From: Haloarcula marismortui ATCC 43049
GTDB taxonomy: Archaea > Halobacteriota > Halobacteria > Halobacteriales > Haloarculaceae
Direction: 5' to 3'
Assembly (NCBI RefSeq): GCF_000011085.1
Contig: NC_006396.1
Coordinates: 2,170,001-2,234,000 of the forward strand
Length of the DNA stretch: 64,000 bases
In this document: piece by piece, positions 1-64,000 of the stretch
Position numbering within the stretch: position 1 is the stretch's first letter
Layout: every line of letters starts with the position of its first letter
Position numbers and translations under genes: made by a program
The notes under the pieces: model-generated
What the model was told of the DNA's origin: nothing
Database searches by the model: none
Seen by the model: only the letters and a program-made list of their open reading frames with translations

Positions 1-2076
1 GATCGACCGCATCGCCAGCGCCGAGACCTCGTTGACGAGAATCCGGGCACGGGTCCGCGAGTAGTCCTTGGCGATGGTGTCGACGATTTCGCCGCCGAAG
101 GCCCCGACGGCGTCCTCGTCGATAGTGCCGCCAGTCATCTGGCCGTCCTCGACGACGACAGTGTCGCCAGCAGAGGACGTGAACTCCAGATTCAGGTCGT
201 CCGGCAGCAGCTCCGAGAACAGCGAGCGGCCGGTCCAGTACTCCTCGCCGCCCTCGTCGACGCCGTCGGCCTCGGGCAGCTCGTCGATGCGGGTCGCCCG
301 GAGCAGGTCAAGCGCCTGCGTCTCGTTGAACTTCGGATTGGTGTGGGTCAGCAGGTAGGTCCCGCTGATGTGGTCCTGAATCGCGCCGATGATGTTCTCG
401 CCGAAGCGCGGGGAGAGCATCTGTTCCTGCACGCGCATGAGGACGCGGGCTTCGGCCCGGGCCTCCTCGTTTTGCAGGGCGTGCATGTTCATCTCGTCCC
501 CGTCGAAGTCAGCGTTGTACGGCGGACAGACCGTCGTGTTCAGCCGGAACGTCTTGTACGGCATCACGACGACCTCGTGGGCCATGATGGACATCCGGTG
601 CAGCGACGGCTGGCGGTTGAAGATGATGATGTCACCGTCGACCAGATGGCGGGACACTTCCCACTCCGCTTCGACCTTCTCCGCGAGTTCCTCGCAGTTC
701 TTCTCGGTCACCTTCAGTCGGCGGCCGTCCGGCCGCTTGACGTAGTTCGCGCCGGGGTGGGCTTCAGGCCCGTTGGAGACGTACCGTCGCGCTTCCTCAA
801 GGTTGCGCTCGGTGACGTTCATCGTCTGGGTCATCTCCTTGGCGACCCGGTCCGGCACACCGACCTCGTTCAGCGAGAGCGTCGGGTCCGGCGAGATGAC
901 GGTCCGAGCGGAGAAGTTCACGCGTTTCCCGGACAGCGACCCACGGAATCGGCCCTCCTTGCCTTTCAGGCGCTGGGAGAGGGTCTTCAGCGGCCGGCCG
1001 GAGCGGTGTCGCGCCGGCGGCGTGCCCGAAATCTCGTTGTCCATGAAGGTGGTGACGTGGTACTGCAGCAGTTCCCAGAGGTCCTCGATAATCAGCTGTG
1101 GCGCACCCGCCTCGCGGTTCTCCATGAACCGCTGGTTGATGCGGATGATGTCCACAAGCTTGTGGGTGAGGTCGTCCTCGGAGCGCTGGCCGTTGTCCAG
1201 CGTAATCGAGGGGCGAGCGGTGACCGGCGGCACCGGCAGCACCGTCAGAATCATCCACTCCGGTCGGGAGCGGGCCGGTTTCATCCCCAGCACTTCGATG
1301 TCCTCGTCCGGGATGTCCTCGAACCAGTCTCGGATATCGCTGGGCATGAGCTTGTTCATGTCCTCCTCGGTCAGGTCAACCGACAACGCCTTCTCTAGGG
1401 CCTTGCGGTCCTCCTGCCGGGGTCGGAACTCGCCGCTGAGAATCTCCTGAACGCGGCTGCTGTCGATGCCGGTTTCTTCGGAGAGCTCGATGGGCGAGAT
1501 CGGGTCCTCGGACTCCTCCATCGCGGCGGCGATCCGCTCGGGGTAGTCCGAGGCCAGCACGTCCTGCACCTCGTAGTAGGTGGTCGGCTTCTCGTGTTTG
1601 ATATCGTACTGCTTCTCGCCACAGAACGGACAGCGGTCCTTCTTGCGGGCCTGCCGGATGGCGGCCTTGGTCACGTCGTTGAGGTCGCGACCGAGGTCCT
1701 GGGTCCGTGTCAGTCGGTCAGCGAACTCGTCGCGCTCGTGCTCGTCGAGACAGAGCCGGGAGCACTCCCGGCAGGTCCCGCGCAGGAGTCGGCGGATGAG
1801 CTTCGCGAACCCGACGTGGATGACGGGCGCAGCGAGTTCGATGTGGCCGAAGTGGCCGTTACACGACCCGCTGTGTTTCCCGCAGGTCTTACACTCTAGA
1901 CCGGGGTCGATGACACCGAGTCGCGGGTCCATCAGCCCCATGTCGATGGGGAAGCCGTCGTCGTCGTACGTGTCGGCCGTAATCACTTTCGTGGCCGACA
2001 TCTCTCGGTACTCCTCTGGGTCCATCAGCCCGAAGCTGAGCTGCCCGATTTCCTGGGGTGTCTGTTGTGAGCTCAT
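1..2076 (-). CDS. rpoA1: DNA-directed RNA polymerase subunit A' (3' end outside window)
   Basis: Largest catalytic subunit of archaeal RNA polymerase, N-terminal part of the split beta'-like chain. The first 692 residues lie in the window and the rest runs off the left edge. Zinc-binding Cys/His residues are seen at C62, C65, C72 and H75, with further CxxC pairs near residues 102 and 150. The catalytic Mg-binding signature [10 protein letters not shown] occupies residues 521-530. The ATG overlaps the rpoB' stop by four bases (ATGA), which indicates translational coupling. It is the fourth gene of the H-B''-B'-A' operon. The separate A'' gene expected downstream is not in view. Confidence 0.97.
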
Positions 2077-3899
2077 ACTGCGTCCTCCAGTTCGATCCGC
2101 GGGGCGATTCCGAGCGCCTTCATCTCGTCGAGTAGGAGCTTGAACGCGTAGGACATCTCGACCTCGTGGATGTCGGTCTCCTCCTCGCAGTTCGGACAGT
2201 AGATGCGCCGTTGCTCGACGTTCTCGACGGCGGTCATCCCACACTGTCCACAGACGTTGATCCACTCGCGGTCGGACTCATCGAGCAGGCGCTCCTTGAG
2301 CGCCATCGCCGCACCGTGCCCGATGAGCACGTCCCGTTCCATCTCACCCACACGCAGGCCACCTTCGCGGGCGCGCCCCTCGGTCGGCTGGCGGGTGAGG
2401 ACCTGCACCGGCCCGCGCGAACGGGCGTGCAGCTTGTTCGAGACCATGTGGTACAGCTTCTGGTAGAAAATATCGCCGACGAAGATCTCCGCGTCGATCT
2501 TCTCACCGGTCACACCGGAGTACATCGTCTCCTTGCCGCTAGAGTCGAAGCCGTGCTCTTCAAGCGAGCCACGGAGTTCATCCTCGTCCTCGCCGGTGAA
2601 GGCGGTACCGTCGACGCGGCGGCCTTCGAGCGCACCGACCTTTCCGCCAATCATCTCAAGGATGTGGCCGACGGTCATCCGCGACGGCAGTGCGTGCGGA
2701 TTGATGATGAGGTCCGGGACGACACCCTCCTCGGTGAAGGGCATGTCCTCCTGCGGGGCGATGTGGCCGACGACACCCTTCTGGCCGTGCCGTGACGCGA
2801 ACTTGTCCCCGAGTTCGGGGATGCGCTCGTCACGCACAGAGACCTTCGAAAGTTTCGAGCCGTCCTCGCCTTCCATTAGCGTGACCGTGTCCACGACGCC
2901 GGATTCGCCCGAGCGCATCGTCACGCTCGTCTCCCGACGTTTCTGCGGTGAGAGACCGCCCATGTCGTCCGGCTCTTCGAGGAACCGGGGCGGGCTGGTC
3001 TTGCCGAGCAGGACGGCGTTCTCGCCGACCTTCGTTTCGGGGTTGACGAGGCCATCGTCGTCGAGGTGCGTGTACGCTTCCTCGCCGCGTGCGCCACGAA
3101 CCTCGTCGTCAGGAATCTCGAAGCGGTCCTCCTGACCGCCGGGGTAGCGCCGTTCCTCGCCCTCGTAGGTACGGAAGAAGTGTGAACGGGCGAGCGCGCG
3201 GTCGACCGACCCCTGGTTCATCACGAGTGCGTCCTCGATGTTGAACCCCTCGTAGCTCATGACGGCAACGACGAAGTTCTGTGCCGCGGGGCGGTCGTCG
3301 TAGCCGATCTGTTCGGTGGTCTGGGTCTTGACCATCGACAGCTGCGGGTAGTGCAGCAGGTGCTGGCGCGTGTCCGGGCGAATTCGGTAGTTCGCCGACG
3401 GCAGGCCAAGCGACTGCTTGATCATCCCCGACCCCATCGTAATCCGGGGCGAGGCGTTGTGTTCGGGGTAGGGAATCATCCCGGCACCGATACCGAACAT
3501 CAGCTGCGGGTCGACTTCCAGGTGCGTGTGGTTGTCGGTGAGTTCGCCCTCGTCGACACCGACGAGGATGTCCTCCTCTTCCTCGGCGTCGATGAACTCA
3601 ACGAGGCCGCGTTCGACGAGCTCTTCGAATTCGAGCTCGCCCTCTTTGACCTGCTCGACCTCCTCGTCGGTCATCAGCGGCTCGCCGTCCTCGACGACCA
3701 GCAGCGGGCGTCGGGCACGGCCAGCGTCGGCGTTGATGATGACTTCCCCGGTCCGGTTCTTGACCGAGACGTTGACCATCTGGGAGACGTCCCCCCGTCG
3801 TCGCGCCTGTCGTACCTGTTCTGCGAGCTGTTCCGGGTCGGGATGTGTCCCAACCAGACTACCGTTTACGTATACCTTGGCTTCGCGTCCCTGACTCAT
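2073..3899 (-). CDS. rpoB1: DNA-directed RNA polymerase subunit B'
   Basis: C-terminal half of the beta-like RNA polymerase subunit, 608 residues, forming the nucleotide-binding and wall/clamp side of the active centre. In many archaea, including halophiles, beta is split into B'' and B'. Conserved blocks include [12 protein letters not shown] and [11 protein letters not shown] Cys4 zinc ribbon (CGQC ... YCPNC) lies near residues 550-572. The gene starts one base after the rpoB'' stop and overlaps rpoA' by four bases, so it sits within a tight operon. The start is unambiguous from the spacing. Confidence 0.97.
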
Positions 3900-3900
3900 A

Positions 3901-5466
3901 TTAATCGTCCGCGGGCTGCTGTTCGATCGACTCGATACCGGGGATGCCCTGGACCCCCATCTCTGCGAGTTCCTGTTTGAGACCCTGTGGGTCCGATACG
4001 TCCTGTGACAGCTCCATCGCCTGGGCGAAGTTCTTCACCAGCCCACAGTTGGGGCCTTCAGGCGTCTCCGAGGGACAGATACGACCCCACTGGGTCGCGT
4101 GCAGGTCCCGTGCTTCGAAGTGTGGCTGGGAGCGACTGAGCGGCGAGCGCAGTCGCCGGAGGTGTGACAGCACCCCCATGAAGTCTGTCCGGTCAACCAG
4201 CTGGCTCACGCCAGAACGGCCGCCGACCCAGTTCCCCGTCGCGATCGGGTGTTCGAGTCGCTCAGTCAGCACGTCAGAACGAACGACCGTCGAGACGGAC
4301 AGCTGGCGGTTTCGCATGTTGGCCCGCTCAAGCTGGTATTTCACGTCCCGGGCGAGCTTGTTCAGCGCCGTCCGGAACAGGTCGGTCATCAGGTCGCCGC
4401 TGACCTTCAGCCGCTTGTTGGCGTAGTGGTCCTTGTCGTCAGATTCGCGGCGGCCCAGTGCCAGTTCGAAACACGCCTCGGCCATCCGGCAGAGGTAGAA
4501 CGCCTTGTTGATGCGGACTTCTTCTTCCTCGACGCCTTCCTCATGTAGATGCGGGAGGAGATAGCGGTCGATAACGTAGTTAGCTCGCTTGAGCTGGTAG
4601 TTCTTGCCCTGCCCGGAGGCGACACGCTTGCCCAGCGTCTCGATGGCTTCCTCGGTCGTCTGGACTTCGGCCTCCTCCAAGTTCTCCAGCATGAACTTCA
4701 CGATTTCCGGGTCCTCGCTGACGCGGTGGACGATCTCCTCGTCCGACTCCAGCCCCAGCGCGCGGACCAGCGTGACGAAGTCGATACTGCCCGAAACGGA
4801 CGGGAACGAGACTTCCAGCAGCCCGTCCCGCGTTCGTTCACACAGCACCAGTGCGCGGTACCCACGGCGCTGGGAGAACGTCTTGGCGACCTGCACCTCG
4901 TCGCCGTACTTGGTGTCGTACTCGGCAAGAATCTTGTTCGGGGCAAGGTCCTCACTGGTCATCAGCACCCGCTCGGAGCCGTTGACACAGAAGTAGCCAC
5001 CGGGGTCTGCAGGGTCCTCGCCGATGTCGATGAGTTCCTCGTCGGTGAAGCCCGCGATGTTACACTTGTTCGACCCGACCATGATGGGCATTCGCCCGAT
5101 CTTGGTCTCCGTCCGGTCGACGACTTCCTCCGGTTCTTCCTCGCCACCGCGAACGATGGCCATCTCCATGAACACCGGCGCGGAGTAGGTGATGTTTCGG
5201 AGTCGGGCTTCCTGCGGGTACAGCAGTTCCTCGCTGCCGTCAGCCTCGCGGACCCGTGGAGTGACGACGCGGACGTCGCCGAGTTCGACCCATACCGGTT
5301 CCTGCCCTTCCTTGTCACCGATGTCGGTCTCGATGGTCTCTTTCTCGTCGACGACCTGCTGCATTCCCCGGTCGAGGAATGCGTTGAACGAGCGGAAGTG
5401 GTGTTCGGCGAGCCGTTCCTTGGCGAAATATTCACGCGATATAGCGCGGCGATCTTGTGTGTCCAT
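3901..5466 (-). CDS. rpoB2: DNA-directed RNA polymerase subunit B''
   Basis: N-terminal half of the beta-like RNA polymerase subunit, 521 residues, containing the protrusion, lobe and fork regions. The block [11 protein letters not shown] followed by [28 protein letters not shown] is the universal fork region and ends at the usual B''/B' split point. The start codon shares one base with the rpoH stop (TAATG arrangement), and the stop is one base before rpoB'. The split is normal for this lineage and is not a frameshift: both halves have their own start and stop and conserved ends. Confidence 0.97.
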
Positions 5467-5693
5467 TATTCTACCACCAGTCGATACACGACGGCTTCAT
5501 CCGTCGTTCTGGAGTCGCGGACGATCCGGACCACGTCACCGACTTCGGCGTCATCGGGCAGCGCCTTGTCGGTACGCTTGATCTTCGGAAGGTCCGTCTT
5601 CTTGATTTCATACTCAGTGAGTACTGCTTCGAGGTCATCCTCGTCGACGACGCTGTGGTCTGGGACGAGGTCGTGTTGACTTACATCTACCAT
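5466..5693 (-). CDS. rpoH: DNA-directed RNA polymerase subunit H
   Basis: Small archaeal RNA polymerase subunit, homologous to the C-terminal domain of eukaryotic Rpb5, 75 residues. It carries the family core from VPDHSVV through [28 protein letters not shown] to the C-terminal YRLVVE. The frame extends to 5780, but that would add 29 residues absent from the family, so the [14 protein letters not shown] start at 5693 is chosen. It is the first gene of the H-B''-B'-A' operon, and its stop overlaps the rpoB'' start by one base. Confidence 0.95.
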
Positions 5694-5770
5694 GTGTGTG
5701 CGTGTGCGTTTGGCCTGCTGCTGGAGAAGGTGGCTGTCACGAGATACTACAGGGCCGTACTGCCGGGGTG

Positions 5771-5779
5771 CATATAACA
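5771..5779 (-). promoter_or_regulatory. Putative TATA box of the rpoH-rpoB''-rpoB'-rpoA' operon
   Basis: On the minus strand the sequence reads GTTATATG. A start about 25 nt downstream would leave a leader of roughly 50 nt before rpoH. This is assigned by pattern only; no BRE or transcript data are available. Confidence 0.4.
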
Positions 5780-5930
5780 CTTACCAAGTCGCTCTGCCGT
5801 GGCTATCGGACCCGCCCACCCTCGCGGACTGCGGGCGTGGTTGCTCCTACCAACCACATGCAGCAGACCGGACATAGAACTTTGGGTCCCGTCATGTGCA
5901 CTCATCCCGGGGCGGGTCTCTTTGGAAAGT

Positions 5931-5938
5931 CTTAATAC
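5931..5938 (+). promoter_or_regulatory. Putative TATA box of the first tRNA-Asp gene
   Basis: CTTAATAC lies 32-39 nt before the tRNA 5' end, which fits an archaeal promoter giving a short pre-tRNA leader of about 10 nt. The second tRNA-Asp copy has no equally clear box in the 51-nt spacer, so the two may be co-transcribed. Confidence 0.5.
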
Positions 5939-5969
5939 CGACACCAAGGTACGAAGAAATGCAACGAAG

Positions 5970-6042
5970 GCCCGGATGGTGTAGTGGCCCATCATACGAC
6001 CCTGTCACGGTCGTGACGCGGGTTCAAATCCCGCTCCGGGCG
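5970..6042 (+). tRNA. tRNA-Asp (GTC), copy 1
   Basis: A 73-nt cloverleaf. The acceptor stem GCCCGGA pairs with TCCGGGC, the discriminator is G, the anticodon loop contains GTC and the T-arm is GCGGG-TTCAAAT-CCCGC. CCA is not encoded. It is identical to copy 2, 51 nt downstream. Confidence 0.97.
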
Positions 6043-6093
6043 TTCCTATTGCAACCAAACTGGCGAGCGCCATGCGGTGTGTGCTCGCAGTCT

Positions 6094-6166
6094 GCCCGGA
6101 TGGTGTAGTGGCCCATCATACGACCCTGTCACGGTCGTGACGCGGGTTCAAATCCCGCTCCGGGCG
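6094..6166 (+). tRNA. tRNA-Asp (GTC), copy 2
   Basis: A 73-nt gene identical over its full length to copy 1. The flanks differ after the first few bases, which share GTTCCTATTG downstream of both copies. This suggests tandem duplication of the gene together with a short 3' flank. Confidence 0.97.
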
Positions 6167-6239
6167 TTCCTATTGTGAACAATCCCGACGAGCACCGCTT
6201 AGCGTGTGCCCGTTATCGTGAGCGATGACACGCGCAACA

Positions 6240-6320
6240 GGGATTTGAATCCTGGAAGTCGCGCACAGCGAACGTAGTGAGCGAGCACGTCTTGCTCTGG
6301 TTCAAATCCCGCTCCGGGCG
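6240..6320. repeat. T-arm inverted repeat with a duplicated tRNA-Asp 3' end
   Basis: The right arm (6299-6320) is an exact 22-nt copy of the tRNA-Asp 3' end, T-arm plus acceptor strand and discriminator, followed by a T5 run. The left arm begins GGGATTTGAATCC and continues TGGAAGTCGCGC. This is the approximate reverse complement of the right arm and its 5' extension (GCACGTCTTGCTCTGG). The spacer contains GCGAACGTAGTGAGCG. Related structures occur next to tRNA-Thr and tRNA-Gly in this window. It could be an integration scar or a small repeat element; the function is unknown. Confidence 0.75.
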
Positions 6321-6615
6321 TTTTTCTGATTTTAACTCGACAAACGATGCGTTTCATCGCGTCGCTTTCGTTCTACATCTCAACCCAGTACACGCGTTAG
6401 TAGCTATTCAGTAGGCAGTAAACACCGCATACTTGCTGAGAAAACGGCACATACTGATATTACAAGAGCAGGGCAACAGCAGACGGCCGGGGAGTGCCCC
6501 CTTGGCCTGTCATAGTGTCCGTCCACCGGGGTCGGACGTGCTATCACTCCACGGGGGCTGGCATATGTTTTGTGTTGCTTGTAAGACGTGCCGATAAGCG
6601 ACTGCGGGCGACAAA

Positions 6616-6624
6616 CTGTTTACG
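6616..6624 (+). promoter_or_regulatory. Putative TATA box for the gene at 6646
   Basis: CTGTTTACG is centred about 26 nt before the ATG at 6646, the spacing of a leaderless halophile transcript. Confidence 0.45.
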
Positions 6625-6645
6625 AGGCCCCGCAAAAGAGGGGCC

Positions 6646-7299
6646 ATGGAGGACGTGGATGGCGAGGAAATGCCTGGCGCGATTGTCGAGGCGTTCCTCG
6701 AACGCGAGGAGGGCGTTCGGGCGCTGCTTGAGGAACTGGAGAAGCTCACTATCGAGGGCCGCCACGAGGAGGTCCGCGACCGTGTTCGCAATCTGGCAGA
6801 CAGCGACGAGTCGGTGTTTTACACCGTGGCGTTCAGTCTCACCAACTCGCGGCAGTTTTTCGGCGACGTGGAAGCACAGTTGGACGTGACCGCTGCGGAC
6901 CGGCTCCGGGACCTCGCCGACACGTTTCCCGCACTGGCCGAGCCGTTCAATATCGTTCGGACGGAGCGAGCGGACGACCGGCTCAATCCGGTGACGGACA
7001 CAAGCTACGCGGTGAGCTACCACCGCGGCATTGAGTCGCCAATGGTGACATACAGCCCGTTATCGGGCGAACAGGAGCTGTACGAGTCCCGCGGGACGCC
7101 AAGCGAGGTGTTGCGGGTCGCGTCCGACCTCACGAGCGCAACGACCGACGCGCTGGATGTGGCGATGGACAACGACTACTCGGTCAACACGGAAGAGCTG
7201 AGCGCGCTTATTGACCGCCGCGAAGAACTAGAGACAGAGCTGAGCAAGCTCCGGGACCAGCTCGACGAGCTTCGGCGGACGCCGGTTTCAGACGAATAG
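6646..7299 (+). CDS. Conserved haloarchaeal hypothetical protein with C-terminal coiled coil
   Basis: An acidic 217-residue protein with no signal peptide or membrane segment. The central part (about residues 50-150) is mixed alpha/beta with a PFNIVRTERADDR segment. The last 35 residues are a heptad-like helix rich in E, L and R (ELETELSKL, DQLDELRR), predicted to form a coiled coil and perhaps dimerise. I do not recognise a characterised family. Codon use is typical of the neighbours. The start is supported by a TATA-like box 26 nt upstream, implying a leaderless message. Confidence 0.8.
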   Translation: MEDVDGEEMPGAIVEAFLEREEGVRALLEELEKLTIEGRHEEVRDRVRNLADSDESVFYTVAFSLTNSRQFFGDVEAQLDVTAADRLRDLADTFPALAEPFNIVRTERADDRLNPVTDTSYAVSYHRGIESPMVTYSPLSGEQELYESRGTPSEVLRVASDLTSATTDALDVAMDNDYSVNTEELSALIDRREELETELSKLRDQLDELRRTPVSDE

Positions 7300-7373
7300 G
7301 GACTGACGGTTCGAAACCAGAGGCACAGAGCGGGACAGAGAGCAAACCCGAATCACAGTGCCGCAACTGGGGC

Positions 7374-7380
7374 GTTTATG
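7374..7380 (+). promoter_or_regulatory. Putative TATA box for the gene at 7415
   Basis: GTTTATG lies 35-41 nt before the ATG at 7415. This position favours 7415 over the upstream in-frame ATG at 7358, which lies before the box. Confidence 0.45.
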
Positions 7381-7414
7381 TGTCACGACCGTAAATGCAC
7401 AGGTACGATTTGCT

Positions 7415-7717
7415 ATGGGAATGGACCGACTAGAAGATCAGGTTGAGAAGGAGGGGCGGGACCTGTCGATCCTCGAAGCCGTCATCGAGAACGGGCCGAT
7501 CGGTATCGTTCGGCTCGCCGAGGAGACAGATGTCCCAAAACACAAGGTGCGGTACTCGCTACGGATGCTGGAAGACGACGAACTCATCGAGCCGACACCG
7601 CAGGGGGCGATTCCGGTGGACAACATCGACGAGCGAGTCGCAACGATCAACAACGGCATCGACCGGCTGGTCGAACAGCTGGACGGGTTGCGAGACGTGT
7701 TTGCGTCCGCAGAATAG
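7415..7717 (+). CDS. Small winged-helix transcriptional regulator-like protein
   Basis: A 100-residue protein. Residues 12-60 (LSILEAVIENGPIGIVRLAEETDVPKHKVRYSLRMLEDDELIEPT) form a winged helix-turn-helix of the kind seen in small archaeal DNA-binding regulators. The final 30 residues form an amphipathic helix (RVATINNGIDRLVEQL), probably for dimerisation. The downstream start at 7415 is chosen because the TATA-like box lies between it and the upstream in-frame ATG. The target is unknown. It is followed on the same strand by a phosphodiesterase but probably has its own promoter. Confidence 0.8.
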   Translation: MGMDRLEDQVEKEGRDLSILEAVIENGPIGIVRLAEETDVPKHKVRYSLRMLEDDELIEPTPQGAIPVDNIDERVATINNGIDRLVEQLDGLRDVFASAE

Positions 7718-7785
7718 CCGGACGACCAGTCGGCACCCGTTTCCGTGGCAGTAACCCTTTTCGAACGCCGACGTGATGCATCGGT

Positions 7786-8274
7786 ATGGATGTCGCTCTC
7801 ATCAGCGATTCGCACATCCCGTCCCGGGAACATGAGATTCCCCCGTCGTTCCGGGAACGCATCGAAGTCGCCGACCACGTCATCCACGCCGGTGATTTCG
7901 ACAGCAAAGGCGCGCTCGCTGACATCCGCCATATGGCGACGGAACTGACCGCCGTTTCGGGCAACATCGACCCGCAGATAGGGCTGCCGGAGCGGGCGAC
8001 AGTCGAACTCGGCGGCGTCACGTTTGTCGTGACACACGGCACTGGACCACACCAAGGCTGGGCGGACCGTGTCGCCATTGCGGTCCGCGAAGCGGCCGAC
8101 AGCAACGCCATCGGCGTCGCCGGCCACACCCACGAACAGACAGACATCGTCTACGAGGGCGTCCGGCTCCTGAACCCCGGCAGCGTCACAGGGGCCTCGC
8201 CGGCAGACCGCCCGACGATGCTGACCGCGACAGTCGAGGACGGGACGCTCAGCGTGGCCCAGCACGAACTGTAG
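7786..8274 (+). CDS. YfcE/MJ0936-type metallophosphodiesterase
   Basis: A 162-residue calcineurin-like phosphoesterase. Metal-ligand motifs are in the expected order: DSH near residue 8, GDF (HAGDFDS) near 41, GNID near 65, VTHG near 84 and GHTHEQ near 112. Family members hydrolyse phosphodiesters with Mn or Ni in vitro, but the cellular substrate is uncertain. The length matches the single-domain YfcE-like group. It stands between a small regulator and cofE on the same strand. A role in nucleotide turnover is possible but not shown by the sequence. Confidence 0.88.
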   Translation: MDVALISDSHIPSREHEIPPSFRERIEVADHVIHAGDFDSKGALADIRHMATELTAVSGNIDPQIGLPERATVELGGVTFVVTHGTGPHQGWADRVAIAVREAADSNAIGVAGHTHEQTDIVYEGVRLLNPGSVTGASPADRPTMLTATVEDGTLSVAQHEL

Positions 8275-8384
8275 CGCGGGTGGGTGATCGCCGTCACGCC
8301 CGAGATGTACCGGCAGCTGTTGCCACTATTGGCCGGCTTTGCAGCGAACGCGGGTCTTTTTCCGGCAGAGACCGCAGGAGCGGT

Positions 8385-9158
8385 ATGGAAGTCTTCGCGG
8401 TCGAGGGGGTGCCCGAGGTCCGCCCTGGCGATGATGTGGCCGAACTGCTCGTCGAGCAGGCCGACCTGCAGGACGACGACGTAGTCTGTGTCGCCAGCAC
8501 CATCGTTTCCAAGGCCAACGGACGCGGGCGGTCGCTGTCATCGTACGAGCCAAGCGGGCGTGCTGAGCGCATTGCGGCAACCATCGAAGACATCGCCGAC
8601 GAGGAGAAAGACCCGCGGATGGCACAGGCGATTCTCGACGAGTGCGAGGAGGTGCTGGTCGAAGCCCCCTTCATCCTCGGCGTGACGAAGTTCGGGCATA
8701 TCACCGTCAACGCGGGCATCGACCGCTCGAACGTGCCCGGCGCGGACCTTCTCTTGCTCCCCGAGGACCCGACGGCAGAGGCCGAAGCGATCCGCGACGG
8801 CATCCGCGAACACGCGGGAGTCGAACCCAGCGTCATCGTTACCGACACGTCGGGGCGGCCGTTTCGCCTCGGCCAGCGCGGCGTCGCGCTAGGCTGGGCC
8901 GGGCTCTCCGCCTCGCGGGACTGGCGGGGCGAACACGACCGCGACGGCCGCGAACTCGAAGCCACCGTTCAGGCCGTCGTTGACGAACTCGCCGCCGCAG
9001 CCAACCTCGTCACCGGCGAAGGCGACGGCGGAACACCCGCCGCAGTCGTCCGCGATTTCGACTTCGGCGACCACGCGGGCAGCGAGCAGCTGTTCCGCGA
9101 CCCGGAGAAGGACGTAGTCAGACAAGCACTCAGAGAGTGGTCCCATGTACGCGATTGA
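8385..9158 (+). CDS. cofE: Coenzyme F420-0:L-glutamate ligase
   Basis: A 257-residue GTP-dependent ligase that adds glutamates to F420-0 in coenzyme F420 synthesis. Characteristic segments are VVCVASTIVSKANGR, the DPRMAQAILDE region, the conserved ITVNAGIDRSNV and VIVTDTSGRPFRLGQ, near residues 45, 75, 105 and 150. The ATG at 8385 is preceded by a GGAG sequence 5 nt upstream, a purine-rich ribosome site. It overlaps the F420-dependent mer gene by 14 nt in another frame, so cofactor synthesis and a cofactor-using enzyme are translationally linked. Confidence 0.95.
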   Translation: MEVFAVEGVPEVRPGDDVAELLVEQADLQDDDVVCVASTIVSKANGRGRSLSSYEPSGRAERIAATIEDIADEEKDPRMAQAILDECEEVLVEAPFILGVTKFGHITVNAGIDRSNVPGADLLLLPEDPTAEAEAIRDGIREHAGVEPSVIVTDTSGRPFRLGQRGVALGWAGLSASRDWRGEHDRDGRELEATVQAVVDELAAAANLVTGEGDGGTPAAVVRDFDFGDHAGSEQLFRDPEKDVVRQALREWSHVRD

Positions 9159-10122
9159 ACTCACCCCGGAACACCCGGTCGCACAGCTCGCCTCGTTTGC
9201 CGAACAGGCCGAATCGAACGCGCTTGATGCCGTGTACGTCAGCCATCACTACAACAACCGCGACCAGTTCATGTCGCTGACCGCGATGGCCGAGCGGACC
9301 GATGAGGTGCTGCTCGGCCCCGGCATCGCCAACCCGTATGAGACGCACCCGGTGACGCTGGCCTCGCGGGTCGCAACGCTCGACGAACTGAGCGGCGGGC
9401 GGGCCGTCTTCGGCATCGGGCCGGGGGATAAATCGACGCTCAGCAACCTCGGCTTCGACCACGACGACGCCCTGCGACGCGTCCTTGAGACGTTCACGAC
9501 GGCCCGAAAGCTCTGGGACGGCGAGCGAGTCAACCACGACGGGACGTTCGAGGCCGTCGACGCCGGGCTAAACTACGAGGTCGATGAGATTCCGGTGTAC
9601 GTCGGCGCGCAGGGGCCGCACATGACCCGGATGGCGGCGAAACACGCCGACGGGGCGCTGTACAACGGCGCGCATCCAAAAGATCTCGCGTGGGCACGCG
9701 AGCAAGTAGAAGAGATGGCCGACGAGCGACCCGAAGAATACGGTGAGTTCGACCTCGCAGCCTACGCCAGCGTCTCGGTCGCCGAAGACGAGGCCGAAGC
9801 GCGGGAGGCCGCTCGCCCACCGGTCGCGTTCGTCGCCGCGGGGTCACCACCGCCGGTGCTCGACCGCCACGGCATCGACCACGAGGCCGCCGACGACATC
9901 GGACAGGCGATTTCGGCCGGCGAGTTCACGGCCGCCTTCGATGGCGTGACCGAGGCGATGCTGGACGCGTTCTGTATCGCCGGGACGCCAGAAGCGGTGG
10001 CCGAACGGACAGCGGCGTTAGAAGAACACGCCGACAGCGTGGTGTTCGCGTCGCCGCTTGGGCCGGATGTCGAGACGGCTATCGATTTGCTTGGGGCGGT
10101 CCTCGACCGCCGGAGCCGCTGA
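9145..10122 (+). CDS. mer: F420-dependent 5,10-methylenetetrahydromethanopterin reductase-like enzyme
   Basis: A 325-residue luciferase-like TIM-barrel flavin/F420 oxidoreductase. It shows the Mer/LLM hallmarks: YVSHHYNNRDQF, GPGIANPYETHPV, TLDELSGGRAVFGIGPGD and IPVYVGAQGP. In methanogens Mer reduces methylene-H4MPT. Haloarchaea use folates, so the C1 carrier here is probably tetrahydrofolate, which is an inference. It overlaps cofE by 14 nt and converges with a small membrane ORF by 44 nt at its 3' end. Confidence 0.88.
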   Translation: MYAIELTPEHPVAQLASFAEQAESNALDAVYVSHHYNNRDQFMSLTAMAERTDEVLLGPGIANPYETHPVTLASRVATLDELSGGRAVFGIGPGDKSTLSNLGFDHDDALRRVLETFTTARKLWDGERVNHDGTFEAVDAGLNYEVDEIPVYVGAQGPHMTRMAAKHADGALYNGAHPKDLAWAREQVEEMADERPEEYGEFDLAAYASVSVAEDEAEAREAARPPVAFVAAGSPPPVLDRHGIDHEAADDIGQAISAGEFTAAFDGVTEAMLDAFCIAGTPEAVAERTAALEEHADSVVFASPLGPDVETAIDLLGAVLDRRSR

Positions 10123-10297
10123 ACAGCGAGAGCGCGGCCCCCAGCGACAGATACCCGAAGGCGGCGACCGAGACGGTCGTAATGACGGCCCCGACAGCGA
10201 GCATGAGTGCCGCCAGCGGGTCGTTCAGTGCCACGCCGAGGAACCAGCCGGGCATGTCGATGATGCTCTGGAGCAGTTCCGACAGCAGTCCTTGCAT
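10079..10297 (-). CDS. Small membrane protein, unknown
   Basis: A 72-residue protein with a hydrophobic stretch at residues 26-58 (ALMLAVGAVITT ... LSLGAALSLF) consistent with one or two membrane segments, and a short polar C terminus (GSGGRGPP). It overlaps the 3' end of mer by 44 nt tail to tail. I do not recognise the family. The overlap weakens the case, but the membrane-protein character supports a real gene. Confidence 0.55.
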   Translation of the reverse strand: MQGLLSELLQSIIDMPGWFLGVALNDPLAALMLAVGAVITTVSVAAFGYLSLGAALSLFSGSGGRGPPQANR

Positions 10298-10395
10298 TAC
10301 CTGAACGTTAGCGTGGCCCTACTTTGCGTTTGCGTTCCCGGCTACCACGTGGACTCCCGGGAGCTGCTGTCGCGCAGCGCCACGGGCGAATGACC

Positions 10396-11739
10396 CTACG
10401 CAACAGGCTCAAGTTCCGCTGAGAAGTGTCTGAGTTCTTCCATTGGGGGCTCCCAGACGATTTCCAGACCGGAGTACTCGTCGCGGCGGTCACGAACTCG
10501 TGCAGCAGTCTCCGCGATGTGTTCGAGGTGTTCGTGCCAGTACGTCCGGCGAGGAAGGGCGAGACGGACGAGTTCCGGACGGTTAGTCCCGGGGAAGGCA
10601 AACGAGCCGAGTTCGACTGTCCGGACGCCGCCCTCGCGGTAGAGTTCGCAGACGAGTCGCTGCCCGGGGTACTGGTCGGCGGGAATATCCGGGAACAGGG
10701 CGGCCGCATCAATGTAGACGGCGTGACCGCCGGTTGGCGTGACTATCGGGATGTCTCGATCACGCAGGAGGTCCCCGAGGGTCGCGACCTGTTCGATTCG
10801 CTCGGCGACGTACGGCGGTTGAACCGCTTCCCGCAGGCCGGTCGCCATCGCTTCAAGATCACGACCTGCGAGGCCACCGTAGGTCGGGAATCCTTCATAC
10901 AGGATCGCGCGCTGTTTGCACTGTTCAAACAGGGCAGCGTCTCGGACAGCCGTGAACCCGCCGATGTTTGCCAGTGCGTCCTTTTTGCCACTCATCGTGA
11001 TTGCGTCCGCGGGACGTAACTGCTCGCGAGCAATCTCGCTGAGGGGCGTATCGGCGTATTCGGGGTCCCGTTGCTTGATGAACTGTGCGTTTTCGGCGAA
11101 CCGACAGGCGTCGATGACGAACGTTGCATCGATTTCCGTGGCGAAGGCGGCTGTCTCGCGGATGTTCGCCATCGACACCGGCTGGCCGGCGGCGGAGTTG
11201 TTCGTGATCGTCAGAACGACGGCCGAAACAGCGTCCTGCCCGTGCTCCTCGACGGCGTCCCACCCCCGGTCTGTGGAGAAGTTTCCGGCAAACGTCCCGA
11301 CAGTATCAGTGGTCAGGTCCGTCTCTGCCGGGCAGTCAGCCGCGATTGCACCCTGATTCGTCACGTGTGCGCGGGTGGTGTCAAAATGCGTGTTGTTGAG
11401 AACGACGTCACCGTCGTCCAGCAGTGCCCCGAACAGGACGTTCTCCGCGCCGCGGCCCTGGTGTGTCGGGACCACGCGGTCGAACCCCATCACGTCGGCG
11501 ACCGTCTCACGGAAGCGTTTGAACGAGCGCGAACCGGCGTACGCCTCGTCCCCTCGAACCACGGCCGCCCACTGGTCGTCACTCATCGCGCCAGTCCCCG
11601 AATCGGTTAGCAAGTCGATAAAGACGTCATCCGCAGCGAGGTTGAAGACGTTGTGCCCGGCCTCGGTGAGCACGGTCTCACGTCGCTCACGGGGCGGAAG
11701 CTGTATCGAGGTTACCGATTTGGCCTTGTACGAGCGCAT
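10396..11739 (-). CDS. tnaA: Tryptophanase (tryptophan indole-lyase)
   Basis: A PLP-dependent beta-eliminating lyase, 447 residues, cleaving tryptophan to indole, pyruvate and ammonia. Family segments are PTHQGRGAENVLFG (PLP phosphate site), NTHFDTTRAHV, TITNNSAAGQPVSMANI, the FVIDACRFAENA aspartate region and the Schiff-base lysine in ITMSGKKDALANIGGF. The length is slightly below bacterial TnaA (about 470). The close relative tyrosine phenol-lyase cannot be fully excluded without residue-level comparison. There is no adjacent tryptophan permease and no tnaC-like leader. A TATA-like AAAATATC lies about 40 nt upstream. Confidence 0.88.
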   Translation of the reverse strand: MRSYKAKSVTSIQLPPRERRETVLTEAGHNVFNLAADDVFIDLLTDSGTGAMSDDQWAAVVRGDEAYAGSRSFKRFRETVADVMGFDRVVPTHQGRGAENVLFGALLDDGDVVLNNTHFDTTRAHVTNQGAIAADCPAETDLTTDTVGTFAGNFSTDRGWDAVEEHGQDAVSAVVLTITNNSAAGQPVSMANIRETAAFATEIDATFVIDACRFAENAQFIKQRDPEYADTPLSEIAREQLRPADAITMSGKKDALANIGGFTAVRDAALFEQCKQRAILYEGFPTYGGLAGRDLEAMATGLREAVQPPYVAERIEQVATLGDLLRDRDIPIVTPTGGHAVYIDAAALFPDIPADQYPGQRLVCELYREGGVRTVELGSFAFPGTNRPELVRLALPRRTYWHEHLEHIAETAARVRDRRDEYSGLEIVWEPPMEELRHFSAELEPVA

Positions 11740-11775
11740 ACTGTGTCGCAGTACGCCGACCGACTTATCTCCCGC

Positions 11776-11784
11776 CTGATATTT
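11776..11784 (-). promoter_or_regulatory. Putative TATA box for tryptophanase
   Basis: On the minus strand the sequence reads AAAATATC, centred about 41 nt before the tnaA ATG at 11739. This implies a leader of about 10-15 nt. Confidence 0.4.
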
Positions 11785-11901
11785 TGTGTACGGAAGTGGG
11801 CTGAGATGTCCATCACCAGACGGGTACGGCTATCGGTGGACACGTGTTGCTATGAGGCCGAAATAGCGGGCATTTTGAGGCCGCAACTGCTGAAGGGACG
11901 T

Positions 11902-12585
11902 ATGAGCGTTCGCGAGGAATTCGACGCGTGGGCGGCCGAAGGCAAAGACAGAGGCATGGAAGACCGGCACTGGCACACCGCCAAGCACGTTCTCGCTCGG
12001 ATGCCGGTCGAACCGGGTGACACGGTGCTTGACCTCGGGACGGGCTCGGGCTACGCACTCCGTGCGCTCCGAGACACCAACGACGCCGGTCCCTGTTATG
12101 GCCTCGACGGGTCGCCGGAGATGCTCCGGAACGCCCGTGAGTACACGGACGACGACGGCATCGGGTTCCTGCGTGGGGACTTCGACGCCCTGCCGTTTGC
12201 GACCGACAGCATCGACCACGTGTTCTCAATGGAGGCGTTCTACTACGCCAGTGACCCGCCACACACCCTCGAAGAGATCGCGCGGGTGCTGCGACCCGGC
12301 GGGACCGCCAACATCGCGGTGAACTACTACGAGGAGAACGTCCACTCCCACGAGTGGCAGGAGTTCATCGACATCGAGATGACCCGCTGGAGCGCCGACG
12401 AGTACCGCGAGGCGTTCCGCGAAGCGGGTCTGGCCGTAGCTGCACAGGACACGATCCCCGACCGCGAGGTGGAGATTCCGCCGGCAGACACGTTCCCCAC
12501 GGACGAGTTCGAGACGCGCGAGGCGATGGTCGAGCGCTACCGCGAACTGGGGACGCTGCTGACCGTCGGCGTCGCCACCGAATAA
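11902..12585 (+). CDS. Class I SAM-dependent methyltransferase
   Basis: A 227-residue Rossmann-fold methyltransferase. Motif I is VLDLGTGSGYALRAL (about residues 45-58), the acidic motif II lies in GLDGSPEML, motif III in GDFDALPF and motif IV in HVFSMEAFYY; LRPGG marks the following strand. The closest general family is the UbiE/Methyltransf_11 type, and the substrate cannot be told. The frame extends upstream to 11653, but the ATG at 11902 gives the usual family N terminus. It diverges from tryptophanase. Confidence 0.85.
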   Translation: MSVREEFDAWAAEGKDRGMEDRHWHTAKHVLARMPVEPGDTVLDLGTGSGYALRALRDTNDAGPCYGLDGSPEMLRNAREYTDDDGIGFLRGDFDALPFATDSIDHVFSMEAFYYASDPPHTLEEIARVLRPGGTANIAVNYYEENVHSHEWQEFIDIEMTRWSADEYREAFREAGLAVAAQDTIPDREVEIPPADTFPTDEFETREAMVERYRELGTLLTVGVATE

Positions 12586-12668
12586 CGGCCCGGACGGCGT
12601 GTCAAAACGCGGACTACGAGTGGAACGACCGACAGGGTATTTTGTAGCCGCGGGCAATATCAAGGAGT

Positions 12669-12938
12669 ATGGCCGAAGAAACCTCGCTGGAGGACTTTCT
12701 TGACGCCGGCGACGAAAGCGAGGACGAGGAAGAGAGTGGTGCGTCTGCGGGAGACGATACTACAGAGCCAGAAAGCGAAGCCTCCGGCTCTGAAGCTTCG
12801 ACCGACGCGGTCGACCCGGCCGTGACGACCTACGCGTGGTCGCCCGACGGAGCGGCCTGTGCCGAGTGTGGCGAGGTCGTCGAGCGGCGGTGGACACAGG
12901 ACGGACACCTCGTCTGTGGGGCCTGTAAGTCCTGGTGA
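12669..12938 (+). CDS. Small zinc-ribbon protein with acidic N-terminal tail
   Basis: An 89-residue protein. Residues 1-50 are a low-complexity acidic tail rich in E, D, S and T. Residues 55-89 form a compact module with two Cys pairs (CAEC and CGAC) around EVVERRWTQDG, a likely Cys4 zinc ribbon. From memory it resembles a haloarchaeal family annotated DUF7573. The acidic tail plus ribbon suggests a regulatory or protein-protein interaction role, but no function is established. Confidence 0.8.
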   Translation: MAEETSLEDFLDAGDESEDEEESGASAGDDTTEPESEASGSEASTDAVDPAVTTYAWSPDGAACAECGEVVERRWTQDGHLVCGACKSW

Positions 12939-13131
12939 ACGGCGCTACCGGCCGTCAAACGGATGTGTGTTGTTCTCACCCATCCACAGAGTTACATACG
13001 CTCACGCCGTAATCGTAGCTACAATTGAACGGCCCGGAGGATGTGGCACTCACACAAGACACTTACTGGTCGACAGGGCAGAGTATCCCACCAGTCCCCG
13101 TGCCGAGGCGTCGTCCCACGAGAGCGCGACT

Positions 13132-14087
<956 letters not shown>

Positions 14088-14091
<4 letters not shown>

Positions 14092-15062
14092 GACCGACAC
14101 GACGCGGCTTCGCCGTCCTCGCTGTCGCCGTCGCCGGCCTCCTGGTCAGTGCCAGGTTCGGCCAGCCCGGGCTCACCGCCGTCGCCGGCCCGCTGTTCGC
14201 CGGCGTGTTCGCCGCCGCCGTGCAGGTTCGCTGGAGCGGCGCGCCGACCGTCGAACTGGGCCACCTCCGCCGTGGGTTTCCCGGCGAGACGAAGCCCGTG
14301 GAGTTCCACGTCGACGGGAGTGGCATTGCGACGGTCACCGCTCGGCTTTCCGAGGGGCTTGATGGAAAGACGACAGTCACCAAGTCTCTGCCAGCGGCGG
14401 TGACATACCGGGTCACCTACACGGCCCGGGGTGAGCAACGGGTCGGCCCCATCGAGGCAACGGTGACGGACGCACTGGGACTCATCAAAGAGAGCTATAC
14501 CATCGAGAGCAAGGCCGACGTACTGGTGTATCCGCCCGTCTACCGATTGGGCGGCACGGACGCGTTCGCGCGGACGTTCACACCGGAGAACGAGGACCGG
14601 CAGTCGTTTGACCGACTGCGAGAGTACGTCAGCGGCGACTCCTTGCGGAACGTCCACTGGAAATCCAGCGCCAAGCGCGAGGACCTGTTAGTCAAGGAGT
14701 TCACTGACAACCGGAGCGACCGGACCCTGCTCGTTGCCGCGGAAGCCCAGCGGGGCCACGCCGACGAGATGGCCGCCGCGGCGGCGACGATCACGATGGC
14801 CGCGCTGGAGAGTGGTCTCGCCGTCGAACTCGCCGTCCCGAACGGCGCGGTCGAACAGGGGTACGGCGACACCCACCGAACGCGACTGCTCGAACTGCTG
14901 GCCCGGGCTGACGCGGGCCAGACCGGCCGGACAGACGACGCCGACGTGATTGTCACAGCCAACGGCGACGGGGTCACGGTGTCGGTCGACGGCCGCCGCC
15001 AGTCCTTCGCTGCTGTGACCGCCAGTCGGGACAACCCCATCGCAGGCGAGGTGAACGGATGA
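14088..15062 (+). CDS. DUF58 domain membrane-anchored protein
   Basis: A 324-residue protein with two N-terminal hydrophobic segments (about residues 8-25 and 30-50). An Ig-like stretch follows, then the DUF58 signature YVSGDSLRNVHWKSSAKREDLLVKEF near residues 184-209, with a VWA-like fold to the C terminus. DUF58 proteins are typical partners of MoxR ATPases, and their molecular role is unknown. It overlaps moxR by four bases upstream and the transglutaminase gene by four bases downstream, so the three are one operon. Confidence 0.9.
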
Positions 15063-17293
15063 GCGCCCCGGTCACAGAGCGTGTCCGCGACCGGGTCCCC
15101 TGGGGCGGGTCACGAATACTGGCGTTGCTTGCGACGGCGCTGGCAATCGGCGCGCCGCTTCGGACGATGTACTATCTCAGCGACGTGGTCGGCGACCCCA
15201 CCCTGTTTCTGGCGCTGGCCGCCCTCTCGTTCGTGGGTGCGACCTTGCTGGCCCGCGTGCTCAGACCGCCCCTCGCGGTTGCTGTCGGCGCAGTGCTGTT
15301 CGCCGGCGGGCTCGGGGCGTACATCCTGAACCTCTCGACGAATCCGGCGATAACGGAGCTTCTGAGCGACACCGTCGCCCTGCTGACCGGACGGTCGCTG
15401 CTCCAGATAGCCGAGGTCAGGCTGTGGGTGCTGTCGTTCGCGCCGGCACCGGTGTTTCTGACGTGGTACTTCGCGCTGCGGCGCTGGTACGTCACGGCGA
15501 CGGTGGCGGCTGGCACGGCCCTCGCGTTTTTCGCCCTGACGACTGACGCCGGTGTGGTGACGACACTGCTGGGTGTGGTCGGCATCGCAGCGACGATCGG
15601 CTTCGGAACGCTCGATACGCTGTCGACGGACGAGCCGGCGGACCTGACGAAGCGACCGGACGCGATGACTGACAGTGACGGGACGGAGCGCGCGGACGAT
15701 GACGACAACGGCATCGACGCTGGGCGGCGCGCTGTCCTCGAACAGCTGGCGGCGATAATCGTCGTCCCGGCGGCGCTGTCACAGGTGCCGATCACCCGGG
15801 ACAGTTTGCTGTCCTACGACGACGAGTCGGAGGGCCAGACCGTCGAAGGGAGCCTCTTCGACGCCGGGGAGTCCCTTTCAGTACGCGGGAGCATCTCGTT
15901 GACGCCGGAGATCCGGTACACGGTCGAAAGCGAGGAACCGCGCTACTGGCGGGTCGCCTCCTACGACCGCTACACCGGCAACGGGTGGGTGCGGACGGGC
16001 AACCCCCGCCCGTACGACGACCAGCGCCTCGACAGCCCACCGGGTGAAACCCGGACGCTTCGACAGGAGTTCCGGGCGGAGTCGACCATCGGGACCGTCC
16101 CGGCCGCCTGGAAGCCCGTCCACTACTCTGGGGAGCCGTCGGTATCGGTCTCAAGCGAGGGCGGGTTCCAGCCAGACGGCCCGTTGTCGACTGGCGACAC
16201 CTACGAGGTCAGGAGCGAACTGCTCGTGGCGACGCCCGACGGGCTGCGTGCGGCCGGCACTGACTACGACGATACGACTGCGGAGCTGTACACGCAGCTT
16301 CCCGACAGCACGCCGGCCCGGGTGGCGGAACGGACGGCTATTCTCACCGCGAACGCCGAGAACCCCTACGAGACGGCGCTGGTCGTCGAGCGCTGGCTGC
16401 AGGACACCAAGGGCTACTCACTCGATGTCGACCGACCCGACTTCAACGTCGCCGACACCTTCCTCTTCGAGATGGACGAAGGGTACTGCGTCTACTTCGC
16501 AACGACGATGGTAACGATGCTCCGGACCCAGGGCATCCCGGCGCGCATGACCGTCGGGTACACCTCCGGCCAGCGCATCGACGAAGACCAGTGGGTCGTG
16601 CGCGGGCTCAACTCCCATGCTTGGGTCGAAGTGTACTTCCCCGGTCAGGGCTGGGTACAGTTCGACCCGACGCCGTCCGGGCCGCGAGAGGCAGTCAGAC
16701 AGCAACGTATCGAAGACGCGAGTTCGGACGGATCGTCGCCCACTGTCGGCGACGGCAACCCGGTAGAACGGTACACGCCACCCGACACGTCAACGCCTGC
16801 CCCACTGACCGAGACCAATGGTACCGAGACCGAGCCGACGGAGACACCAACGGCCACCGGAACGGACACACCCACCGGCACAACAGAGGCGTCGGACACA
16901 GACGAGGGGACGGAGCTGAGCATCCCGGACCTCCCGTCGCGCGAGGAGTTGACGCTGGGCGTCGTCGCGTTGCTCGGCATCGCAGCGGGCGCGCGCCGGT
17001 CCGGCCTCAGCGAGCGAGCCTACCGGGCGGTGTGGCTGCGCTACCAGCGCCGCGTGGACCCCGAGACCGACGTTGAGCGGGCGTTCCAGCGGGCCATGTA
17101 CGTCCTTGCGACGGAACACCGGGGCCGCAAAAGCGGCGAGACGGTACGGGCGTATCTCGACGCGATAGGGGCCGACGACCGGGTCAGGCGGCTGGCGACG
17201 TTACGAGAACGGCTCCGGTACGGCGGCGAAGTGAGCGAGGCAATGGCCGACGAGGCCGTCGAAATCGCCGACGGGATCGTCTCCGAGCGATAG
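15059..17293 (+). CDS. Membrane transglutaminase-like protein (TgpA type)
   Basis: A 744-residue membrane protein. About six hydrophobic segments span residues 18-190, followed by an extracytoplasmic region and a transglutaminase-like core with the full triad C477 (EGYCVYFATTM), H520 (NSHAWVEVYF) and D536 (FDPTPSG). A Thr/Glu-rich linker occupies about residues 570-620, then one more hydrophobic segment and a cytoplasmic DUF4129-like tail. The family includes bacterial TgpA. The catalytic triad is intact, so a peptidase or crosslinking activity on surface proteins is plausible. Third gene of the MoxR operon. Confidence 0.9.
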   Translation: MSAPVTERVRDRVPWGGSRILALLATALAIGAPLRTMYYLSDVVGDPTLFLALAALSFVGATLLARVLRPPLAVAVGAVLFAGGLGAYILNLSTNPAITELLSDTVALLTGRSLLQIAEVRLWVLSFAPAPVFLTWYFALRRWYVTATVAAGTALAFFALTTDAGVVTTLLGVVGIAATIGFGTLDTLSTDEPADLTKRPDAMTDSDGTERADDDDNGIDAGRRAVLEQLAAIIVVPAALSQVPITRDSLLSYDDESEGQTVEGSLFDAGESLSVRGSISLTPEIRYTVESEEPRYWRVASYDRYTGNGWVRTGNPRPYDDQRLDSPPGETRTLRQEFRAESTIGTVPAAWKPVHYSGEPSVSVSSEGGFQPDGPLSTGDTYEVRSELLVATPDGLRAAGTDYDDTTAELYTQLPDSTPARVAERTAILTANAENPYETALVVERWLQDTKGYSLDVDRPDFNVADTFLFEMDEGYCVYFATTMVTMLRTQGIPARMTVGYTSGQRIDEDQWVVRGLNSHAWVEVYFPGQGWVQFDPTPSGPREAVRQQRIEDASSDGSSPTVGDGNPVERYTPPDTSTPAPLTETNGTETEPTETPTATGTDTPTGTTEASDTDEGTELSIPDLPSREELTLGVVALLGIAAGARRSGLSERAYRAVWLRYQRRVDPETDVERAFQRAMYVLATEHRGRKSGETVRAYLDAIGADDRVRRLATLRERLRYGGEVSEAMADEAVEIADGIVSER

Positions 17294-17304
17294 TCCCCGA
17301 CAGT

Positions 17305-17312
17305 GTTTAATA
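17305..17312 (+). promoter_or_regulatory. Putative TATA box for SUI1/eIF1
   Basis: GTTTAATA is centred about 30 nt before the ATG at 17338, the spacing of a leaderless message. Confidence 0.5.
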
Positions 17313-17313
17313 G

Positions 17314-17631
<318 letters not shown>

Positions 17632-17847
17632 ACTCCTGACTGCCAACGGTTCTCGTGAGAGCGCCGTGGCAAGCCGCTGCTGTGACCTGCTCGCCAGCTT
17701 TTCAGCTCGGTCTGCGTGCGAGTGTGCGCTGCGATCTGCTATGAGTGGTTCAGGTCTGGCTGCTTTTTACCGTCGTGGGAGATTCAGGTAGCGACCGGTA
17801 GAGACAGAATTTGTTGCATGATACCAGCACGCATAATCGGCGGTCAA

Positions 17848-17856
17848 GTATTTCAA
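17848..17856 (+). promoter_or_regulatory. Putative TATA box for the gene at 17880
   Basis: GTATTTCAA is centred about 28 nt before the ATG at 17880. The preceding 215 nt after SUI1 contain nothing I recognise. Confidence 0.4.
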
Positions 17857-17879
17857 CCACGGGGCGGTAACTGTTTGCA

Positions 17880-20192
17880 ATGTTCGGTGTACCCCGGCGG
17901 GTGGTGGCCGTCGGACTCGTGGTCCTTCTCCTTGGTGGGGGAATCGCGTCGCTCCCGGTGGCGGCGACCGCCGACCACGGGGCGGTGACCGGGGCTAGCG
18001 ACGGAGCGGCGGCTGGCGTCGGTGAGAACTGCACGTACAAAGCCGAGACGGCGTCGGGTCAGCGTGGGCCGGCAGTTGAGACAGTACAGTCGCCGACAGC
18101 CACGACCGAGTCGAATGGCTCGCTGGTCCGGATACGAAGCGCCGACATGCATCGACGCCAGCCGCGGGGACAGGGTGGGGACACAGCCGGAACGGCAGCC
18201 CCAGCGGCGGCCAGCATGGAGACAGGGACGGCCACGTCGGGTGCAACACAGACCAAGGACGGTGACGTGATTCAGCAGACACAGACCTACGCGCGCGTGC
18301 CTGAGGAGCCGGGTGAAGTCGCGGTGACCGTGGCCTACGAAGTCCCGGACCGGGTCGTTGACCTCGAAACGCACGTCCCGGCGGCGGCGACGGTGACCGG
18401 AACGGACGGGTTTGAGCGCGTCAACGAGTCCGTGTATGAGTGGGAAGAAACGACGGATACGGCGACGATCAGCTACCGCATCAACCCGAACCAGACCATC
18501 GAGAAGAGTGGTCCGGAGGGGTCCGAGGGCCGATATCTCAGCGTCGATACGGGCGAGTGGGCGCTGCTCACACGGTCACTGACGCCGACGCGCTGGCGCT
18601 ACACTGGTCAGGACCCCGTCAGGTACAACCGCACGCTCCGGACGGCAGGCCCGGGTGCGGCTGGCGAGGAAATCGTGTACCTCGGCGAAGTGGCGACGTT
18701 CGAGGAGACAGCGCACGACCAGACGTTCACGCTGGCTGTGCCAGAGCGGTCGGCAATGACGGCCTCGCCAATTTCGGTTCTCGACTCGATGGCGAACGCA
18801 TCGAACGCTCTCCGGGTCGGCGACCGTGACGAGCAGGTGTTCGTCGTCGCCGCGCCGTCTGGGGCCGTAGAGTGGGGCGTCGAGGGGTATCAGATCGGTG
18901 ACGCTGATATGTGGGTCCAGTCCCGGCAAACGCTGGACACCGCCAACAACGTCTGGCTTCACGAGTACGTCCACAGCCGGCAGGCCTACGAGACGACACA
19001 GGAGACGCGGTGGACGGTCGAGGGCTGGGCGACGTACTACGCCGCTGTCCTGACGCTGGAACAGAACCGAATCGGGTTTGACGAATTCCGGGAACAACTC
19101 GCGGTGGGTGGACGGCCGGTCTACAGCGACGTGACATTGACTGACAGGGCAAGCTGGACGAGCAACGCGAACTACAGGAAGGGCGCGCTCGTCGCCGGGC
19201 GGGCAGACGTCCATATCCGCTCGGCTACTGGCCGCAACCAGACACTCCAGAGCGTGTTTCAGTCGCTGAACGGCTACCGTGACCCGGTCACGCAATCGCA
19301 GTTCCTCACCGAAGTCGAGGCCGCTGGCGGGGAAACCGTCCGGAACACGACCGCGACGGAGACTGAAACGACAGCAACGGTGACGATGTGGAACGGGACG
19401 ACACACCGACAGTTGTTCGGTATGATTCCCGCCCGTATCGGCTACGGCCTGCCACCGGTCGACCGGGCAGATGCCTACCGTGCAGATAGTCTCTACCGGC
19501 CGAACGCACCGGTTGGCGGGAGCGAACCGATCCGGCTGGTGACCAACGAGACGCTCGCGGTCGACGCGGTCGTCGAGAACGCCGGTGGTGAGGCGGGGGC
19601 GTACAACGTGACGCTCGCAGTCAACGAGACCGTCGTCGCCGCGAAACAGGGCCAGATCGAACCGGGGGAACGGACCGAGGTCGAAGTGACACACACGTTT
19701 GCCGACCCCGGCCGATACGCCATCAGCGTCGACGGCGACACCGTCACTGTCGTGGTGACGGAGCCGGCAGCCGCCAGTGTGACTAACGTCACTGCGAGTC
19801 CAAAAGAGGTCAGACAGGGAGACAAGGTCGACGTGACCGCCACTGTCGCCAACGACAACGGTATTCCGGGGACAATAACGGTCGAGTTCCGCCGTAGCGA
19901 TGTCGTGTTCGCCGAGCAGCGGCTGTATCTCCCACCACAGACGACGACAACGGTCACGCGGACGGTCACCCTCGACAAACCCGGAACGGTGTCGCTGTCA
20001 GCGGGTGACGGACAGACCACGACGGCGGTCGACGTAGTCGTCTCGACGGAAACGTCGGAACCAACGTCGACTCCGACAGAGATACTCACAGAGACACAGA
20101 CTACAGCCGGAGAGGGCAACGGCTTTACTGCGCTCGTGACGGGTCTCGCAATGTTACTTGCGGCGCTGATTGCCCGTCAGCGTAGTTCCTGA
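17880..20192 (+). CDS. Secreted, C-terminally anchored gluzincin-like metallopeptidase
   Basis: A 770-residue exported protein. Residues 1-30 are a Sec-type signal peptide. A zinc-peptidase motif HEYVH is at 361-365, with a second glutamate at E381 in VEGWATYY, 16 residues later, matching the gluzincin arrangement (peptidase MA-like clan). C-terminal beta domains look like CARDB/Ig repeats (about 530-710). A Thr-rich linker is followed by a hydrophobic segment and a basic tail (GFTALVTGLAMLLAALIARQR), resembling a PGF-CTERM-type surface anchor. Many N-x-S/T sites fit a glycosylated surface protein. The substrate is unknown. Confidence 0.82.
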   Translation: MFGVPRRVVAVGLVVLLLGGGIASLPVAATADHGAVTGASDGAAAGVGENCTYKAETASGQRGPAVETVQSPTATTESNGSLVRIRSADMHRRQPRGQGGDTAGTAAPAAASMETGTATSGATQTKDGDVIQQTQTYARVPEEPGEVAVTVAYEVPDRVVDLETHVPAAATVTGTDGFERVNESVYEWEETTDTATISYRINPNQTIEKSGPEGSEGRYLSVDTGEWALLTRSLTPTRWRYTGQDPVRYNRTLRTAGPGAAGEEIVYLGEVATFEETAHDQTFTLAVPERSAMTASPISVLDSMANASNALRVGDRDEQVFVVAAPSGAVEWGVEGYQIGDADMWVQSRQTLDTANNVWLHEYVHSRQAYETTQETRWTVEGWATYYAAVLTLEQNRIGFDEFREQLAVGGRPVYSDVTLTDRASWTSNANYRKGALVAGRADVHIRSATGRNQTLQSVFQSLNGYRDPVTQSQFLTEVEAAGGETVRNTTATETETTATVTMWNGTTHRQLFGMIPARIGYGLPPVDRADAYRADSLYRPNAPVGGSEPIRLVTNETLAVDAVVENAGGEAGAYNVTLAVNETVVAAKQGQIEPGERTEVEVTHTFADPGRYAISVDGDTVTVVVTEPAAASVTNVTASPKEVRQGDKVDVTATVANDNGIPGTITVEFRRSDVVFAEQRLYLPPQTTTTVTRTVTLDKPGTVSLSAGDGQTTTAVDVVVSTETSEPTSTPTEILTETQTTAGEGNGFTALVTGLAMLLAALIARQRSS

Positions 20193-20211
20193 CACGAGCC
20201 CGAAGGGAACA

Positions 20212-20219
20212 GTTATTGA
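20212..20219 (+). promoter_or_regulatory. Putative TATA box for the transporter starting at 20242
   Basis: GTTATTGA is centred about 26 nt before the GTG at 20242, favouring that codon as a leaderless start over the upstream ATG at 20170. Confidence 0.4.
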
Positions 20220-20241
20220 GGTCGGCCGGCCGTTGTCAACC

Positions 20242-21114
20242 GTGAACGTCGGAATCGCGTACGCCGTCCTGTCGGCGCTGGTGTTTGGGGTGTACCTGTT
20301 CGTGATGAAGCGGTGGTTCACCGAATACCCGTCGCCGGTGTTCCTGCTGCTTACGTACAGCCTGGTCCCCATCGTCTACTTCCCAGTCGTCTTCATCAGC
20401 AACAAGCCCTTCCTCCCGGCGGGAAACCGCGTCAATGTCCTCTTGTCGATACTCGCTGTGACGGCGGTGACGGCAGTGGGACTGCTCACCCTTTTTCGGG
20501 CGATCCGCGTCGGCGAAGTCTCCTACGTCTCGCCGATCAGCAAAATCGTTCCTGTGTTCGTGTTGCCGCTGGAAGTCGGCCTGCTGGGCCAGCACCTCTC
20601 GCCGCTGCAGGTCGGCGGCGTCGTCGTCGCGACCGCCGCCGTTTATGTCGCGAACTGGCAAGGCACAGCGTTACTGGCCCCACTCAAACGGGCCCAGCAG
20701 TCCCGGCCCGCGCAATTGGCCTTACTGTCGGCTGCGGCGTTCGCGCTCGTCGATGTAAGCAAGCGGGTGCTGATGCAGGAACTGGCTATCGAACCGACGA
20801 CATACATCCCGGTGATGGCTGTCGGCATCGCCGCGTTGATGACGCCGTTCGCGTTCCGGTATCAGATCCCGCCGGGGTGGCAGGCAGACCTCCCGAAGTT
20901 CGTCGTCGCGGCGATGTTCGTCGCCTACGCGAACCACATCGTGTTGCTGTCCTTCCAGTTGCTCCCGGCGAGTATCGTTTCCCCCATCGTCAACGGGCAG
21001 GCTATCGTTGCTGTTATTCTGGGCGCGATTATTCTCGACGAGGCGCAGTTCCGAGCACGCCTAGCCGCTGCGGGGCTGGCTATCGTCGGTATCGCAATGA
21101 TATCGGTCGGATAG
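20242..21114 (+). CDS. EamA/DMT-family transporter
   Basis: A 290-residue integral membrane protein with about ten hydrophobic segments in two halves, the fold of drug/metabolite transporters. Landmarks are FRAIRVGEVSYVSPISKIVPVFV in the first half and SFQLLPASIVSPIVNGQAIVAVILGAIILDE in the second, each with the family's helix 4-5 pattern. The GTG at 20242 is taken as start because it precedes the first membrane helix directly and lies at leaderless distance from a TATA-like box. An ATG at 20170 inside the previous gene would add 24 residues without membrane character. The substrate is unknown. Confidence 0.85.
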   Translation: MNVGIAYAVLSALVFGVYLFVMKRWFTEYPSPVFLLLTYSLVPIVYFPVVFISNKPFLPAGNRVNVLLSILAVTAVTAVGLLTLFRAIRVGEVSYVSPISKIVPVFVLPLEVGLLGQHLSPLQVGGVVVATAAVYVANWQGTALLAPLKRAQQSRPAQLALLSAAAFALVDVSKRVLMQELAIEPTTYIPVMAVGIAALMTPFAFRYQIPPGWQADLPKFVVAAMFVAYANHIVLLSFQLLPASIVSPIVNGQAIVAVILGAIILDEAQFRARLAAAGLAIVGIAMISVG

Positions 21115-21119
21115 AAAGG

Positions 21120-21284
21120 TCAGGCCGACTTTCGTTCCGAGGAGCAGCCAACCTGTACCGCATAGCTCGATTGAAGCCATGCGGTCGGGTTCTCGGTGTC
21201 GTAGACGACGACGTCGCCGCCGCCAGTAGTGAAGCTGCCGTACTGCTCGTCGGAGTCGGTAGTATCGCGCGACGCTGGTTCCAT
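21120..21284 (-). CDS. Small haloarchaeal protein (DUF7331-like)
   Basis: A 54-residue protein with the conserved pattern YGSFTTGGGDVVVYDTENP followed by AWLQSSYAVQV. This matches, from memory, the haloarchaeal family annotated DUF7331, whose function is unknown. The start at 21284 is preferred over 21302 because it lies at leaderless distance from the minus-strand TATA-like CATTTATG. It is divergent from thiDN, sharing a 150-nt control region. Confidence 0.72.
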   Translation of the reverse strand: MEPASRDTTDSDEQYGSFTTGGGDVVVYDTENPTAWLQSSYAVQVGCSSERKSA

Positions 21285-21316
21285 TGTGGTACAAGGGCAC
21301 ATCCGACACAGCGCTA

Positions 21317-21324
21317 CATAAATG
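21317..21324 (-). promoter_or_regulatory. Putative TATA box for the small gene at 21120-21284
   Basis: On the minus strand CATTTATG is centred about 36 nt before the ATG, consistent with a short leader. Confidence 0.45.
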
Positions 21325-21373
21325 TTTCTCAGATGTGGTATGAAGTATTATTAGCATACTAGGATTTGTCCGC

Positions 21374-21381
21374 ATAATATA
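21374..21381 (+). promoter_or_regulatory. Putative TATA box for thiD-thiN
   Basis: ATAATATA is flanked by TAGGA on the left and TCCTA on the right, a weak inverted repeat that could be an operator. Initiation near 21402 would put the first in-frame ATG (21407) almost at the RNA end, so 21407 is an alternative to the 21434 start. Confidence 0.45.
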
Positions 21382-21433
21382 GTCCTACTGAGAGACCAGC
21401 ACCGATATGTGGCCGCCGGCAAAGGCATCAGAT

Positions 21434-22792
21434 ATGACACGAACGGACGCCCCAGTAACGCCGCCAGTCGTGCTGACCGTCGCTGGCAGCGACTCCGGTG
21501 GTGGGGCCGGCATCCAGGCCGACCTCAAGACCATCGAAGCCTGTGGCGGCTTCGGGACCAGCGCGATCACGAGCGTGACGGCACAGAACACCACGGGCGT
21601 GCAGGGCCAGCATCTGCTCCCGGTCGACGAAATTGAGGCCCAGATTGGGGCGGTCACGGGAGATTTCGACGTGGCCGCGGTCAAAACGGGCATGCTCGCG
21701 ACAAGCGAGGTCATCGATCTGGTCACCGAGTATGCCGCCGACCTGCCGAATCTCGTCGTCGACCCGGTGATGGTGGCGGCCTCGGGCGACCGGTTACTGG
21801 CTGCCGAGGCTGAAGACGCTTACGAGACCCTCATCGCCGAAGCGGCGGTCGTCACGCCGAACGCCGACGAAGCCGCCGTCCTGACCGGGCGCGATGTCGA
21901 CGACCCTGCGGCCGCGGAGCAGGCGGGCCGTGACCTCGTTGAGATGGGAGCCGACAGCGCGCTCGTGAAGGGGGGCCATGTCCCGGGCGACGCCGTCGTC
22001 GACACCCTCGTGACCGGTGACGGGGTGACGACGTTCCGCCACGACCGCATCGACACCGAGGCCACCCACGGCTCCGGCTGTACGCTCTCCTCAGCCATCG
22101 CGACGCAGTTGGCCCACGGCGACGACCTGCCGGCGGCGGTCGGAAGCAGTATCGACCTGCTTGCGAGCGCGGTCCGGTACAACGTTGACGTGGGTGACGG
22201 TCCGGGCGCGGTCCACCACCTCGTCCAGACCCGCAACGACGCCGCGCGCCGTCCGACAAGCGAGGCCGTCGAGCGAGCCGTGTCGGCCCTCGTCGATGCG
22301 GACGTGTCGGCGCTGGTCCCAGAGCGAGGGATGACAATCGCTGGTGCGACACCATACGCAGAGACACCGGACGCGGTCGCCGCCGTCGAAGGCCGCATCG
22401 CCCGCACGATGGACGGTATCCGGCCGAACCGCGGCGTCCGCTTCGGCGCGTCCACGACGGTGGCTCGTGCCCTGCTGGCCGCCCGTGAACATGACCCCGC
22501 GGTCCGGTTCGCCGCCAACTGCCGACTGGCCGACGCCATTGAGGACGCGCTGTCGTCGCTGAACAGGCCTGTCGCTGCGTACGACCCCGACGAGCGCCCG
22601 GACGCGGTTTCCGACGACGGTATCGCGTGGGGCGTCGACCGGGCCTTCGAGACCAGCGAGGGGACACCGGTCGCCGTCGTCGGCCGCGAGGGCGTGGGTA
22701 CTGACGGCCGCGTGACACTGTTCGCAGCGGACGCCGACGACCTTGTCTCCCGGATGGAGACCGTCCACGGGACCGTTGAGGACAGCGTGTAG
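21434..22792 (+). CDS. thiD: Hydroxymethylpyrimidine/phosphomethylpyrimidine kinase fused to ThiN
   Basis: A bifunctional thiamine biosynthesis protein, 452 residues from this start. Residues 1-260 are a ribokinase-fold ThiD with [33 protein letters not shown] and the anion-hole motif [13 protein letters not shown]. Residues 280-452 match ThiN, the archaeal thiamine-phosphate synthase that replaces ThiE. Together they phosphorylate HMP and couple it to the thiazole. The start is ambiguous between 21407 and 21434; 21434 matches the usual ThiD N terminus. There is no thiamine riboswitch; control by a ThiR-like repressor is possible. Confidence 0.92.
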
Positions 22793-22867
22793 CCGGTCAG
22801 TCGGTCGTGCGCTGGTTCGACACAGACGGTGGCCGCGTTTAACCGCGAGCAACGCATACCCGGACGT

Positions 22868-23503
22868 ATGAGTGAAACACAGTCGAGCGAGCGGATTACG
22901 GTCTTCTCGGACTACGTCTGCCCGTTCTGTTATCTCGGACGCGAATCGCTCAGGCAGTACCAGTCGACGCGCGAGGACGAACTGGAGGTCGACTGGCACC
23001 CCTTCGACCTCCGGAGCGGGAAGCGCAACCCCGACGGCTCCATCGACCACTCCGTCGACGACGGCAAGGACGACGAGTACTACGAGCAGGCCAAAGAGAG
23101 TGTCCGCCGATTGCAGGCGAAATACGACGTCGAGATGGACCTGGACATCGCCACTGACATCGACTCGCTGCCCGCCCAGATTGCCTCCTACTACGTCAAA
23201 GAGCACTACGACTACGAGACGTGGCTGGCCTTCGACGTGGCCGTCTTCGAGGCGCTGTGGCAGGACGGACAGGACATCGGCGACGAAGACCTGCTGGTCG
23301 AGCTGGCCGAGGACGCGGGCGTCGACGGCGACGAGATCCGGTCGGCGCTCGCGGACGGCGCCCTCCGGTCAGAGGTCCGCGAGAATTTCACGGCGGCCAA
23401 GCGCCAGGGCATCACCGGCGTCCCGACGTTCGCCTACGATGGTCACGCCGCCCGCGGCGCGGTCCCGCCCGAGCAGCTCGAACGGCTGGTCGAAGGTAGC
23501 TGA
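22868..23503 (+). CDS. DsbA/FrnE-type thiol oxidoreductase
   Basis: A 211-residue thioredoxin-fold protein of the DSBA family with the redox motif CPFC at residues 18-21 (FSDYVCPFCYLGRESL). A helical insertion follows and the cis-proline region is GITGVPTFAYDGHAARGAVPPEQLERLV. No signal peptide is present, so it is cytoplasmic, as in the FrnE/2-hydroxychromene isomerase-like subgroup. Likely roles are disulphide exchange or stress defence. It stands alone between thiD and a convergent dehydrogenase gene. Confidence 0.9.
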   Translation: MSETQSSERITVFSDYVCPFCYLGRESLRQYQSTREDELEVDWHPFDLRSGKRNPDGSIDHSVDDGKDDEYYEQAKESVRRLQAKYDVEMDLDIATDIDSLPAQIASYYVKEHYDYETWLAFDVAVFEALWQDGQDIGDEDLLVELAEDAGVDGDEIRSALADGALRSEVRENFTAAKRQGITGVPTFAYDGHAARGAVPPEQLERLVEGS

Positions 23504-23537
23504 ACGTGGCACAAGGCGGCATCGCCTGCGCTCGATC

Positions 23538-24703
<1,166 letters not shown>

Positions 24704-24730
24704 AACGATATGTGTTACCACGGGCTGTGA

Positions 24731-24738
24731 AATAAATA
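24731..24738 (-). promoter_or_regulatory. Putative TATA box for the small gene at 24527-24703
   Basis: On the minus strand ATATTTATT is centred about 31 nt before the ATG. The region 24704-24868 is AT-rich and holds the divergent promoters of this gene and the TSUP gene (GATTTAAG near 24830). Confidence 0.5.
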
Positions 24739-24868
24739 TTAGGGATATTAGGCCACCGGAGACCTCGTGCCTTTTTGCCGTCTTCGCCTATTTTTTGCAT
24801 CATTTTTGAAATAAGTACAGACAACAAGGGATTTAAGCGATAGTTCACAATGCTGGGTTCACGCGTCA

Positions 24869-25963
24869 ATGACCACGTCGTCACCGTCCAGTCGGCTCCA
24901 GAAGGGGTTTCTCAAGTACCAGCACGTCTTCGTGTTTCTGGCACCACTGCTGTTCGTCGTCGGTGTGTACACCGCCGCACCGACGCCCGCGGACGCGGGC
25001 ACCGGCTACTGGTTCGAGTACTGGTGGCTCTGCATCGCCTTCGTCATCGGGGCGACCACCGTCAACACGGTCGGTATCAGCGGGTCGGCGCTGTTCGTCC
25101 CGTTTCTCATCTTCATCTTCCCGTTACTCGCCGGGGAGACGCTGACACCGGAGACACTGGTGAAGGTCGGACTCATCAGCGAATCGTTCGGCCTCTCCAG
25201 TTCGGCACTCGCGTTCATCCAGTACGGGCTCGTCGACCGACGGCTCGCGCTGAGCCTCGTCCTCGGGAGCGTACCCTTTGTCATCGCTGGCGCGCTGCTG
25301 TCGTTTGTCATCCCGGAACCGCTGTTTCACGCGCTGCTCGGCATCGCTCTGCTGGCCGCGTCGTACCTGCTTTTCAAAGCCGACCTCGGCCACGAGGAAC
25401 CGGGCGAGGCAGGCGACAGTGACCCGGAAGTATCGGCTGACGGGGGCGACGCGACACTCCCCGACGACGACAACAAGCTCGGCCCGGCCGGCGTCGAAAC
25501 GGCCGACGACGGAGCAGTGACGCGCGTCGACCGCGACGGCAACGACTACGGCTACACGCGCGGCGGCTATCTCGAACGCTTCGCGAACTACAGCATCGGC
25601 GGCGTCTTCCAGGGACTGGCCGGCTTCGGCGTCGGCGAACTGGGCATCATCTCGATGCTCCGAACCGATGTCCCTGTCCGAGTCGCCATCGGGACAAACC
25701 ACATCGTCGTGGCGCTGACGGCCGTCCTCGCCTCGCTGGTCCACGTCTTCGGCGGCGGCCTCGTTCCGGGCGCGCACTCCATCGACCTCGCATCGACGCC
25801 GTGGAACATGGTCGTCTGGACCGTGCCCGCAACCGTCACCGGCGGCCAGATTGCGCCGTACGTCTCGACCGCACTGGATACCGGGACCATCAAGAAGTTC
25901 GTCGGCGGGCTGTTCGCAGTCATCGCCGCAGCGCTGTTCCTGATGGCGACGGGTGGTGTTTAA
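24869..25963 (+). CDS. TSUP-family (TauE/SafE) anion permease
   Basis: A 364-residue membrane protein with about eight hydrophobic segments in two TSUP halves. TTVNTVGISGSALFVPFLIF lies in the first half and GVFQGLAGFGVGELGIISMLRTDVPVRVAIGTNHIVVALTA in the second. They are separated by a cytoplasmic acidic loop (about residues 175-230). TSUP carriers move sulfite, sulfonates, taurine or other sulfur or organic anions; the substrate here is not clear. A universal stress protein starts four bases after the stop, so the two are probably co-expressed. Confidence 0.87.
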   Translation: MTTSSPSSRLQKGFLKYQHVFVFLAPLLFVVGVYTAAPTPADAGTGYWFEYWWLCIAFVIGATTVNTVGISGSALFVPFLIFIFPLLAGETLTPETLVKVGLISESFGLSSSALAFIQYGLVDRRLALSLVLGSVPFVIAGALLSFVIPEPLFHALLGIALLAASYLLFKADLGHEEPGEAGDSDPEVSADGGDATLPDDDNKLGPAGVETADDGAVTRVDRDGNDYGYTRGGYLERFANYSIGGVFQGLAGFGVGELGIISMLRTDVPVRVAIGTNHIVVALTAVLASLVHVFGGGLVPGAHSIDLASTPWNMVVWTVPATVTGGQIAPYVSTALDTGTIKKFVGGLFAVIAAALFLMATGGV

Positions 25964-25967
25964 GACG

Positions 25968-26405
25968 ATGTACGACACGATTCTCCTCCCGACCGACGGC
26001 AGCGACGGTATCGGTGCGGCCGCGAGACACGCGGGAACGATTGCAGACCGGTTCGACGCGACGGTCCATGTGCTCTCTGTCGTCGACAGCCGAAACCGGT
26101 TCGAGAGCCCGTCGAGCGGCCTCTCGGCCGACGCGTGGCTCGAAGCAGAGCGCGAGCGCGCAGGGACGGCCATCGACGCGACCGTCGCCGAGCTACCCGA
26201 CGACGTTTCGGTCGAGACCACACAGCGAGAGGGCGTCCCGAAGACGGAAATCGTCGACGCCGTCACGGAGATTCCGGCGGACCTCGTCGTGATGGGGACC
26301 CACGGCCGGACCGGACTGGACCACTATCTCATTGGGAGCGTTGCAGAGACGGTCGTCCGCGAATCGCCGGTGCCGGTGCTGACCGTCCAGCTGTCGGACG
26401 AGTGA
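25968..26405 (+). CDS. UspA-family universal stress protein
   Basis: A 145-residue single-domain Usp. ILLPTDGSDG marks the N-terminal strand, and the ATP-binding signature GTHGRTGLDHYLIGSVAETVVRESPVPVLTV is complete (G-2x-G-9x-G-S/T), so nucleotide binding is likely. The ATG follows the TSUP stop by four bases. In archaea Usp proteins are often encoded beside transporters and are thought to modulate them; that link is inferred here. Confidence 0.92.
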   Translation: MYDTILLPTDGSDGIGAAARHAGTIADRFDATVHVLSVVDSRNRFESPSSGLSADAWLEAERERAGTAIDATVAELPDDVSVETTQREGVPKTEIVDAVTEIPADLVVMGTHGRTGLDHYLIGSVAETVVRESPVPVLTVQLSDE

Positions 26406-26432
26406 GCACGGTACAGGGGCCAGTGTGACGCA

Positions 26433-26951
26433 TCAGCCATCGACCAGGGCTGTCCGGGACGGATCAGTAGCTCGGTGGTACGCTGACAGCACGAGCGCGT
26501 GGAACGCGACGAGAACGCCGACACCGACGACGATGACTGCGACCTGCAGCGGCGTCGAGAGCAGCCCCAGCGAGACGATGAGCGTCGTCGCGCAGGCCGG
26601 TGCGTGGACCGTATCTGTTGCAATCATCCCCCAGCTCGTCACGACGAGTGAGAGGGTCGCACTCGCGACGAGGCGAAGCCCGGCCATCGAGAATGCGGTT
26701 GGGTCCGCGACGAGCGAGACACCGCCAGCAAGCAGGCTGTACGCGAGCAGCCCCGCAACACCGCCGATGAAATGGCTCATGACGACACTGGCCAGCCCCG
26801 TCCGGTCGCCGTCCCGCTGAAATGCGAGAATGAACGCAGACGGGCCGAGACTCGGGAAGATGAATGGCTGGCCGCTCGCCCACGCGAGCGTTCCGAGGAC
26901 GACGAACAGCACGCCAGCGTACAGGCTCGTCCCGACCCGATGCCGTCGCAT
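26433..26951 (-). CDS. HPP-family integral membrane protein
   Basis: A 172-residue membrane protein with four to five hydrophobic segments. It has the HPP family pattern: PFIFPSLGPSAFILAF near the N terminus, SHFIGGVAGLLAYSLL and HAPACATTLIVSLGLL. The family includes a chloroplast nitrite transporter, but archaeal members are uncharacterised. It converges with the Usp gene. Anion transport is a possibility only. Confidence 0.85.
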   Translation of the reverse strand: MRRHRVGTSLYAGVLFVVLGTLAWASGQPFIFPSLGPSAFILAFQRDGDRTGLASVVMSHFIGGVAGLLAYSLLAGGVSLVADPTAFSMAGLRLVASATLSLVVTSWGMIATDTVHAPACATTLIVSLGLLSTPLQVAVIVVGVGVLVAFHALVLSAYHRATDPSRTALVDG

Positions 26952-27025
26952 TGCTCCCGGTAGGAAACTGGACGGATAAGACAGTCACGGTCCGACAGAG
27001 TCGTCCCGAATGGGGACGACAGCGG

Positions 27026-27793
27026 TCAGAGCGCCGTCATCGTCGTGTCGTCCTCGCTCGGGGCCGACGGCGGCCGCCCGTCAGCCGTCCGCAGTTGCTC
27101 GAACGCGACTGCGATAATCGCGGTGCCATACAGCGACGCCAGGGGTTGGATAACGATAGTTGGCAGTTGCGAAACCGGTCCCGAAAGCGCCAGCGAGCCG
27201 ATGAATCCGATGATCCCGCCAACGACCGCCGCGGCGGCACCAACAATCAACAGCAGGCCGAACAGCGCGAGCCGGTCACCCTTGGTGAGCCGGTAGCTCT
27301 CTTTGAGCGCCGCAACGAAGTTCCGGTCTTCGACGATGACGTACGGCATCATGAAAATGAACACGACGTAGGCGAAGATGCCGGGGATGAGGAACAAGAT
27401 CGACCCGATGAACACCAGCAGGCTGTAGACGATCCCGCCGACGAACACGTTCACCAGCGCGAGTGGCACGTTCCGCGTGAACGCACCCTCAGGGAAGCTC
27501 TCGCGCGCTCCGGGGACAAACGTCCGGAAGGACACGACAGTGAGATACAGTGAGACGACGGAGGTGACAGCGATACCGGCACCAGCAACAGTAAGCGGGA
27601 TGTCGAAGGTGAGCGGGAGGGCTGCGGCAATTTCGCCGTATCCCATCCTGGTGTAGGTCGTCGCCAGGATTGAATTGAACAGGACTTGAAAGCTAGCCAT
27701 CAGGGCAAAAAACGCTACAAGTAGTATCGCGCCGGTACGACTGAACAGCCGGTACCCCGCCTCTTCGAGGGCGGAGCCGATTTGGAGGGCCAT
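27026..27793 (-). CDS. Polytopic membrane protein, haloarchaeal family
   Basis: A 255-residue membrane protein with about six hydrophobic segments. It includes a glycine-rich pair (LFGLLLIVGAAAAVVGGIIGFIGSLAL) and the loop IVEDRNFVAALKESYRLTKGDRLALFG, which resembles the glycerophosphoryl-diester-phosphodiesterase membrane-domain/DUF7847-like group. The function is unknown. It has a short polar C-terminal tail. It precedes HPP on the same strand by 74 nt but may be independent. Confidence 0.78.
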   Translation of the reverse strand: MALQIGSALEEAGYRLFSRTGAILLVAFFALMASFQVLFNSILATTYTRMGYGEIAAALPLTFDIPLTVAGAGIAVTSVVSLYLTVVSFRTFVPGARESFPEGAFTRNVPLALVNVFVGGIVYSLLVFIGSILFLIPGIFAYVVFIFMMPYVIVEDRNFVAALKESYRLTKGDRLALFGLLLIVGAAAAVVGGIIGFIGSLALSGPVSQLPTIVIQPLASLYGTAIIAVAFEQLRTADGRPPSAPSEDDTTMTAL

Positions 27794-27855
27794 CGTCGGA
27801 CCGCTTCGACAAGCAATGACAAAAGTGTTGCCTCAGTGTGACAATCCAACCCAGT

Positions 27856-28203
27856 TCACGTACGCGATTCCAGCCCGCGTTCGACGAACTCGATAAGGTC
27901 CTCCGCCGGGACGAACCCGTCAGCACGGCGGTGAATCAGGTCCCCGTCAGCAAACAGCAGGAACGTCGGGACACTCCGGACATCGAACGCGTCGACGGCA
28001 TCGAGGTCGTGTTTCGGATTGAACACGACCACTGTGGCGTCAGTGGCTTTCGCAGCGATATCGAGTATCGGCTCCATGGACTTGCAGATAGTACAGCCAG
28101 TCGTCCGGACCATCACCAAGACGTGGTCGGCCGTGGCCAGCACGTCGTCAAGTTCGTCTCGCGTTTCCACCGTCCGAACGCTGTGTTCCGTCGTCGTGTC
28201 CAT
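27856..28203 (-). CDS. Thioredoxin-fold protein with CTIC active site
   Basis: A 115-residue thioredoxin-like protein with the redox pair CTIC in TTGCTICKSMEP and the cis-Pro segment VRSVPTFLLFADGDLIHR. Both cysteines are present, but the motif differs from the classical CGPC, which should shift its redox potential; this is an inference from family chemistry. The frame extends to 28284, but the N-terminal extension has no thioredoxin counterpart, so MDTTTEHSVRT at 28203 is the chosen start. Confidence 0.87.
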   Translation of the reverse strand: MDTTTEHSVRTVETRDELDDVLATADHVLVMVRTTGCTICKSMEPILDIAAKATDATVVVFNPKHDLDAVDAFDVRSVPTFLLFADGDLIHRRADGFVPAEDLIEFVERGLESRT

Positions 28204-28280
28204 AGAGACGGTACGTGCCACAGCGCGAAGAACCCCGCGACGGGTCACACCCGTTCGGCCGCAACTACTGTCCGGCGCTG

Positions 28281-28841
28281 TCAATCCTCGATTTCACGTA
28301 CGACCGACGCGGGGTTCCCCTGAACGACGACGCCAGCAGGAACGTCGTCGGTGACGACCGCACCGGACCCGATGACGGCATCGTCGCCGACGGTGACGCC
28401 CGGGTTGATGACCGCCTGCCCACCGACCCAGACATTGTCGCCGATAGTCACCGGCTTCCCGTACTCGACGCCGCTACGTCGTTCATCCGGGTCAAGTGGG
28501 TGCGTCGCGGTGTAGATGTGGACACCCGGCCCGAGCAGGCAGTCGTCGCCGATATCGACCCGGCAGACATCCAGTACGACGCAGTCGAAGTTCGCGTAGA
28601 ACCCATCGCCGACGTGGATGTTGTCGCCGTAGTCACACCGGAAGGGCGGTTCGACGTGGCAGTCCGCACCGACCGAGCCAAAGAGGTCCTCGATGAGCGC
28701 CTGTCTGGTGTCGGCCTCAGATGGGTCGGTCTGGTTGTACTCCCGGGTGAGTTCGTTCGCACGCTCTCGGGCAGCAACGAGTGCTGGGTCGCTCGCGTCG
28801 TAGCGCTCGCCCGCCAGCATCTTCTCCCGTTCAGACGCCAT
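28281..28841 (-). CDS. Maltose/galactoside O-acetyltransferase family (left-handed beta-helix)
   Basis: A 186-residue acyltransferase. The N-terminal Mac domain begins REKMLAGERYDASDP. The hexapeptide-repeat left-handed beta-helix from about residue 60 contains IGDDCLLGPGVHIYTATHPLD, with the catalytic His in the TATHPLD motif, and ends with the GNPASVVREI coda. Such enzymes acetylate sugars using acetyl-CoA as trimers. The actual acceptor is unknown. It is next to the thioredoxin gene on the same strand. Confidence 0.92.
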   Translation of the reverse strand: MASEREKMLAGERYDASDPALVAARERANELTREYNQTDPSEADTRQALIEDLFGSVGADCHVEPPFRCDYGDNIHVGDGFYANFDCVVLDVCRVDIGDDCLLGPGVHIYTATHPLDPDERRSGVEYGKPVTIGDNVWVGGQAVINPGVTVGDDAVIGSGAVVTDDVPAGVVVQGNPASVVREIED

Positions 28842-29002
28842 TCCGACCCACCTCTGAAGTCTCTCTCGCGGCGCGGCGAGGGATGGTCATAGTGGGCTGT
28901 CGGAGCGCCCCGGTAAGAGATGTTTGGGTCGGGGGGCTTTCTGACTGTTCGAAGTCGCCATCGCGTCCCGAAACACGACCCACCCTGCTAGCCCGGAACG
29001 GA

Positions 29003-29009
29003 TTTATAG
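29003..29009 (+). promoter_or_regulatory. Putative TATA box for the DUF460 gene
   Basis: TTTATAG is centred 27 nt before the GTG at 29033, consistent with a leaderless GTG-initiated message. Confidence 0.5.
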
Positions 29010-29032
29010 TCGACCGTCGCCTACCATGGTTC

Positions 29033-31009
29033 GTGAACCGCACGGCAGCGCTCGACGCAGTCGTCTTCGGTGTCGACATCCAGAGCGGCGACGTGCGCGG
29101 TGACGCACCGTCGTACGCGCTGGTGGTCTTCGACGGGGAATCAGTCGAGCGAGACGTGGTCTCGCGGCGGAAGCTCCGCCGGCGTATCGAGGACGAGGAG
29201 CCGGCCATCGTCGCGACGGATAACATGTACGAACTCGCCGAGGACAAGGATGCCCTGATCCACGTCCTCGGGTCCCTCCCCGACGAAACAAAACTGGTGC
29301 AGGTGACCGGCGACGAGCGGCCGGAGCCGCTTTCCCGGGTCGCCAAGCGCCACGGGGTCCCCTACGGCAAGGACCCGATGGAGGAGGCCGAGGCCGCGGC
29401 CCGGCTGGCCGCCGCCAACGTCGGGCAGGAGGTGTCCGCCTTCACCGATACAACAGAGGTGAAGGTCTCGCGGGGCCGCTCGACCGGAAAGGGAGGGTGG
29501 TCAGAAGACCGCTACACCCGGCGCATCCACGGCGCAGTCCGGAAGCGAGCGCGCGAAATCGAGTCCGAGCTCGACGCTGCCGGTCTGGAGTACGAGCGGG
29601 ACGTGACCGAGAAGTACGGCGGGTTCTCCAACGCCGTGTTTCAGGTCTCGGCGCGTCCACAGGACATCCCGGTGTCGCGAGCGCGTTCGGGCGATACGCG
29701 CGTCGAAATCGAGCGCCAGCGGCGGGACGGTATCGAGTTCAAGCCGCTTGCAAAGCGGCGCGACCACGTCGTCGTCGGCGTCGACCCCGGAACGACGACG
29801 GCCGTTGCCATCGTTTCTCTGGACGGCACTGTCCTGGACGTGTACTCTTCGCGAACCGACGACACCGCCGCGACGACAGAGTGGATTATCGAGCGCGGGC
29901 GGCCCGTCGTCGTCGCTGCTGACGTGACGCCGATGCCGGAAACCGTCGAGAAACTCCGGCGCTCCTTTAGCGCCGCCGGCTGGGAACCCGACACCGACCT
30001 TCCGGTCGACGAGAAGAAACACCGGACTCGGGAGGAGGCGTACGACAACGACCACGAACGCGACGCGATGGCCGCCGCGCTCTACGCCTTCGACCACCAC
30101 GCCGACCAGTTCGAGCGTGTCGCGGGCAAGGTCCCGCCACAGTACGATGTGGGACCGGTCATCGACCGTGTCGTCGCCGGCGAGGAGAGCGTCGAAACAG
30201 TGCTGCGGGACCTCGAAGACGACGACAGCGAGGACGAGGACACAACGGCCCACGAACCGCGGGAACTCACCGACGACGAGAAGGAAATCAAGCGGCTGAA
30301 CGCCCGCATCGAACGCCTTGAGTCACACGTCGACGACCTCAAAGAGACTATCAAGCGCAAGGACGACCAGCTCTCCGAAAAGGACAAACAACTGGAGAAG
30401 GCCCGCAGCGAGGGCCGGCGCGAGGTCAGAAAAGACCGCGAGGTGACGCGGCTCCAGCGGCGCAACGAGGCCCTCGAACGGAAAGTCGATGACGAACAGG
30501 AGAAACGCGAGGCGCTGGCTGACAAGCTCGAACGGTTGAAAGCGCTGTGGAAGCTCGACCACTCGAACTTCGCCGATGTCTCGGAGAAACAGGAGGGGCT
30601 GACCCCGGTCAAGGTGGTCGAACAGTTCACCAAGGACGCTATCGCCGACGCCGACGAGCGGTTTGGCCTCGTTGAGGACGACATCGTCATGTTCCGGGAC
30701 GCCTCGGGTGCGGGCCGGTCGACGGCCCAGCAACTGGCGAATATCGACCCGAAAATCGTCCTCCGGAACGGGAACCTCTCCGACATTGCCGATCAGGTGC
30801 TGTTCGACAACGATATCCCCGTCGCGCCAGCCGAGATGGTCACCGTACAGGAAGTGGACGAACTGGCTGTCGCCCGTGAAGGCGAAATCGAGGCGGCAAT
30901 CGAAGACTGGGAAGAACGCGCCGCCGACCGCCGGAAGGAGCAGAACGCGGAGATGGTCGACCAGATCATCAGCGAACACCGGGCCGACCGGCCGACGAGC
31001 GAGAACTAG
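29033..31009 (+). CDS. DUF460 family RNase H-like nuclease/coiled-coil protein
   Basis: A 658-residue archaeal protein. The N-terminal domain (about 1-120) begins VVFGVDIQSGD. A RuvC/RNase H-like core starts near residue 245 with VVVGVDPGTTTAVAIVSLDG, continues through VAADVTPMPETVEKL and ends with the DNDHERDAMAAALYA acidic motif. A long charged coiled coil spans about 410-510, and a C-terminal domain follows with a YqgF-like VLRNGNLSD region. The acidic residues of a nuclease site are present. Function in nucleic-acid metabolism is predicted, not shown. The GTG start is preferred from the TATA-like box at 29003. Confidence 0.87.
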   Translation: MNRTAALDAVVFGVDIQSGDVRGDAPSYALVVFDGESVERDVVSRRKLRRRIEDEEPAIVATDNMYELAEDKDALIHVLGSLPDETKLVQVTGDERPEPLSRVAKRHGVPYGKDPMEEAEAAARLAAANVGQEVSAFTDTTEVKVSRGRSTGKGGWSEDRYTRRIHGAVRKRAREIESELDAAGLEYERDVTEKYGGFSNAVFQVSARPQDIPVSRARSGDTRVEIERQRRDGIEFKPLAKRRDHVVVGVDPGTTTAVAIVSLDGTVLDVYSSRTDDTAATTEWIIERGRPVVVAADVTPMPETVEKLRRSFSAAGWEPDTDLPVDEKKHRTREEAYDNDHERDAMAAALYAFDHHADQFERVAGKVPPQYDVGPVIDRVVAGEESVETVLRDLEDDDSEDEDTTAHEPRELTDDEKEIKRLNARIERLESHVDDLKETIKRKDDQLSEKDKQLEKARSEGRREVRKDREVTRLQRRNEALERKVDDEQEKREALADKLERLKALWKLDHSNFADVSEKQEGLTPVKVVEQFTKDAIADADERFGLVEDDIVMFRDASGAGRSTAQQLANIDPKIVLRNGNLSDIADQVLFDNDIPVAPAEMVTVQEVDELAVAREGEIEAAIEDWEERAADRRKEQNAEMVDQIISEHRADRPTSEN

Positions 31010-31125
31010 ACGCTGGCGTCCGTCGAACAGGACGGAGCGACATGGCACTCCGTTCGGTGTGTCGGTGGCACAACGGCGAGCCAGCCGTACTGAGTAGTTA
31101 TGGTCTTCGGGTGCGTTTGTCTCGC

Positions 31126-32172
31126 ATGGAAGACCAGTGTCGTGTTCTGGCGGCCGCGGTCGAGACTCTCGACGACGTCTTCTACGTCTACGACGCAGAC
31201 GGCAAACTTGCGTACTGGAACGCTCGGCTGAACGAACTGTTCGGCCTGACGGACGGCGAACTGTCGGGAATGGACCCGACCGAGTTCTTCGTTGCAGACG
31301 ACCGGGCAGCCGTTGAAGCAGCCATCGAGGACGTTTTCGAGTCGGGTCAAACGAGCGTCGAAGCGCGGGCGGAGACGACAGAGGGGGTAGTGACGTTCGA
31401 ACTCAGCGGCCGGCTCCTCACGGGGGACGACGGTACAGTTCAGGGGTTCAGCGGTGTCGGTCGAGATATCACGGACCGGCGCGAGCGGGAGTGGCATCTT
31501 GAGCGACAAAACGAGCGGCTCACGGAGTTCGCCGACCTGCTGGCACACGACCTCCGGACGCCGCTTGCCGTCACCAGCGGCCACCTCGAACTCGCTGCCG
31601 AGGAGCTGTCGCCCGAGCGTATCGACGCCGCCAGAGACGGGTTACAGCGGTTAGAATCAATTATCGAGGACATGCGAACCGCGACCAGAGAGGGAACGCT
31701 TGCAACCGACGAGCAGGCGGTCGACATCGCTGACGTGGCAACGACGGCATGGGTTCACGTCGAAACCAGCAACGCAGTGCTGGAACCGCCGCCGCCGATA
31801 CTGGTCGAAGCTGACCTGGAGCGGCTGCTTCGACTGTTCGAGAACCTCTTCATCAACGCCGTGACACACGGGCCTGGACGCGACGAACGCACATCTGACG
31901 AAGACAGTGGAGTTGACACCACCGAGATAACGATTCGCGTCGTACCGACGCCCGACGGCTTCGCAATCGAGGACAACGGCCGGGGAATCGCTCCCGACGA
32001 ACGGGAGCGGGTGTTCGAACCGGGCGCGTCACGGGCGGCTGACGGGACCGGCTTCGGTCTCTATATCGTCAGGGCAATCGCCGAAGCCCACGGCTGGACA
32101 GTACGTGCCACAGCAGGAGAACACGGCGGTGCACGGTTCGAGTTCGATATTGATGCGGACACCGCCTGTTAG
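31126..32172 (+). CDS. PAS-domain sensor histidine kinase (soluble)
   Basis: A 348-residue kinase with no membrane segment. A PAS domain at about residues 5-120 (LDDVFYVYDADGKLAYWNARLNELFG) is followed by a helix, the H-box LLAHDLRTPLAVTSGHLEL, the N-box ENLFINAVTHG, the G1 box IEDNGRGIAPDE and the G2 box GTGFGLYIVRAIAEAHGW. All catalytic motifs are intact. No response regulator lies nearby, as is common for orphan haloarchaeal kinases. The start at 31126 gives direct entry into the PAS domain. Confidence 0.92.
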   Translation: MEDQCRVLAAAVETLDDVFYVYDADGKLAYWNARLNELFGLTDGELSGMDPTEFFVADDRAAVEAAIEDVFESGQTSVEARAETTEGVVTFELSGRLLTGDDGTVQGFSGVGRDITDRREREWHLERQNERLTEFADLLAHDLRTPLAVTSGHLELAAEELSPERIDAARDGLQRLESIIEDMRTATREGTLATDEQAVDIADVATTAWVHVETSNAVLEPPPPILVEADLERLLRLFENLFINAVTHGPGRDERTSDEDSGVDTTEITIRVVPTPDGFAIEDNGRGIAPDERERVFEPGASRAADGTGFGLYIVRAIAEAHGWTVRATAGEHGGARFEFDIDADTAC

Positions 32173-32183
32173 TCGTCTCCGCC

Positions 32184-32429
32184 TCAGGGCATGCCGTCGC
32201 CGCCCATACCGCCACCGCCCATGCCGCCGCCACCCATACCGCCCATGCCGCCACCGAGTCCGAACGCGCCGAGCAGGCTCGTGACGAGGCCGTAGACGAC
32301 CAGTCCGAGGCCCCCGACGACGAGAGCGATGCCGACGGCGACGATGGGTGCCTTCCACGCGACCAGACCGATGCCGGCGAGCAACACGACGATGCCGCCG
32401 ATACCAACCGCACCGAGTTTATCCAACAT
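32184..32429 (-). CDS. Small membrane protein with Gly-Met-rich tail (DUF7470-like)
   Basis: An 81-residue protein with two hydrophobic segments (about 6-22 and 26-48) and a C-terminal tail of repeated GGMGG/GGGMGG units. From memory it resembles the haloarchaeal family annotated DUF7470. The MLDKLGAVGIGG start at 32429 matches that family. The function is unknown. It is convergent with the histidine kinase and probably independent of the SCP2 gene upstream. Confidence 0.75.
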   Translation of the reverse strand: MLDKLGAVGIGGIVVLLAGIGLVAWKAPIVAVGIALVVGGLGLVVYGLVTSLLGAFGLGGGMGGMGGGGMGGGGMGGDGMP

Positions 32430-32467
32430 ACCCGTGTAGGCCAAGCGGGCGGACAAAAGCCCGTCGG

Positions 32468-32878
32468 TCAGTGTTCGAACTCGGTGTCGACGTTCTGTGC
32501 CGCCGCGACCATCTCGGCGATGGTGTCCTGCCGGCGAAGCAGCCGCATCGTGTCGCCCTCAACGTCGAAGGTTCCGTCCATCGCGGCGGCGGAGATGTCG
32601 AGGTCGCCCTGCAGCATCGTGACCCACTCGCTGTAGGGGCCACGGAACGCGAAGTCGTACTCGGGGTCCGCGACCGTCCCAGCGGCGGTACAGGCACCAT
32701 CCTTGATGACAACGACGAACTGTATCGGTTCGCCGGTATAGGCGTCGTCAGCGCGGATTTCGAAACAGAATACGGCGGTGAAGTCGTCAGCGCTGTCGGC
32801 GAACGCAGCACGCTCGTTGATTCGGTCGCGCCACGCAGCGGCCCAGTCGTCGGCCTCGGTCGGCAGCGTCACAGTCAT
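32468..32878 (-). CDS. SCP2 sterol-transfer-like domain protein
   Basis: A 136-residue single SCP2-fold protein. It shows the beta-sheet core FQFVVVIKDGACTAAG, DPEYDFAFRGPYSEWVTMLQGDLDISAAAMDGTFDVEGD and a C-terminal helix. This is a lipid- or hydrophobic-ligand-binding fold, and the ligand in archaea is unknown. It lies downstream of the livFGMHJ operon on the same strand, separated from livF by 117 nt, so co-transcription is uncertain. Confidence 0.85.
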   Translation of the reverse strand: MTVTLPTEADDWAAAWRDRINERAAFADSADDFTAVFCFEIRADDAYTGEPIQFVVVIKDGACTAAGTVADPEYDFAFRGPYSEWVTMLQGDLDISAAAMDGTFDVEGDTMRLLRRQDTIAEMVAAAQNVDTEFEH

Positions 32879-32995
32879 TGGCAGGCGGTATGCAAGGGGG
32901 GCTTTTCTGTGTTGCCTTGTCCGTTCGAGTGCAACCCCCGGGAAATCGTCGCTGTGGCTCCGCGAAGAACGCGAGGAAAACAGCGAAACGAGGGC

Positions 32996-33718
32996 TTAGC
33001 GGCGGGATTCGCCGCCGAGGTACAGTCGAGACACCTCGGGGTCGTCGAGCAGTGAGTCAGCCTCGCCCTCGAACTTGACTGTCCCCTGGTCGAGGACGAA
33101 CCCGCGGTCGGAGATGCCCAGACCCTCGCGGGCGTTCTGCTCGACCATGAGAATCGACGTGCCGAGGTCGTTGACCGTCTCCACGTCGTCGAACACCTCC
33201 TTGGCGGTGTTCGGTGCCAGCCCGGCGCTTGGCTCGTCGATGAGCAACACGTCGGGTTCCATCACGAGCGCGCGAGCGAAGGCCAGCACCTGCCGCTGGC
33301 CGCCCGAGAGCGTCTTCGCGTTCGCAGTGCGCTTGTCGTCGAGGATGGGGAACCGGTCGTACAGTTCGGCCACGACCTCGTCGAGGCCGCCGTCGCGGGC
33401 GACCCCACCCATCCGGAGGTTCTCGTCGATGGTCAGCGAGCCGAACACGTTCTCGGTCTGTGGGACGTAGCCGACGCCGATACGGACGATATCTTCCGGG
33501 GCCATCCCGCCGATTTCGCGGTCGCCAAGACGTACCGAGCCGGTCCATGGCTCCAGCATGCCGAACACCGTCTTGAGGACGGTGGACTTACCGGCCCCGT
33601 TCGGGCCGACGAGGCAAGCGATCTCCCCCTCACCGAGCGTCAGTGAGAGGTCATCGAGTACCTGCACTTCACCGTAGCCGCTGTCGACGCCGTCGACGGT
33701 GAGGATAGGGTCGGTCAT
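32996..33718 (-). CDS. livF: Branched-chain/HAAT-type amino acid ABC transporter ATPase LivF
   Basis: A 240-residue ABC ATPase. It has Walker A GPNGAGKST near residue 38, the Q-loop in VGYVPQTENVFGSLTIDENLRMG, signature LSGGQRQVLAFARAL, Walker B DVLLIDEPSAGLAP and the H-loop region replaced by MVEQNAREGL, as is usual in LivF. It energises import with LivG and the LivHM permeases. It overlaps livG by four bases and is the last gene of the operon. Substrate assignment to proline-type amino acids comes from the neighbouring catabolic genes. Confidence 0.93.
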   Translation of the reverse strand: MTDPILTVDGVDSGYGEVQVLDDLSLTLGEGEIACLVGPNGAGKSTVLKTVFGMLEPWTGSVRLGDREIGGMAPEDIVRIGVGYVPQTENVFGSLTIDENLRMGGVARDGGLDEVVAELYDRFPILDDKRTANAKTLSGGQRQVLAFARALVMEPDVLLIDEPSAGLAPNTAKEVFDDVETVNDLGTSILMVEQNAREGLGISDRGFVLDQGTVKFEGEADSLLDDPEVSRLYLGGESRR

Positions 33719-34527
33719 TCCGACGGCCCTCCGAGGTAGGCGTCGATGACGCGCTCGTCGCTCCGGACCGCCTCGGGCGGCCCTTCGACGAGGACACTCC
33801 CCTGATTGAGGACGATAATCGGGTCGGCGAGCCGCATAATGAAGTTCATGTCGTGTTCGATAATGAGGAAGGTGATGCCCTCCTCGTTGAGTTCCTCGAT
33901 GAACCCGGCCAGTTTGTCGGCCAGCACAGGGTTGACCCCGGCGACCGGCTCATCGAGCAACAGCAGGTCGGGTTCGGCCATCATCCCGCGGGCCAGTTCG
34001 ACCAGTTTCATCTGCCCGCCCGAGAGGTCCGTCGCGGGCTGGGTCGCCAGATCGCCAATTTCGAAGCGTTCGAGCATCTGCTGGGCCTGTTCCAGCGAGC
34101 GCCGTTCCTCCTGTTCGACGGTACTCGGCGAGGTGAACAGCGGGATAATCGATTCCCCGGTCTGGTTGTGTGGTCCGACCAGTAGCGCCTCCCGAACGGT
34201 CATGCCCTCCGGTTTTCGCGGCGTCTGGAACGTCCGGATCATCCCCTGATCGGCGATCGCGTGGGGCTTCTGGCCGGTCACGTCAACGCCGTTGACCGAG
34301 ACGGAGCCCGCATCGGGCTCGTAGAAGCCCGAGACGAGGTTGAACAGCGTCGATTTGCCGGCCCCGTTCGGACCGATGAGACCCGTAATCGTGCCGCGTT
34401 CGACCTCGATGGACGCGTCGTCCGTTGCCACGAGGCCGCCAAAGCGTTTCTCCAGCCCCTCAGCACGGAGAACGGGGTCGTCTTTCCCGAGAACCGGGCC
34501 GTCGGAGACGAGCGACTGCTCACTCAT
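33715..34527 (-). CDS. livG: Amino acid ABC transporter ATPase LivG
   Basis: A 270-residue ABC ATPase of the LivG type. Walker A GPNGAGKSTLFN is followed by LVSGFYEPDAGSV, then signature LSGGQMKLVELARGM, Walker B DLLLLDEPVAGVNP and the switch histidine in FLIIEHDMNFIM. It carries the longer C-terminal part typical of LivG compared with LivF. The start at 34527 overlaps livM by 8 nt; an ATG 12 nt further upstream is also possible. It forms a heterodimer with LivF. Confidence 0.93.
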   Translation of the reverse strand: MSEQSLVSDGPVLGKDDPVLRAEGLEKRFGGLVATDDASIEVERGTITGLIGPNGAGKSTLFNLVSGFYEPDAGSVSVNGVDVTGQKPHAIADQGMIRTFQTPRKPEGMTVREALLVGPHNQTGESIIPLFTSPSTVEQEERRSLEQAQQMLERFEIGDLATQPATDLSGGQMKLVELARGMMAEPDLLLLDEPVAGVNPVLADKLAGFIEELNEEGITFLIIEHDMNFIMRLADPIIVLNQGSVLVEGPPEAVRSDERVIDAYLGGPSE

Positions 34528-35629
34528 CGCGACCACCACCCATCGAGTCGGGCCAGATAAGTTCGCGCTCCGGCGGGAGAATCCCCTCCGGGCGGAGCCT
34601 GACGATAAAGATGATGAGCAAACCGACCAGCATGAGTCGGAGCGGTGCCGCGCCGATTGGCAGCGCCCCGGTGTCGGTCAGGAAGCGCGTCCCCTGCTGG
34701 ATGGCGACGATAGTGAACCCACCCAGCATTGCGCCGCGGTCGCTGCCAGTGCCGCCGAGGATAACGGCGACCCAGACGTAGAACGTCGTGATCGGCTGGA
34801 GGTCCTGCGGGCTGACGAACAACACGAGGTGGGAGTAGAACACGCCCGCAAGCGCCATGATGAGGCTTCCGATGACAAAGGCCTGCATCTTGAACGCGAA
34901 GGTGTTCTTGCCCAGCGTCTCCGCGAGGTCCTCGTCGGTCCGAATCGTTCGGAGGACGCGGCCCCACGGCGACTGGTGGATGCGCCGGAGGAACAGATAG
35001 ACCGCTGCGACAATCACCGTGACGAGAACGACGTTCAGCAGGCTGGTGACGACCGACTGGCTCATGTTGAACACCGGCGTCCCCCCCACGTTGAACACGT
35101 ACGGATAGGTCAGGTCGCCGAGCACGGGCCAGTCGGAGAAAAACAGCGGGATGCCGGTCAGACCGGCACTGCCCGCCGTCCACTGCGATTCGTTGAGGAT
35201 GAAGATACGCACGACCTCTGCAAGGCCCAGCGACGCAATTGCGAGGTAGTCGTCGCGGAGTTTCAGCGTCGGATATCCGATAATCACCGCGAGCACCGCG
35301 GCGAGTCCGAGACCGCCAAACAGCGCGATGACGGGGCTGACGCCGCCGGAGATAGGCGAGCCGGACGCCGTCAGCAATGCGGTCCCGTACGCGCCGAGGC
35401 CGAAGAACGCCGCGACGCTGAAGTTGATCATGCCACCGTACCCCCACTGGACGTTCAGCCCCATCGAGAGGAGCATGTACATCGCCGACAGCCCGATGAG
35501 ATACAGCAGGTACGCTGGTGCAAGGAAGCCGGTCAAAACCGCGACGAGCAGGAGCGCGGCGAGCGCGCCGAGCAGTCCTACGACACCCTTCTCGCGCGGC
35601 GAGTACGTACCGACATCGAGTGTGCTCAT
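34520..35629 (-). CDS. livM: Amino acid ABC transporter permease LivM
   Basis: A 369-residue permease with about nine to ten membrane segments of the BPD_transp_2 family. Landmarks are the N-terminal YLLYLIGLSAMYMLLSMGLNVQWGYGGMINFSVAAFFGLGAY and the ATPase-contact loop containing SPWGRVLRTIRTDEDLAETLGKNTFAFKMQAF. It pairs with LivH to form the channel. It overlaps livH by four bases upstream and livG by eight bases downstream. Confidence 0.93.
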   Translation of the reverse strand: MSTLDVGTYSPREKGVVGLLGALAALLLVAVLTGFLAPAYLLYLIGLSAMYMLLSMGLNVQWGYGGMINFSVAAFFGLGAYGTALLTASGSPISGGVSPVIALFGGLGLAAVLAVIIGYPTLKLRDDYLAIASLGLAEVVRIFILNESQWTAGSAGLTGIPLFFSDWPVLGDLTYPYVFNVGGTPVFNMSQSVVTSLLNVVLVTVIVAAVYLFLRRIHQSPWGRVLRTIRTDEDLAETLGKNTFAFKMQAFVIGSLIMALAGVFYSHLVLFVSPQDLQPITTFYVWVAVILGGTGSDRGAMLGGFTIVAIQQGTRFLTDTGALPIGAAPLRLMLVGLLIIFIVRLRPEGILPPERELIWPDSMGGGRDE

Positions 35630-36543
35630 GTCATATCACCCGCGATGCCGCGGGGCCTGACAAGCAGGACCGCGACCATGATGACGAACGCGACAGCCGG
35701 CGCGTAGGCGTTGCTGACCGGAAGGCCGACATCGCTGAGCAGCGGCGTCAGTTCGTGGAGCATCCCGATGAGGAGTCCACCGAGCATCGCGCCGTACACC
35801 GACCCGATACCGCCGAGGATGACTGCGGCGAACACGACCAGCAGGATGTTGAAGCCGATTCGCGGGTCGAGTTGGCTGTACAGCGCAAGGAAGACGCCGC
35901 CGGCGGCGGCCAGGGCGCTGCCGACAACCCACATGACGAGAATGACGCGGTCAGTTCGAATACCGCTCACGCGTGCAAGGTCGGGGTTGTCGGCCGTCGC
36001 GCGCATCTTCCGCCCAAGCGTCGTCCGCTGGAGCAGGAGATGCAGGCCGGCGACGAGGACCGCCGCGCTGACAATAATCGCCACGTCTCGCTGTGTGACT
36101 GCGACATTGAGCGTGTCAAGCAGCACCGGAATCGGTCCGCTGCGGCTGATATCGTACTGTAGAAAGTCCGTCCCGAAGGTCGCCTGTAGCACTGCGCGGT
36201 AGACGAACGCCACGCCGATGCTCGTGATGAGCAGCCCGATCGAGTCCGTATCGAGGGGCTTGTACACGAGAATATGAGTGAGGACGGCGACGACCGCCGC
36301 AAGCGCCATCCCGACCGCCAGAGACAGGAAGAACCCGATCGGGAGACCGAGAACGGTGCCGCCAAGGCCGCCAAACACACCGAACGCGACGAACGCCCCG
36401 TAGGCACCAAGCGTCATCGTATCGCCGTGTGCGAAGTTCGCGAAGTCGGCGATGCTGTAGACCAGCGAGAGCCCAATACTCCCGAGGATGATGATACTAC
36501 TGAAAACGAGCCCGTTTGCCAGGTACTGTAATATCTGCGCCAT
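35626..36543 (-). CDS. livH: Amino acid ABC transporter permease LivH
   Basis: A 305-residue permease with eight or more membrane helices. It has the family segment GLSLVYSIADFANFAHGDTMTLGAYGAF and the coupling loop RTTLGRKMRATADNPDLARVSGIRTDRV, followed by GGIGSVYGAMLGGLLIGM. It forms the membrane pore with LivM. It follows the binding-protein gene by 30 nt and overlaps livM by four bases. Confidence 0.93.
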   Translation of the reverse strand: MAQILQYLANGLVFSSIIILGSIGLSLVYSIADFANFAHGDTMTLGAYGAFVAFGVFGGLGGTVLGLPIGFFLSLAVGMALAAVVAVLTHILVYKPLDTDSIGLLITSIGVAFVYRAVLQATFGTDFLQYDISRSGPIPVLLDTLNVAVTQRDVAIIVSAAVLVAGLHLLLQRTTLGRKMRATADNPDLARVSGIRTDRVILVMWVVGSALAAAGGVFLALYSQLDPRIGFNILLVVFAAVILGGIGSVYGAMLGGLLIGMLHELTPLLSDVGLPVSNAYAPAVAFVIMVAVLLVRPRGIAGDMT

Positions 36544-36573
36544 TGGTGAAAATGGAAAAGGGTCGTGGCCGCC

Positions 36574-37872
36574 TTAGCCCTCGATGAAGCCGCTGGATTC
36601 GTACGCGTGGTCCACGACTTCGAACACCTGCAGCAACCCGACGGGATCACCGTTCTCGTCGAGGTCGATGGGGCCGCTCACGCCGGTGTAATCCACGTCC
36701 GACGGTGAGCCACCGTTCGCCAGAATCTCGTGTGCGTCCTCGTATGAGGTCGCCTCCTCACCCTCGGGACGGGTCACGTCCCGGACGACTTCCATGAGCG
36801 CCGAGCCCGTGAACTCGTCGGCGGCTTCGATAGCGAGCGCGCTGACGACCACCGCGTCGTAGGCGTAGGCCGACCACGACGTGGGTTCTTCGCCGAAGCG
36901 CTCTTGGAACTCCGAGACGAACGCCTGGTAGTTCTCGGCGTCCTGCGGGACGCTCGGAACCACGGCTTTCATTCCGTCGAGACTGCCCTCGGGAGCGGAT
37001 TCGAGGACTTTCGGGCCCTTGACGCTGTCGCCGCCGTACCAGGCGGCCTGATCGGTAACACCCAGGTCGAACGCCTCCTGGGACATCGTCGCGAACTCCG
37101 GCTGGTAGGTGATGAACACCCACGCGTCGGCGTCGGTGTCAGACATCGAGGAGATTGTACTGCTGTAAGAAGACTGACCCTGGTCGTGGGGTTCGTTGTA
37201 GACGATTTCTCCGTCGTAGGCCTCGATAAAGGCCTCACCGACGGACTGCCCGTAATCGTTGTTGATCCAGGCCAGCGCGGCGGACTCATTACCATCCTCG
37301 TTGAGGAGCGATGAAATCGCTTCCGCCTGAGCCTTGCCGGCCGGCGGCATCCGGAGCAGGTCCGGGAAGTTCGTCAGGTTCGGGCTGGTGCTGTTCTGGC
37401 TGATCTGGACGACATCAGTGTTCTGGACAACGCTCTCGTGGATGGCCGTGCTGACGCCGCTCCCGACAGTACCGATGAGCAGCGGAACCTCTTCCTGATT
37501 GACGAGTGTCTGGGCTGCACTGACTCCACCCTGGCTCGTACTCTGGTCGTCCTGCTGTGAGATCGCCAGTTCGCCGCCACTAACACCGACGGAGTTGATA
37601 TCGTCAAGCGCGATTTCCTTGCCGCGCTGGTTCCGCTGACCGAACGCCGACAGTGAACCGGAAAGGCTGTCAACCATCCCGATGGTGTAGGTTTCGGAGC
37701 CTGAGTCCGTCGAGGAATCCGTCGATTCGCCGTCGCCGCCGTCGCCACCGTCGCCCCCATCACCTTCGTCGGGAGCACCACCGGAACAGCCGGCAAGGCC
37801 GACAAGTCCGGCACTGGCAGCAGCTTTGATTACGCTTCGCCTGTCAATCGAACGCGTGTCATGTTCGTTCAT
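36574..37872 (-). CDS. Substrate-binding lipoprotein of the Liv-type transporter
   Basis: A 432-residue periplasmic-binding-protein type I (Peripla_BP_6) component. The N terminus has twin arginines R11-R12 and the lipobox LAGC with Cys29, so export is by Tat and anchoring is through a lipid. An acidic GGDGGDG linker (about 33-60) precedes the binding domain, which starts YTIGMVDSLSGSLSAFGQR. It delivers an amino acid to LivHMGF. The start at 37872 places the Tat motif correctly. A divergent proline racemase suggests proline or hydroxyproline as ligand. Confidence 0.92.
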   Translation of the reverse strand: MNEHDTRSIDRRSVIKAAASAGLVGLAGCSGGAPDEGDGGDGGDGGDGESTDSSTDSGSETYTIGMVDSLSGSLSAFGQRNQRGKEIALDDINSVGVSGGELAISQQDDQSTSQGGVSAAQTLVNQEEVPLLIGTVGSGVSTAIHESVVQNTDVVQISQNSTSPNLTNFPDLLRMPPAGKAQAEAISSLLNEDGNESAALAWINNDYGQSVGEAFIEAYDGEIVYNEPHDQGQSSYSSTISSMSDTDADAWVFITYQPEFATMSQEAFDLGVTDQAAWYGGDSVKGPKVLESAPEGSLDGMKAVVPSVPQDAENYQAFVSEFQERFGEEPTSWSAYAYDAVVVSALAIEAADEFTGSALMEVVRDVTRPEGEEATSYEDAHEILANGGSPSDVDYTGVSGPIDLDENGDPVGLLQVFEVVDHAYESSGFIEG

Positions 37873-38012
37873 GGTATACTGATATCCTTTTTCGCAAGTC
37901 CCTGTATAACCGTGTCCCCGTCCATGGTAGGCACCATGTTCTGGACAGCATACGAGAAGCCGTGAATTAATACTTCTGGAACGCGTTTGCCGCATAGAGT
38001 ATCGCTACGGCT

Positions 38013-38984
38013 ATGGAACGAACGGAGTTCATCACAGTAGATACGCACACGGGCGGAGAACCGACACGCATCGTACTCGACGGTATCGAGGCCGACACGC
38101 TTGCCGGAGAGACTGTCCGAGAGAGGCGTGACCGGTTCGAAGCCACGGCTGACGGCGTCCGGAAACTCCTCATGCAGGAGCCCCGCGGACACGCGGACAT
38201 GTTCGGCGCGGTCCCGGTCCCGACTGACCGGGCCGACCTCGGGGTTTTCTTCATGGACACTGACGGCTATCTGGATATGTGTGGCCACGGCCTCATCGGG
38301 GTCGTCACCGCACTCATCGAGCGGGGCGAGCTTCCCGAAGCGCCAGAGTTGACCGTCGAAACCCCTGCAGGGCTCGTCGACGTGACGGTCAAGATAGCTG
38401 ACGGCGTCGTCCGTCGCGTTGCGTTCGAAAACGTCGACAGTTACGTCTGTGAGACGGTTACCGTCGAACAGGATGGCGTCCCGGTCGAGGCTCGTATCGT
38501 CTATTCCGGGAACTACTTCGCCGTGGTCGACGCTGACAGCCTCGGGGTCGTGCTCAACAGCGAGGACGCCACGCAGTGTATCGACCCCGCACTGGAACTC
38601 CGCCGAGCAGTCAACGACGCCGCACCCAAGGACCCAGTCACCGGAACGCGGGCAACCGTCTCAGCGGTCGAACTCACCGCTAGCGACGACAGCGACCGGA
38701 GCTGTGTGGTGTTCGCCGACGGCTCCGTCGACCGCTCCCCCTGTGGAACAGGCACGTGTGCGCGGTTGACGCTCCATCATGTCGACGGCGACCTCGCCGT
38801 CGGCGAGCGTGTCGAAGTTACCGGTCCAGTTGGGTCGACGTTCGAGGGGTATATTACCGACACCAGCGTCGACAGCGGTGTCACCGTGACCAGTCCAGTC
38901 GTTTCGGGCACAGCGCATATTACGGGCGAGCACACGTTTTATCAGAACGACGACGATACGCTCGGCAGTTTCACTCTCTCTTGA
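38013..38984 (+). CDS. Proline racemase / hydroxyproline epimerase family
   Basis: A 323-residue member of the proline racemase superfamily. Both catalytic cysteines are present: C90 in MCGHG and C244 in SPCGTGTCA. Two Cys indicates racemase or epimerase activity, not the trans-3-hydroxyproline dehydratase, which has Thr at the second site. It interconverts D- and L-proline or epimerises 4-hydroxyproline. It is divergent from the binding-protein gene and followed by proline dehydrogenase, which favours a D-proline feed into L-proline catabolism. Confidence 0.88.
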   Translation: MERTEFITVDTHTGGEPTRIVLDGIEADTLAGETVRERRDRFEATADGVRKLLMQEPRGHADMFGAVPVPTDRADLGVFFMDTDGYLDMCGHGLIGVVTALIERGELPEAPELTVETPAGLVDVTVKIADGVVRRVAFENVDSYVCETVTVEQDGVPVEARIVYSGNYFAVVDADSLGVVLNSEDATQCIDPALELRRAVNDAAPKDPVTGTRATVSAVELTASDDSDRSCVVFADGSVDRSPCGTGTCARLTLHHVDGDLAVGERVEVTGPVGSTFEGYITDTSVDSGVTVTSPVVSGTAHITGEHTFYQNDDDTLGSFTLS

Positions 38985-39056
38985 TTTCAGGCTTCAGGTG
39001 TGTGATTTTTTTGGTAGGGGGTGCGTTTAGGCTGATATAGTGGCGTAGTTTCGATA

Positions 39057-39893
39057 ATGATTCCGCCGATAGCGAACAACTTCGTCGCCGGGGAGACAGC
39101 GCCGGGGGCGCTCGACCACGTCGCTTCGCTCAATGACGACGGTGTCAAGGGCATTCTGAATCTGTTAGGTGAACACTACGACGAGCGCCAGCCAGCCGAC
39201 GAGGACGCAGACCAGTACGTCGAGTTGATACAGGAAATCGACAAGAGCGGCCTCGACTGCGCTGTCTCGGTCAAGCCATCACAGATCGGTCTCGATGTTG
39301 GGGACGACGTGTTCGTCGAGAATCTCGAACGTATCGTCGCGGCGGGTGACGACCACGGTGTCTTCGTCTGGGTCGATATGGAGGACTACACCACGACCGA
39401 CGTAACCCTCGACGCGTACGAACGGCTCGTCACAGAACACGAGGGCGGCGTCGGCGTCTGTACGCAGGCGAACCTCAAGCGGACGCCCGAGGACCTCGAA
39501 CGGCTTGCACCCCTTCCCGGGAAGGTCCGGCTAGTCAAGGGAGCCTACTCCGAGCCCGAAGAGGTCTCCTACAAGAAGAAAGAGCGCGTCAACGAAGCCT
39601 ATCGGGACTGTCTCGAACTGATGTTCGAGGAGTTTGAGGGCGGCATCGGCGTCGGTAGCCACGACCCGGCGATGATAGACTACGCGAAAGACCTCCACGA
39701 CGAGTACGGCACCGACTACGAGGTGCAGATGCTGATGGGCGTCCGCGACGACGAACAACGCGACCTCGCCGCCGAGGGCATCCCGATGTGGCAGTACATC
39801 CCCTACGGCGACAAGTGGTTCTCCTACTTCTATCGGCGCGTCCGCGAGCGCAAGGAAAACGCGCTGTTCGCCGTCCGAGCCGTGCTGAGCTAA
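39057..39893 (+). CDS. Proline dehydrogenase (PutB/PRODH type)
   Basis: A 278-residue FAD-dependent TIM-barrel enzyme oxidising L-proline to pyrroline-5-carboxylate. Characteristic motifs are AVSVKPSQIGLDVGDD, FVWVDMEDYTTTDVTL, VRLVKGAYSEPEEV, IGVGSHDPAMID and the C-terminal YIPYGDKWFSYFYRRVRERKENALF with the substrate carboxylate-binding arginines. The short monofunctional form lacks the P5C dehydrogenase domain, which is supplied by the gene at 40800. It sits 72 nt after proline racemase. Confidence 0.92.
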   Translation: MIPPIANNFVAGETAPGALDHVASLNDDGVKGILNLLGEHYDERQPADEDADQYVELIQEIDKSGLDCAVSVKPSQIGLDVGDDVFVENLERIVAAGDDHGVFVWVDMEDYTTTDVTLDAYERLVTEHEGGVGVCTQANLKRTPEDLERLAPLPGKVRLVKGAYSEPEEVSYKKKERVNEAYRDCLELMFEEFEGGIGVGSHDPAMIDYAKDLHDEYGTDYEVQMLMGVRDDEQRDLAAEGIPMWQYIPYGDKWFSYFYRRVRERKENALFAVRAVLS

Positions 39894-39894
39894 A

Positions 39895-40611
39895 CTACTG
39901 GTCCGGGTCGAGCAGTTTTGCTTCTGCTTTCCGAAGGTGTTCGAGCAGCGTTGTCTTCGAAACGCCGAGTTTCGACGCGAGTTCGCGCGTCGAGATACCC
40001 CGTGGCCACGCGTAGTAGTCCTCCTGTCGGGCAAGTTCGAACGCCTCGCGCTGGCTGTCCGAAAGCCGGTCCATCCGGCGAAGCTGCTTCGGATTGCCGC
40101 CGCCAGCGGACGTGATTCGTGTGACCTCGATATCGGCCGATTGCTCCTCGCGGATCTCGTCGAGGAGTGACTCCGCTTCGTCGCGGGAGTCCGGGAAAAA
40201 CACCGGCCAGTGCTCGCGACCATGCCGGACCCGAACCGGGTCGTTGTGGATGAACCCGCGCGAGAGCAGGCTGTCGCTGATAGTGTTGTCCGGATCGTAC
40301 TCGACGAACAACTCGCGGGTCGTGTTCCCCGGCGACGAGCCCGTTCCAGTCGCGCCGTGACGCTCGCGCAACTCCAGCACAGAGTCAGTCAGTGATGAGT
40401 CACGAGTCGCGTCGATGAGCGCCTCAACGTCGCTAATACTGTCGGCGTACGCGGTGAACAGACCCTTCACGCTACCGTTCTGTGTGTTGTACACGCCGTG
40501 GGCCAGCAGACCCGCCGCCGTCTTGTCGGTGACTTCGAGCGTCCAGCAGTCAGGATGCCAGATGCTCAGGGTGAGTTGGAGTCCCCCGTGTTGTGATTGT
40601 GCGTTACTCAT
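39895..40611 (-). CDS. Bat-type helix-turn-helix regulator
   Basis: A 238-residue regulator. Residues 1-165 are a haloarchaeal N-terminal domain (QLTLSIWHPDCWTLEVTDKT) without known ligand. The C terminus is the HTH_10 module seen in bacterio-opsin activator-like proteins (LSDSQREAFELARQEDYYAWPRGISTRELASKLGVSKTTLLEHLRKAE). It is encoded between proline dehydrogenase and the aldehyde dehydrogenase on the opposite strand, its 3' end two bases from the former. It probably controls this locus, possibly activating it with proline. Confidence 0.88.
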   Translation of the reverse strand: MSNAQSQHGGLQLTLSIWHPDCWTLEVTDKTAAGLLAHGVYNTQNGSVKGLFTAYADSISDVEALIDATRDSSLTDSVLELRERHGATGTGSSPGNTTRELFVEYDPDNTISDSLLSRGFIHNDPVRVRHGREHWPVFFPDSRDEAESLLDEIREEQSADIEVTRITSAGGGNPKQLRRMDRLSDSQREAFELARQEDYYAWPRGISTRELASKLGVSKTTLLEHLRKAEAKLLDPDQ

Positions 40612-40799
40612 ACTGAGCGCCCTCCGTATGAAGGGGTGCTAAGGATAGTCACGATATGGACGCAAATAAAGGTGCGGTTGATAAGGGGAACACCGACCAT
40701 GGGAGATAATGCCGGATTGTAGAGGATATATCAGGTTATTGCCGACCCCTGACCATGGACGGTGGAACATATTGGTGGGGGACGCGTACAGTACCTATC

Positions 40800-42323
40800 A
40801 TGAGTACAGACGACTCACGTCGACACTACATCGACGGTGAATGGACGACAGGCACCGGCGACGAAACGTTCACAAGTCAGAACCCGGCCACCGGCGAGGC
40901 CCTCGCCTCGTTCCACCGCGGAACGGAGGACGATGTCGACCACGCACTGGCTGCGGCAGAGGACGCCTACGACGAGTGGCGCTCGCTCTCGCACATCGAC
41001 CGCGCGGAATACCTCTGGGACATCTACCACGAGCTGCGTGACCGCCACGAAGAACTCGGCGAAATCGTCACCATGGAGTGTGGCAAGGAGATCAGCGAAG
41101 GGCTGGCCGACGTCACCGAGTCCTGGCACATGGTCGAGTGGGCCGCCGGCAACGCCCGCCACCCCCACGGCGACGTGGTACCGTCGGAGATCGCCAGCAA
41201 GGACGCCTACATGCGGCGCAAGCCGAAGGGCGTCGTCGGCTGTATCACCCCGTGGAACTTCCCGGTCGCTATCCCGTTCTGGCACCTCGCAGTGACGCTG
41301 GTCGAGGGCAACACCGTCGTCTGGAAGCCCGCCGAACAGACCCCGTGGTGTGCCCACATCATCGCCGAGATGTTCGAGGACTCGGGCATCCCGGACGGCG
41401 TGTTCAACCTCGTGCAGGGCTATGGCGACGCCGGCAACGCCATCGTCGAGGACGACCGCGTCGAGACGGTCCTCTTTACCGGGAGCGCCGAAGTCGGCCA
41501 CAAGATCGCCTCCAAGGTCGGTGGCGAGCCCGGCAAGATCGCCGCCTGCGAGATGGGTGGGAAGAACGCCGTCGTCGTTACAGATGAAGCTGACCTCGAC
41601 GTCGCCGTCCACTCGGCCGTGATGTCGAGCTTCAAGACGACTGGCCAGCGCTGTGTCTCCTCGGAGCGCCTCATCGTCCACGAAGACCTCTACGACGAAT
41701 TCAAGGAACGGTTCGTCGACATCGCCGAGGACATTGCCGTCGGCGACCCACTGGAGGAAGACACGTTCATGGGGCCGCTCATCGAGGAGGATCAGGTCGA
41801 GAAGTTCAAGCGCTACAACGACCTCGCCCGCGAGGAGGGCGCGAACGTGCTCGTCGACCGCGCCGACCTCGGTGCCGAGGAGATTCCCGATGGCCACGAG
41901 GAGGGTCACTGGGTCGGCCCGTTCGTCTACGAAGTCGACTACGACGAGGACCTGCGTTGCATCAACGAGGAAGTGTTCGGTCCCCACGTCGCACTGCTTG
42001 AGTACTCGGGTGACTTCGACGAGGCGCTGGAGATGCACAACAGCGTCGACTACGGCCTCGCCGGCGCCATCATCTCCGAGGACTACCGCCAGATCAACCA
42101 GTTCCGTGACGAGGCTGAAATCGGTCTCGCCTACGGGAACCTCCCGTGTATCGGCGCGGAGGTCCACCTGCCCTTCGGCGGCGTCAAGAAGTCCGGGAAC
42201 GGCCTCCCGAGTGGCCGCGAGGTCATCGAGGCCGTCACCGAGCGTACCGCCTGGACGCTGAACAACTCCAAGGACATCGAGATGGCACAGGGTCTGTCAG
42301 CCGATATCATCACCGATGAGTAA
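40800..42323 (+). CDS. NAD(P)-dependent aldehyde dehydrogenase, probable 1-pyrroline-5-carboxylate dehydrogenase
   Basis: A 507-residue ALDH. It has the cofactor region GCITPWNFPVAIPFWHLAV and FTGSAEVGHKIASKVGG, the catalytic glutamate segment CEMGGKNAVVV and the nucleophile C285 in TTGQRCVSSERL. EVFGPHVAL and PFGGVKKSGNG are also intact. The sequence alone fits a broad ALDH group. Linkage to proline dehydrogenase makes oxidation of glutamate semialdehyde to glutamate the best call. The ATG at 40800 gives the usual N terminus; an in-frame ATG at 40755 is less likely. Confidence 0.87.
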   Translation: MSTDDSRRHYIDGEWTTGTGDETFTSQNPATGEALASFHRGTEDDVDHALAAAEDAYDEWRSLSHIDRAEYLWDIYHELRDRHEELGEIVTMECGKEISEGLADVTESWHMVEWAAGNARHPHGDVVPSEIASKDAYMRRKPKGVVGCITPWNFPVAIPFWHLAVTLVEGNTVVWKPAEQTPWCAHIIAEMFEDSGIPDGVFNLVQGYGDAGNAIVEDDRVETVLFTGSAEVGHKIASKVGGEPGKIAACEMGGKNAVVVTDEADLDVAVHSAVMSSFKTTGQRCVSSERLIVHEDLYDEFKERFVDIAEDIAVGDPLEEDTFMGPLIEEDQVEKFKRYNDLAREEGANVLVDRADLGAEEIPDGHEEGHWVGPFVYEVDYDEDLRCINEEVFGPHVALLEYSGDFDEALEMHNSVDYGLAGAIISEDYRQINQFRDEAEIGLAYGNLPCIGAEVHLPFGGVKKSGNGLPSGREVIEAVTERTAWTLNNSKDIEMAQGLSADIITDE

Positions 42324-42444
42324 GTCCGTCCAGTCGCCGGAGGTCGGGTCCGTCTGTCCGCGCTGTCGCGGCGAGACGACGACAGCGAAAGGCATCGAGA
42401 CGTGCACCGACTGCTCGTGGGTCGGTTGCCTCGGCGCTGACTGA
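42316..42444 (+). CDS. 42-residue zinc-finger microprotein
   Basis: The open frame ATG at 42316 to TGA at 42444 encodes 42 residues with two CxxC pairs (CPRCRG and CTDC) followed by SWVGCLG, a compact zinc-binding module like other haloarchaeal zinc-finger microproteins. The start lies inside the last codons of the aldehyde dehydrogenase gene and overlaps it by 8 nt, so translation is probably coupled. The Cys spacing and codon bias support a real gene. Confidence 0.72.
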
Positions 42445-42505
42445 CGCGACGACCGCGCTTTTTTGTACGGCCCCAGCGTCTGTCCCACACCGTGACGGGG
42501 GCCAT

Positions 42506-42523
42506 GGACCGGGTTCACGGTCC
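42506..42523 (+). terminator. Hairpin with short T run after the microprotein gene
   Basis: A perfect 6-bp stem GGACCG/CGGTCC with a 6-nt loop, followed by AACTTTT. It lies between the microprotein stop and the eIF1A promoter and could end transcription or act as an operator. Archaeal termination depends mainly on U-tracts, so confidence is low. Confidence 0.35.
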
Positions 42524-42535
42524 AACTTTTCCAAA

Positions 42536-42543
42536 CCTTAAAC
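42536..42543 (+). promoter_or_regulatory. Putative TATA box for eIF1A
   Basis: CCTTAAAC is centred about 27 nt before the ATG at 42567, giving an essentially leaderless transcript. Confidence 0.5.
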
Positions 42544-42566
42544 CTCTCCCCGTCGAAGTACCGTCT

Positions 42567-42854
42567 ATGAGCGACAACGACAGCAGGAAGAACCTGCGGA
42601 TGCCGGAAGAGGACGAGGTGTTCGCCGTCGTCATGGACATGCTTGGCGCGAACCGCGTCAAGGTACGCTGTATGGACGGCGTCGAGCGCACAGCCCGGAT
42701 TCCGGGCAAGATGCAAAAGCGGATCTGGATACGCGAAGACGACGTGGTCCTCGTCGAACCATGGGACTGGCAAGACGAGAAAGCCGACATCACGTGGCGC
42801 TATGAGAAACAGGACGCCGACCAACTGCGCGAGGAGGGCCACATTCAGGAGTAG
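42567..42854 (+). CDS. eif1A: Translation initiation factor aIF-1A
   Basis: A 95-residue S1/OB-fold initiation factor that binds the A site of the small subunit. It has the family core [27 protein letters not shown] and [33 protein letters not shown], and a short acidic tail. The start fits a TATA-like box 24-31 nt upstream. It is followed by RIO1 at 41 nt on the same strand, an arrangement conserved in archaea as a ribosome-related group. Confidence 0.95.
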
Positions 42855-42895
42855 CCTGATATGTATCTGGCCGCGCGCTCGACGGAGGCACAAGC

Positions 42896-43831
42896 GTGAC
42901 AGAGGGGCAGTTCGGCCTGCTCGATACGGACGACGTCGACTCACCGGGTGACGAATGGGAAGAGGTCGACGTTTCCGACACGGAAGCCGACCGTATCGCC
43001 CGCAAACGGGACCGCGAGTTCAGCGAGTTCCGCAAGCGCATCAAGGACGCAGACCAGTTCAAGGTCGAGGCCAGCGTCTTCGACGATGCCACCTACGGCG
43101 CGCTGTACAAGCTCGTGCAGGACGGCCACATCGACGCCTTCGGCGGGCCGATTTCGACAGGCAAGGAGGCCAACGTCTACACGGCGCTGTCGGGCGAGAC
43201 GGAGGTCGCAGTCAAAGTATACCGCATCAACGCATCCGATTTCAAGGATATGCGGAGCTATCTCGACGGCGACCCCCGCTTCGAGGGCATCGGCTCGGAC
43301 AAAAAGAAGGTCGTCACCGCGTGGGTCCGCAAAGAGTCGTCGAATCTCAAGCGCGCCCGCCGGGCCGGCGTCCGGACGCCGGAACCCATCGCCGTCGAGC
43401 GGAACGTTCTCGTGATGGAGTATCTCGGGACCGAGGAGGGCCGTAGCAAACGTCTCAGCGAGGTTCACATCGAGAACCCCGAGACGGCCTACGAGGTTGT
43501 CAAGGAGTACACCCGCCGGCTGTACGACGCCGGCCTCGTCCACGGCGACCTCTCTGAGTACAACATCGTCTTCCACGAAGGTCAGCTGTATATCATCGAC
43601 CTCGGGCAAGCGGTGACCATCCACCATCCTAACGCCGACGACTTTCTGGAACGGGACTGCCGCAACGTCGCGAACTTCTTCGCCAGACAGGGCGTCGACG
43701 CCACGCCGGAGGAACTACTCGCGTACGTCCGAGAGTACGCGACGCCGAAAGACAAGGCCGACACCGCGCCGGGCAGCGACGACGACGCCGTCCCGCAGGG
43801 AACACCAGCCGACCGCCGCGACGACGAGTAG
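42896..43831 (+). CDS. rio1: RIO1-family serine protein kinase
   Basis: A 311-residue atypical kinase needed for small-subunit maturation. It carries the RIO signature ISTGKEANVYTAL (ATP loop), the invariant Lys in VAVKVYRI, catalytic HGDLSEYNIV and metal-binding IIDLGQAV. It begins with GTG at 42896, in keeping with the 5' acidic extension (TEGQFGLLDTDD). A disordered acidic C terminus follows residue 285. It is linked to eIF1A and, beyond an inserted kinase gene, to the KH protein. Confidence 0.94.
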   Translation: MTEGQFGLLDTDDVDSPGDEWEEVDVSDTEADRIARKRDREFSEFRKRIKDADQFKVEASVFDDATYGALYKLVQDGHIDAFGGPISTGKEANVYTALSGETEVAVKVYRINASDFKDMRSYLDGDPRFEGIGSDKKKVVTAWVRKESSNLKRARRAGVRTPEPIAVERNVLVMEYLGTEEGRSKRLSEVHIENPETAYEVVKEYTRRLYDAGLVHGDLSEYNIVFHEGQLYIIDLGQAVTIHHPNADDFLERDCRNVANFFARQGVDATPEELLAYVREYATPKDKADTAPGSDDDAVPQGTPADRRDDE

Positions 43832-43956
43832 TCACCAGCTTTCTGTTCGCACGGATCGGTTTCGGTAGGTGAGAACGTATTGCCGTAGCGATAAGCGAAT
43901 TGCTATCAGTACCAGTCATTCCGACGCTTTCTGGAGATGAAATCGCAGTACTGCGC

Positions 43957-44016
43957 GGTTTTCACCCATTTCCTCACAACTTATTTTGATTGTGAAAACC
44001 ACAGTATGTAAGTTGT
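43957..44016. repeat. Two interleaved perfect inverted repeats upstream of a histidine kinase
   Basis: GGTTTTCAC at 43957-43965 is the exact reverse complement of GTGAAAACC at 43992-44000, and ACAACTTA at 43976-43983 is the exact reverse complement of TAAGTTGT at 44009-44016. The order A-B-A'-B' is that of a pseudoknot if transcribed, or of two overlapping operator sites in DNA. The surrounding 276-nt intergenic stretch is unusually AT-rich for this genome. Confidence 0.7.
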
Positions 44017-44024
44017 TAGATGTT

Positions 44025-44033
44025 GTATATCTC
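44025..44033 (+). promoter_or_regulatory. Putative TATA box for the histidine kinase at 44108
   Basis: GTATATCTC lies just downstream of the interleaved inverted repeats. Initiation near 44053 would leave a leader of about 55 nt. The palindrome GTGACCTGTCAC at 44041-44052 overlaps the predicted start. Confidence 0.4.
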
Positions 44034-44107
44034 AGCATGGGTGACCTGTCACAGTGCTTCTCATGCCGGGTGAGTCGTCACTGGTTTGGCCCGAGTAGGT
44101 GCGACTG

Positions 44108-45157
44108 ATGGACACCGACCCAGCAGACAGCAGTTCGGACCAACAGACAGCGGACAGCGACGACTCGGTCTCTGAACGCCTCATTGAGGGGCTGTCCTCG
44201 CATGCAGTGTTCATGCTCGACACAGATGGCACCATCACGACGTGGCCTGAGCCGGCAGCATCACTATACGGCTACGACCGGGACGCGACAGTCGGCCAGC
44301 ACGTTGACATGCTGTTTGCCGACCCCGAGGAGATGGAGACAACCGTTGAATCGCTGTTGATCGAGGTGGCGAGCGGCCCCGTCGAGACACAGCACTGGCA
44401 CCGGCGGGCTGATGGGTCCGTGTTCTGGGCCACCCTCTCGCTCTCGCAACTCGAGGACGGAGAGCTGACAGGGTTCGTCGCAGTCAGCCAGGACACGACA
44501 GAGAAACACCAGTACGACAAGATGCTTGAACGACAGAACGACCGGCTCAAGGAGTTCACCGACATCCTCGCCCACGACCTGAAGAGCCCACTCAACGTCA
44601 TTTCCTCACGAGTGCATCTGGCCCGCCAAACCGGTGACGAAGAACACCTCGACGCGCTCGAAGAGACGAGCGACAGGATGGCTCGCCTCGTCGACGACCT
44701 GCTCTCTGTCGCCAGGCAGGGAAACGTCGTCACCGACCCGGAAACGACGAACGTCAAGGACGTTGTCGACACCGCTTGGGAAGGAGCCGGCGGAACTGCC
44801 GAACGAGCCACGCTCTACTACGACCATGTTGGCTCGGTGAGCGCCGACGCCGACCGTCTCATCGAACTGTTCGAGAACCTCTTTCAGAACAGCATCCGAC
44901 ACAGCGACGGCACCGTTATCGTCCGCGTCGGCCCGCTGGACCACGGCTTCTACGTCGAGGACGACGGCCCCGGCATCCCGGCAGACATCAAAGACGACGT
45001 GTTCGACCATGGCTTCACGACCGCCGAAGACGGCAGCGGCTACGGACTCTCTATCGTCCGGACCATCGCGGGCGCACACGGCTGGGACATCCTCGTCACC
45101 GACAGCGACACGGGCGGCGCGCGGTTCGAAATCACCGGCGTCGAGTTTCTGGACTGA
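44108..45157 (+). CDS. PAS-domain sensor histidine kinase (soluble)
   Basis: A 349-residue kinase without membrane segments. An acidic N-terminal tail precedes a PAS domain (about 28-140, GLSSHAVFMLDTDGTITTWPEPAASLYGYDRD). The H-box is ILAHDLKSPLNVISSRVHLA, the N-box ENLFQNSIRH, G1 VEDDGPGIP and G2 GSGYGLSIVRTIAGAHGW. It is similar in architecture to the kinase at 31126 but clearly divergent. It lies between RIO1 and the KH gene, usually neighbours, which suggests insertion. There is no response regulator nearby. Confidence 0.92.
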   Translation: MDTDPADSSSDQQTADSDDSVSERLIEGLSSHAVFMLDTDGTITTWPEPAASLYGYDRDATVGQHVDMLFADPEEMETTVESLLIEVASGPVETQHWHRRADGSVFWATLSLSQLEDGELTGFVAVSQDTTEKHQYDKMLERQNDRLKEFTDILAHDLKSPLNVISSRVHLARQTGDEEHLDALEETSDRMARLVDDLLSVARQGNVVTDPETTNVKDVVDTAWEGAGGTAERATLYYDHVGSVSADADRLIELFENLFQNSIRHSDGTVIVRVGPLDHGFYVEDDGPGIPADIKDDVFDHGFTTAEDGSGYGLSIVRTIAGAHGWDILVTDSDTGGARFEITGVEFLD

Positions 45158-45214
45158 AATGGCTTCTGCCGGCGGACGGCCGCCCGGCATCTGTCAGTCA
45201 CGCGACTGCCGAAG

Positions 45215-45222
45215 TTTTAAAC
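45215..45222 (+). promoter_or_regulatory. Putative TATA box for the KH-domain gene
   Basis: TTTTAAAC is centred about 35 nt before the ATG at 45253, suggesting that the KH gene has its own promoter after the inserted kinase. Confidence 0.5.
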
Positions 45223-45252
45223 AGGCAGAACCTCCTACGGGGTAGTATACTT

Positions 45253-45801
45253 ATGCAACACGTGAAGATTCCGCAGGACCGTATCGGTGTGCTGATCGGC
45301 GAGGGAGGTGAGACCATGCGCGAGATCGAGGAGCGCGCAGAGGTCCGGCTGGATATCGATTCCGAGGACGGCACAGTGAAAGTCGAGTCCGTCGGCGACC
45401 CCGTGACGGCGCTGAAAGGCCCTGACATCGTGAAGGCCATCGGCCGCGGGTTCGCCCCCGACGACGCGCTGGCGCTACTCGAGGACGACATGATGATGTT
45501 CGAACTCATCGACATCGAGGCCGCCTCCCGCAACAAGAACGACTTCCGTCGCCAGAAGGGGCGTCTCATCGGTGAGGGTGGCCGGACGCGGGAACTCATG
45601 CAGGAACTCTCCGGCGCGGCTGTAGTCATCTACGGGTCGACGCTTGGCATCATCGGCGGCCCCGAGCAGGTCGACGCCGTCCGAGAAGCCGCCGAGATGA
45701 TTCTCGACGGCGCGCCACATGGCTCCGTCTACTCGTTCCTCGAACGCAAACACAACGAGATGAAACACAAGGGCCTCGAATACCACCAGTTCACCGGGTA
45801 A
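45253..45801 (+). CDS. KH-domain rRNA-processing protein (Dim2/Pno1-like)
   Basis: A 182-residue protein with two KH domains. The first has the GxxG loop in RIGVLIGEGGETMREIEE and the second has RQKGRLIGEGGRTRELMQELSGAAVVIYGSTLGIIGG. Archaeal members are homologues of Dim2/Pno1, which binds the 3' end of 16S rRNA during small-subunit maturation and works with RIO1. The ending HNEMKHKGLEYHQF is typical. It belongs functionally with eIF1A and RIO1 upstream. Confidence 0.93.
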   Translation: MQHVKIPQDRIGVLIGEGGETMREIEERAEVRLDIDSEDGTVKVESVGDPVTALKGPDIVKAIGRGFAPDDALALLEDDMMMFELIDIEAASRNKNDFRRQKGRLIGEGGRTRELMQELSGAAVVIYGSTLGIIGGPEQVDAVREAAEMILDGAPHGSVYSFLERKHNEMKHKGLEYHQFTG

Positions 45802-45930
45802 CGCCGGCAGTTCGACTGCTTGGCTGGCACTGACGCGACACGGCGACAGTGTGAATGCGCACACGGTCGCTGCTGAATCCCGTCAGCGGCGCACCACACC
45901 GTTTTGCCGGAACAGACCCTACAGGCAGGT

Positions 45931-46371
45931 ATGCCGACCATCGCCGAGACGCACATCATCAACCGCGAGCGCGTCCAGCCCACTCACGCGAACAACTACC
46001 AGAGCGCCCACGGTGGCATCGTCATGAAGTGGATGGACGAAATCGGCGCGATGTCGGCCATGCGGGCCGCCAGAGAGACCTGCGTGACCGCACAGATGTC
46101 CCGCGTCGATTTTGAGCGCCCGATTCCCATCGGCGACACCGCTCTCATCGACTCCTACGCCTACGCCACGGGCCGAACCAGCGTCCGGGTCCGCATCGAG
46201 GTCGCACGCGAGGAGCCACACACGGGCGAAACAGAGGAGACGACCAGCGCGTACGCCACCTTCGTCGCAGTCGACGACGGGAAACCAACGCCGGTCCCTG
46301 AGCTAACTGCCGAAAGCGAGGAGTGCAAACGGTTGCGCGAAACGGCACTTGCAGAAGAGCCGGAGCGGTAG
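45931..46371 (+). CDS. Hotdog-fold acyl-CoA thioesterase
   Basis: A 146-residue hotdog protein of the acyl-CoA thioesterase (YciA/BACH-like) group. It shows VQPTHANNYQSAHGGIVMKWMDEIGAMSAMRAAR with the catalytic Asp/Glu region, VDFERPIPIGDTALIDSYAY and SAYATFVAVDDGKP. It hydrolyses acyl-CoA, but chain-length preference is unknown. The ATG at 45931 is preferred over an in-frame ATG at 45904 because it begins at the family N terminus. Confidence 0.9.
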   Translation: MPTIAETHIINRERVQPTHANNYQSAHGGIVMKWMDEIGAMSAMRAARETCVTAQMSRVDFERPIPIGDTALIDSYAYATGRTSVRVRIEVAREEPHTGETEETTSAYATFVAVDDGKPTPVPELTAESEECKRLRETALAEEPER

Positions 46372-46438
46372 CACCCGGAAACCGATAGCAAAACATCGTC
46401 GCTTGGCCATACGGCTTTCTGCAGTCAAGTAGCGACTG

Positions 46439-46702
46439 CTACGGGGTTTCAAAGTAATCGAGCATATCCAGCACCGCACCCATGATGAAGCTGATGACAC
46501 TGATGACCAGAACAAGCCCGGTGAGAAGCGTCGAAATCGGTGGGTTCAGCAGAAACTGGAAGCCAGCGATAAATACGCAGGTGACCATCCCGACGACCAG
46601 GAGAAACGAGCCTGCGCTTGGGTCCTCACCGGTGAGAAATTCGAGGCCATTGAGGAAGCCCGACGTCTGTGGCTGTTGTTCCTCAACGACGTCTTCACTC
46701 AT
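46439..46702 (-). CDS. Small two-helix membrane protein
   Basis: An 87-residue protein with an acidic/Gln-rich N terminus (MSEDVVEEQQPQTSG) and two hydrophobic segments (about 33-50 and 55-80). No family is recognised. Its start overlaps the end of the upstream small membrane gene by 8 nt, so the two are probably co-translated and may form a complex. The upstream frame extension is rejected because it lacks hydrophobic or family character. Confidence 0.72.
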   Translation of the reverse strand: MSEDVVEEQQPQTSGFLNGLEFLTGEDPSAGSFLLVVGMVTCVFIAGFQFLLNPPISTLLTGLVLVISVISFIMGAVLDMLDYFETP

Positions 46703-46934
46703 TGTCGGCCTCAGACTGTGCCGTCGCTGCCTCCTGAATAATCTGTACGAGATGCGATACCCAGAGTCCGCCGGTAAATCCGAACAGAGCGGAGACGACG
46801 ACAGCTTTGGTGAGGGTGCCAAGTGGAGAGGCCGCCGCTATCAGACAGAGCCCTCCGAAGAGGAGCATCATGCCGTACTGGATTCGTGTGTCGAGGTCAA
46901 TGCGTGCGATGGTCTGTGTGAAGGTTGAGCTCAT
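46695..46934 (-). CDS. Small two-helix membrane protein
   Basis: A 79-residue protein with two hydrophobic segments (about 19-38 and 42-62: MMLLFGGLCLIAAAS and AVVVSALFGFTGGLW) between a short polar N terminus and an acidic C terminus. The family is unknown. It is the first gene of a two-gene unit with the 87-residue membrane protein, overlapping it by 8 nt. A coupled small membrane complex is inferred. Confidence 0.72.
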   Translation of the reverse strand: MSSTFTQTIARIDLDTRIQYGMMLLFGGLCLIAAASPLGTLTKAVVVSALFGFTGGLWVSHLVQIIQEAATAQSEADNE

Positions 46935-47568
46935 GTGGTGGTGGCTGGTCGGGCCGTGCTTACGCGTCGTTTGCTACACTGCTGTGAATCGACGGCAACC
47001 CCTGCTCAGTTAGCGTCCGCTTGGAGCAGCCGTTTGATTTCGCGGTGCGAAGTGAGGGAGGCCGAAGACGGTTGTCGGACAGAAACCGAGGAGCTGGCCC
47101 GACTGTCTGTCGCCGCGGACAGCGTAGAAATACAGCGCCAGCGCAACGGACGCCGGAGCGGCGGTCGCTTTCCGATTGCGACGCCGCGTCTCCCTTTCCC
47201 TGCGTGGTACTCACATGCAACGTTAGGCCTACTCCGGTATATCCCTTTGCAAGGGGTCAGCAGAACTGACGGCCTCAAAACCTCATAGGAGACCGATATT
47301 CGGGATTATAGCTGCCACTGGCACACTATCCACTTACGAACCGCCAGAAGCCTGCGCAGTTGGTTCCTCGTAAAAAGCCTCAGCGGGACACACACGGCGA
47401 GGTTGCGCAGAGATGGACCTCCGCGAAGCTCGTTCGTTGCAGAAAGCATGGGCCGGTTGAACCAGAGGAAGACTCTCAGTGGTCGTCTTCCAGGGATTCA
47501 AATCCCGCATCCGGCGTTTCACGCGCTCCGGACCCATCGCTGACGCTCTGGGTCAGTCGCTTGGAAAA
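46935..47568. other. Gene-poor region with degraded sequence before tRNA-Thr
   Basis: A 634-nt stretch. Several overlapping frames exist but none has a recognisable family or consistent codon bias. On the minus strand, between about 47000 and 47215, neighbouring frames read like broken pieces of a small protein (a short hydrophobic run LALYFYAVRG in one frame), so a decayed gene is possible. Around 47365-47385 the minus strand reads GAGGCTTTTTAC, like the end of the tRNA-Thr unit. The right part holds the T-arm inverted repeat at 47453-47516. Confidence 0.45.
47453..47516. repeat. T-arm inverted repeat near tRNA-Thr
   Basis: The left arm CCGGTTGAACCAGAGGAAGAC mirrors the right arm, which begins GTCTTCC and continues GGGATTCAAATCCC then GCATCCGGCG. 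The inner 7 bp GGAAGAC/GTCTTCC are perfect. The right arm looks like a tRNA 3' end (T-loop TTCAAAT plus an acceptor strand ATCCGGC and G) but does not match tRNA-Thr, so its parent tRNA is not in this window. It is related in design to the elements at 6240 and 51088. Confidence 0.65.
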
Positions 47569-47640
47569 AGCCTAGGCCGGAATTTGAATCCGGGGTCTCG
47601 TCCTTACCAAGGACGCGCTTTACCGCTAAGCTACCCAGGC
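47569..47640 (-). tRNA. tRNA-Thr (GGT)
   Basis: A 72-nt cloverleaf on the minus strand. The acceptor GCCTGGG pairs with CCTAGGC (one G-T pair), the anticodon stem CGTCC/GGACG has loop TTGGTAA giving anticodon GGT, the T-arm is CCGGA-TTCAAAT-TCCGG and the discriminator is T. No CCA is encoded and no intron is present. A T5 run follows directly. Confidence 0.95.
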
Positions 47641-47707
47641 ACGCAACAGTGTGTATCCGGCAATTGTCTAAAGTCGTTTCGATTCGAGACCGGTGTGTCG
47701 ATTAGTA

Positions 47708-48364
47708 TCAGTGGTCGGCGGCGGCCTCGGTTCCGTCCCCGGATGGCTGTTCGGCTCCCGCGCGGGCTCGGAGCGCGTCGGCGACTTCCTCACCGAGCAA
47801 CTCGGCGTTCGGCGGGAGGCCGTCAGTGGCCAGTTCAGTCGCGTACTCCCGGAGTGTCGGGGTGGGGCGGATGCCAGCGGCGGTGACGCCGGCAACCACG
47901 GCGAGTTCCAGAATGTCCGTTTCAAGCGCAGTGTCGAGGCTTTCGTCGTCGGTCGTCTGACGGACGGTCTGGTCGTGGCCGAACGAACGGACGACAGAGA
48001 CGGCAGCATCGGCGGCTTCGGTTCTGGCGAGCAAGTAGAAGCCACGCGAGACGAGGATGTCCGCGATGAGAATATCCAAGTCGGCCGTATCGCGGTTGCC
48101 GTTGACCCAGGGGTCGTCGTGGGCCAGTTGGCGAGTAAGCGAGAGCCCCTCGTAGATAAGCTGGACGCCGGCGGCTCTGTCGGCGACGCCGTCAGCCAGG
48201 TCAACCGGTGGGTCGCTGGTTGCGCCCGCGCTAACGAGCGTCAGGACGCCGGGCGCCAGCGACGCGTCGTCAAGGCGAGCGTCGATCCGCTCGTGAAGCC
48301 GGTCAGGCTCGACATCGTCGACTGCCGCCAACGCCGCTCGGCGAACTGCCGCCACTTCCTCCAT
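47708..48364 (-). CDS. Haloarchaeal helical protein (DUF7114-like)
   Basis: A 218-residue, mainly helical acidic protein. It begins MEEVAAVRRAALAAVDDVEPDRLHERID and continues APGVLTLVSAG. A central IYEGLSLTRQLAHDDPW, DILIADILVSRGFYLLAR stretch is reminiscent of polyprenyl-synthase-like helices but lacks their DDxxD motifs. From memory it corresponds to the family annotated DUF7114; the function is unknown. It is divergent from the enoyl-CoA hydratase gene with about 60 nt between. Confidence 0.8.
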   Translation of the reverse strand: MEEVAAVRRAALAAVDDVEPDRLHERIDARLDDASLAPGVLTLVSAGATSDPPVDLADGVADRAAGVQLIYEGLSLTRQLAHDDPWVNGNRDTADLDILIADILVSRGFYLLARTEAADAAVSVVRSFGHDQTVRQTTDDESLDTALETDILELAVVAGVTAAGIRPTPTLREYATELATDGLPPNAELLGEEVADALRARAGAEQPSGDGTEAAADH

Positions 48365-48424
48365 TATGAGGGTCTAGCGACGGGAAGGGCAAAGACCTTT
48401 GGAAACCGCAGAGTCACAGCAGCC

Positions 48425-49099
48425 ATGGTACAGACCACGAACGGCGATGGTATCCGGACCCTGACGCTTGACCGGCCCGACCAGCGCAATGCGCTCACCA
48501 GTGCGGCGCTACGTGACCTCGAAGCAGCCGTCGAGTCAGCGACCGAACCAGTGCTGTATCTCCATGGCGCTGGCGAGGCGTTCTGTGCCGGCGCGGATCT
48601 AGACGAGGTCAAGGCCCTCGATGCAGAGAGCGCCGAAGCGTTCGCGGCGCTGGGCCAGCGCGTCGCTCACGCACTGGAATCCTACGATGGGGCTGTTGTT
48701 GCCGGTATCGACGGCGCAGCACGGGGCGGCGGCGTCGAACTGGCGCTGGCCTGTGATATCCGTGTCGCAACGCCCGACGCGACGCTGGCCGAAACAGGGG
48801 TCAAACTCGGCCTGTTCGGCGCGTGGGGCGGGACGGCGCGGCTCCCCGACATCGTCGGGACCGGCGACGCGCTCGACATCGCACTCTCCGGCCGAACGCT
48901 TGACGCCGAGACGGCGCTGCAGATGGGGCTGGTCTCACGGGTGACTGCGGAGCCTCGGGCTGTGGCTGAAGAGATAGCAGCCGTCGACGCGGACGCGCTT
49001 CGAGTGCTGAAAGCACGGATGCGAGACGATGCAGACAGGGAAACACAGGAGCGCCGCGAGCAGCAGGCCTTCGCCGACCTCAACGCGAAGACCGAGTAG
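48425..49099 (+). CDS. Enoyl-CoA hydratase/isomerase family protein
   Basis: A 224-residue crotonase-fold protein. The oxyanion-hole elements are AFCAGADLDEVKALD (near 57-71) and IDGAARGGGVELALACDIRVA (near 98-118). TGVKLGLFGAWGGTARLP and the SGRTLDAETALQMGLV segment follow. It is shorter than typical hydratases (about 260), and the first catalytic Glu position is occupied within VKLGLFGAWGG by Gly/Ala, so the exact reaction is uncertain. No other beta-oxidation genes lie adjacent. Confidence 0.87.
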   Translation: MVQTTNGDGIRTLTLDRPDQRNALTSAALRDLEAAVESATEPVLYLHGAGEAFCAGADLDEVKALDAESAEAFAALGQRVAHALESYDGAVVAGIDGAARGGGVELALACDIRVATPDATLAETGVKLGLFGAWGGTARLPDIVGTGDALDIALSGRTLDAETALQMGLVSRVTAEPRAVAEEIAAVDADALRVLKARMRDDADRETQERREQQAFADLNAKTE

Positions 49100-49137
49100 G
49101 AAAGGGTACAAGACGACGCCTCGCATACGGACCGCCA

Positions 49138-49914
49138 ATGGTCGACTGTGAGTACTGCGGGGAATCGTTCGACGGCGACAACGCCTACCTTGACCATCTC
49201 GCCGACGCCCACGACGGCGAACTGGGCGCGATTGATCGACGGCGCGTCGAAGAGCACACCGGTGGCGAAGAGGGGAACGCCCTCCCGGTCGGGCCGATTG
49301 TTATCGGCGTCGTCGTCGTGCTCGCTATTGGGCTCACAGTGTACGTGACTCAGTTGAGCGGTGGCGACGGCGGCAGCGGAAGTGACGCGGACCTGGTCGG
49401 GACGACAGGTGCACAGCCGCTCTCCGCGGTCGAGGCCACCGGGGTCGAAGCGTCGTCACTGGACGACACCGGCGACAGTGACCGACTGTCCAGTGTGGAA
49501 CAGTTCCCGGACCGGGGGAACAACCATGTCGAAGAAGGCAGTGCTATCGACTACCAGCGAGTCCCGCCACTCTCCGGGACACACTATGCGTCAACGGTGA
49601 GTGCAGGCTTCTACGAAGCGACGCCGCTGCTCGGTTCACTCGTCCATACGCTGGAACACGGCGCGGTCATCGTCTACTACGACCCCGACGAGATTTCCCC
49701 CGAAGCCAGACAGAGCCTCCGGGAGTTTTCCAGTGTTCATACCGGTACCTGGCGGAGCGTCGTCGCCGTTCCGAACCCCAACGACGACCCACGGGCGACC
49801 TACGTTGTGACGGCGTGGCAGCACGAGCTAACGATAGACAGCTACGACGCCGAAACGGTCCACGCGTTCCTCTCGGAGTATCTGGGTCGCGGCCCGGAGA
49901 ACCCGGTTCGATAG
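49138..49914 (+). CDS. C2H2 finger - single TM - DUF3105 protein
   Basis: A 258-residue protein. Residues 4-25 hold a C2H2-like zinc finger (CEYCGESFDGDNAYLDHLADAH) on the cytoplasmic side. One membrane helix follows (about 50-72, VGPIVIGVVVVLAIGLTVYV). The external domain (about 120-258) matches DUF3105, with PPLSGTHYAS and LVHTLEHGAVIVYYDP carrying conserved histidines and suggesting a metal site. The function is unknown. The combination of a finger with a DUF3105 ectodomain is uncommon. Confidence 0.85.
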   Translation: MVDCEYCGESFDGDNAYLDHLADAHDGELGAIDRRRVEEHTGGEEGNALPVGPIVIGVVVVLAIGLTVYVTQLSGGDGGSGSDADLVGTTGAQPLSAVEATGVEASSLDDTGDSDRLSSVEQFPDRGNNHVEEGSAIDYQRVPPLSGTHYASTVSAGFYEATPLLGSLVHTLEHGAVIVYYDPDEISPEARQSLREFSSVHTGTWRSVVAVPNPNDDPRATYVVTAWQHELTIDSYDAETVHAFLSEYLGRGPENPVR

Positions 49915-49934
49915 CGACTGAAACGAAAACAGAC

Positions 49935-50768
49935 TCAGTACAGCGGGTCCGGACCCGGCGGCATCGCTCGCTTGTGGGCGCTCGATTCGTACATCTCACG
50001 GACAGTCTCAACGACATCGAGCGGGACGCCGAGCTGGTCGGCTGTCCCGGCTGCCGGAACACCGCCATCGATGTGCAGGGCGAGAATGGAGTCGAGCGTG
50101 TCGTAGTCCATCCCCATCTCGTCGGCGTCGGTCTGGCCGGCCCACATCTCGGCGCTGGCGGTCTTTTCGGCGAGGTCGTCGGGGACGCCGACGTGTTTCG
50201 CCAGCTGTCGGACCTGTTGCTTGTACAGCGCCGCGATGGGGTGGCAGTCGACCGCACCGTCACCGTATTTCGTGTAGTAGCCGACCAGTGCCTCACTGCG
50301 GTTTCCGGTCCCAAGGACCAGCGCCTGTTCGTGGTTGCCGACGAGATAGTTTAGCACCGCCCGACAGCGAACACGGAGATTGCCGACGGCGAGCTGGTCG
50401 CCCTCGGCGTCGGGGTATGCATCGAGGAACGTGTCGACCAGCGGATTGATCTCGATAACGTCGTACTCGATGCCGAGCAGGTCGTTAGCCACCCGCTCGG
50501 CGTCGCTCATGTTGTCAGCCCGGTTGACCTCGCTGGGCATTACGAGCCCGTGAACGGCGTCACGGCCAAGCGCTTCGACGGCCAGATGCGAGACGAGCGT
50601 GCTGTCGATGCCGCCCGAGAGCCCCATCACCACGGTGTCGACACCGGCGGCGTCGACCTGTGCCTCGATGAACGAGGTGATATGGTCGCGGTGCGCCTCC
50701 AACTCAGCCTCGGAGAACGTCAGGTTCAGCGGCTCATCGGCACGGACAATGGATTCGGCCGTTGCCAT
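49935..50768 (-). CDS. nadE: NH3-dependent NAD+ synthetase
   Basis: A 277-residue adenine-nucleotide alpha hydrolase-like enzyme converting deamido-NAD to NAD. It has the P-loop GLSGGIDSTLVSHLA near residue 48, LGTGNRSEALVGYYTKYGDGAVDCHPIAALYK and a C-terminal region rich in acidic residues. It lacks a glutaminase domain, so it uses free ammonia. It converges with the DUF3105 gene, with about 20 nt between. Confidence 0.95.
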   Translation of the reverse strand: MATAESIVRADEPLNLTFSEAELEAHRDHITSFIEAQVDAAGVDTVVMGLSGGIDSTLVSHLAVEALGRDAVHGLVMPSEVNRADNMSDAERVANDLLGIEYDVIEINPLVDTFLDAYPDAEGDQLAVGNLRVRCRAVLNYLVGNHEQALVLGTGNRSEALVGYYTKYGDGAVDCHPIAALYKQQVRQLAKHVGVPDDLAEKTASAEMWAGQTDADEMGMDYDTLDSILALHIDGGVPAAGTADQLGVPLDVVETVREMYESSAHKRAMPPGPDPLY

Positions 50769-50974
50769 GTCTTCTAGTTGGACGGACGGAACTAATACCC
50801 ATCTATCGACCTGATATTTTCGGACACGCGTCCAGTCAAAACGCTACGTTCAAGTGCAGTCGCTGTTGACAGTTCGGTACGGGGTTCGCAGGTCCGACCG
50901 ACCTGCAGTCTACCACAGCGCGCCGGTGGTGAACGGTTCCGCAGGAACCGCGAGCCTCGGCGCGACTGCAACGA

Positions 50975-51045
50975 GCGCCGGTGGTCCAGTGGTAGGACAT
51001 TGCCTTCCCAAGGCAATAGCCCGGGTTCAATTCCCGGCCGGCGCA
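50975..51045 (+). tRNA. tRNA-Gly (CCC)
   Basis: A 71-nt cloverleaf. The acceptor GCGCCGG pairs perfectly with CCGGCGC, the anticodon stem TTGCC/GGCAA has loop TTCCCAA giving anticodon CCC, the T-arm is CCGGG-TTCAATT-CCCGG and the discriminator is A. CCA is not encoded. No clear TATA box was found close upstream. Confidence 0.96.
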
Positions 51046-51087
51046 TTTTGCTGCGAGTAATTCGCGAGCAGTAAATGCAGTAGCCGT

Positions 51088-51173
51088 GAATTGCACCCTA
51101 TCAGTCGCAGCCCGGAAAGCGAACGCAGTGAGCGACCCGGAACGTCTGAGTCTGGTTCAATTCCCGGCCGGCA
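51088..51173. repeat. T-arm inverted repeat with a duplicated tRNA-Gly 3' end
   Basis: The right arm (51154-51172) repeats 19 nt of the tRNA-Gly T-arm and acceptor strand exactly, then diverges. The left arm GAATTGCACC with CAGTCG is the approximate reverse complement of CGTCTGAGTCTGGTTCAATTC. The spacer contains GCGAACGCAGTGAGCG, nearly identical to the spacer of the tRNA-Asp element at 6240. Confidence 0.7.
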
Positions 51174-51261
51174 CACTCCACTCTGTCGTTTACCGCTATG
51201 AGCGACACAACCCGCGGACCGCGGGATACTTGTCGGGGCCGGGCATACCCAGAGCCAACAG

Positions 51262-52269
51262 ATGGACGCGCCGCTGTGGACGGAGACACACGCCCCGGAG
51301 TTGTCGGATATCCGCCAGCCGAAGGCCCGCGAGCACCTGCAAGGAGCCATCGAGGAGCCGATGAATCTTCTGGTCCACGGGCCGAAGGGAAGCGGGAAGA
51401 CGGCCGCTGTCCGGGCCTTTGCCCGGGAGGTCCACGAGAATCCCGACGCGGACTTTACCGAACTCAACATGGCCGACGTGTTCGGCATGACAAAAAAAGA
51501 GGTCTCGAACGACCCGCGGTTCGCGTCGTTCATCGACAGCAAGCGACGGCGCGAGTCCTCGAAGGCCGACCTCATCAACCACGTGCTCAAGGAGTCCGCC
51601 AGCTACTCGCCGGTGTCGGGCAGCTACAAGACCATTCTGCTGGACAACGCCGAGGGGATGCGCGAAGACTTCCAGCAGGCGCTACGTCGGGTGATGGAGC
51701 AGTACTACGAAGCGACGCAGTTCGTCATCGCGACGCGTCAGCCCTCGGCTGTTATCCCGCCGATTCGCTCGCGATGTTTTCCGGTCGTGATGCGCGAGCC
51801 GACCCACGAGGAAACGGCGTCGGTACTGGAGGATATCGTCACCGCAGAGGGCGTCGACCACGACGACGACGGCATCGAGTACGTCGCCGGGTACGCGGAA
51901 GGGGACCTCCGGACGGCAGTGCTGGCCGCCCAGACCACCGCCGAAGCCGAGGGCGAGGTGACGATGGACGCCGCGTTCGAGACGCTCAACGCCATCGAAG
52001 CCGACGACCAGGTCGAGCAGATGGTCGACGCGGCCGAAGACGGGCGTTTTACCGACGCCCGGTCGACACTCGATGACCTGCTCGTCGACGAGGGGTACGG
52101 CGCGTCCGACATCCTCGATGACGTGCTAGAAGTGGCCCGGTCGCGCTACTCCGGAGACCGACTGGCCGAGATTCACACGATGGCCGGCGAGACGGATATG
52201 GCGCTCGTCGACGCGGCGAACGAGCGGATCCATCTCTCGCACCTCCTCGCACAGCTGGGCGAGCGGTAA
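51262..52269 (+). CDS. rfcC: Replication factor C small-subunit-like protein (RfcC type)
   Basis: A 335-residue clamp-loader AAA+ subunit. Walker A HGPKGSGKTAAV is near residue 39, the arginine-finger SRC motif lies in PPIRSRCFPV, and an intact C-terminal collar follows. The Walker B position reads ILLDNAEGM instead of the usual DEAD-type sequence, so ATP hydrolysis may be weak or absent. Haloarchaea encode a second small subunit (RfcC) of this kind that forms mixed RFC complexes with RfcA and RfcB, none of which is nearby. Confidence 0.87.
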   Translation: MDAPLWTETHAPELSDIRQPKAREHLQGAIEEPMNLLVHGPKGSGKTAAVRAFAREVHENPDADFTELNMADVFGMTKKEVSNDPRFASFIDSKRRRESSKADLINHVLKESASYSPVSGSYKTILLDNAEGMREDFQQALRRVMEQYYEATQFVIATRQPSAVIPPIRSRCFPVVMREPTHEETASVLEDIVTAEGVDHDDDGIEYVAGYAEGDLRTAVLAAQTTAEAEGEVTMDAAFETLNAIEADDQVEQMVDAAEDGRFTDARSTLDDLLVDEGYGASDILDDVLEVARSRYSGDRLAEIHTMAGETDMALVDAANERIHLSHLLAQLGER

Positions 52270-52454
52270 GGGACGGCGTCCAGCCGCTATCGCTCTGGAA
52301 GTGCTGTACCGGACACAGCTAGCCGCTGCAGCACGTTCCCGTCTCATCACCGAACCGCGGGATAGCGCGGTGACACGGAATCGCGGACGGAGACGGCGTC
52401 AACCGCTTCGAAATCCTTTTACGCGCTTCGGCGGGTAGATACGGACAACGAACC

Positions 52455-52763
52455 ATGGATATCGACATCATCGAAGAAGACGAGAATCCCATGTTGCACC
52501 GCACGGACGTCCGGTTCGAGGTCGTCCACGACGAAGCCACCCCATCCCGTCTCTCTGTCCGCGACTCTCTTGCGGCCACGCTGAACAAGGACGCCGAGGA
52601 AGTCGTCATCCACAAGCTCGACACCAAGTTCGGCATGCGGAAGACGGTCGGCTACGCGAAGGTCTACGACAACCCCGAGTACGCCCGTGACGTCGAGCAG
52701 GACCACATGCTCGAACGCAACAAGATCGTCGCCGACGGCGAAGAGGAAGCGGAGGAAGCATAG
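52455..52763 (+). CDS. rps24e: 30S ribosomal protein S24e
   Basis: A 102-residue ribosomal protein. It shows the S24e pattern NPMLHRTDVRFEVVHDEATPSR, VRDSLAATLNKDAEEVVIHKLDTKFGMRKTVGYAKVYD and an acidic C terminus. It is first in the conserved S24e-S27ae-Kae1/Bud32 cluster, with the S27ae ATG immediately after its stop. A TATA-like CCTTTTACG near 52413 is about 40 nt upstream. Confidence 0.95.
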   Translation: MDIDIIEEDENPMLHRTDVRFEVVHDEATPSRLSVRDSLAATLNKDAEEVVIHKLDTKFGMRKTVGYAKVYDNPEYARDVEQDHMLERNKIVADGEEEAEEA

Positions 52764-52898
52764 ATGCCACACAACGAGTACTACAACGACGATGGCGAAC
52801 TCGACCGCGAGACCTGCCCCCGGTGCGGTGACACCGTCCTCGCCGAGCACGAGGACCGCCAGCACTGCGGGAAGTGCGGCTACACCGAGTGGAAGTAA
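52764..52898 (+). CDS. rps27ae: 30S ribosomal protein S27ae
   Basis: A 44-residue ribosomal protein with a Cys4 zinc ribbon: CPRC at residues 18-21 and CGKC at 35-38, followed by YTEWK. The ATG follows the S24e stop with no gap. Archaeal S27ae lacks the ubiquitin fusion found in eukaryotes. It is followed by the Kae1-Bud32 gene after 9 nt. Confidence 0.95.
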
Positions 52899-52907
52899 GG
52901 CCGCCCG

Positions 52908-54554
52908 ATGCGTATTCTGGGTATCGAAGGTACCGCCTGGGCAGCTAGTGCTTCGGTGTTTGAGACGCCGGACCCGGCCCGGGTAACCGACGACGATCAC
53001 GTTTTCATCGAAACTGACGCGTACGCGCCAGACAGCGGCGGCATCCACCCGCGCGAGGCCGCCGAGCATATGGGCGAAGCCATCCCGACCGTCGTCGAGA
53101 CGGCTATCGAACACACACACGGGCGCGCCGGCAGGGACGGAGACGACAGCGCACCGATCGACGCCGTCGCCTTTGCCCGCGGTCCGGGGCTGGGACCCTG
53201 CTTGCGAATCGTCGCCACGGCCGCCCGGGCGGTCGCCCAGCGGTTCGACGTGCCGCTGGTCGGCGTGAACCACATGGTCGCCCACCTCGAAGTGGGCCGC
53301 CACCGCTCGGGCTTCGATTCGCCGGTGTGCCTCAACGCCTCCGGCGCGAACGCCCACATTCTGGGCTACCGGAACGGCCGGTATCGCGTGCTGGGCGAGA
53401 CGATGGACACCGGCGTCGGCAACGCCATCGACAAGTTCACGCGCCACATCGGCTGGTCCCATCCCGGCGGGCCGAAGGTCGAACAGCACGCCCGGGACGG
53501 CGAGTACCACGAACTGCCCTACGTCGTCAAGGGGATGGACTTCTCCTTTTCGGGCATCATGAGCGCCGCCAAGCAGGCAGTCGACGACGGCGTCCCGGTC
53601 GAGAACGTCTGCCGCGGGATGGAGGAAACCATCTTCGCGATGCTGACGGAAGTCTCCGAGCGGGCGCTGTCGCTGACCGGGGCCGACGAACTGGTGCTTG
53701 GCGGCGGCGTCGGCCAGAACGCCCGTCTCCAGCGGATGCTCGGTGAGATGTGTGAGCAACGCGAGGCAGAATTCTACGCTCCGGAAAACCGCTTCCTGCG
53801 GGACAACGCCGGGATGATAGCGATGCTCGGCGCGAAGATGTACGCGGCTGGCGACACCATCGCCATCGAGGACTCCCGCATCGATTCGAACTTCCGGCCC
53901 GACGAAGTGGCCGTCACCTGGCGGGGACCCGAGGAGTCGGTGGACAGCTACCGGATGGGAGGCGACGAAGTTCAGGGCGCAGAGGCGACCGTCCACTTCG
54001 ATGGGGACCGGGTGATCAAGGTGCGCGTGCCGCGGAGCTACCGCCACCCGACGCTGGACGAGCGTCTCAGGACTGAGCGGACCCGGCAGGAAGCCCGGCT
54101 CACCAGCGAGGCGCGCCGCAACGGCGTCCCGACGCCGCTGGTCCGAGATGTCGACCCACAGGAGTCGCGCATTGTCTTCCAGCGCGTGGGCGACACAGAC
54201 CTCCGCGAGGGGCTGTCCGAGGGGCGGGTCGCGGACGTTGGCCGCTGGCTCGCTCGCATCCACGACGCCGGCTTCGTGCACGGCGACCCGACGACCCGGA
54301 ACGTCCGGGTGGGTGGCCGTGACGAGCAGGCGGACCGGACCACCCTCATCGACTTCGGACTCGGCTACTACACGCAGGAGGCCGAGGACCACGCGATGGA
54401 CCTTCACGTCCTCGCCCAGTCGCTCGCCGGGACCGCGGACGACCCCGAGACGCTGCTGTCGGCCGCCGAGGACGCCTACCGGACCGAGAGCGACCACGCC
54501 GACGCGGTGTTCGCTAGCCTCGACGACATCGAGGGCCGGGGTCGGTATCAGTAG
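52908..54554 (+). CDS. Kae1-Bud32 fusion, tRNA t6A threonylcarbamoyltransferase/kinase
   Basis: A 548-residue fused KEOPS component. Residues 1-325 are Kae1: GIEGTAWAAS, a metal-binding pair in VNHMVAHLE, DTGVGNAIDKFTRHIGWSHPGGP and GGGVGQNARL. Residues about 345-548 are the Bud32 kinase: Lys in RVIKVRVPRSYRHP, catalytic HGDPTTRNV and DFGLGYYTQEAEDHAMDL. It installs threonylcarbamoyl on A37 of ANN-decoding tRNAs. It lies 9 nt after S27ae, in the same operon. The fusion is known in several archaea. Confidence 0.95.
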   Translation: MRILGIEGTAWAASASVFETPDPARVTDDDHVFIETDAYAPDSGGIHPREAAEHMGEAIPTVVETAIEHTHGRAGRDGDDSAPIDAVAFARGPGLGPCLRIVATAARAVAQRFDVPLVGVNHMVAHLEVGRHRSGFDSPVCLNASGANAHILGYRNGRYRVLGETMDTGVGNAIDKFTRHIGWSHPGGPKVEQHARDGEYHELPYVVKGMDFSFSGIMSAAKQAVDDGVPVENVCRGMEETIFAMLTEVSERALSLTGADELVLGGGVGQNARLQRMLGEMCEQREAEFYAPENRFLRDNAGMIAMLGAKMYAAGDTIAIEDSRIDSNFRPDEVAVTWRGPEESVDSYRMGGDEVQGAEATVHFDGDRVIKVRVPRSYRHPTLDERLRTERTRQEARLTSEARRNGVPTPLVRDVDPQESRIVFQRVGDTDLREGLSEGRVADVGRWLARIHDAGFVHGDPTTRNVRVGGRDEQADRTTLIDFGLGYYTQEAEDHAMDLHVLAQSLAGTADDPETLLSAAEDAYRTESDHADAVFASLDDIEGRGRYQ

Positions 54555-54602
54555 GATAGGAACCAAGGGCGGTGCTGAGTTGCGGTCGGCGGAGCAAGCA
54601 TA

Positions 54603-54731
54603 CCGCGGCCGAAGGCCGCGGTTTCACGCGAATCGCGGAGCGATTCGCGCCTTTTTCGCCCACGTTTTTCGAGGAGGGTTCCCGCAGCGGCGCTTCGCGC
54701 CGCGAGGAAACCCGACGACGAAAAAGGTGGT
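54603..54731. repeat. Cluster of three hairpins inside a longer imperfect palindrome
   Basis: Hairpin 1 is CCGCGGCC-GAA-GGCCGCGG (54603-54621). Hairpin 2 is a 9-bp stem CGCGAATCG/CGATTCGCG (54627-54649) followed after 2 nt by T5. Hairpin 3 is GCGGCGC-TTC-GCGCCGC (54687-54703). Around hairpin 3 the flanks CCACGTTTTTCG and CGAAAAAGGTGG, with GGGTTCCC/GAAACCC, form an outer inverted repeat. Similar palindromic units are, from memory, scattered between haloarchaeal genes. Hairpin 2 with its T run may terminate the kae1-bud32 transcript. Confidence 0.7.
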
Positions 54732-54740
54732 GGACAAATG

Positions 54741-54748
54741 GTTTAACC
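54741..54748 (+). promoter_or_regulatory. Putative TATA box for the gene at 54770
   Basis: GTTTAACC is centred about 25 nt before the ATG at 54770 and lies just after the palindrome cluster, so the message would be leaderless. Confidence 0.5.
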
Positions 54749-54769
54749 TCGGCCCGAATAGAACGCAGT

Positions 54770-55045
54770 ATGGCAGAAAAACCCCAGTCGGGAACGTTGT
54801 TCGGCGTGCCGTACAACTTTGAACGACCGAGTCTTAAGCGGTTGGTGTCGTCCTATTGGAAGCCAGGCGATGATATGCTGGTGGAGAAGCCGTTCGGGAT
54901 CGGTTACACCCTGAACCTGGCGAACTGGCGCTCGTGGGTCGTGCTGGCGGTCGCTGGCGTGATGCTGTATCTCGAACGCGGCGGCAGCAGCGAGGAGTTC
55001 GAGTCCGAGAATGAGGACGAACCGGTCGAAGTCGTCGTCGACTGA
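54770..55045 (+). CDS. Small DUF5808 membrane protein
   Basis: A 91-residue protein. It begins SGTLFGVPYNFERPSLKRLVSSYWKPGDDMLVEKPFGIGYTLNLANW, matching the DUF5808 pattern. One hydrophobic segment follows (about 52-68, WVVLAVAGVMLYL), then a very acidic tail (EEFESENEDEPVEVVVD). The function is unknown. The start is set by the TATA-like box and the family N terminus; the upstream frame extension is palindromic repeat sequence. Confidence 0.83.
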   Translation: MAEKPQSGTLFGVPYNFERPSLKRLVSSYWKPGDDMLVEKPFGIGYTLNLANWRSWVVLAVAGVMLYLERGGSSEEFESENEDEPVEVVVD

Positions 55046-55158
55046 GACGGGGTGTAGCGAGGGACCGGTACGTGCCTGGCACGGCCGGAAATAATCTACA
55101 GCAGTCCGCCTGCGCGGAGTTTCGACGGCTCTTTTATCGCCGGTCGCTGTGTGCCGGT

Positions 55159-55830
55159 ATGCTCAATTTTGTCACAACCAATCCCGGGAAAGTCCGGGAG
55201 GCGACCGAGTATCTCGACGACGACGTCCAGCAGTTCGACTTCGACTACCCGGAGGTGCAAGCCGACGACCTGCGAACGGTCGCGGCCAAGGGAGCGCGAG
55301 CAGCCTACCGCGCGGCTGACGGGCCGGTCATCGTCGACGATGCGGGGCTGTTCATCGACGCCTTCGATGGGTTCCCCGGCCCGTACTCCTCGTACGTCGA
55401 GGACACTGTCGGCGTGGAACGCGTCTGGCGCATGACCGAACCGGAGGACGACCGCGGTGCAGCGTTCAAAACGGTCATCGCCTACTGTGACGGCGAGGGC
55501 TTCGAAGCGACGCCGGACCCGGGCGGTATCGACCGCGAGGACCGGCGTGGACAGGACCTGTCGGCTGACGACCGCGGCACGGCGACGACGGACGAGCAGG
55601 TCCACGACGGAAGCGCGGCCCAGAGCAGCGAGACAGTCCCGGTCAAACTGTTCGAGGGGCGCGTGAACGGCGAAATCGTCGCCCCGCGCGGCGAGGGAGG
55701 GTTCGGCTTCGACCCCATCTTCGAGCACGACGGAACGACGTTCGCGGAGATGAGCACCGAGCAGAAGAACGCGATCTCCCACCGCGGCCGGGCGTTAGCG
55801 AAGTTCGCGGAGTGGTACGGTGAGCGGTAG
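55159..55830 (+). CDS. XTP/dITP pyrophosphatase (RdgB/HAM1) with lineage insertion
   Basis: A 223-residue nucleoside-triphosphate pyrophosphatase that cleans non-canonical purine nucleotides. Motifs are TTNPGKVREA (residues 6-15), VIVDDAGLFIDAFDGFPGPYSSYV (57-80) and GEGGFGFDPIFEHDGTTFAEMSTEQKNAISHRGRAL (178-213). Between two core strands, residues about 117-162 form an extra polar, acidic loop absent from the usual 185-190-residue enzyme. All active-site motifs are intact. Its last codons are part of a 29-bp direct repeat. Confidence 0.93.
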   Translation: MLNFVTTNPGKVREATEYLDDDVQQFDFDYPEVQADDLRTVAAKGARAAYRAADGPVIVDDAGLFIDAFDGFPGPYSSYVEDTVGVERVWRMTEPEDDRGAAFKTVIAYCDGEGFEATPDPGGIDREDRRGQDLSADDRGTATTDEQVHDGSAAQSSETVPVKLFEGRVNGEIVAPRGEGGFGFDPIFEHDGTTFAEMSTEQKNAISHRGRALAKFAEWYGER

Positions 55831-55945
55831 CGAACCGTCCGTCGAGGGATGGGACCCATCCCTCGGAAGTTCCAGCGGCGAGGGACCGACGGCGCTGGAA
55901 CCCGAAGCGACAACGGTCGCGGAGTGGTACGGTGAGCGGTAGCGA
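55805..55945 (+). repeat. 29-bp direct repeats enclosing a palindrome-rich spacer
   Basis: The same 29 bases occur at 55805-55833 (rdgB end and stop) and at 55917-55945 (start of the SDR gene), period 112 nt. The spacer contains a near-perfect palindrome, an 11-bp stem CGAGGGATGGG/CCCATCCCTCG with a 1-nt loop at about 55843-55865, and an 8-bp stem TTCCAGCG/CGCTGGAA at about 55870-55900. It looks like an inserted or duplicated unit separating two genes that formerly overlapped. Confidence 0.8.
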
Positions 55946-56729
55946 CGTACCGGTCGTCGGGACCGGTGGCACCGCCTTGATAACCGGTGCGTCGGCGGGC
56001 ATCGGTAGAGCGCTGGCACAGGAGTTCGCCGCACGCGGGCACGACGTGGTGCTGGTCGCCCGAAGCAAGGGGAAGCTGGAGCGGCTGGCCGAGGACCTCG
56101 AAACGAGGGGAGTCACGGCGACCTCTGTCGTGATGGACCTCGACCGCCCGGCGGCCGCTGAAGAGCTGTACGAGGAGGTGACCGAGCGCGGTCTGGACAT
56201 CGACGTGCTCGTCAACAACGTCGGTGTGGGGACCTACGGCCAGTTCGCCGAAAGCGACCTCGACGCGGAGCGAACGCAGTTGCGCCTGAACGTCATGCTC
56301 CCGGTCGAACTGACCCGGCTGTTCATTGACGAGTTCGACGATGGCGGCGCGGTTATCAACATGGGTTCAGTCGCCGGGTTCCAGCCGGGGCCGAACCTCG
56401 CTGGCTACTACGCGAGCAAAGCGTACATCAACAGCTTCAGCGAAGCACTGGCTGAGGAATTACGGAAGACATCGGTCGACGTGACGGTGGTCTGTCCCGG
56501 CCCGGTCGACACGGAGTTTCAGGAACGAGCGGGAATGACGGACTCGACGGTCGGGTCGGTCGCCACGAACACACCCGATGCGGTCGCATCAGCGGCCTAC
56601 GAGGGGGCCGCCGCTGGCGAGACTATCGTTATCCCGCGCCGGTCGATGCGGCTTATCGACCGATTGGTGAGGGTGACACCGCGCTGGGCCGTCCGGCGCG
56701 TTGCAGCGCTGGTCAATCAGGACCGGTAG
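55932..56729 (+). CDS. Short-chain dehydrogenase/reductase
   Basis: A 265-residue SDR. The cofactor motif is TGASAGIGRALAQEF (near 19-33), NNVGVGTYG follows, the catalytic Ser lies in NMGSVAGFQPG and the pair YYASKAY holds Tyr and Lys. The C-terminal extension (VIPRRSMRLIDRLVRVTPRWAVRRV) is amphipathic and may touch membrane. It starts with GTG inside the second 29-bp direct repeat; no better ATG exists upstream in frame. The substrate is unknown. Confidence 0.88.
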   Translation: MSGSDVPVVGTGGTALITGASAGIGRALAQEFAARGHDVVLVARSKGKLERLAEDLETRGVTATSVVMDLDRPAAAEELYEEVTERGLDIDVLVNNVGVGTYGQFAESDLDAERTQLRLNVMLPVELTRLFIDEFDDGGAVINMGSVAGFQPGPNLAGYYASKAYINSFSEALAEELRKTSVDVTVVCPGPVDTEFQERAGMTDSTVGSVATNTPDAVASAAYEGAAAGETIVIPRRSMRLIDRLVRVTPRWAVRRVAALVNQDR

Positions 56730-56832
56730 AGAATCAGTTCCGAGACTGTCATTGGTTTCGCCGCCCATATCCACTCATGTCGATTTTTCATTGACTGATT
56801 CCTTTTCAATATCCGAGAATTGGACTCGAACC

Positions 56833-56840
56833 TTATTAAA
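56833..56840 (+). promoter_or_regulatory. Putative TATA box for the transducer gene
   Basis: TTATTAAA is centred about 26 nt before the ATG at 56862, a strong match for a leaderless transcript. Confidence 0.55.
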
Positions 56841-56861
56841 CACTGTAAGAAAAAGGTGCGT

Positions 56862-58562
56862 ATGCTCACAGACCCCATCAGAAAATACAAAGCGGTGATA
56901 CGTGGATCGCTTGATGTTTTTGGCGTCTCCGGTTCGGTCGAACGGAAGGTGCTCGCAGCCGTCGGTCTGCAGTTTGGCGCTTCGGTCGCGCTGGCAGTTG
57001 TCTCGCTTGTTGCCACCGGGACGGTCCGGTTCGTCGTCACTGGCGTGTTGCTCGCTGGCGCTATTGTCGCGTTCGCCAACACGGTGTTCATCACCCGCGA
57101 AGACTTCGTCGAACCCGTCACAGCGATGGCCGCGGGTGCGGACCACATCGCGTCCGGCGAACTCGATGTCGAACTGCCCGAGAGCGAGCGCGACGACGAG
57201 GTCGCCGAACTGCTCTCGTCGTTTCGGTCGATGCAGTCCTATCTGCTGACAGTGTCTCGGCAGGCCGACGCACTCTCTCGGCAGGAGTTCGACGCCGATG
57301 TTCTCGATGAGGACGTGCCTGGGACGTTCGGACAGTCACTGGAGCAGATGGCCGCCAGTATGGACGAGTACACCACCGAACTCCAGACGATGACCAGCGA
57401 CCTCGAACGGCGCTCGCAGGCACTCAACGACCTTGTTGTCGCCTTCGGTGACGCTGCCGAACAGGCGAAAGACGGGGACCTGACAGCCACTATCGACGAG
57501 GAGTTCGCGGCCGACGACGAGCAGTTTGACGCCGTCGTCGAGAACTACAACGACCTCGTGACGACGCTGGGAGAGACGGTCGCAACCGTCGCCGCGTTCG
57601 CAGAGGACGTCGACGAGACGAGCGACCACGTCACCCGAAGCGTCACGGAGATCAACGACGCGAGTGACGAGATCTCCCGGTCGATTCAGGAGATTTCGGC
57701 TGGAGCCAGTCAGCAGGCGTCGCGCCACGACGACGTCGCGTCCGAGATGAACACGCTATCTGCCACCGTCGAAGAGATCGCCGCGACCGCCGAAAACGCG
57801 GCCGACACCGCCGAGAAGGCGACACGGCGAGGCCGAGAGGGGCGTGCGGACGCCGAGCAGGCGATCGACGAACTCGACGAGATGGAGGCTCGTATCGACG
57901 ATATCGCCGTTGCGGTCGAGAGTCTGGTCGACCAGATCAGCGAAATCGACGACATCGTGGAGGTCATCACGGACATCGCCGAGCAGACCAACATGCTCGC
58001 ACTGAACGCCTCGATCGAGGCGGCCCGTGCGGACGGAAGCGGCGACGGATTCGCTGTCGTTGCCGACGAGGTGAAGACACTCGCAGAGGAGACCCACGAT
58101 GCCGCGACGGATGTGTCGGACCGCATCGAAGCGGTCCAGCACGAGGCCAGCGAAACCGTCAGCAACGTGGAAGCGACAAACCAGCAGGTGACAGACAGTG
58201 CCGCGACTATCGAGTCTGCGCTCCGAGACTTCGAGGATATCGTCGACGTGCTCGGCGAGGTAAACGCCTCGATTCAGGAGATATCGGGTGCCACCGCCGA
58301 GCAGGCAGAGACCACGCAGGAGGTCGTCGATATGGTCGACGAGGTCGCGGCGGTGAGCGAACAGACCAACGAGGAGTCCGAGGCTGTCGCCGCTGCCACC
58401 GAGGAGCAAACAGCGACGATTACCGAAGTGACCACCGAAGTACAGGAGATGGCGGCCCAGACCGATGACCTGCGTGAGGTGCTTGCGGCGTTCGATATCG
58501 CCGAGGGCGCTGGACCATCGAAGACAGTCTCGACAGCCACGGTAACGACGGCTGACGACTAA
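56862..58562 (+). CDS. Methyl-accepting transducer protein without extracellular sensor
   Basis: A 566-residue halobacterial transducer. Two adjacent hydrophobic segments (about 30-50 and 53-73) are separated by only a few residues, so no periplasmic ligand domain exists. HAMP-like helices occupy about 75-130 and a second HAMP-like stretch 160-240. The MCP signalling hairpin is centred on the [44 protein letters not shown] core. Signal input must be intramembrane, through a partner such as a sensory rhodopsin, or cytoplasmic. No opsin or che gene lies nearby. Confidence 0.92.
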
Positions 58563-58575
58563 GCAGGGCTACTCG

Positions 58576-59052
58576 CTACGCGCGTGGATCCCGGTCTGGA
58601 CCGGGATACTCGCCGTTCTCGACAACGGGGTACAGTGATTCTGGGTCGAACAGGCGAGCGAAAGCGTCCGGCGGTCTGACACTCAGCGACATATGACGGT
58701 TGAGCGACGCGCTGGTCTGTGCGCTACGCAGGTCGTCCGCATAGGAAAGCAAGTGCTGTGCGCCACCCCGGTAGGCCGAGGCCAGCGCGGGATGGTCGCC
58801 GGCAGGGTGATCTACGATGTCACAGTCGGGCTCAATTCGCGCCCGCCAGTCAGCCGCCAGGGTGTCGTTGGCGAGGTCGGCGATGACGGCGCTGGCATCG
58901 TCTAACAGGTGGTCACTCGCAACAAGCGTGACCCATGAGTGCCGACGGAGATGGTCGATGGCAGCACGTGCATCGCTGTCTGGTCCACACAGCAGGTCGG
59001 CAGCGAGGACGTCGGCATCAGCGACGACACGCGCCGGCGACGGCTCACGCAT
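58576..59052 (-). CDS. PIN-like domain protein (DUF7384-like)
   Basis: A 158-residue protein with a PIN-type pattern. An acidic residue follows the first strand (RVVADADVLAADLL, near 8-21), a middle DDASAVIADLA segment comes next, and a C-terminal DHPALASAYRGGAQHLLSYADDL segment is typical of PIN-domain nuclease cores. From memory it resembles a haloarchaeal family annotated DUF7384. The ATG overlaps the end of a 35-codon upstream frame by 8 nt, resembling a toxin-antitoxin pair. Nuclease activity is inferred only. Confidence 0.8.
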   Translation of the reverse strand: MREPSPARVVADADVLAADLLCGPDSDARAAIDHLRRHSWVTLVASDHLLDDASAVIADLANDTLAADWRARIEPDCDIVDHPAGDHPALASAYRGGAQHLLSYADDLRSAQTSASLNRHMSLSVRPPDAFARLFDPESLYPVVENGEYPGPDRDPRA

Positions 59053-59152
59053 CGCTGTCGTCCTCCACCCGATGTTCGTCGAGCGCTGCACAGACAGCGT
59101 CGACCGTAGTCTGGTGGTCCGCCGCACGTTCAAACAGCGTCGCCCAAGTCAT
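59045..59152 (-). CDS. 35-residue protein overlapping the PIN gene
   Basis: The ATG at 59152 to TGA at 59045 encodes 35 residues, starting MTWATLFERAADHQTTVDAV and ending in an acidic tail (DDSDA). The compact helical composition and 8-nt overlap with the PIN-like gene suggest translational coupling and a direct partner role, possibly as an antitoxin or regulator. No family name is certain. Confidence 0.58.
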   Translation of the reverse strand: MTWATLFERAADHQTTVDAVCAALDEHRVEDDSDA

Positions 59153-59437
59153 AGGGGGAGTCAGTGGCTGAACGGGCAAAAAGCCGTGCCGTCTGTCATC
59201 CGTCTGTCGCCTGTCTGACGGGCATTTATCCCTACCGGTAGCATTCCACCCGGTACGGGCGCGCTTCCACGGCCCCAGTGGATGTCGGTGACACTGCGTG
59301 CCATCCTATCCTCCCCAGGCGCGCCCGGACACCGCGATCCTCCCTTTCATATTCTACTCCCCCCGGCTTTCGTCAAAGACAGCTGGTACCGTCAGTCTGA
59401 GAGAAACTGCGACAGAGCGGGCCGGACTTCCAGAGTC

Positions 59438-60103
59438 TCAGGCGGACGCGTCGCCCCGGAGCGTCGCTCGAATGTCGTCCAGCCCGCCGGGATCAGCCAT
59501 GATCGCGACACTGTCGCCGGGTTCGATTTTAGTCTGTGGGAGCGGAATCGTCATCGGTTCGTGGTCCGTCCCGTGTGCGTAGATGTGAGCATCGCCGGGA
59601 AGGTCCACCTCGACGACCCGCTTTCCGACGAACGGCGAGTCGTCGGGAATGCGGATACTCGCGACCGAAAGCTGTTCGGTCAGGTCGGCGAGGACGTTGA
59701 AGTCACCGCCCAGTAGTGCCGTCTTCGCACCAGCCGCGCCCAGTCGCTCGGGGTAGATTATCTCATCCACGTCAGCGGCGTACTTCTCGTAGATCTCCTC
59801 GCGGTAGTCGGCATCAATCCGCAGGACCGTCCGACAGCCGAACTCTTTGCCGATCATGCAGGCGGTGAAGTTCGTGTTCAGGTCGCCCGTGAGACCGCCG
59901 ATAGCGTCCGCACTTTCGATACCGGCATCGACGAGGACGCTTTCCTCGTTGCCGTCACCCTGGATCGTCTCGAACCCGGTTTCCGTGGCCCGTTCGACCT
60001 TCACAGGGTCGTTGTCGACGATAACGACTTCGTGCCCCTCGCTCTGTAGAATCCGTGCGGTCCGGATGCCGACGCGGCCATAGCCAACGATAACGAACTT
60101 CAT
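59438..60103 (-). CDS. trkA: TrkA-type potassium channel/transport regulatory protein
   Basis: A 221-residue protein with an N-terminal RCK (TrkA_N) domain: VGYGRVGIRTARIL for NAD(H) binding near residues 7-20, VIVDNDPVKVE and GDGNEESVLVDAGIESADAI. A C-terminal TrkA_C domain (about 140-221) follows with the acidic ending EPGDSVAIMADPGGL. It gates K+ uptake by TrkH-type channels, important for salt-in halophiles. No trkH gene is adjacent. Confidence 0.93.
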   Translation of the reverse strand: MKFVIVGYGRVGIRTARILQSEGHEVVIVDNDPVKVERATETGFETIQGDGNEESVLVDAGIESADAIGGLTGDLNTNFTACMIGKEFGCRTVLRIDADYREEIYEKYAADVDEIIYPERLGAAGAKTALLGGDFNVLADLTEQLSVASIRIPDDSPFVGKRVVEVDLPGDAHIYAHGTDHEPMTIPLPQTKIEPGDSVAIMADPGGLDDIRATLRGDASA

Positions 60104-60160
60104 GGACTACGGTACGACGGCCACCATTAAAAATGTGAACGGGTGACAGGGTGGCGCGGG

Positions 60161-61372
60161 TTAGCCTTCTGTCGTCGCGTTTTCTTCGGTCGCGTTGTCC
60201 GTTTCGTCAGTCTCGTTTTCGGTCGGCTCTTCGGTTTCGTCCGCTGGTGGTTCGTCAGTCTCGTCCGCTGGTGGTTCGTCAGTCTCGTCCGCTGGCGGCT
60301 CCTCTGTTTCGTCCGCTGGTGGTTCGTCAGTCTCGTTCACTGGCGGCTCCTCAATCTCGTTCGCTGGCGGCTCCTCAGTCTCGTTCGCTGGCGGCTCCTC
60401 AGTCTCGTCCGCTGGCGGCTCCTCGGTTTCGTCCGCTGGTGGCTCCTCAGTCTCGTTCGCTGGCGGCTCTTCGGTCTCGTCCGCTGGCGGTTCGTCAGTC
60501 TCGTTCACTGGCGGCTCCTCGGTTTCGTTTGCGGGTGGCTCTTCGGTCTCGTTCGCTGGTGGTTCTTCAGTCTCGTTCGCGGGTGGCTCCTCAGTTTCGT
60601 TCGCCGGCGGTTCTTCGGTCTCGTCCGCTGGCGGCTCCTCGGTCTCGTTTTCGGTCGGCTCTTCAGGCGCGTCGATAGCAGACTCGATGGTGATCTCGGC
60701 GAACGCACCGTCGTCGCGCGTGAAGACGCTGTGGGTGTACGTATCCGGCTCGATATCAGTTGTGTCGACGGTGAACGTCACGTCCGTAGATTCGTTCGCG
60801 TCGAGGGTCACGGACTCGGAGGCGAGCGGCTGGCCGCCAAGTCGGAACTCGACGGTTTGTGTCGTGTTGAAGTCGTTTGGGTTGGCGACGGTTGCGTCAG
60901 CGGTGACGTTATCGCCGGCGGTGGCGTTTGTCGGCGCGTCAAGTGTCTCCAGCGTAAACGAGTCGGAGACGGTAACAGGGGCGACCTGCCCGTCGTCGCT
61001 GGTGAAGACACCGTGGCGGTAGTCACCGGGTTCGATGTCTGTCGTGTCCGCGGAGAACTGGACAGTCGTGCTCTCGTTAGGCGCAAGCGTGACCAGCGTC
61101 CGGTCGACGACAGCCCCGTCGAACCGGAACGCCACGGATTCAGTCACCGAGGCGTTCTCGTTGTTCGTGACCGTCGCGGCCACATCAGCAGTCGAGTTCG
61201 GGGCGACGCTCTGCGGTGCGGTCAGAGAGTCGACAGCGACCCCTGTGTTCCCAGATTGTTCTAACGGCGATTCCTGTTGCGCTGTCACGCCCGGTACAGC
61301 CCCAACCTGTGCGGTGAGGCCGCCGACGACGAGCAACGCAGCGAAAACGACAAGTGTGCGAGTGCGTATCAT
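60161..61372 (-). CDS. Secreted CARDB protein with octapeptide Glu-Pro repeat tail
   Basis: A 403-residue exported protein. A signal peptide spans about 1-30. Two CARDB-like beta domains follow (about 45-135 and 145-230), repeating PNSTADVAATVTNN and NATAGDNVTADATVANPND patterns with TTDIEPG/D. A 17-copy octad array of the form ETEEPPAN/D runs from about 236 to 385, bounded on each side by EEPTEN. The tail ends NATTEG with no membrane anchor. N-E-T sequons occur ten times in the array. It is probably a glycosylated extracellular or envelope-associated protein of unknown function. Confidence 0.85.
   Translation of the reverse strand: MIRTRTLVVFAALLVVGGLTAQVGAVPGVTAQQESPLEQSGNTGVAVDSLTAPQSVAPNSTADVAATVTNNENASVTESVAFRFDGAVVDRTLVTLAPNESTTVQFSADTTDIEPGDYRHGVFTSDDGQVAPVTVSDSFTLETLDAPTNATAGDNVTADATVANPNDFNTTQTVEFRLGGQPLASESVTLDANESTDVTFTVDTTDIEPDTYTHSVFTRDDGAFAEITIESAIDAPEEPTENETEEPPADETEEPPANETEEPPANETEEPPANETEEPPANETEEPPVNETDEPPADETEEPPANETEEPPADETEEPPADETEEPPANETEEPPANEIEEPPVNETDEPPADETEEPPADETDEPPADETDEPPADETEEPTENETDETDNATEENATTEG
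60211..60663 (-). repeat. 24-bp coding tandem repeat (octapeptide array)
   Basis: About 18 imperfect 24-nt units encode E-T-E/D-E-P-P-A/V-N/D. The ends are matching EPTEN units. Variation is mainly at the N/D codon (AAC or GAC) and E/D, so the array is under protein-level constraint or expands by slippage. Confidence 0.9.
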
Positions 61373-61751
61373 GATTCGGTTCTGCGGTGATCGGAAGGCA
61401 ATGCGAACGTTGCAACGAATGAGTAACAGATAAACTGGCGAGACAGTTCAACAGAACATAATAACCTGCTAAGCCGTTCCCTTGTTACATCCGGGTCGGT
61501 AACGTAAGGATGGTCGACACTTACCCAGTGGTAAATTGTTTTGCTGGTGATTAAACCCTCGGCAGAGAAGGGCACTAGACGGCCAGAGACGGCGGAAAGC
61601 AGCCGTTATTGCGATCAGTACGAATAGCTATCTCACCGCTGGACACACAAACACCCGTCCCAGCGACCCGACCGCACCAGACGATGAGTGCTACCATACC
61701 CGTAGCGCCGTCCTTTCGACACCGGTTTACCCGTCGACAGTAGAGGATGCG
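61373..61751. other. Divergent promoter region between the repeat protein and RNase Z
   Basis: A 379-nt stretch with no convincing gene. A minus-strand TATA-like AGTTTATC near 61428-61435 would serve the repeat protein. The AT-richer middle (61500-61560) may hold further signals; nothing else recognised. Confidence 0.5.
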
Positions 61752-62687
61752 ATGACCATGCGCGTGACGTTTCTCGGGACGAGTGGGGCCGTGCCGACGA
61801 CCCAGCGCAACACGAGCAGCATCTTCGTCAACCGCGACGGCGACTACCTCCTCTTCGATTGCGGCGAGGGCACACAGCGACAGATGATGCGCTACGGCAC
61901 TGGCTTCGCTATCGACCACCTGTTCGTCACGCATCTCCACGGCGACCACGTCCTCGGGATTCCGGGGCTGCTCCAGACGTGGGATTTCAACGAACGGGAG
62001 CGCGCCATCGCCATCCACACGCCGGCGGGCACACGCGGGAATATCAAACAGCTCATCCAGGCCAACGGGACGACCCCCTCGTTTCCCGTCCGCATCAACG
62101 AAGTGTCGGCCGGCGACGTAGTCCTCGACCGGTCGGAGTACGAGATTCGGGCAATCGAGACAGCCCACCGCTGTGCTAGCGTCGGATACGTCCTCGATGA
62201 GGACGACCGGAAGGGGAAGTTCGACCGGGAGAAAGCCGAAGAGGAGTTCGGTATCCCGCCAGGGCCGAAGTACTCCAAGCTCCACCGCGGTGAGGCCGTC
62301 GAACACGAGGGTGAGACTATCCAGCCGGAGGCCGTCGTCGGTCCAGCTCGTCCCGGCCGGCGATTCGTCTACACCGGCGACACGCTGCCGACAGAGAGCG
62401 TCATCGAAGCGAGCGAGGACGCAGACCTCCTCGTCCACGACGCTACCTTCGCCGAGGACCGGAAAGAGCGAGCGAAGGCGACGGCGCACTCAACCGCCCG
62501 GGAAGCCGCCGACGTGGCGCGGCAGGCCGGCGCGTCGACGCTGGCACTGACCCATATTTCGACCCGCTACGCCGCGAGCGCCGACGAGCTAGTCGACGAA
62601 GCCCGAGACGCGTTCGACGGCGAGGTCGTGCTCGCCGAAGACGGGATGGAGCGCCGTGTCGAGTTCCCGGACGCAGACGAGTACTGA
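61752..62687 (+). CDS. rnz: Ribonuclease Z (tRNA 3' endonuclease)
   Basis: A 311-residue metallo-beta-lactamase-fold enzyme that cuts the 3' trailer from pre-tRNA. This is essential here because the tRNAs in this window lack an encoded CCA. The zinc motif THLHGDH has H61, H63, D65 and H66. It is followed by GTSGAVPTTQRN at the N terminus, YTGDTLP and LTHISTRY with the remaining ligands and the exosite region near FGIPPGPKY. The start may be this ATG or the ATG six nt later. Confidence 0.95.
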   Translation: MTMRVTFLGTSGAVPTTQRNTSSIFVNRDGDYLLFDCGEGTQRQMMRYGTGFAIDHLFVTHLHGDHVLGIPGLLQTWDFNERERAIAIHTPAGTRGNIKQLIQANGTTPSFPVRINEVSAGDVVLDRSEYEIRAIETAHRCASVGYVLDEDDRKGKFDREKAEEEFGIPPGPKYSKLHRGEAVEHEGETIQPEAVVGPARPGRRFVYTGDTLPTESVIEASEDADLLVHDATFAEDRKERAKATAHSTAREAADVARQAGASTLALTHISTRYAASADELVDEARDAFDGEVVLAEDGMERRVEFPDADEY

Positions 62688-62729
62688 TGAGATAGTGCAG
62701 CATTTATTCCTCGAAGCGATAACGAAGCC

Positions 62730-63803
62730 ATGACACACAGATTAGTCCACGTCGGTCTGGGGGGCCAGGGGTCCACCTGGGCGACAGACGCGATTCCGCC
62801 AAACGTTCACGACGACCGAATCGAGGTCGTCGCCGCGGTCGACACCGACCCGGAACGACACGAGCTGGCAGAGCAAGAACTCGGACTGTCGCCCGAGGAG
62901 TGCTACACCGACCTCGAAACCGCGCTCTCGGAGCGGCCGGCCGACATCTGTTCTATCGTGACACCGCCGTCGACCCACGAGGCCGTGGTGGAGACGGCAC
63001 TCGCCCACGACCTGCATATCATCTCGGAGAAGCCGATTGCCGACACGCTGGAGGCGTCGGTCCGCGTGGCCGAGAAGGTCGAGGAGGCCGGCAAGAAGAT
63101 GGGCGTCACCATGAGCCACCGGTTCGACCGGGACAAGACGACGTTCCGCCGGGCCGTTGAGGAAGCCGGCGACATCGATTATCTGACGGCCCGGTACACG
63201 GGCAACGTCCGCGAACGCGGCTTCTACGCCGACTACGTCTACGAGATGGACAACATGCTCCTGCTCGACGGCGCAATCCACCACCTCGACATCCTCGCGT
63301 CGCTGGCCGATTCACCCTGCGAGCGGGTGTACGCCGAGACGTGGACGCCCGAGGAGGCCGACTACGACGGAGACTGCAGCGGCCTCGTGACGCTGCATTT
63401 CGCCGACGGGACCCGTGCACAGTACGAGGGCAGTTACGCCAACGCGACGACGCTGAACGGCTGGGGCCACGAGCAGTTCCGCGCCGAGTGCTCGGACCAG
63501 ACGGTCCTCCTCGACCGCCGCGATGTCGAGCGGTTCCACGCCGACGCGTACGACACCGGGAACTTCGAGAGCATCGGCAAGGGCGACGGCGAGGCGGTGC
63601 CGCTGGCCGAACGGCCCCACTGGAAGAACGCCTGGCTCATCGAGCAGTTCTGTGACTGGGTCGATGGCGGCGAGCCGATGCCGACGAACGTCGACAGCGT
63701 CCTCCAGTCGATGGCTATCGTCTTCGCCGCCATCGAGAGCAGCGCGACCGGCGAGGCCGTCGACGTGCAGGCGCTGCTCGACGACGCCCGCTCAAGCGCC
63801 TGA
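62730..63803 (+). CDS. Gfo/Idh/MocA family oxidoreductase
   Basis: A 357-residue NAD(P)-dependent dehydrogenase. The N-terminal Rossmann domain starts LVHVGLGGQGSTWATDAI, and SEKPIADTLEASVRVAE contains the catalytic EKP motif (near 107-109). The C-terminal domain has DGAIHHLDILASL, with the conserved His. Members act on sugars, inositols or related polyols. The GxGGxG variant and neighbours do not reveal the substrate. It is separated from RNase Z by about 42 nt. Confidence 0.9.
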   Translation: MTHRLVHVGLGGQGSTWATDAIPPNVHDDRIEVVAAVDTDPERHELAEQELGLSPEECYTDLETALSERPADICSIVTPPSTHEAVVETALAHDLHIISEKPIADTLEASVRVAEKVEEAGKKMGVTMSHRFDRDKTTFRRAVEEAGDIDYLTARYTGNVRERGFYADYVYEMDNMLLLDGAIHHLDILASLADSPCERVYAETWTPEEADYDGDCSGLVTLHFADGTRAQYEGSYANATTLNGWGHEQFRAECSDQTVLLDRRDVERFHADAYDTGNFESIGKGDGEAVPLAERPHWKNAWLIEQFCDWVDGGEPMPTNVDSVLQSMAIVFAAIESSATGEAVDVQALLDDARSSA

Positions 63804-63824
63804 GACGCCCGTCCACCGGCGCTC

Positions 63825-64000
63825 TTAGGCCGAGTCGCCCCTGAAGATGTCGCCACGGGGTTCGTACTCCATCTCTTCACAGACAGCGGCGGCCACGTCC
63901 GCGCCCCACTCGCGTTCGACGAGGTGGACAGCGAGGTCCAGCCCGGACGTGACGCCGCCACAGGTCAGAACGTCGTCGTCGTCGACGACCCGGGCGTCGA
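63825..64000 (-). CDS. DJ-1/PfpI family protein (5' part outside window)
   Basis: The last 57 codons and stop are visible. The segment DDVLTCGGVTSGLDLAVHLVEREWGADVAAAVCEEMEY is the C-terminal part of a class I glutamine-amidotransferase-like DJ-1/PfpI protein. CGG(V)TSG(L)D is typical of the isonitrile hydratase/ThiJ subgroup. The catalytic Cys nucleophile lies further upstream, outside the window. Confidence 0.85.
   Translation of the reverse strand, partial: DARVVDDDDVLTCGGVTSGLDLAVHLVEREWGADVAAAVCEEMEYEPRGDIFRGDSA

Follow-up and report, generated by a model that had tools for sequence, protein, structure and literature searches.

A class-wide family of units with copied tRNA 3' ends behind tRNA genes of Halobacteria

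Behind the tRNA-Asp genes of Haloarcula marismortui ATCC 43049, the tRNA 3' end is repeated exactly and is preceded by an inverted arm complementary to it, which raises the question of what such a structure is and how it came to lie there. In the 64-kb stretch of the genome analysed here (the window), two tRNA-Asp(GTC) genes stand in tandem on the forward strand (5970..6042 and 6094..6166, both found by ARAGORN and Rfam RF00005), and the 3' end of the second anchors the unit in question. Twenty-four nucleotides of the tRNA-Asp 3' end occur with 100% identity at 6021-6044, 6145-6168 and 6299-6322, so the exact copy placed at 6299-6320 in the initial annotation stands and is extended to 24 nt; its distance of 132 nt from the real gene is correct when counted from the second tandem gene. 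The unit, which lies entirely on the forward strand, begins with a weakly folded hairpin, HP1 (6168..6235, fold z -1.13), followed by the conserved hairpin, HP2 (6239..6318, tail included; 71.6 bits and E 1.0e-14 with the covariance model R1, fold z -3.36). HP2 opens with an inverted T-arm, GGGATTTGAATCC (6240..6252), which is complementary to the copy at 12 of 13 positions and forms the 5' arm of an outer helix through arm-to-tail pairing. An inner helix that covaries across the family (helix 2) consists of GGAAGTCG (6254..6261) and CGTCTTGC (6288..6295), between which lies a terminal loop structure or spacer, GCGAACGTAGTGAGCG (6268..6283), that varies from unit to unit, and the 24-nt copy (6299..6322) is both the tail of the unit and the 3' arm of the outer helix. 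The reverse-complement arm, the second arm pair and the spacer described initially were thus all recovered. The tandem pair of tRNA-Asp genes (5970-6166) is present in H. marismortui and several Haloarcula genomes, and others carry a single gene. The second full gene occupies a unit-like position and is preceded by a leader resembling that of a unit, as would be expected if entire tRNA genes could be duplicated in the same register as the units. Upstream of tRNA-Asp, large minus-strand ORFs at 2073-5780 of the window presumably encode split RNA polymerase B subunits and a small subunit, which they resemble by eye.

The other two tRNA loci of the window carry relatives of this unit. A well-formed one lies behind tRNA-Gly(CCC) (50975-51045, + strand); its hairpin spans 51085..51173 on the same strand (R1 match C8:2221085-2221173:+, E 1.2e-9), its tail copy at 51155-51175 has a single mismatch, and its inner arm differs yet pairs (ATCAGTC..GTCTGAG). 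The relative 3' of tRNA-Thr(GGT) (47569-47640, - strand) is a degenerate hairpin at 47446..47507 on the minus strand (R1 match C8:2217446-2217507:-, E 4.1e-7), with the sequence TTGAATCCCTGGAAGAC..GTCTTCCTCTGGTTCAA. It had been proposed that the three loci have one arm design and a spacer in common. The layout is indeed common to all three, but the arm GGAAG(A)C occurs in only two; the spacer matches at chance level inside the window (2 matches, 1.9 expected), and the excess emerges genome-wide, in the tail copies behind tRNA genes.

A genome search with a 97-nt stretch of the tRNA-Asp locus gave strong matches nearly all of which lie downstream of tRNA genes in H. marismortui. Examining the flanks of all 46 tRNA genes detected by RF00005 in this genome (both Asp genes counted), we found at least one copy of the tRNA's own last 19 nt (≤5 mismatches, within 600 nt) downstream of 19, spaced by about 100-155 nt and arranged in arrays of up to three. 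Upstream copies were found at none of the 46, save for the duplicated tRNA-Asp gene itself. The same bias appeared in a genome from another family (G007), with copies downstream of 22 of the 41 tRNAs and upstream of 0/41. The set of tRNAs concerned differs from that of H. marismortui: copies are present at Ala, His, Ile, Phe, Glu and Pro, and Gly-CCC, Thr-CGT, Lys-CTT and Tyr are without them. A covariance model built from 28 hairpins (R1) gave 29 matches at E<1e-4 in H. marismortui, and every one is behind a tRNA gene. Two apparent strays proved to lie behind tRNA-Gln(CTG) and behind an uncalled tRNA-like 3' end. The latter, GGGGGTTCAAATCCCTCCGACCCCA, lies together with the unit behind it in C8:646480-646690, was missed by both ARAGORN and RF00005, and probably belongs to an intron-containing tRNA. 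Chance is ruled out as the origin of these copies by their absence upstream, their recurrence throughout the class and the covariation of the hairpin.

The R1 family was detected in 385 of the 391 Halobacteria genomes searched, representing 84 of 86 genera, which strongly supports the initial proposal of a recurrent element tied to tRNA genes. The units are on the same strand as the tRNA and always downstream of it, either singly or in tandem, with arrays of up to five, and each of the 30 best loci among the 391 genomes is behind a tRNA and has a tail copy with 0-1 mismatches. In a sample of the phylum, R1 matched 23 of the 24 Halobacteria; the two marginal genomes beyond the class gave only 31-nt, chance-like matches and were dismissed, and within this sample the family is essentially absent outside Halobacteria. 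The exact pattern of one hairpin type was found in 31 stretches among about 85,000 species genomes, all from Halobacteria (Halorientalis, Halobacterium, Haloarcula, Natronorubrum, Natronomonas, Halosimplex and others). R1 had no match in six genomes of the class, namely G014, G054, G129, G276, G313 and G316. Three of them belong to one genus (g22), the other members of which have 6-12 matches, and G014, with a GC content of 47%, carries tail copies at 0/29 tRNAs. No unit was found away from tRNA genes, either by R1 in H. marismortui, by blastn in a phage collection, or by the exact pattern in viral contigs.

Throughout the family, a unit is about 100-155 nt long (the spacing ranges from 81 to 187 nt) and consists of a variable leader directly after the tRNA end, the conserved hairpin, and the tail, a copy of the 3' end of the local tRNA that starts at the T-loop and stops at the discriminator. 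The 5' arm of the hairpin repeats the T-arm of this tRNA in inverted form and is complementary to its T-loop. The leader is weakly folded (family mean z -1.25), whereas the conserved hairpin folds strongly (mean z -4.4). Its outer helix pairs GGRTTYGAACC with GGTTCRAATCC, unpaired CT/TCC separates it from the inner helix, and the hairpin ends in a GA-rich variable part. Tandem G-A motifs in the loop were considered as a kink-turn, a reading that is unsupported as there is no three-base bulge. The inner helix varies in sequence (GGAAG/CTTCC, GCCAG/CTGGC, ATCAG/CTGAT), and its compensatory changes exceeded those in all shuffles and all slid controls. The outer helix had been picked by complementarity in the covariation alignment and was therefore examined again in 201 units, leaving position 57 out of the score; there, tail base 57 and its arm partner were A-T in 134, G-C in 45, A-C in 7 and G-T in 2 (Fisher 2e-33). 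Counted on the tRNA-sense strand over related sequences, 61 of 603 chances for a G-U departure from Watson-Crick pairing were taken, as against 32 of 1206 for an A-C departure. This G-U excess points to folding of the tRNA-sense strand, which may take place as RNA or as single-stranded DNA.

Comparison of the tRNA-Asp locus among 30 Haloarcula genomes revealed that the number of units ranges from 0 to 4. Their leaders and hairpins are of several types, which succeed one another as a mosaic, and in every case tail copies mark the boundaries. At two unit-free loci (L113 and L116), the DNA directly behind tRNA-Asp is 70-85% identical to the flank that follows the last copy elsewhere, and these loci are thus empty sites. 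Between species, units come and go and are swapped, and their edges fall sharply at the copies of the tRNA end. The tails also decay with distance from the gene: they carry on average 0.31 mismatches in unit 1, 0.67 in unit 2 and 1.29 in unit 3, and decay is stronger in the last unit than in the first in 21 arrays, with the reverse in 6, in a data set that is enriched for model matches and contains related sequences. Where the tail differs from the tRNA gene, the arm forms a Watson-Crick pair with the base of the gene at 15 of 19 positions and with that of the copy at 2 of 19, in what is a small comparison of 19 positions. This suggests that arm-tail pairing is made at the birth of a unit and is left unrepaired later. 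An arm that matches the gene and not the decayed copy argues against a long-kept RNA function of the individual hairpin, and for a role of the pairing in birth or movement.

The hairpins also appear to have travelled between tRNAs. Between genera, hairpins that stand at different tRNAs can share 91-98% identity over 52-64 nt, and those behind Gly-TCC (L094) and Arg-CCT (L101) differ by one base, which tracks base 57 of the local tRNA. Such near-identity implies that the core was passed from one tRNA to another and that the arm and tail became local. Since a site-specific crossover should bring in the foreign tail, local tails after a change of tRNA need either tRNA-specific pools of units or a step that copies the target. 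Neighbouring units within an array can also be nearly identical, as in G083.

We read the units as gene-less, cassette-like repeats, specific to Halobacteria, that insert and recombine at tRNA 3' ends with the help of an enzyme, and put the probability of this reading at roughly 0.45. New units would enter at a T-arm, either that of a tRNA gene or that in a tail copy already present, by a recombination that needs or makes pairing of two T-arm copies on the tRNA-sense strand, perhaps with the folded single strand as its substrate. The newest unit would then adjoin the gene, older units would be pushed outward and decay, and the direct tail copies would permit loss or duplication of units. We infer active, enzyme-driven insertion at the T-arm, a single-strand substrate and the absence of a host function. 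Any gene that the six R1-negative genomes lack and the others have would be a candidate for the enzyme. Two results count against this reading: the searches above turned up no free or in-transit unit in the phage collection or the viral contigs, and H. marismortui gave no match above the cut-off of the integron-integrase model.

The unit could instead be a structured RNA, co-transcribed with the tRNA and with its hairpin kept by selection, which is processed into small hairpin RNAs or serves as an element of processing, termination or sponging, in the manner of rtT RNA of Escherichia coli. The strong fold (mean z -4.4) and the covariation, the G-U excess on the transcribed strand, the constant sense orientation downstream of the tRNA, the near-universal presence in the class and a design like that of the annotated rttR of E. 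coli all fit it. Nevertheless, we regard it as somewhat unlikely, as the presence of units per tRNA is unconserved (0 to 4 at one locus in one genus, and different sets in H. marismortui and G007), the arm keeps matching the gene after the tail copy has diverged, and six genomes have no R1 match, among them G014, which is also without tail copies. The units may instead owe their spread to no dedicated mobility at all, if tandem duplication, gene conversion and homologous recombination through the tRNA-end repeats spread and homogenised an old hairpin. Direct repeats of about 21 nt flank the units, near-identical neighbours occur in arrays such as those of G083, and the tandem tRNA-Asp gene sits in a unit-like position; homologous recombination between the 21-nt tails could by itself explain the loss, duplication and exchange of units. 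This account is doubtful, however, because it leaves unexplained both why near-identical hairpins with adapted arms occur at tRNAs with different ends and why units occur nowhere else.

A duplicated tRNA 3' end is the classical signature of an att site, and the units could be scars of larger elements, whose tyrosine integrases duplicated tRNA ends before the elements were deleted. Two papers document archaeal tRNA gene fragments left by integrated elements (PMC9897764, PMC8371274), and the duplicated ends seen here agree with such an origin. Independent deletions would nevertheless not be expected to leave spacing as uniform as 81-187 nt, copies in tandem, or one conserved hairpin before the copy at tRNAs that are unrelated. 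The sole match apparently distant from its tRNA turned out to follow a tRNA that had been missed; we thus consider scars very improbable. The initial annotation had offered either a family of integration scars or a minimal mobile repeat that targets T-arms, and it is the minimal repeat that fits much better, owing to the uniform size, the tandem arrangement, the hairpin common to different tRNAs and the empty sites.

The closest known thing to the haloarchaeal units is the tyrT/rttR repeat of E. coli. At tyrT and tyrV of strain MG1655, tandem units annotated as rttR and tpr likewise lie 3' of a tRNA gene, the 3' end of which is copied at the close of each unit. An inverted arm is again complementary to the tail copy, with GGGGAAGGAT pairing with ATCCTTCCCC over 10 bp. 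The comparison concerns one locus of one bacterium, and the interior of the hairpin and the length differ: the E. coli unit is about 178 bp long and has an arm that covers the T-stem and acceptor, whereas the haloarchaeal arm covers the T-loop. Short, non-coding and palindromic repeats with many copies per genome are also known as REP/BIME, MITE-type repeats and the PATEs of Haloquadratum (PMC3119063), but the units differ from all of these in being strictly behind tRNA genes and in having arms that follow the local tRNA. The att duplications of tRNA-targeting tyrosine integrases have the same block of identity, which starts at the T-loop and continues until the tRNA gene ends; unlike the elements concerned, the units are about 0.1 kb long, carry no integrase or cargo genes, occur in tandem and have their conserved hairpin in common across unrelated tRNAs. 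Archaeal integrases have been reviewed (PMC8371274), and the passages on tRNA fragments and integrases in that review and in PMC9897764 describe no such repeats. The Rfam library gave only tRNA and sub-threshold chance matches over the haloarchaeal units.

Integron arrays offer an analogy of another kind. Like the units, their members are each closed by a two-helix hairpin (attC) in which the central spacer is unpaired and the end varies, and they have G^TT in the outer helix; the oldest member lies furthest from the entry site, as we propose for the units. The likeness to attC is purely anatomical: the units contain no gene, and their outer helix is the tRNA T-arm (GGATTYGAACC/GGTTCRAATCC) rather than the RYYYAAC/GTTRRRY core. 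Arrays and foldable hairpins are present in haloarchaea, the hairpin as a recombination site is a candidate, and a strand preference is something that we only infer, from the G-U bias of the tRNA-sense strand. A search of H. marismortui for the integron integrase (IntI, TIGR02249) gave a best match of 27 bits against a cut-off of 265. Some Haloarcula recombinases are weakly similar to the integron integrase, and nothing ties them to the units. It is tempting to go further and imagine a gene-less, integron-like system, in which a recombinase of the host or of an element would join T-arm-shaped single-strand hairpins to any tRNA 3' end, which we hold to be unlikely. If it were true, every tRNA gene of Halobacteria would be an entry platform for cassettes, and bacteria would offer a separate instance of the principle in E. 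coli tyrT.

The class-wide family of tRNA-end units, with its precise turnover and tRNA-matched arms, appears to be new. Our search of the literature, largely of papers available without subscription, returned no description of haloarchaeal tRNA-end units, and none of the origin or role of the E. coli tyrT repeats annotated as rttR. The family occurs in almost all of the haloarchaeal genomes sampled, where as many as half of the tRNA genes carry it, and seems to be without a name or an Rfam entry. With it, the origin of tandem repeats at tRNA ends would become testable in tractable archaea. The units can also mislead searches for genomic islands, because they mimic att duplications at many tRNA genes.

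Two further observations concern viral contigs and plasmids. Broader patterns of T-arm inverted repeats gave mostly weak matches in viral contigs, and those inspected proved to be tRNA clusters or unrelated perfect palindromes. Six proviral IMG/VR contigs contain long palindromes that include a T-arm, for example CATGGATTTGAACC..CCAGAGGTCCACGGTTCAAATCCATGCCCC (L177 1094-1172, L185 2316-2391, L189 8489-8564, L192 13867-13942, L197 356-431 and L201 10958-11026), and at least some of these have a degenerate tRNA-like end. Three copies of the unit are on plasmids; of the two that were inspected, one follows tRNA-Val and the other a tRNA-Glu-like gene. On the megaplasmid NZ_CP031306.1 of Natronorubrum bangense (L167 2848-3063), tRNA-Val(CAC) has a unit directly downstream, and the association with tRNA genes thus extends to secondary replicons.
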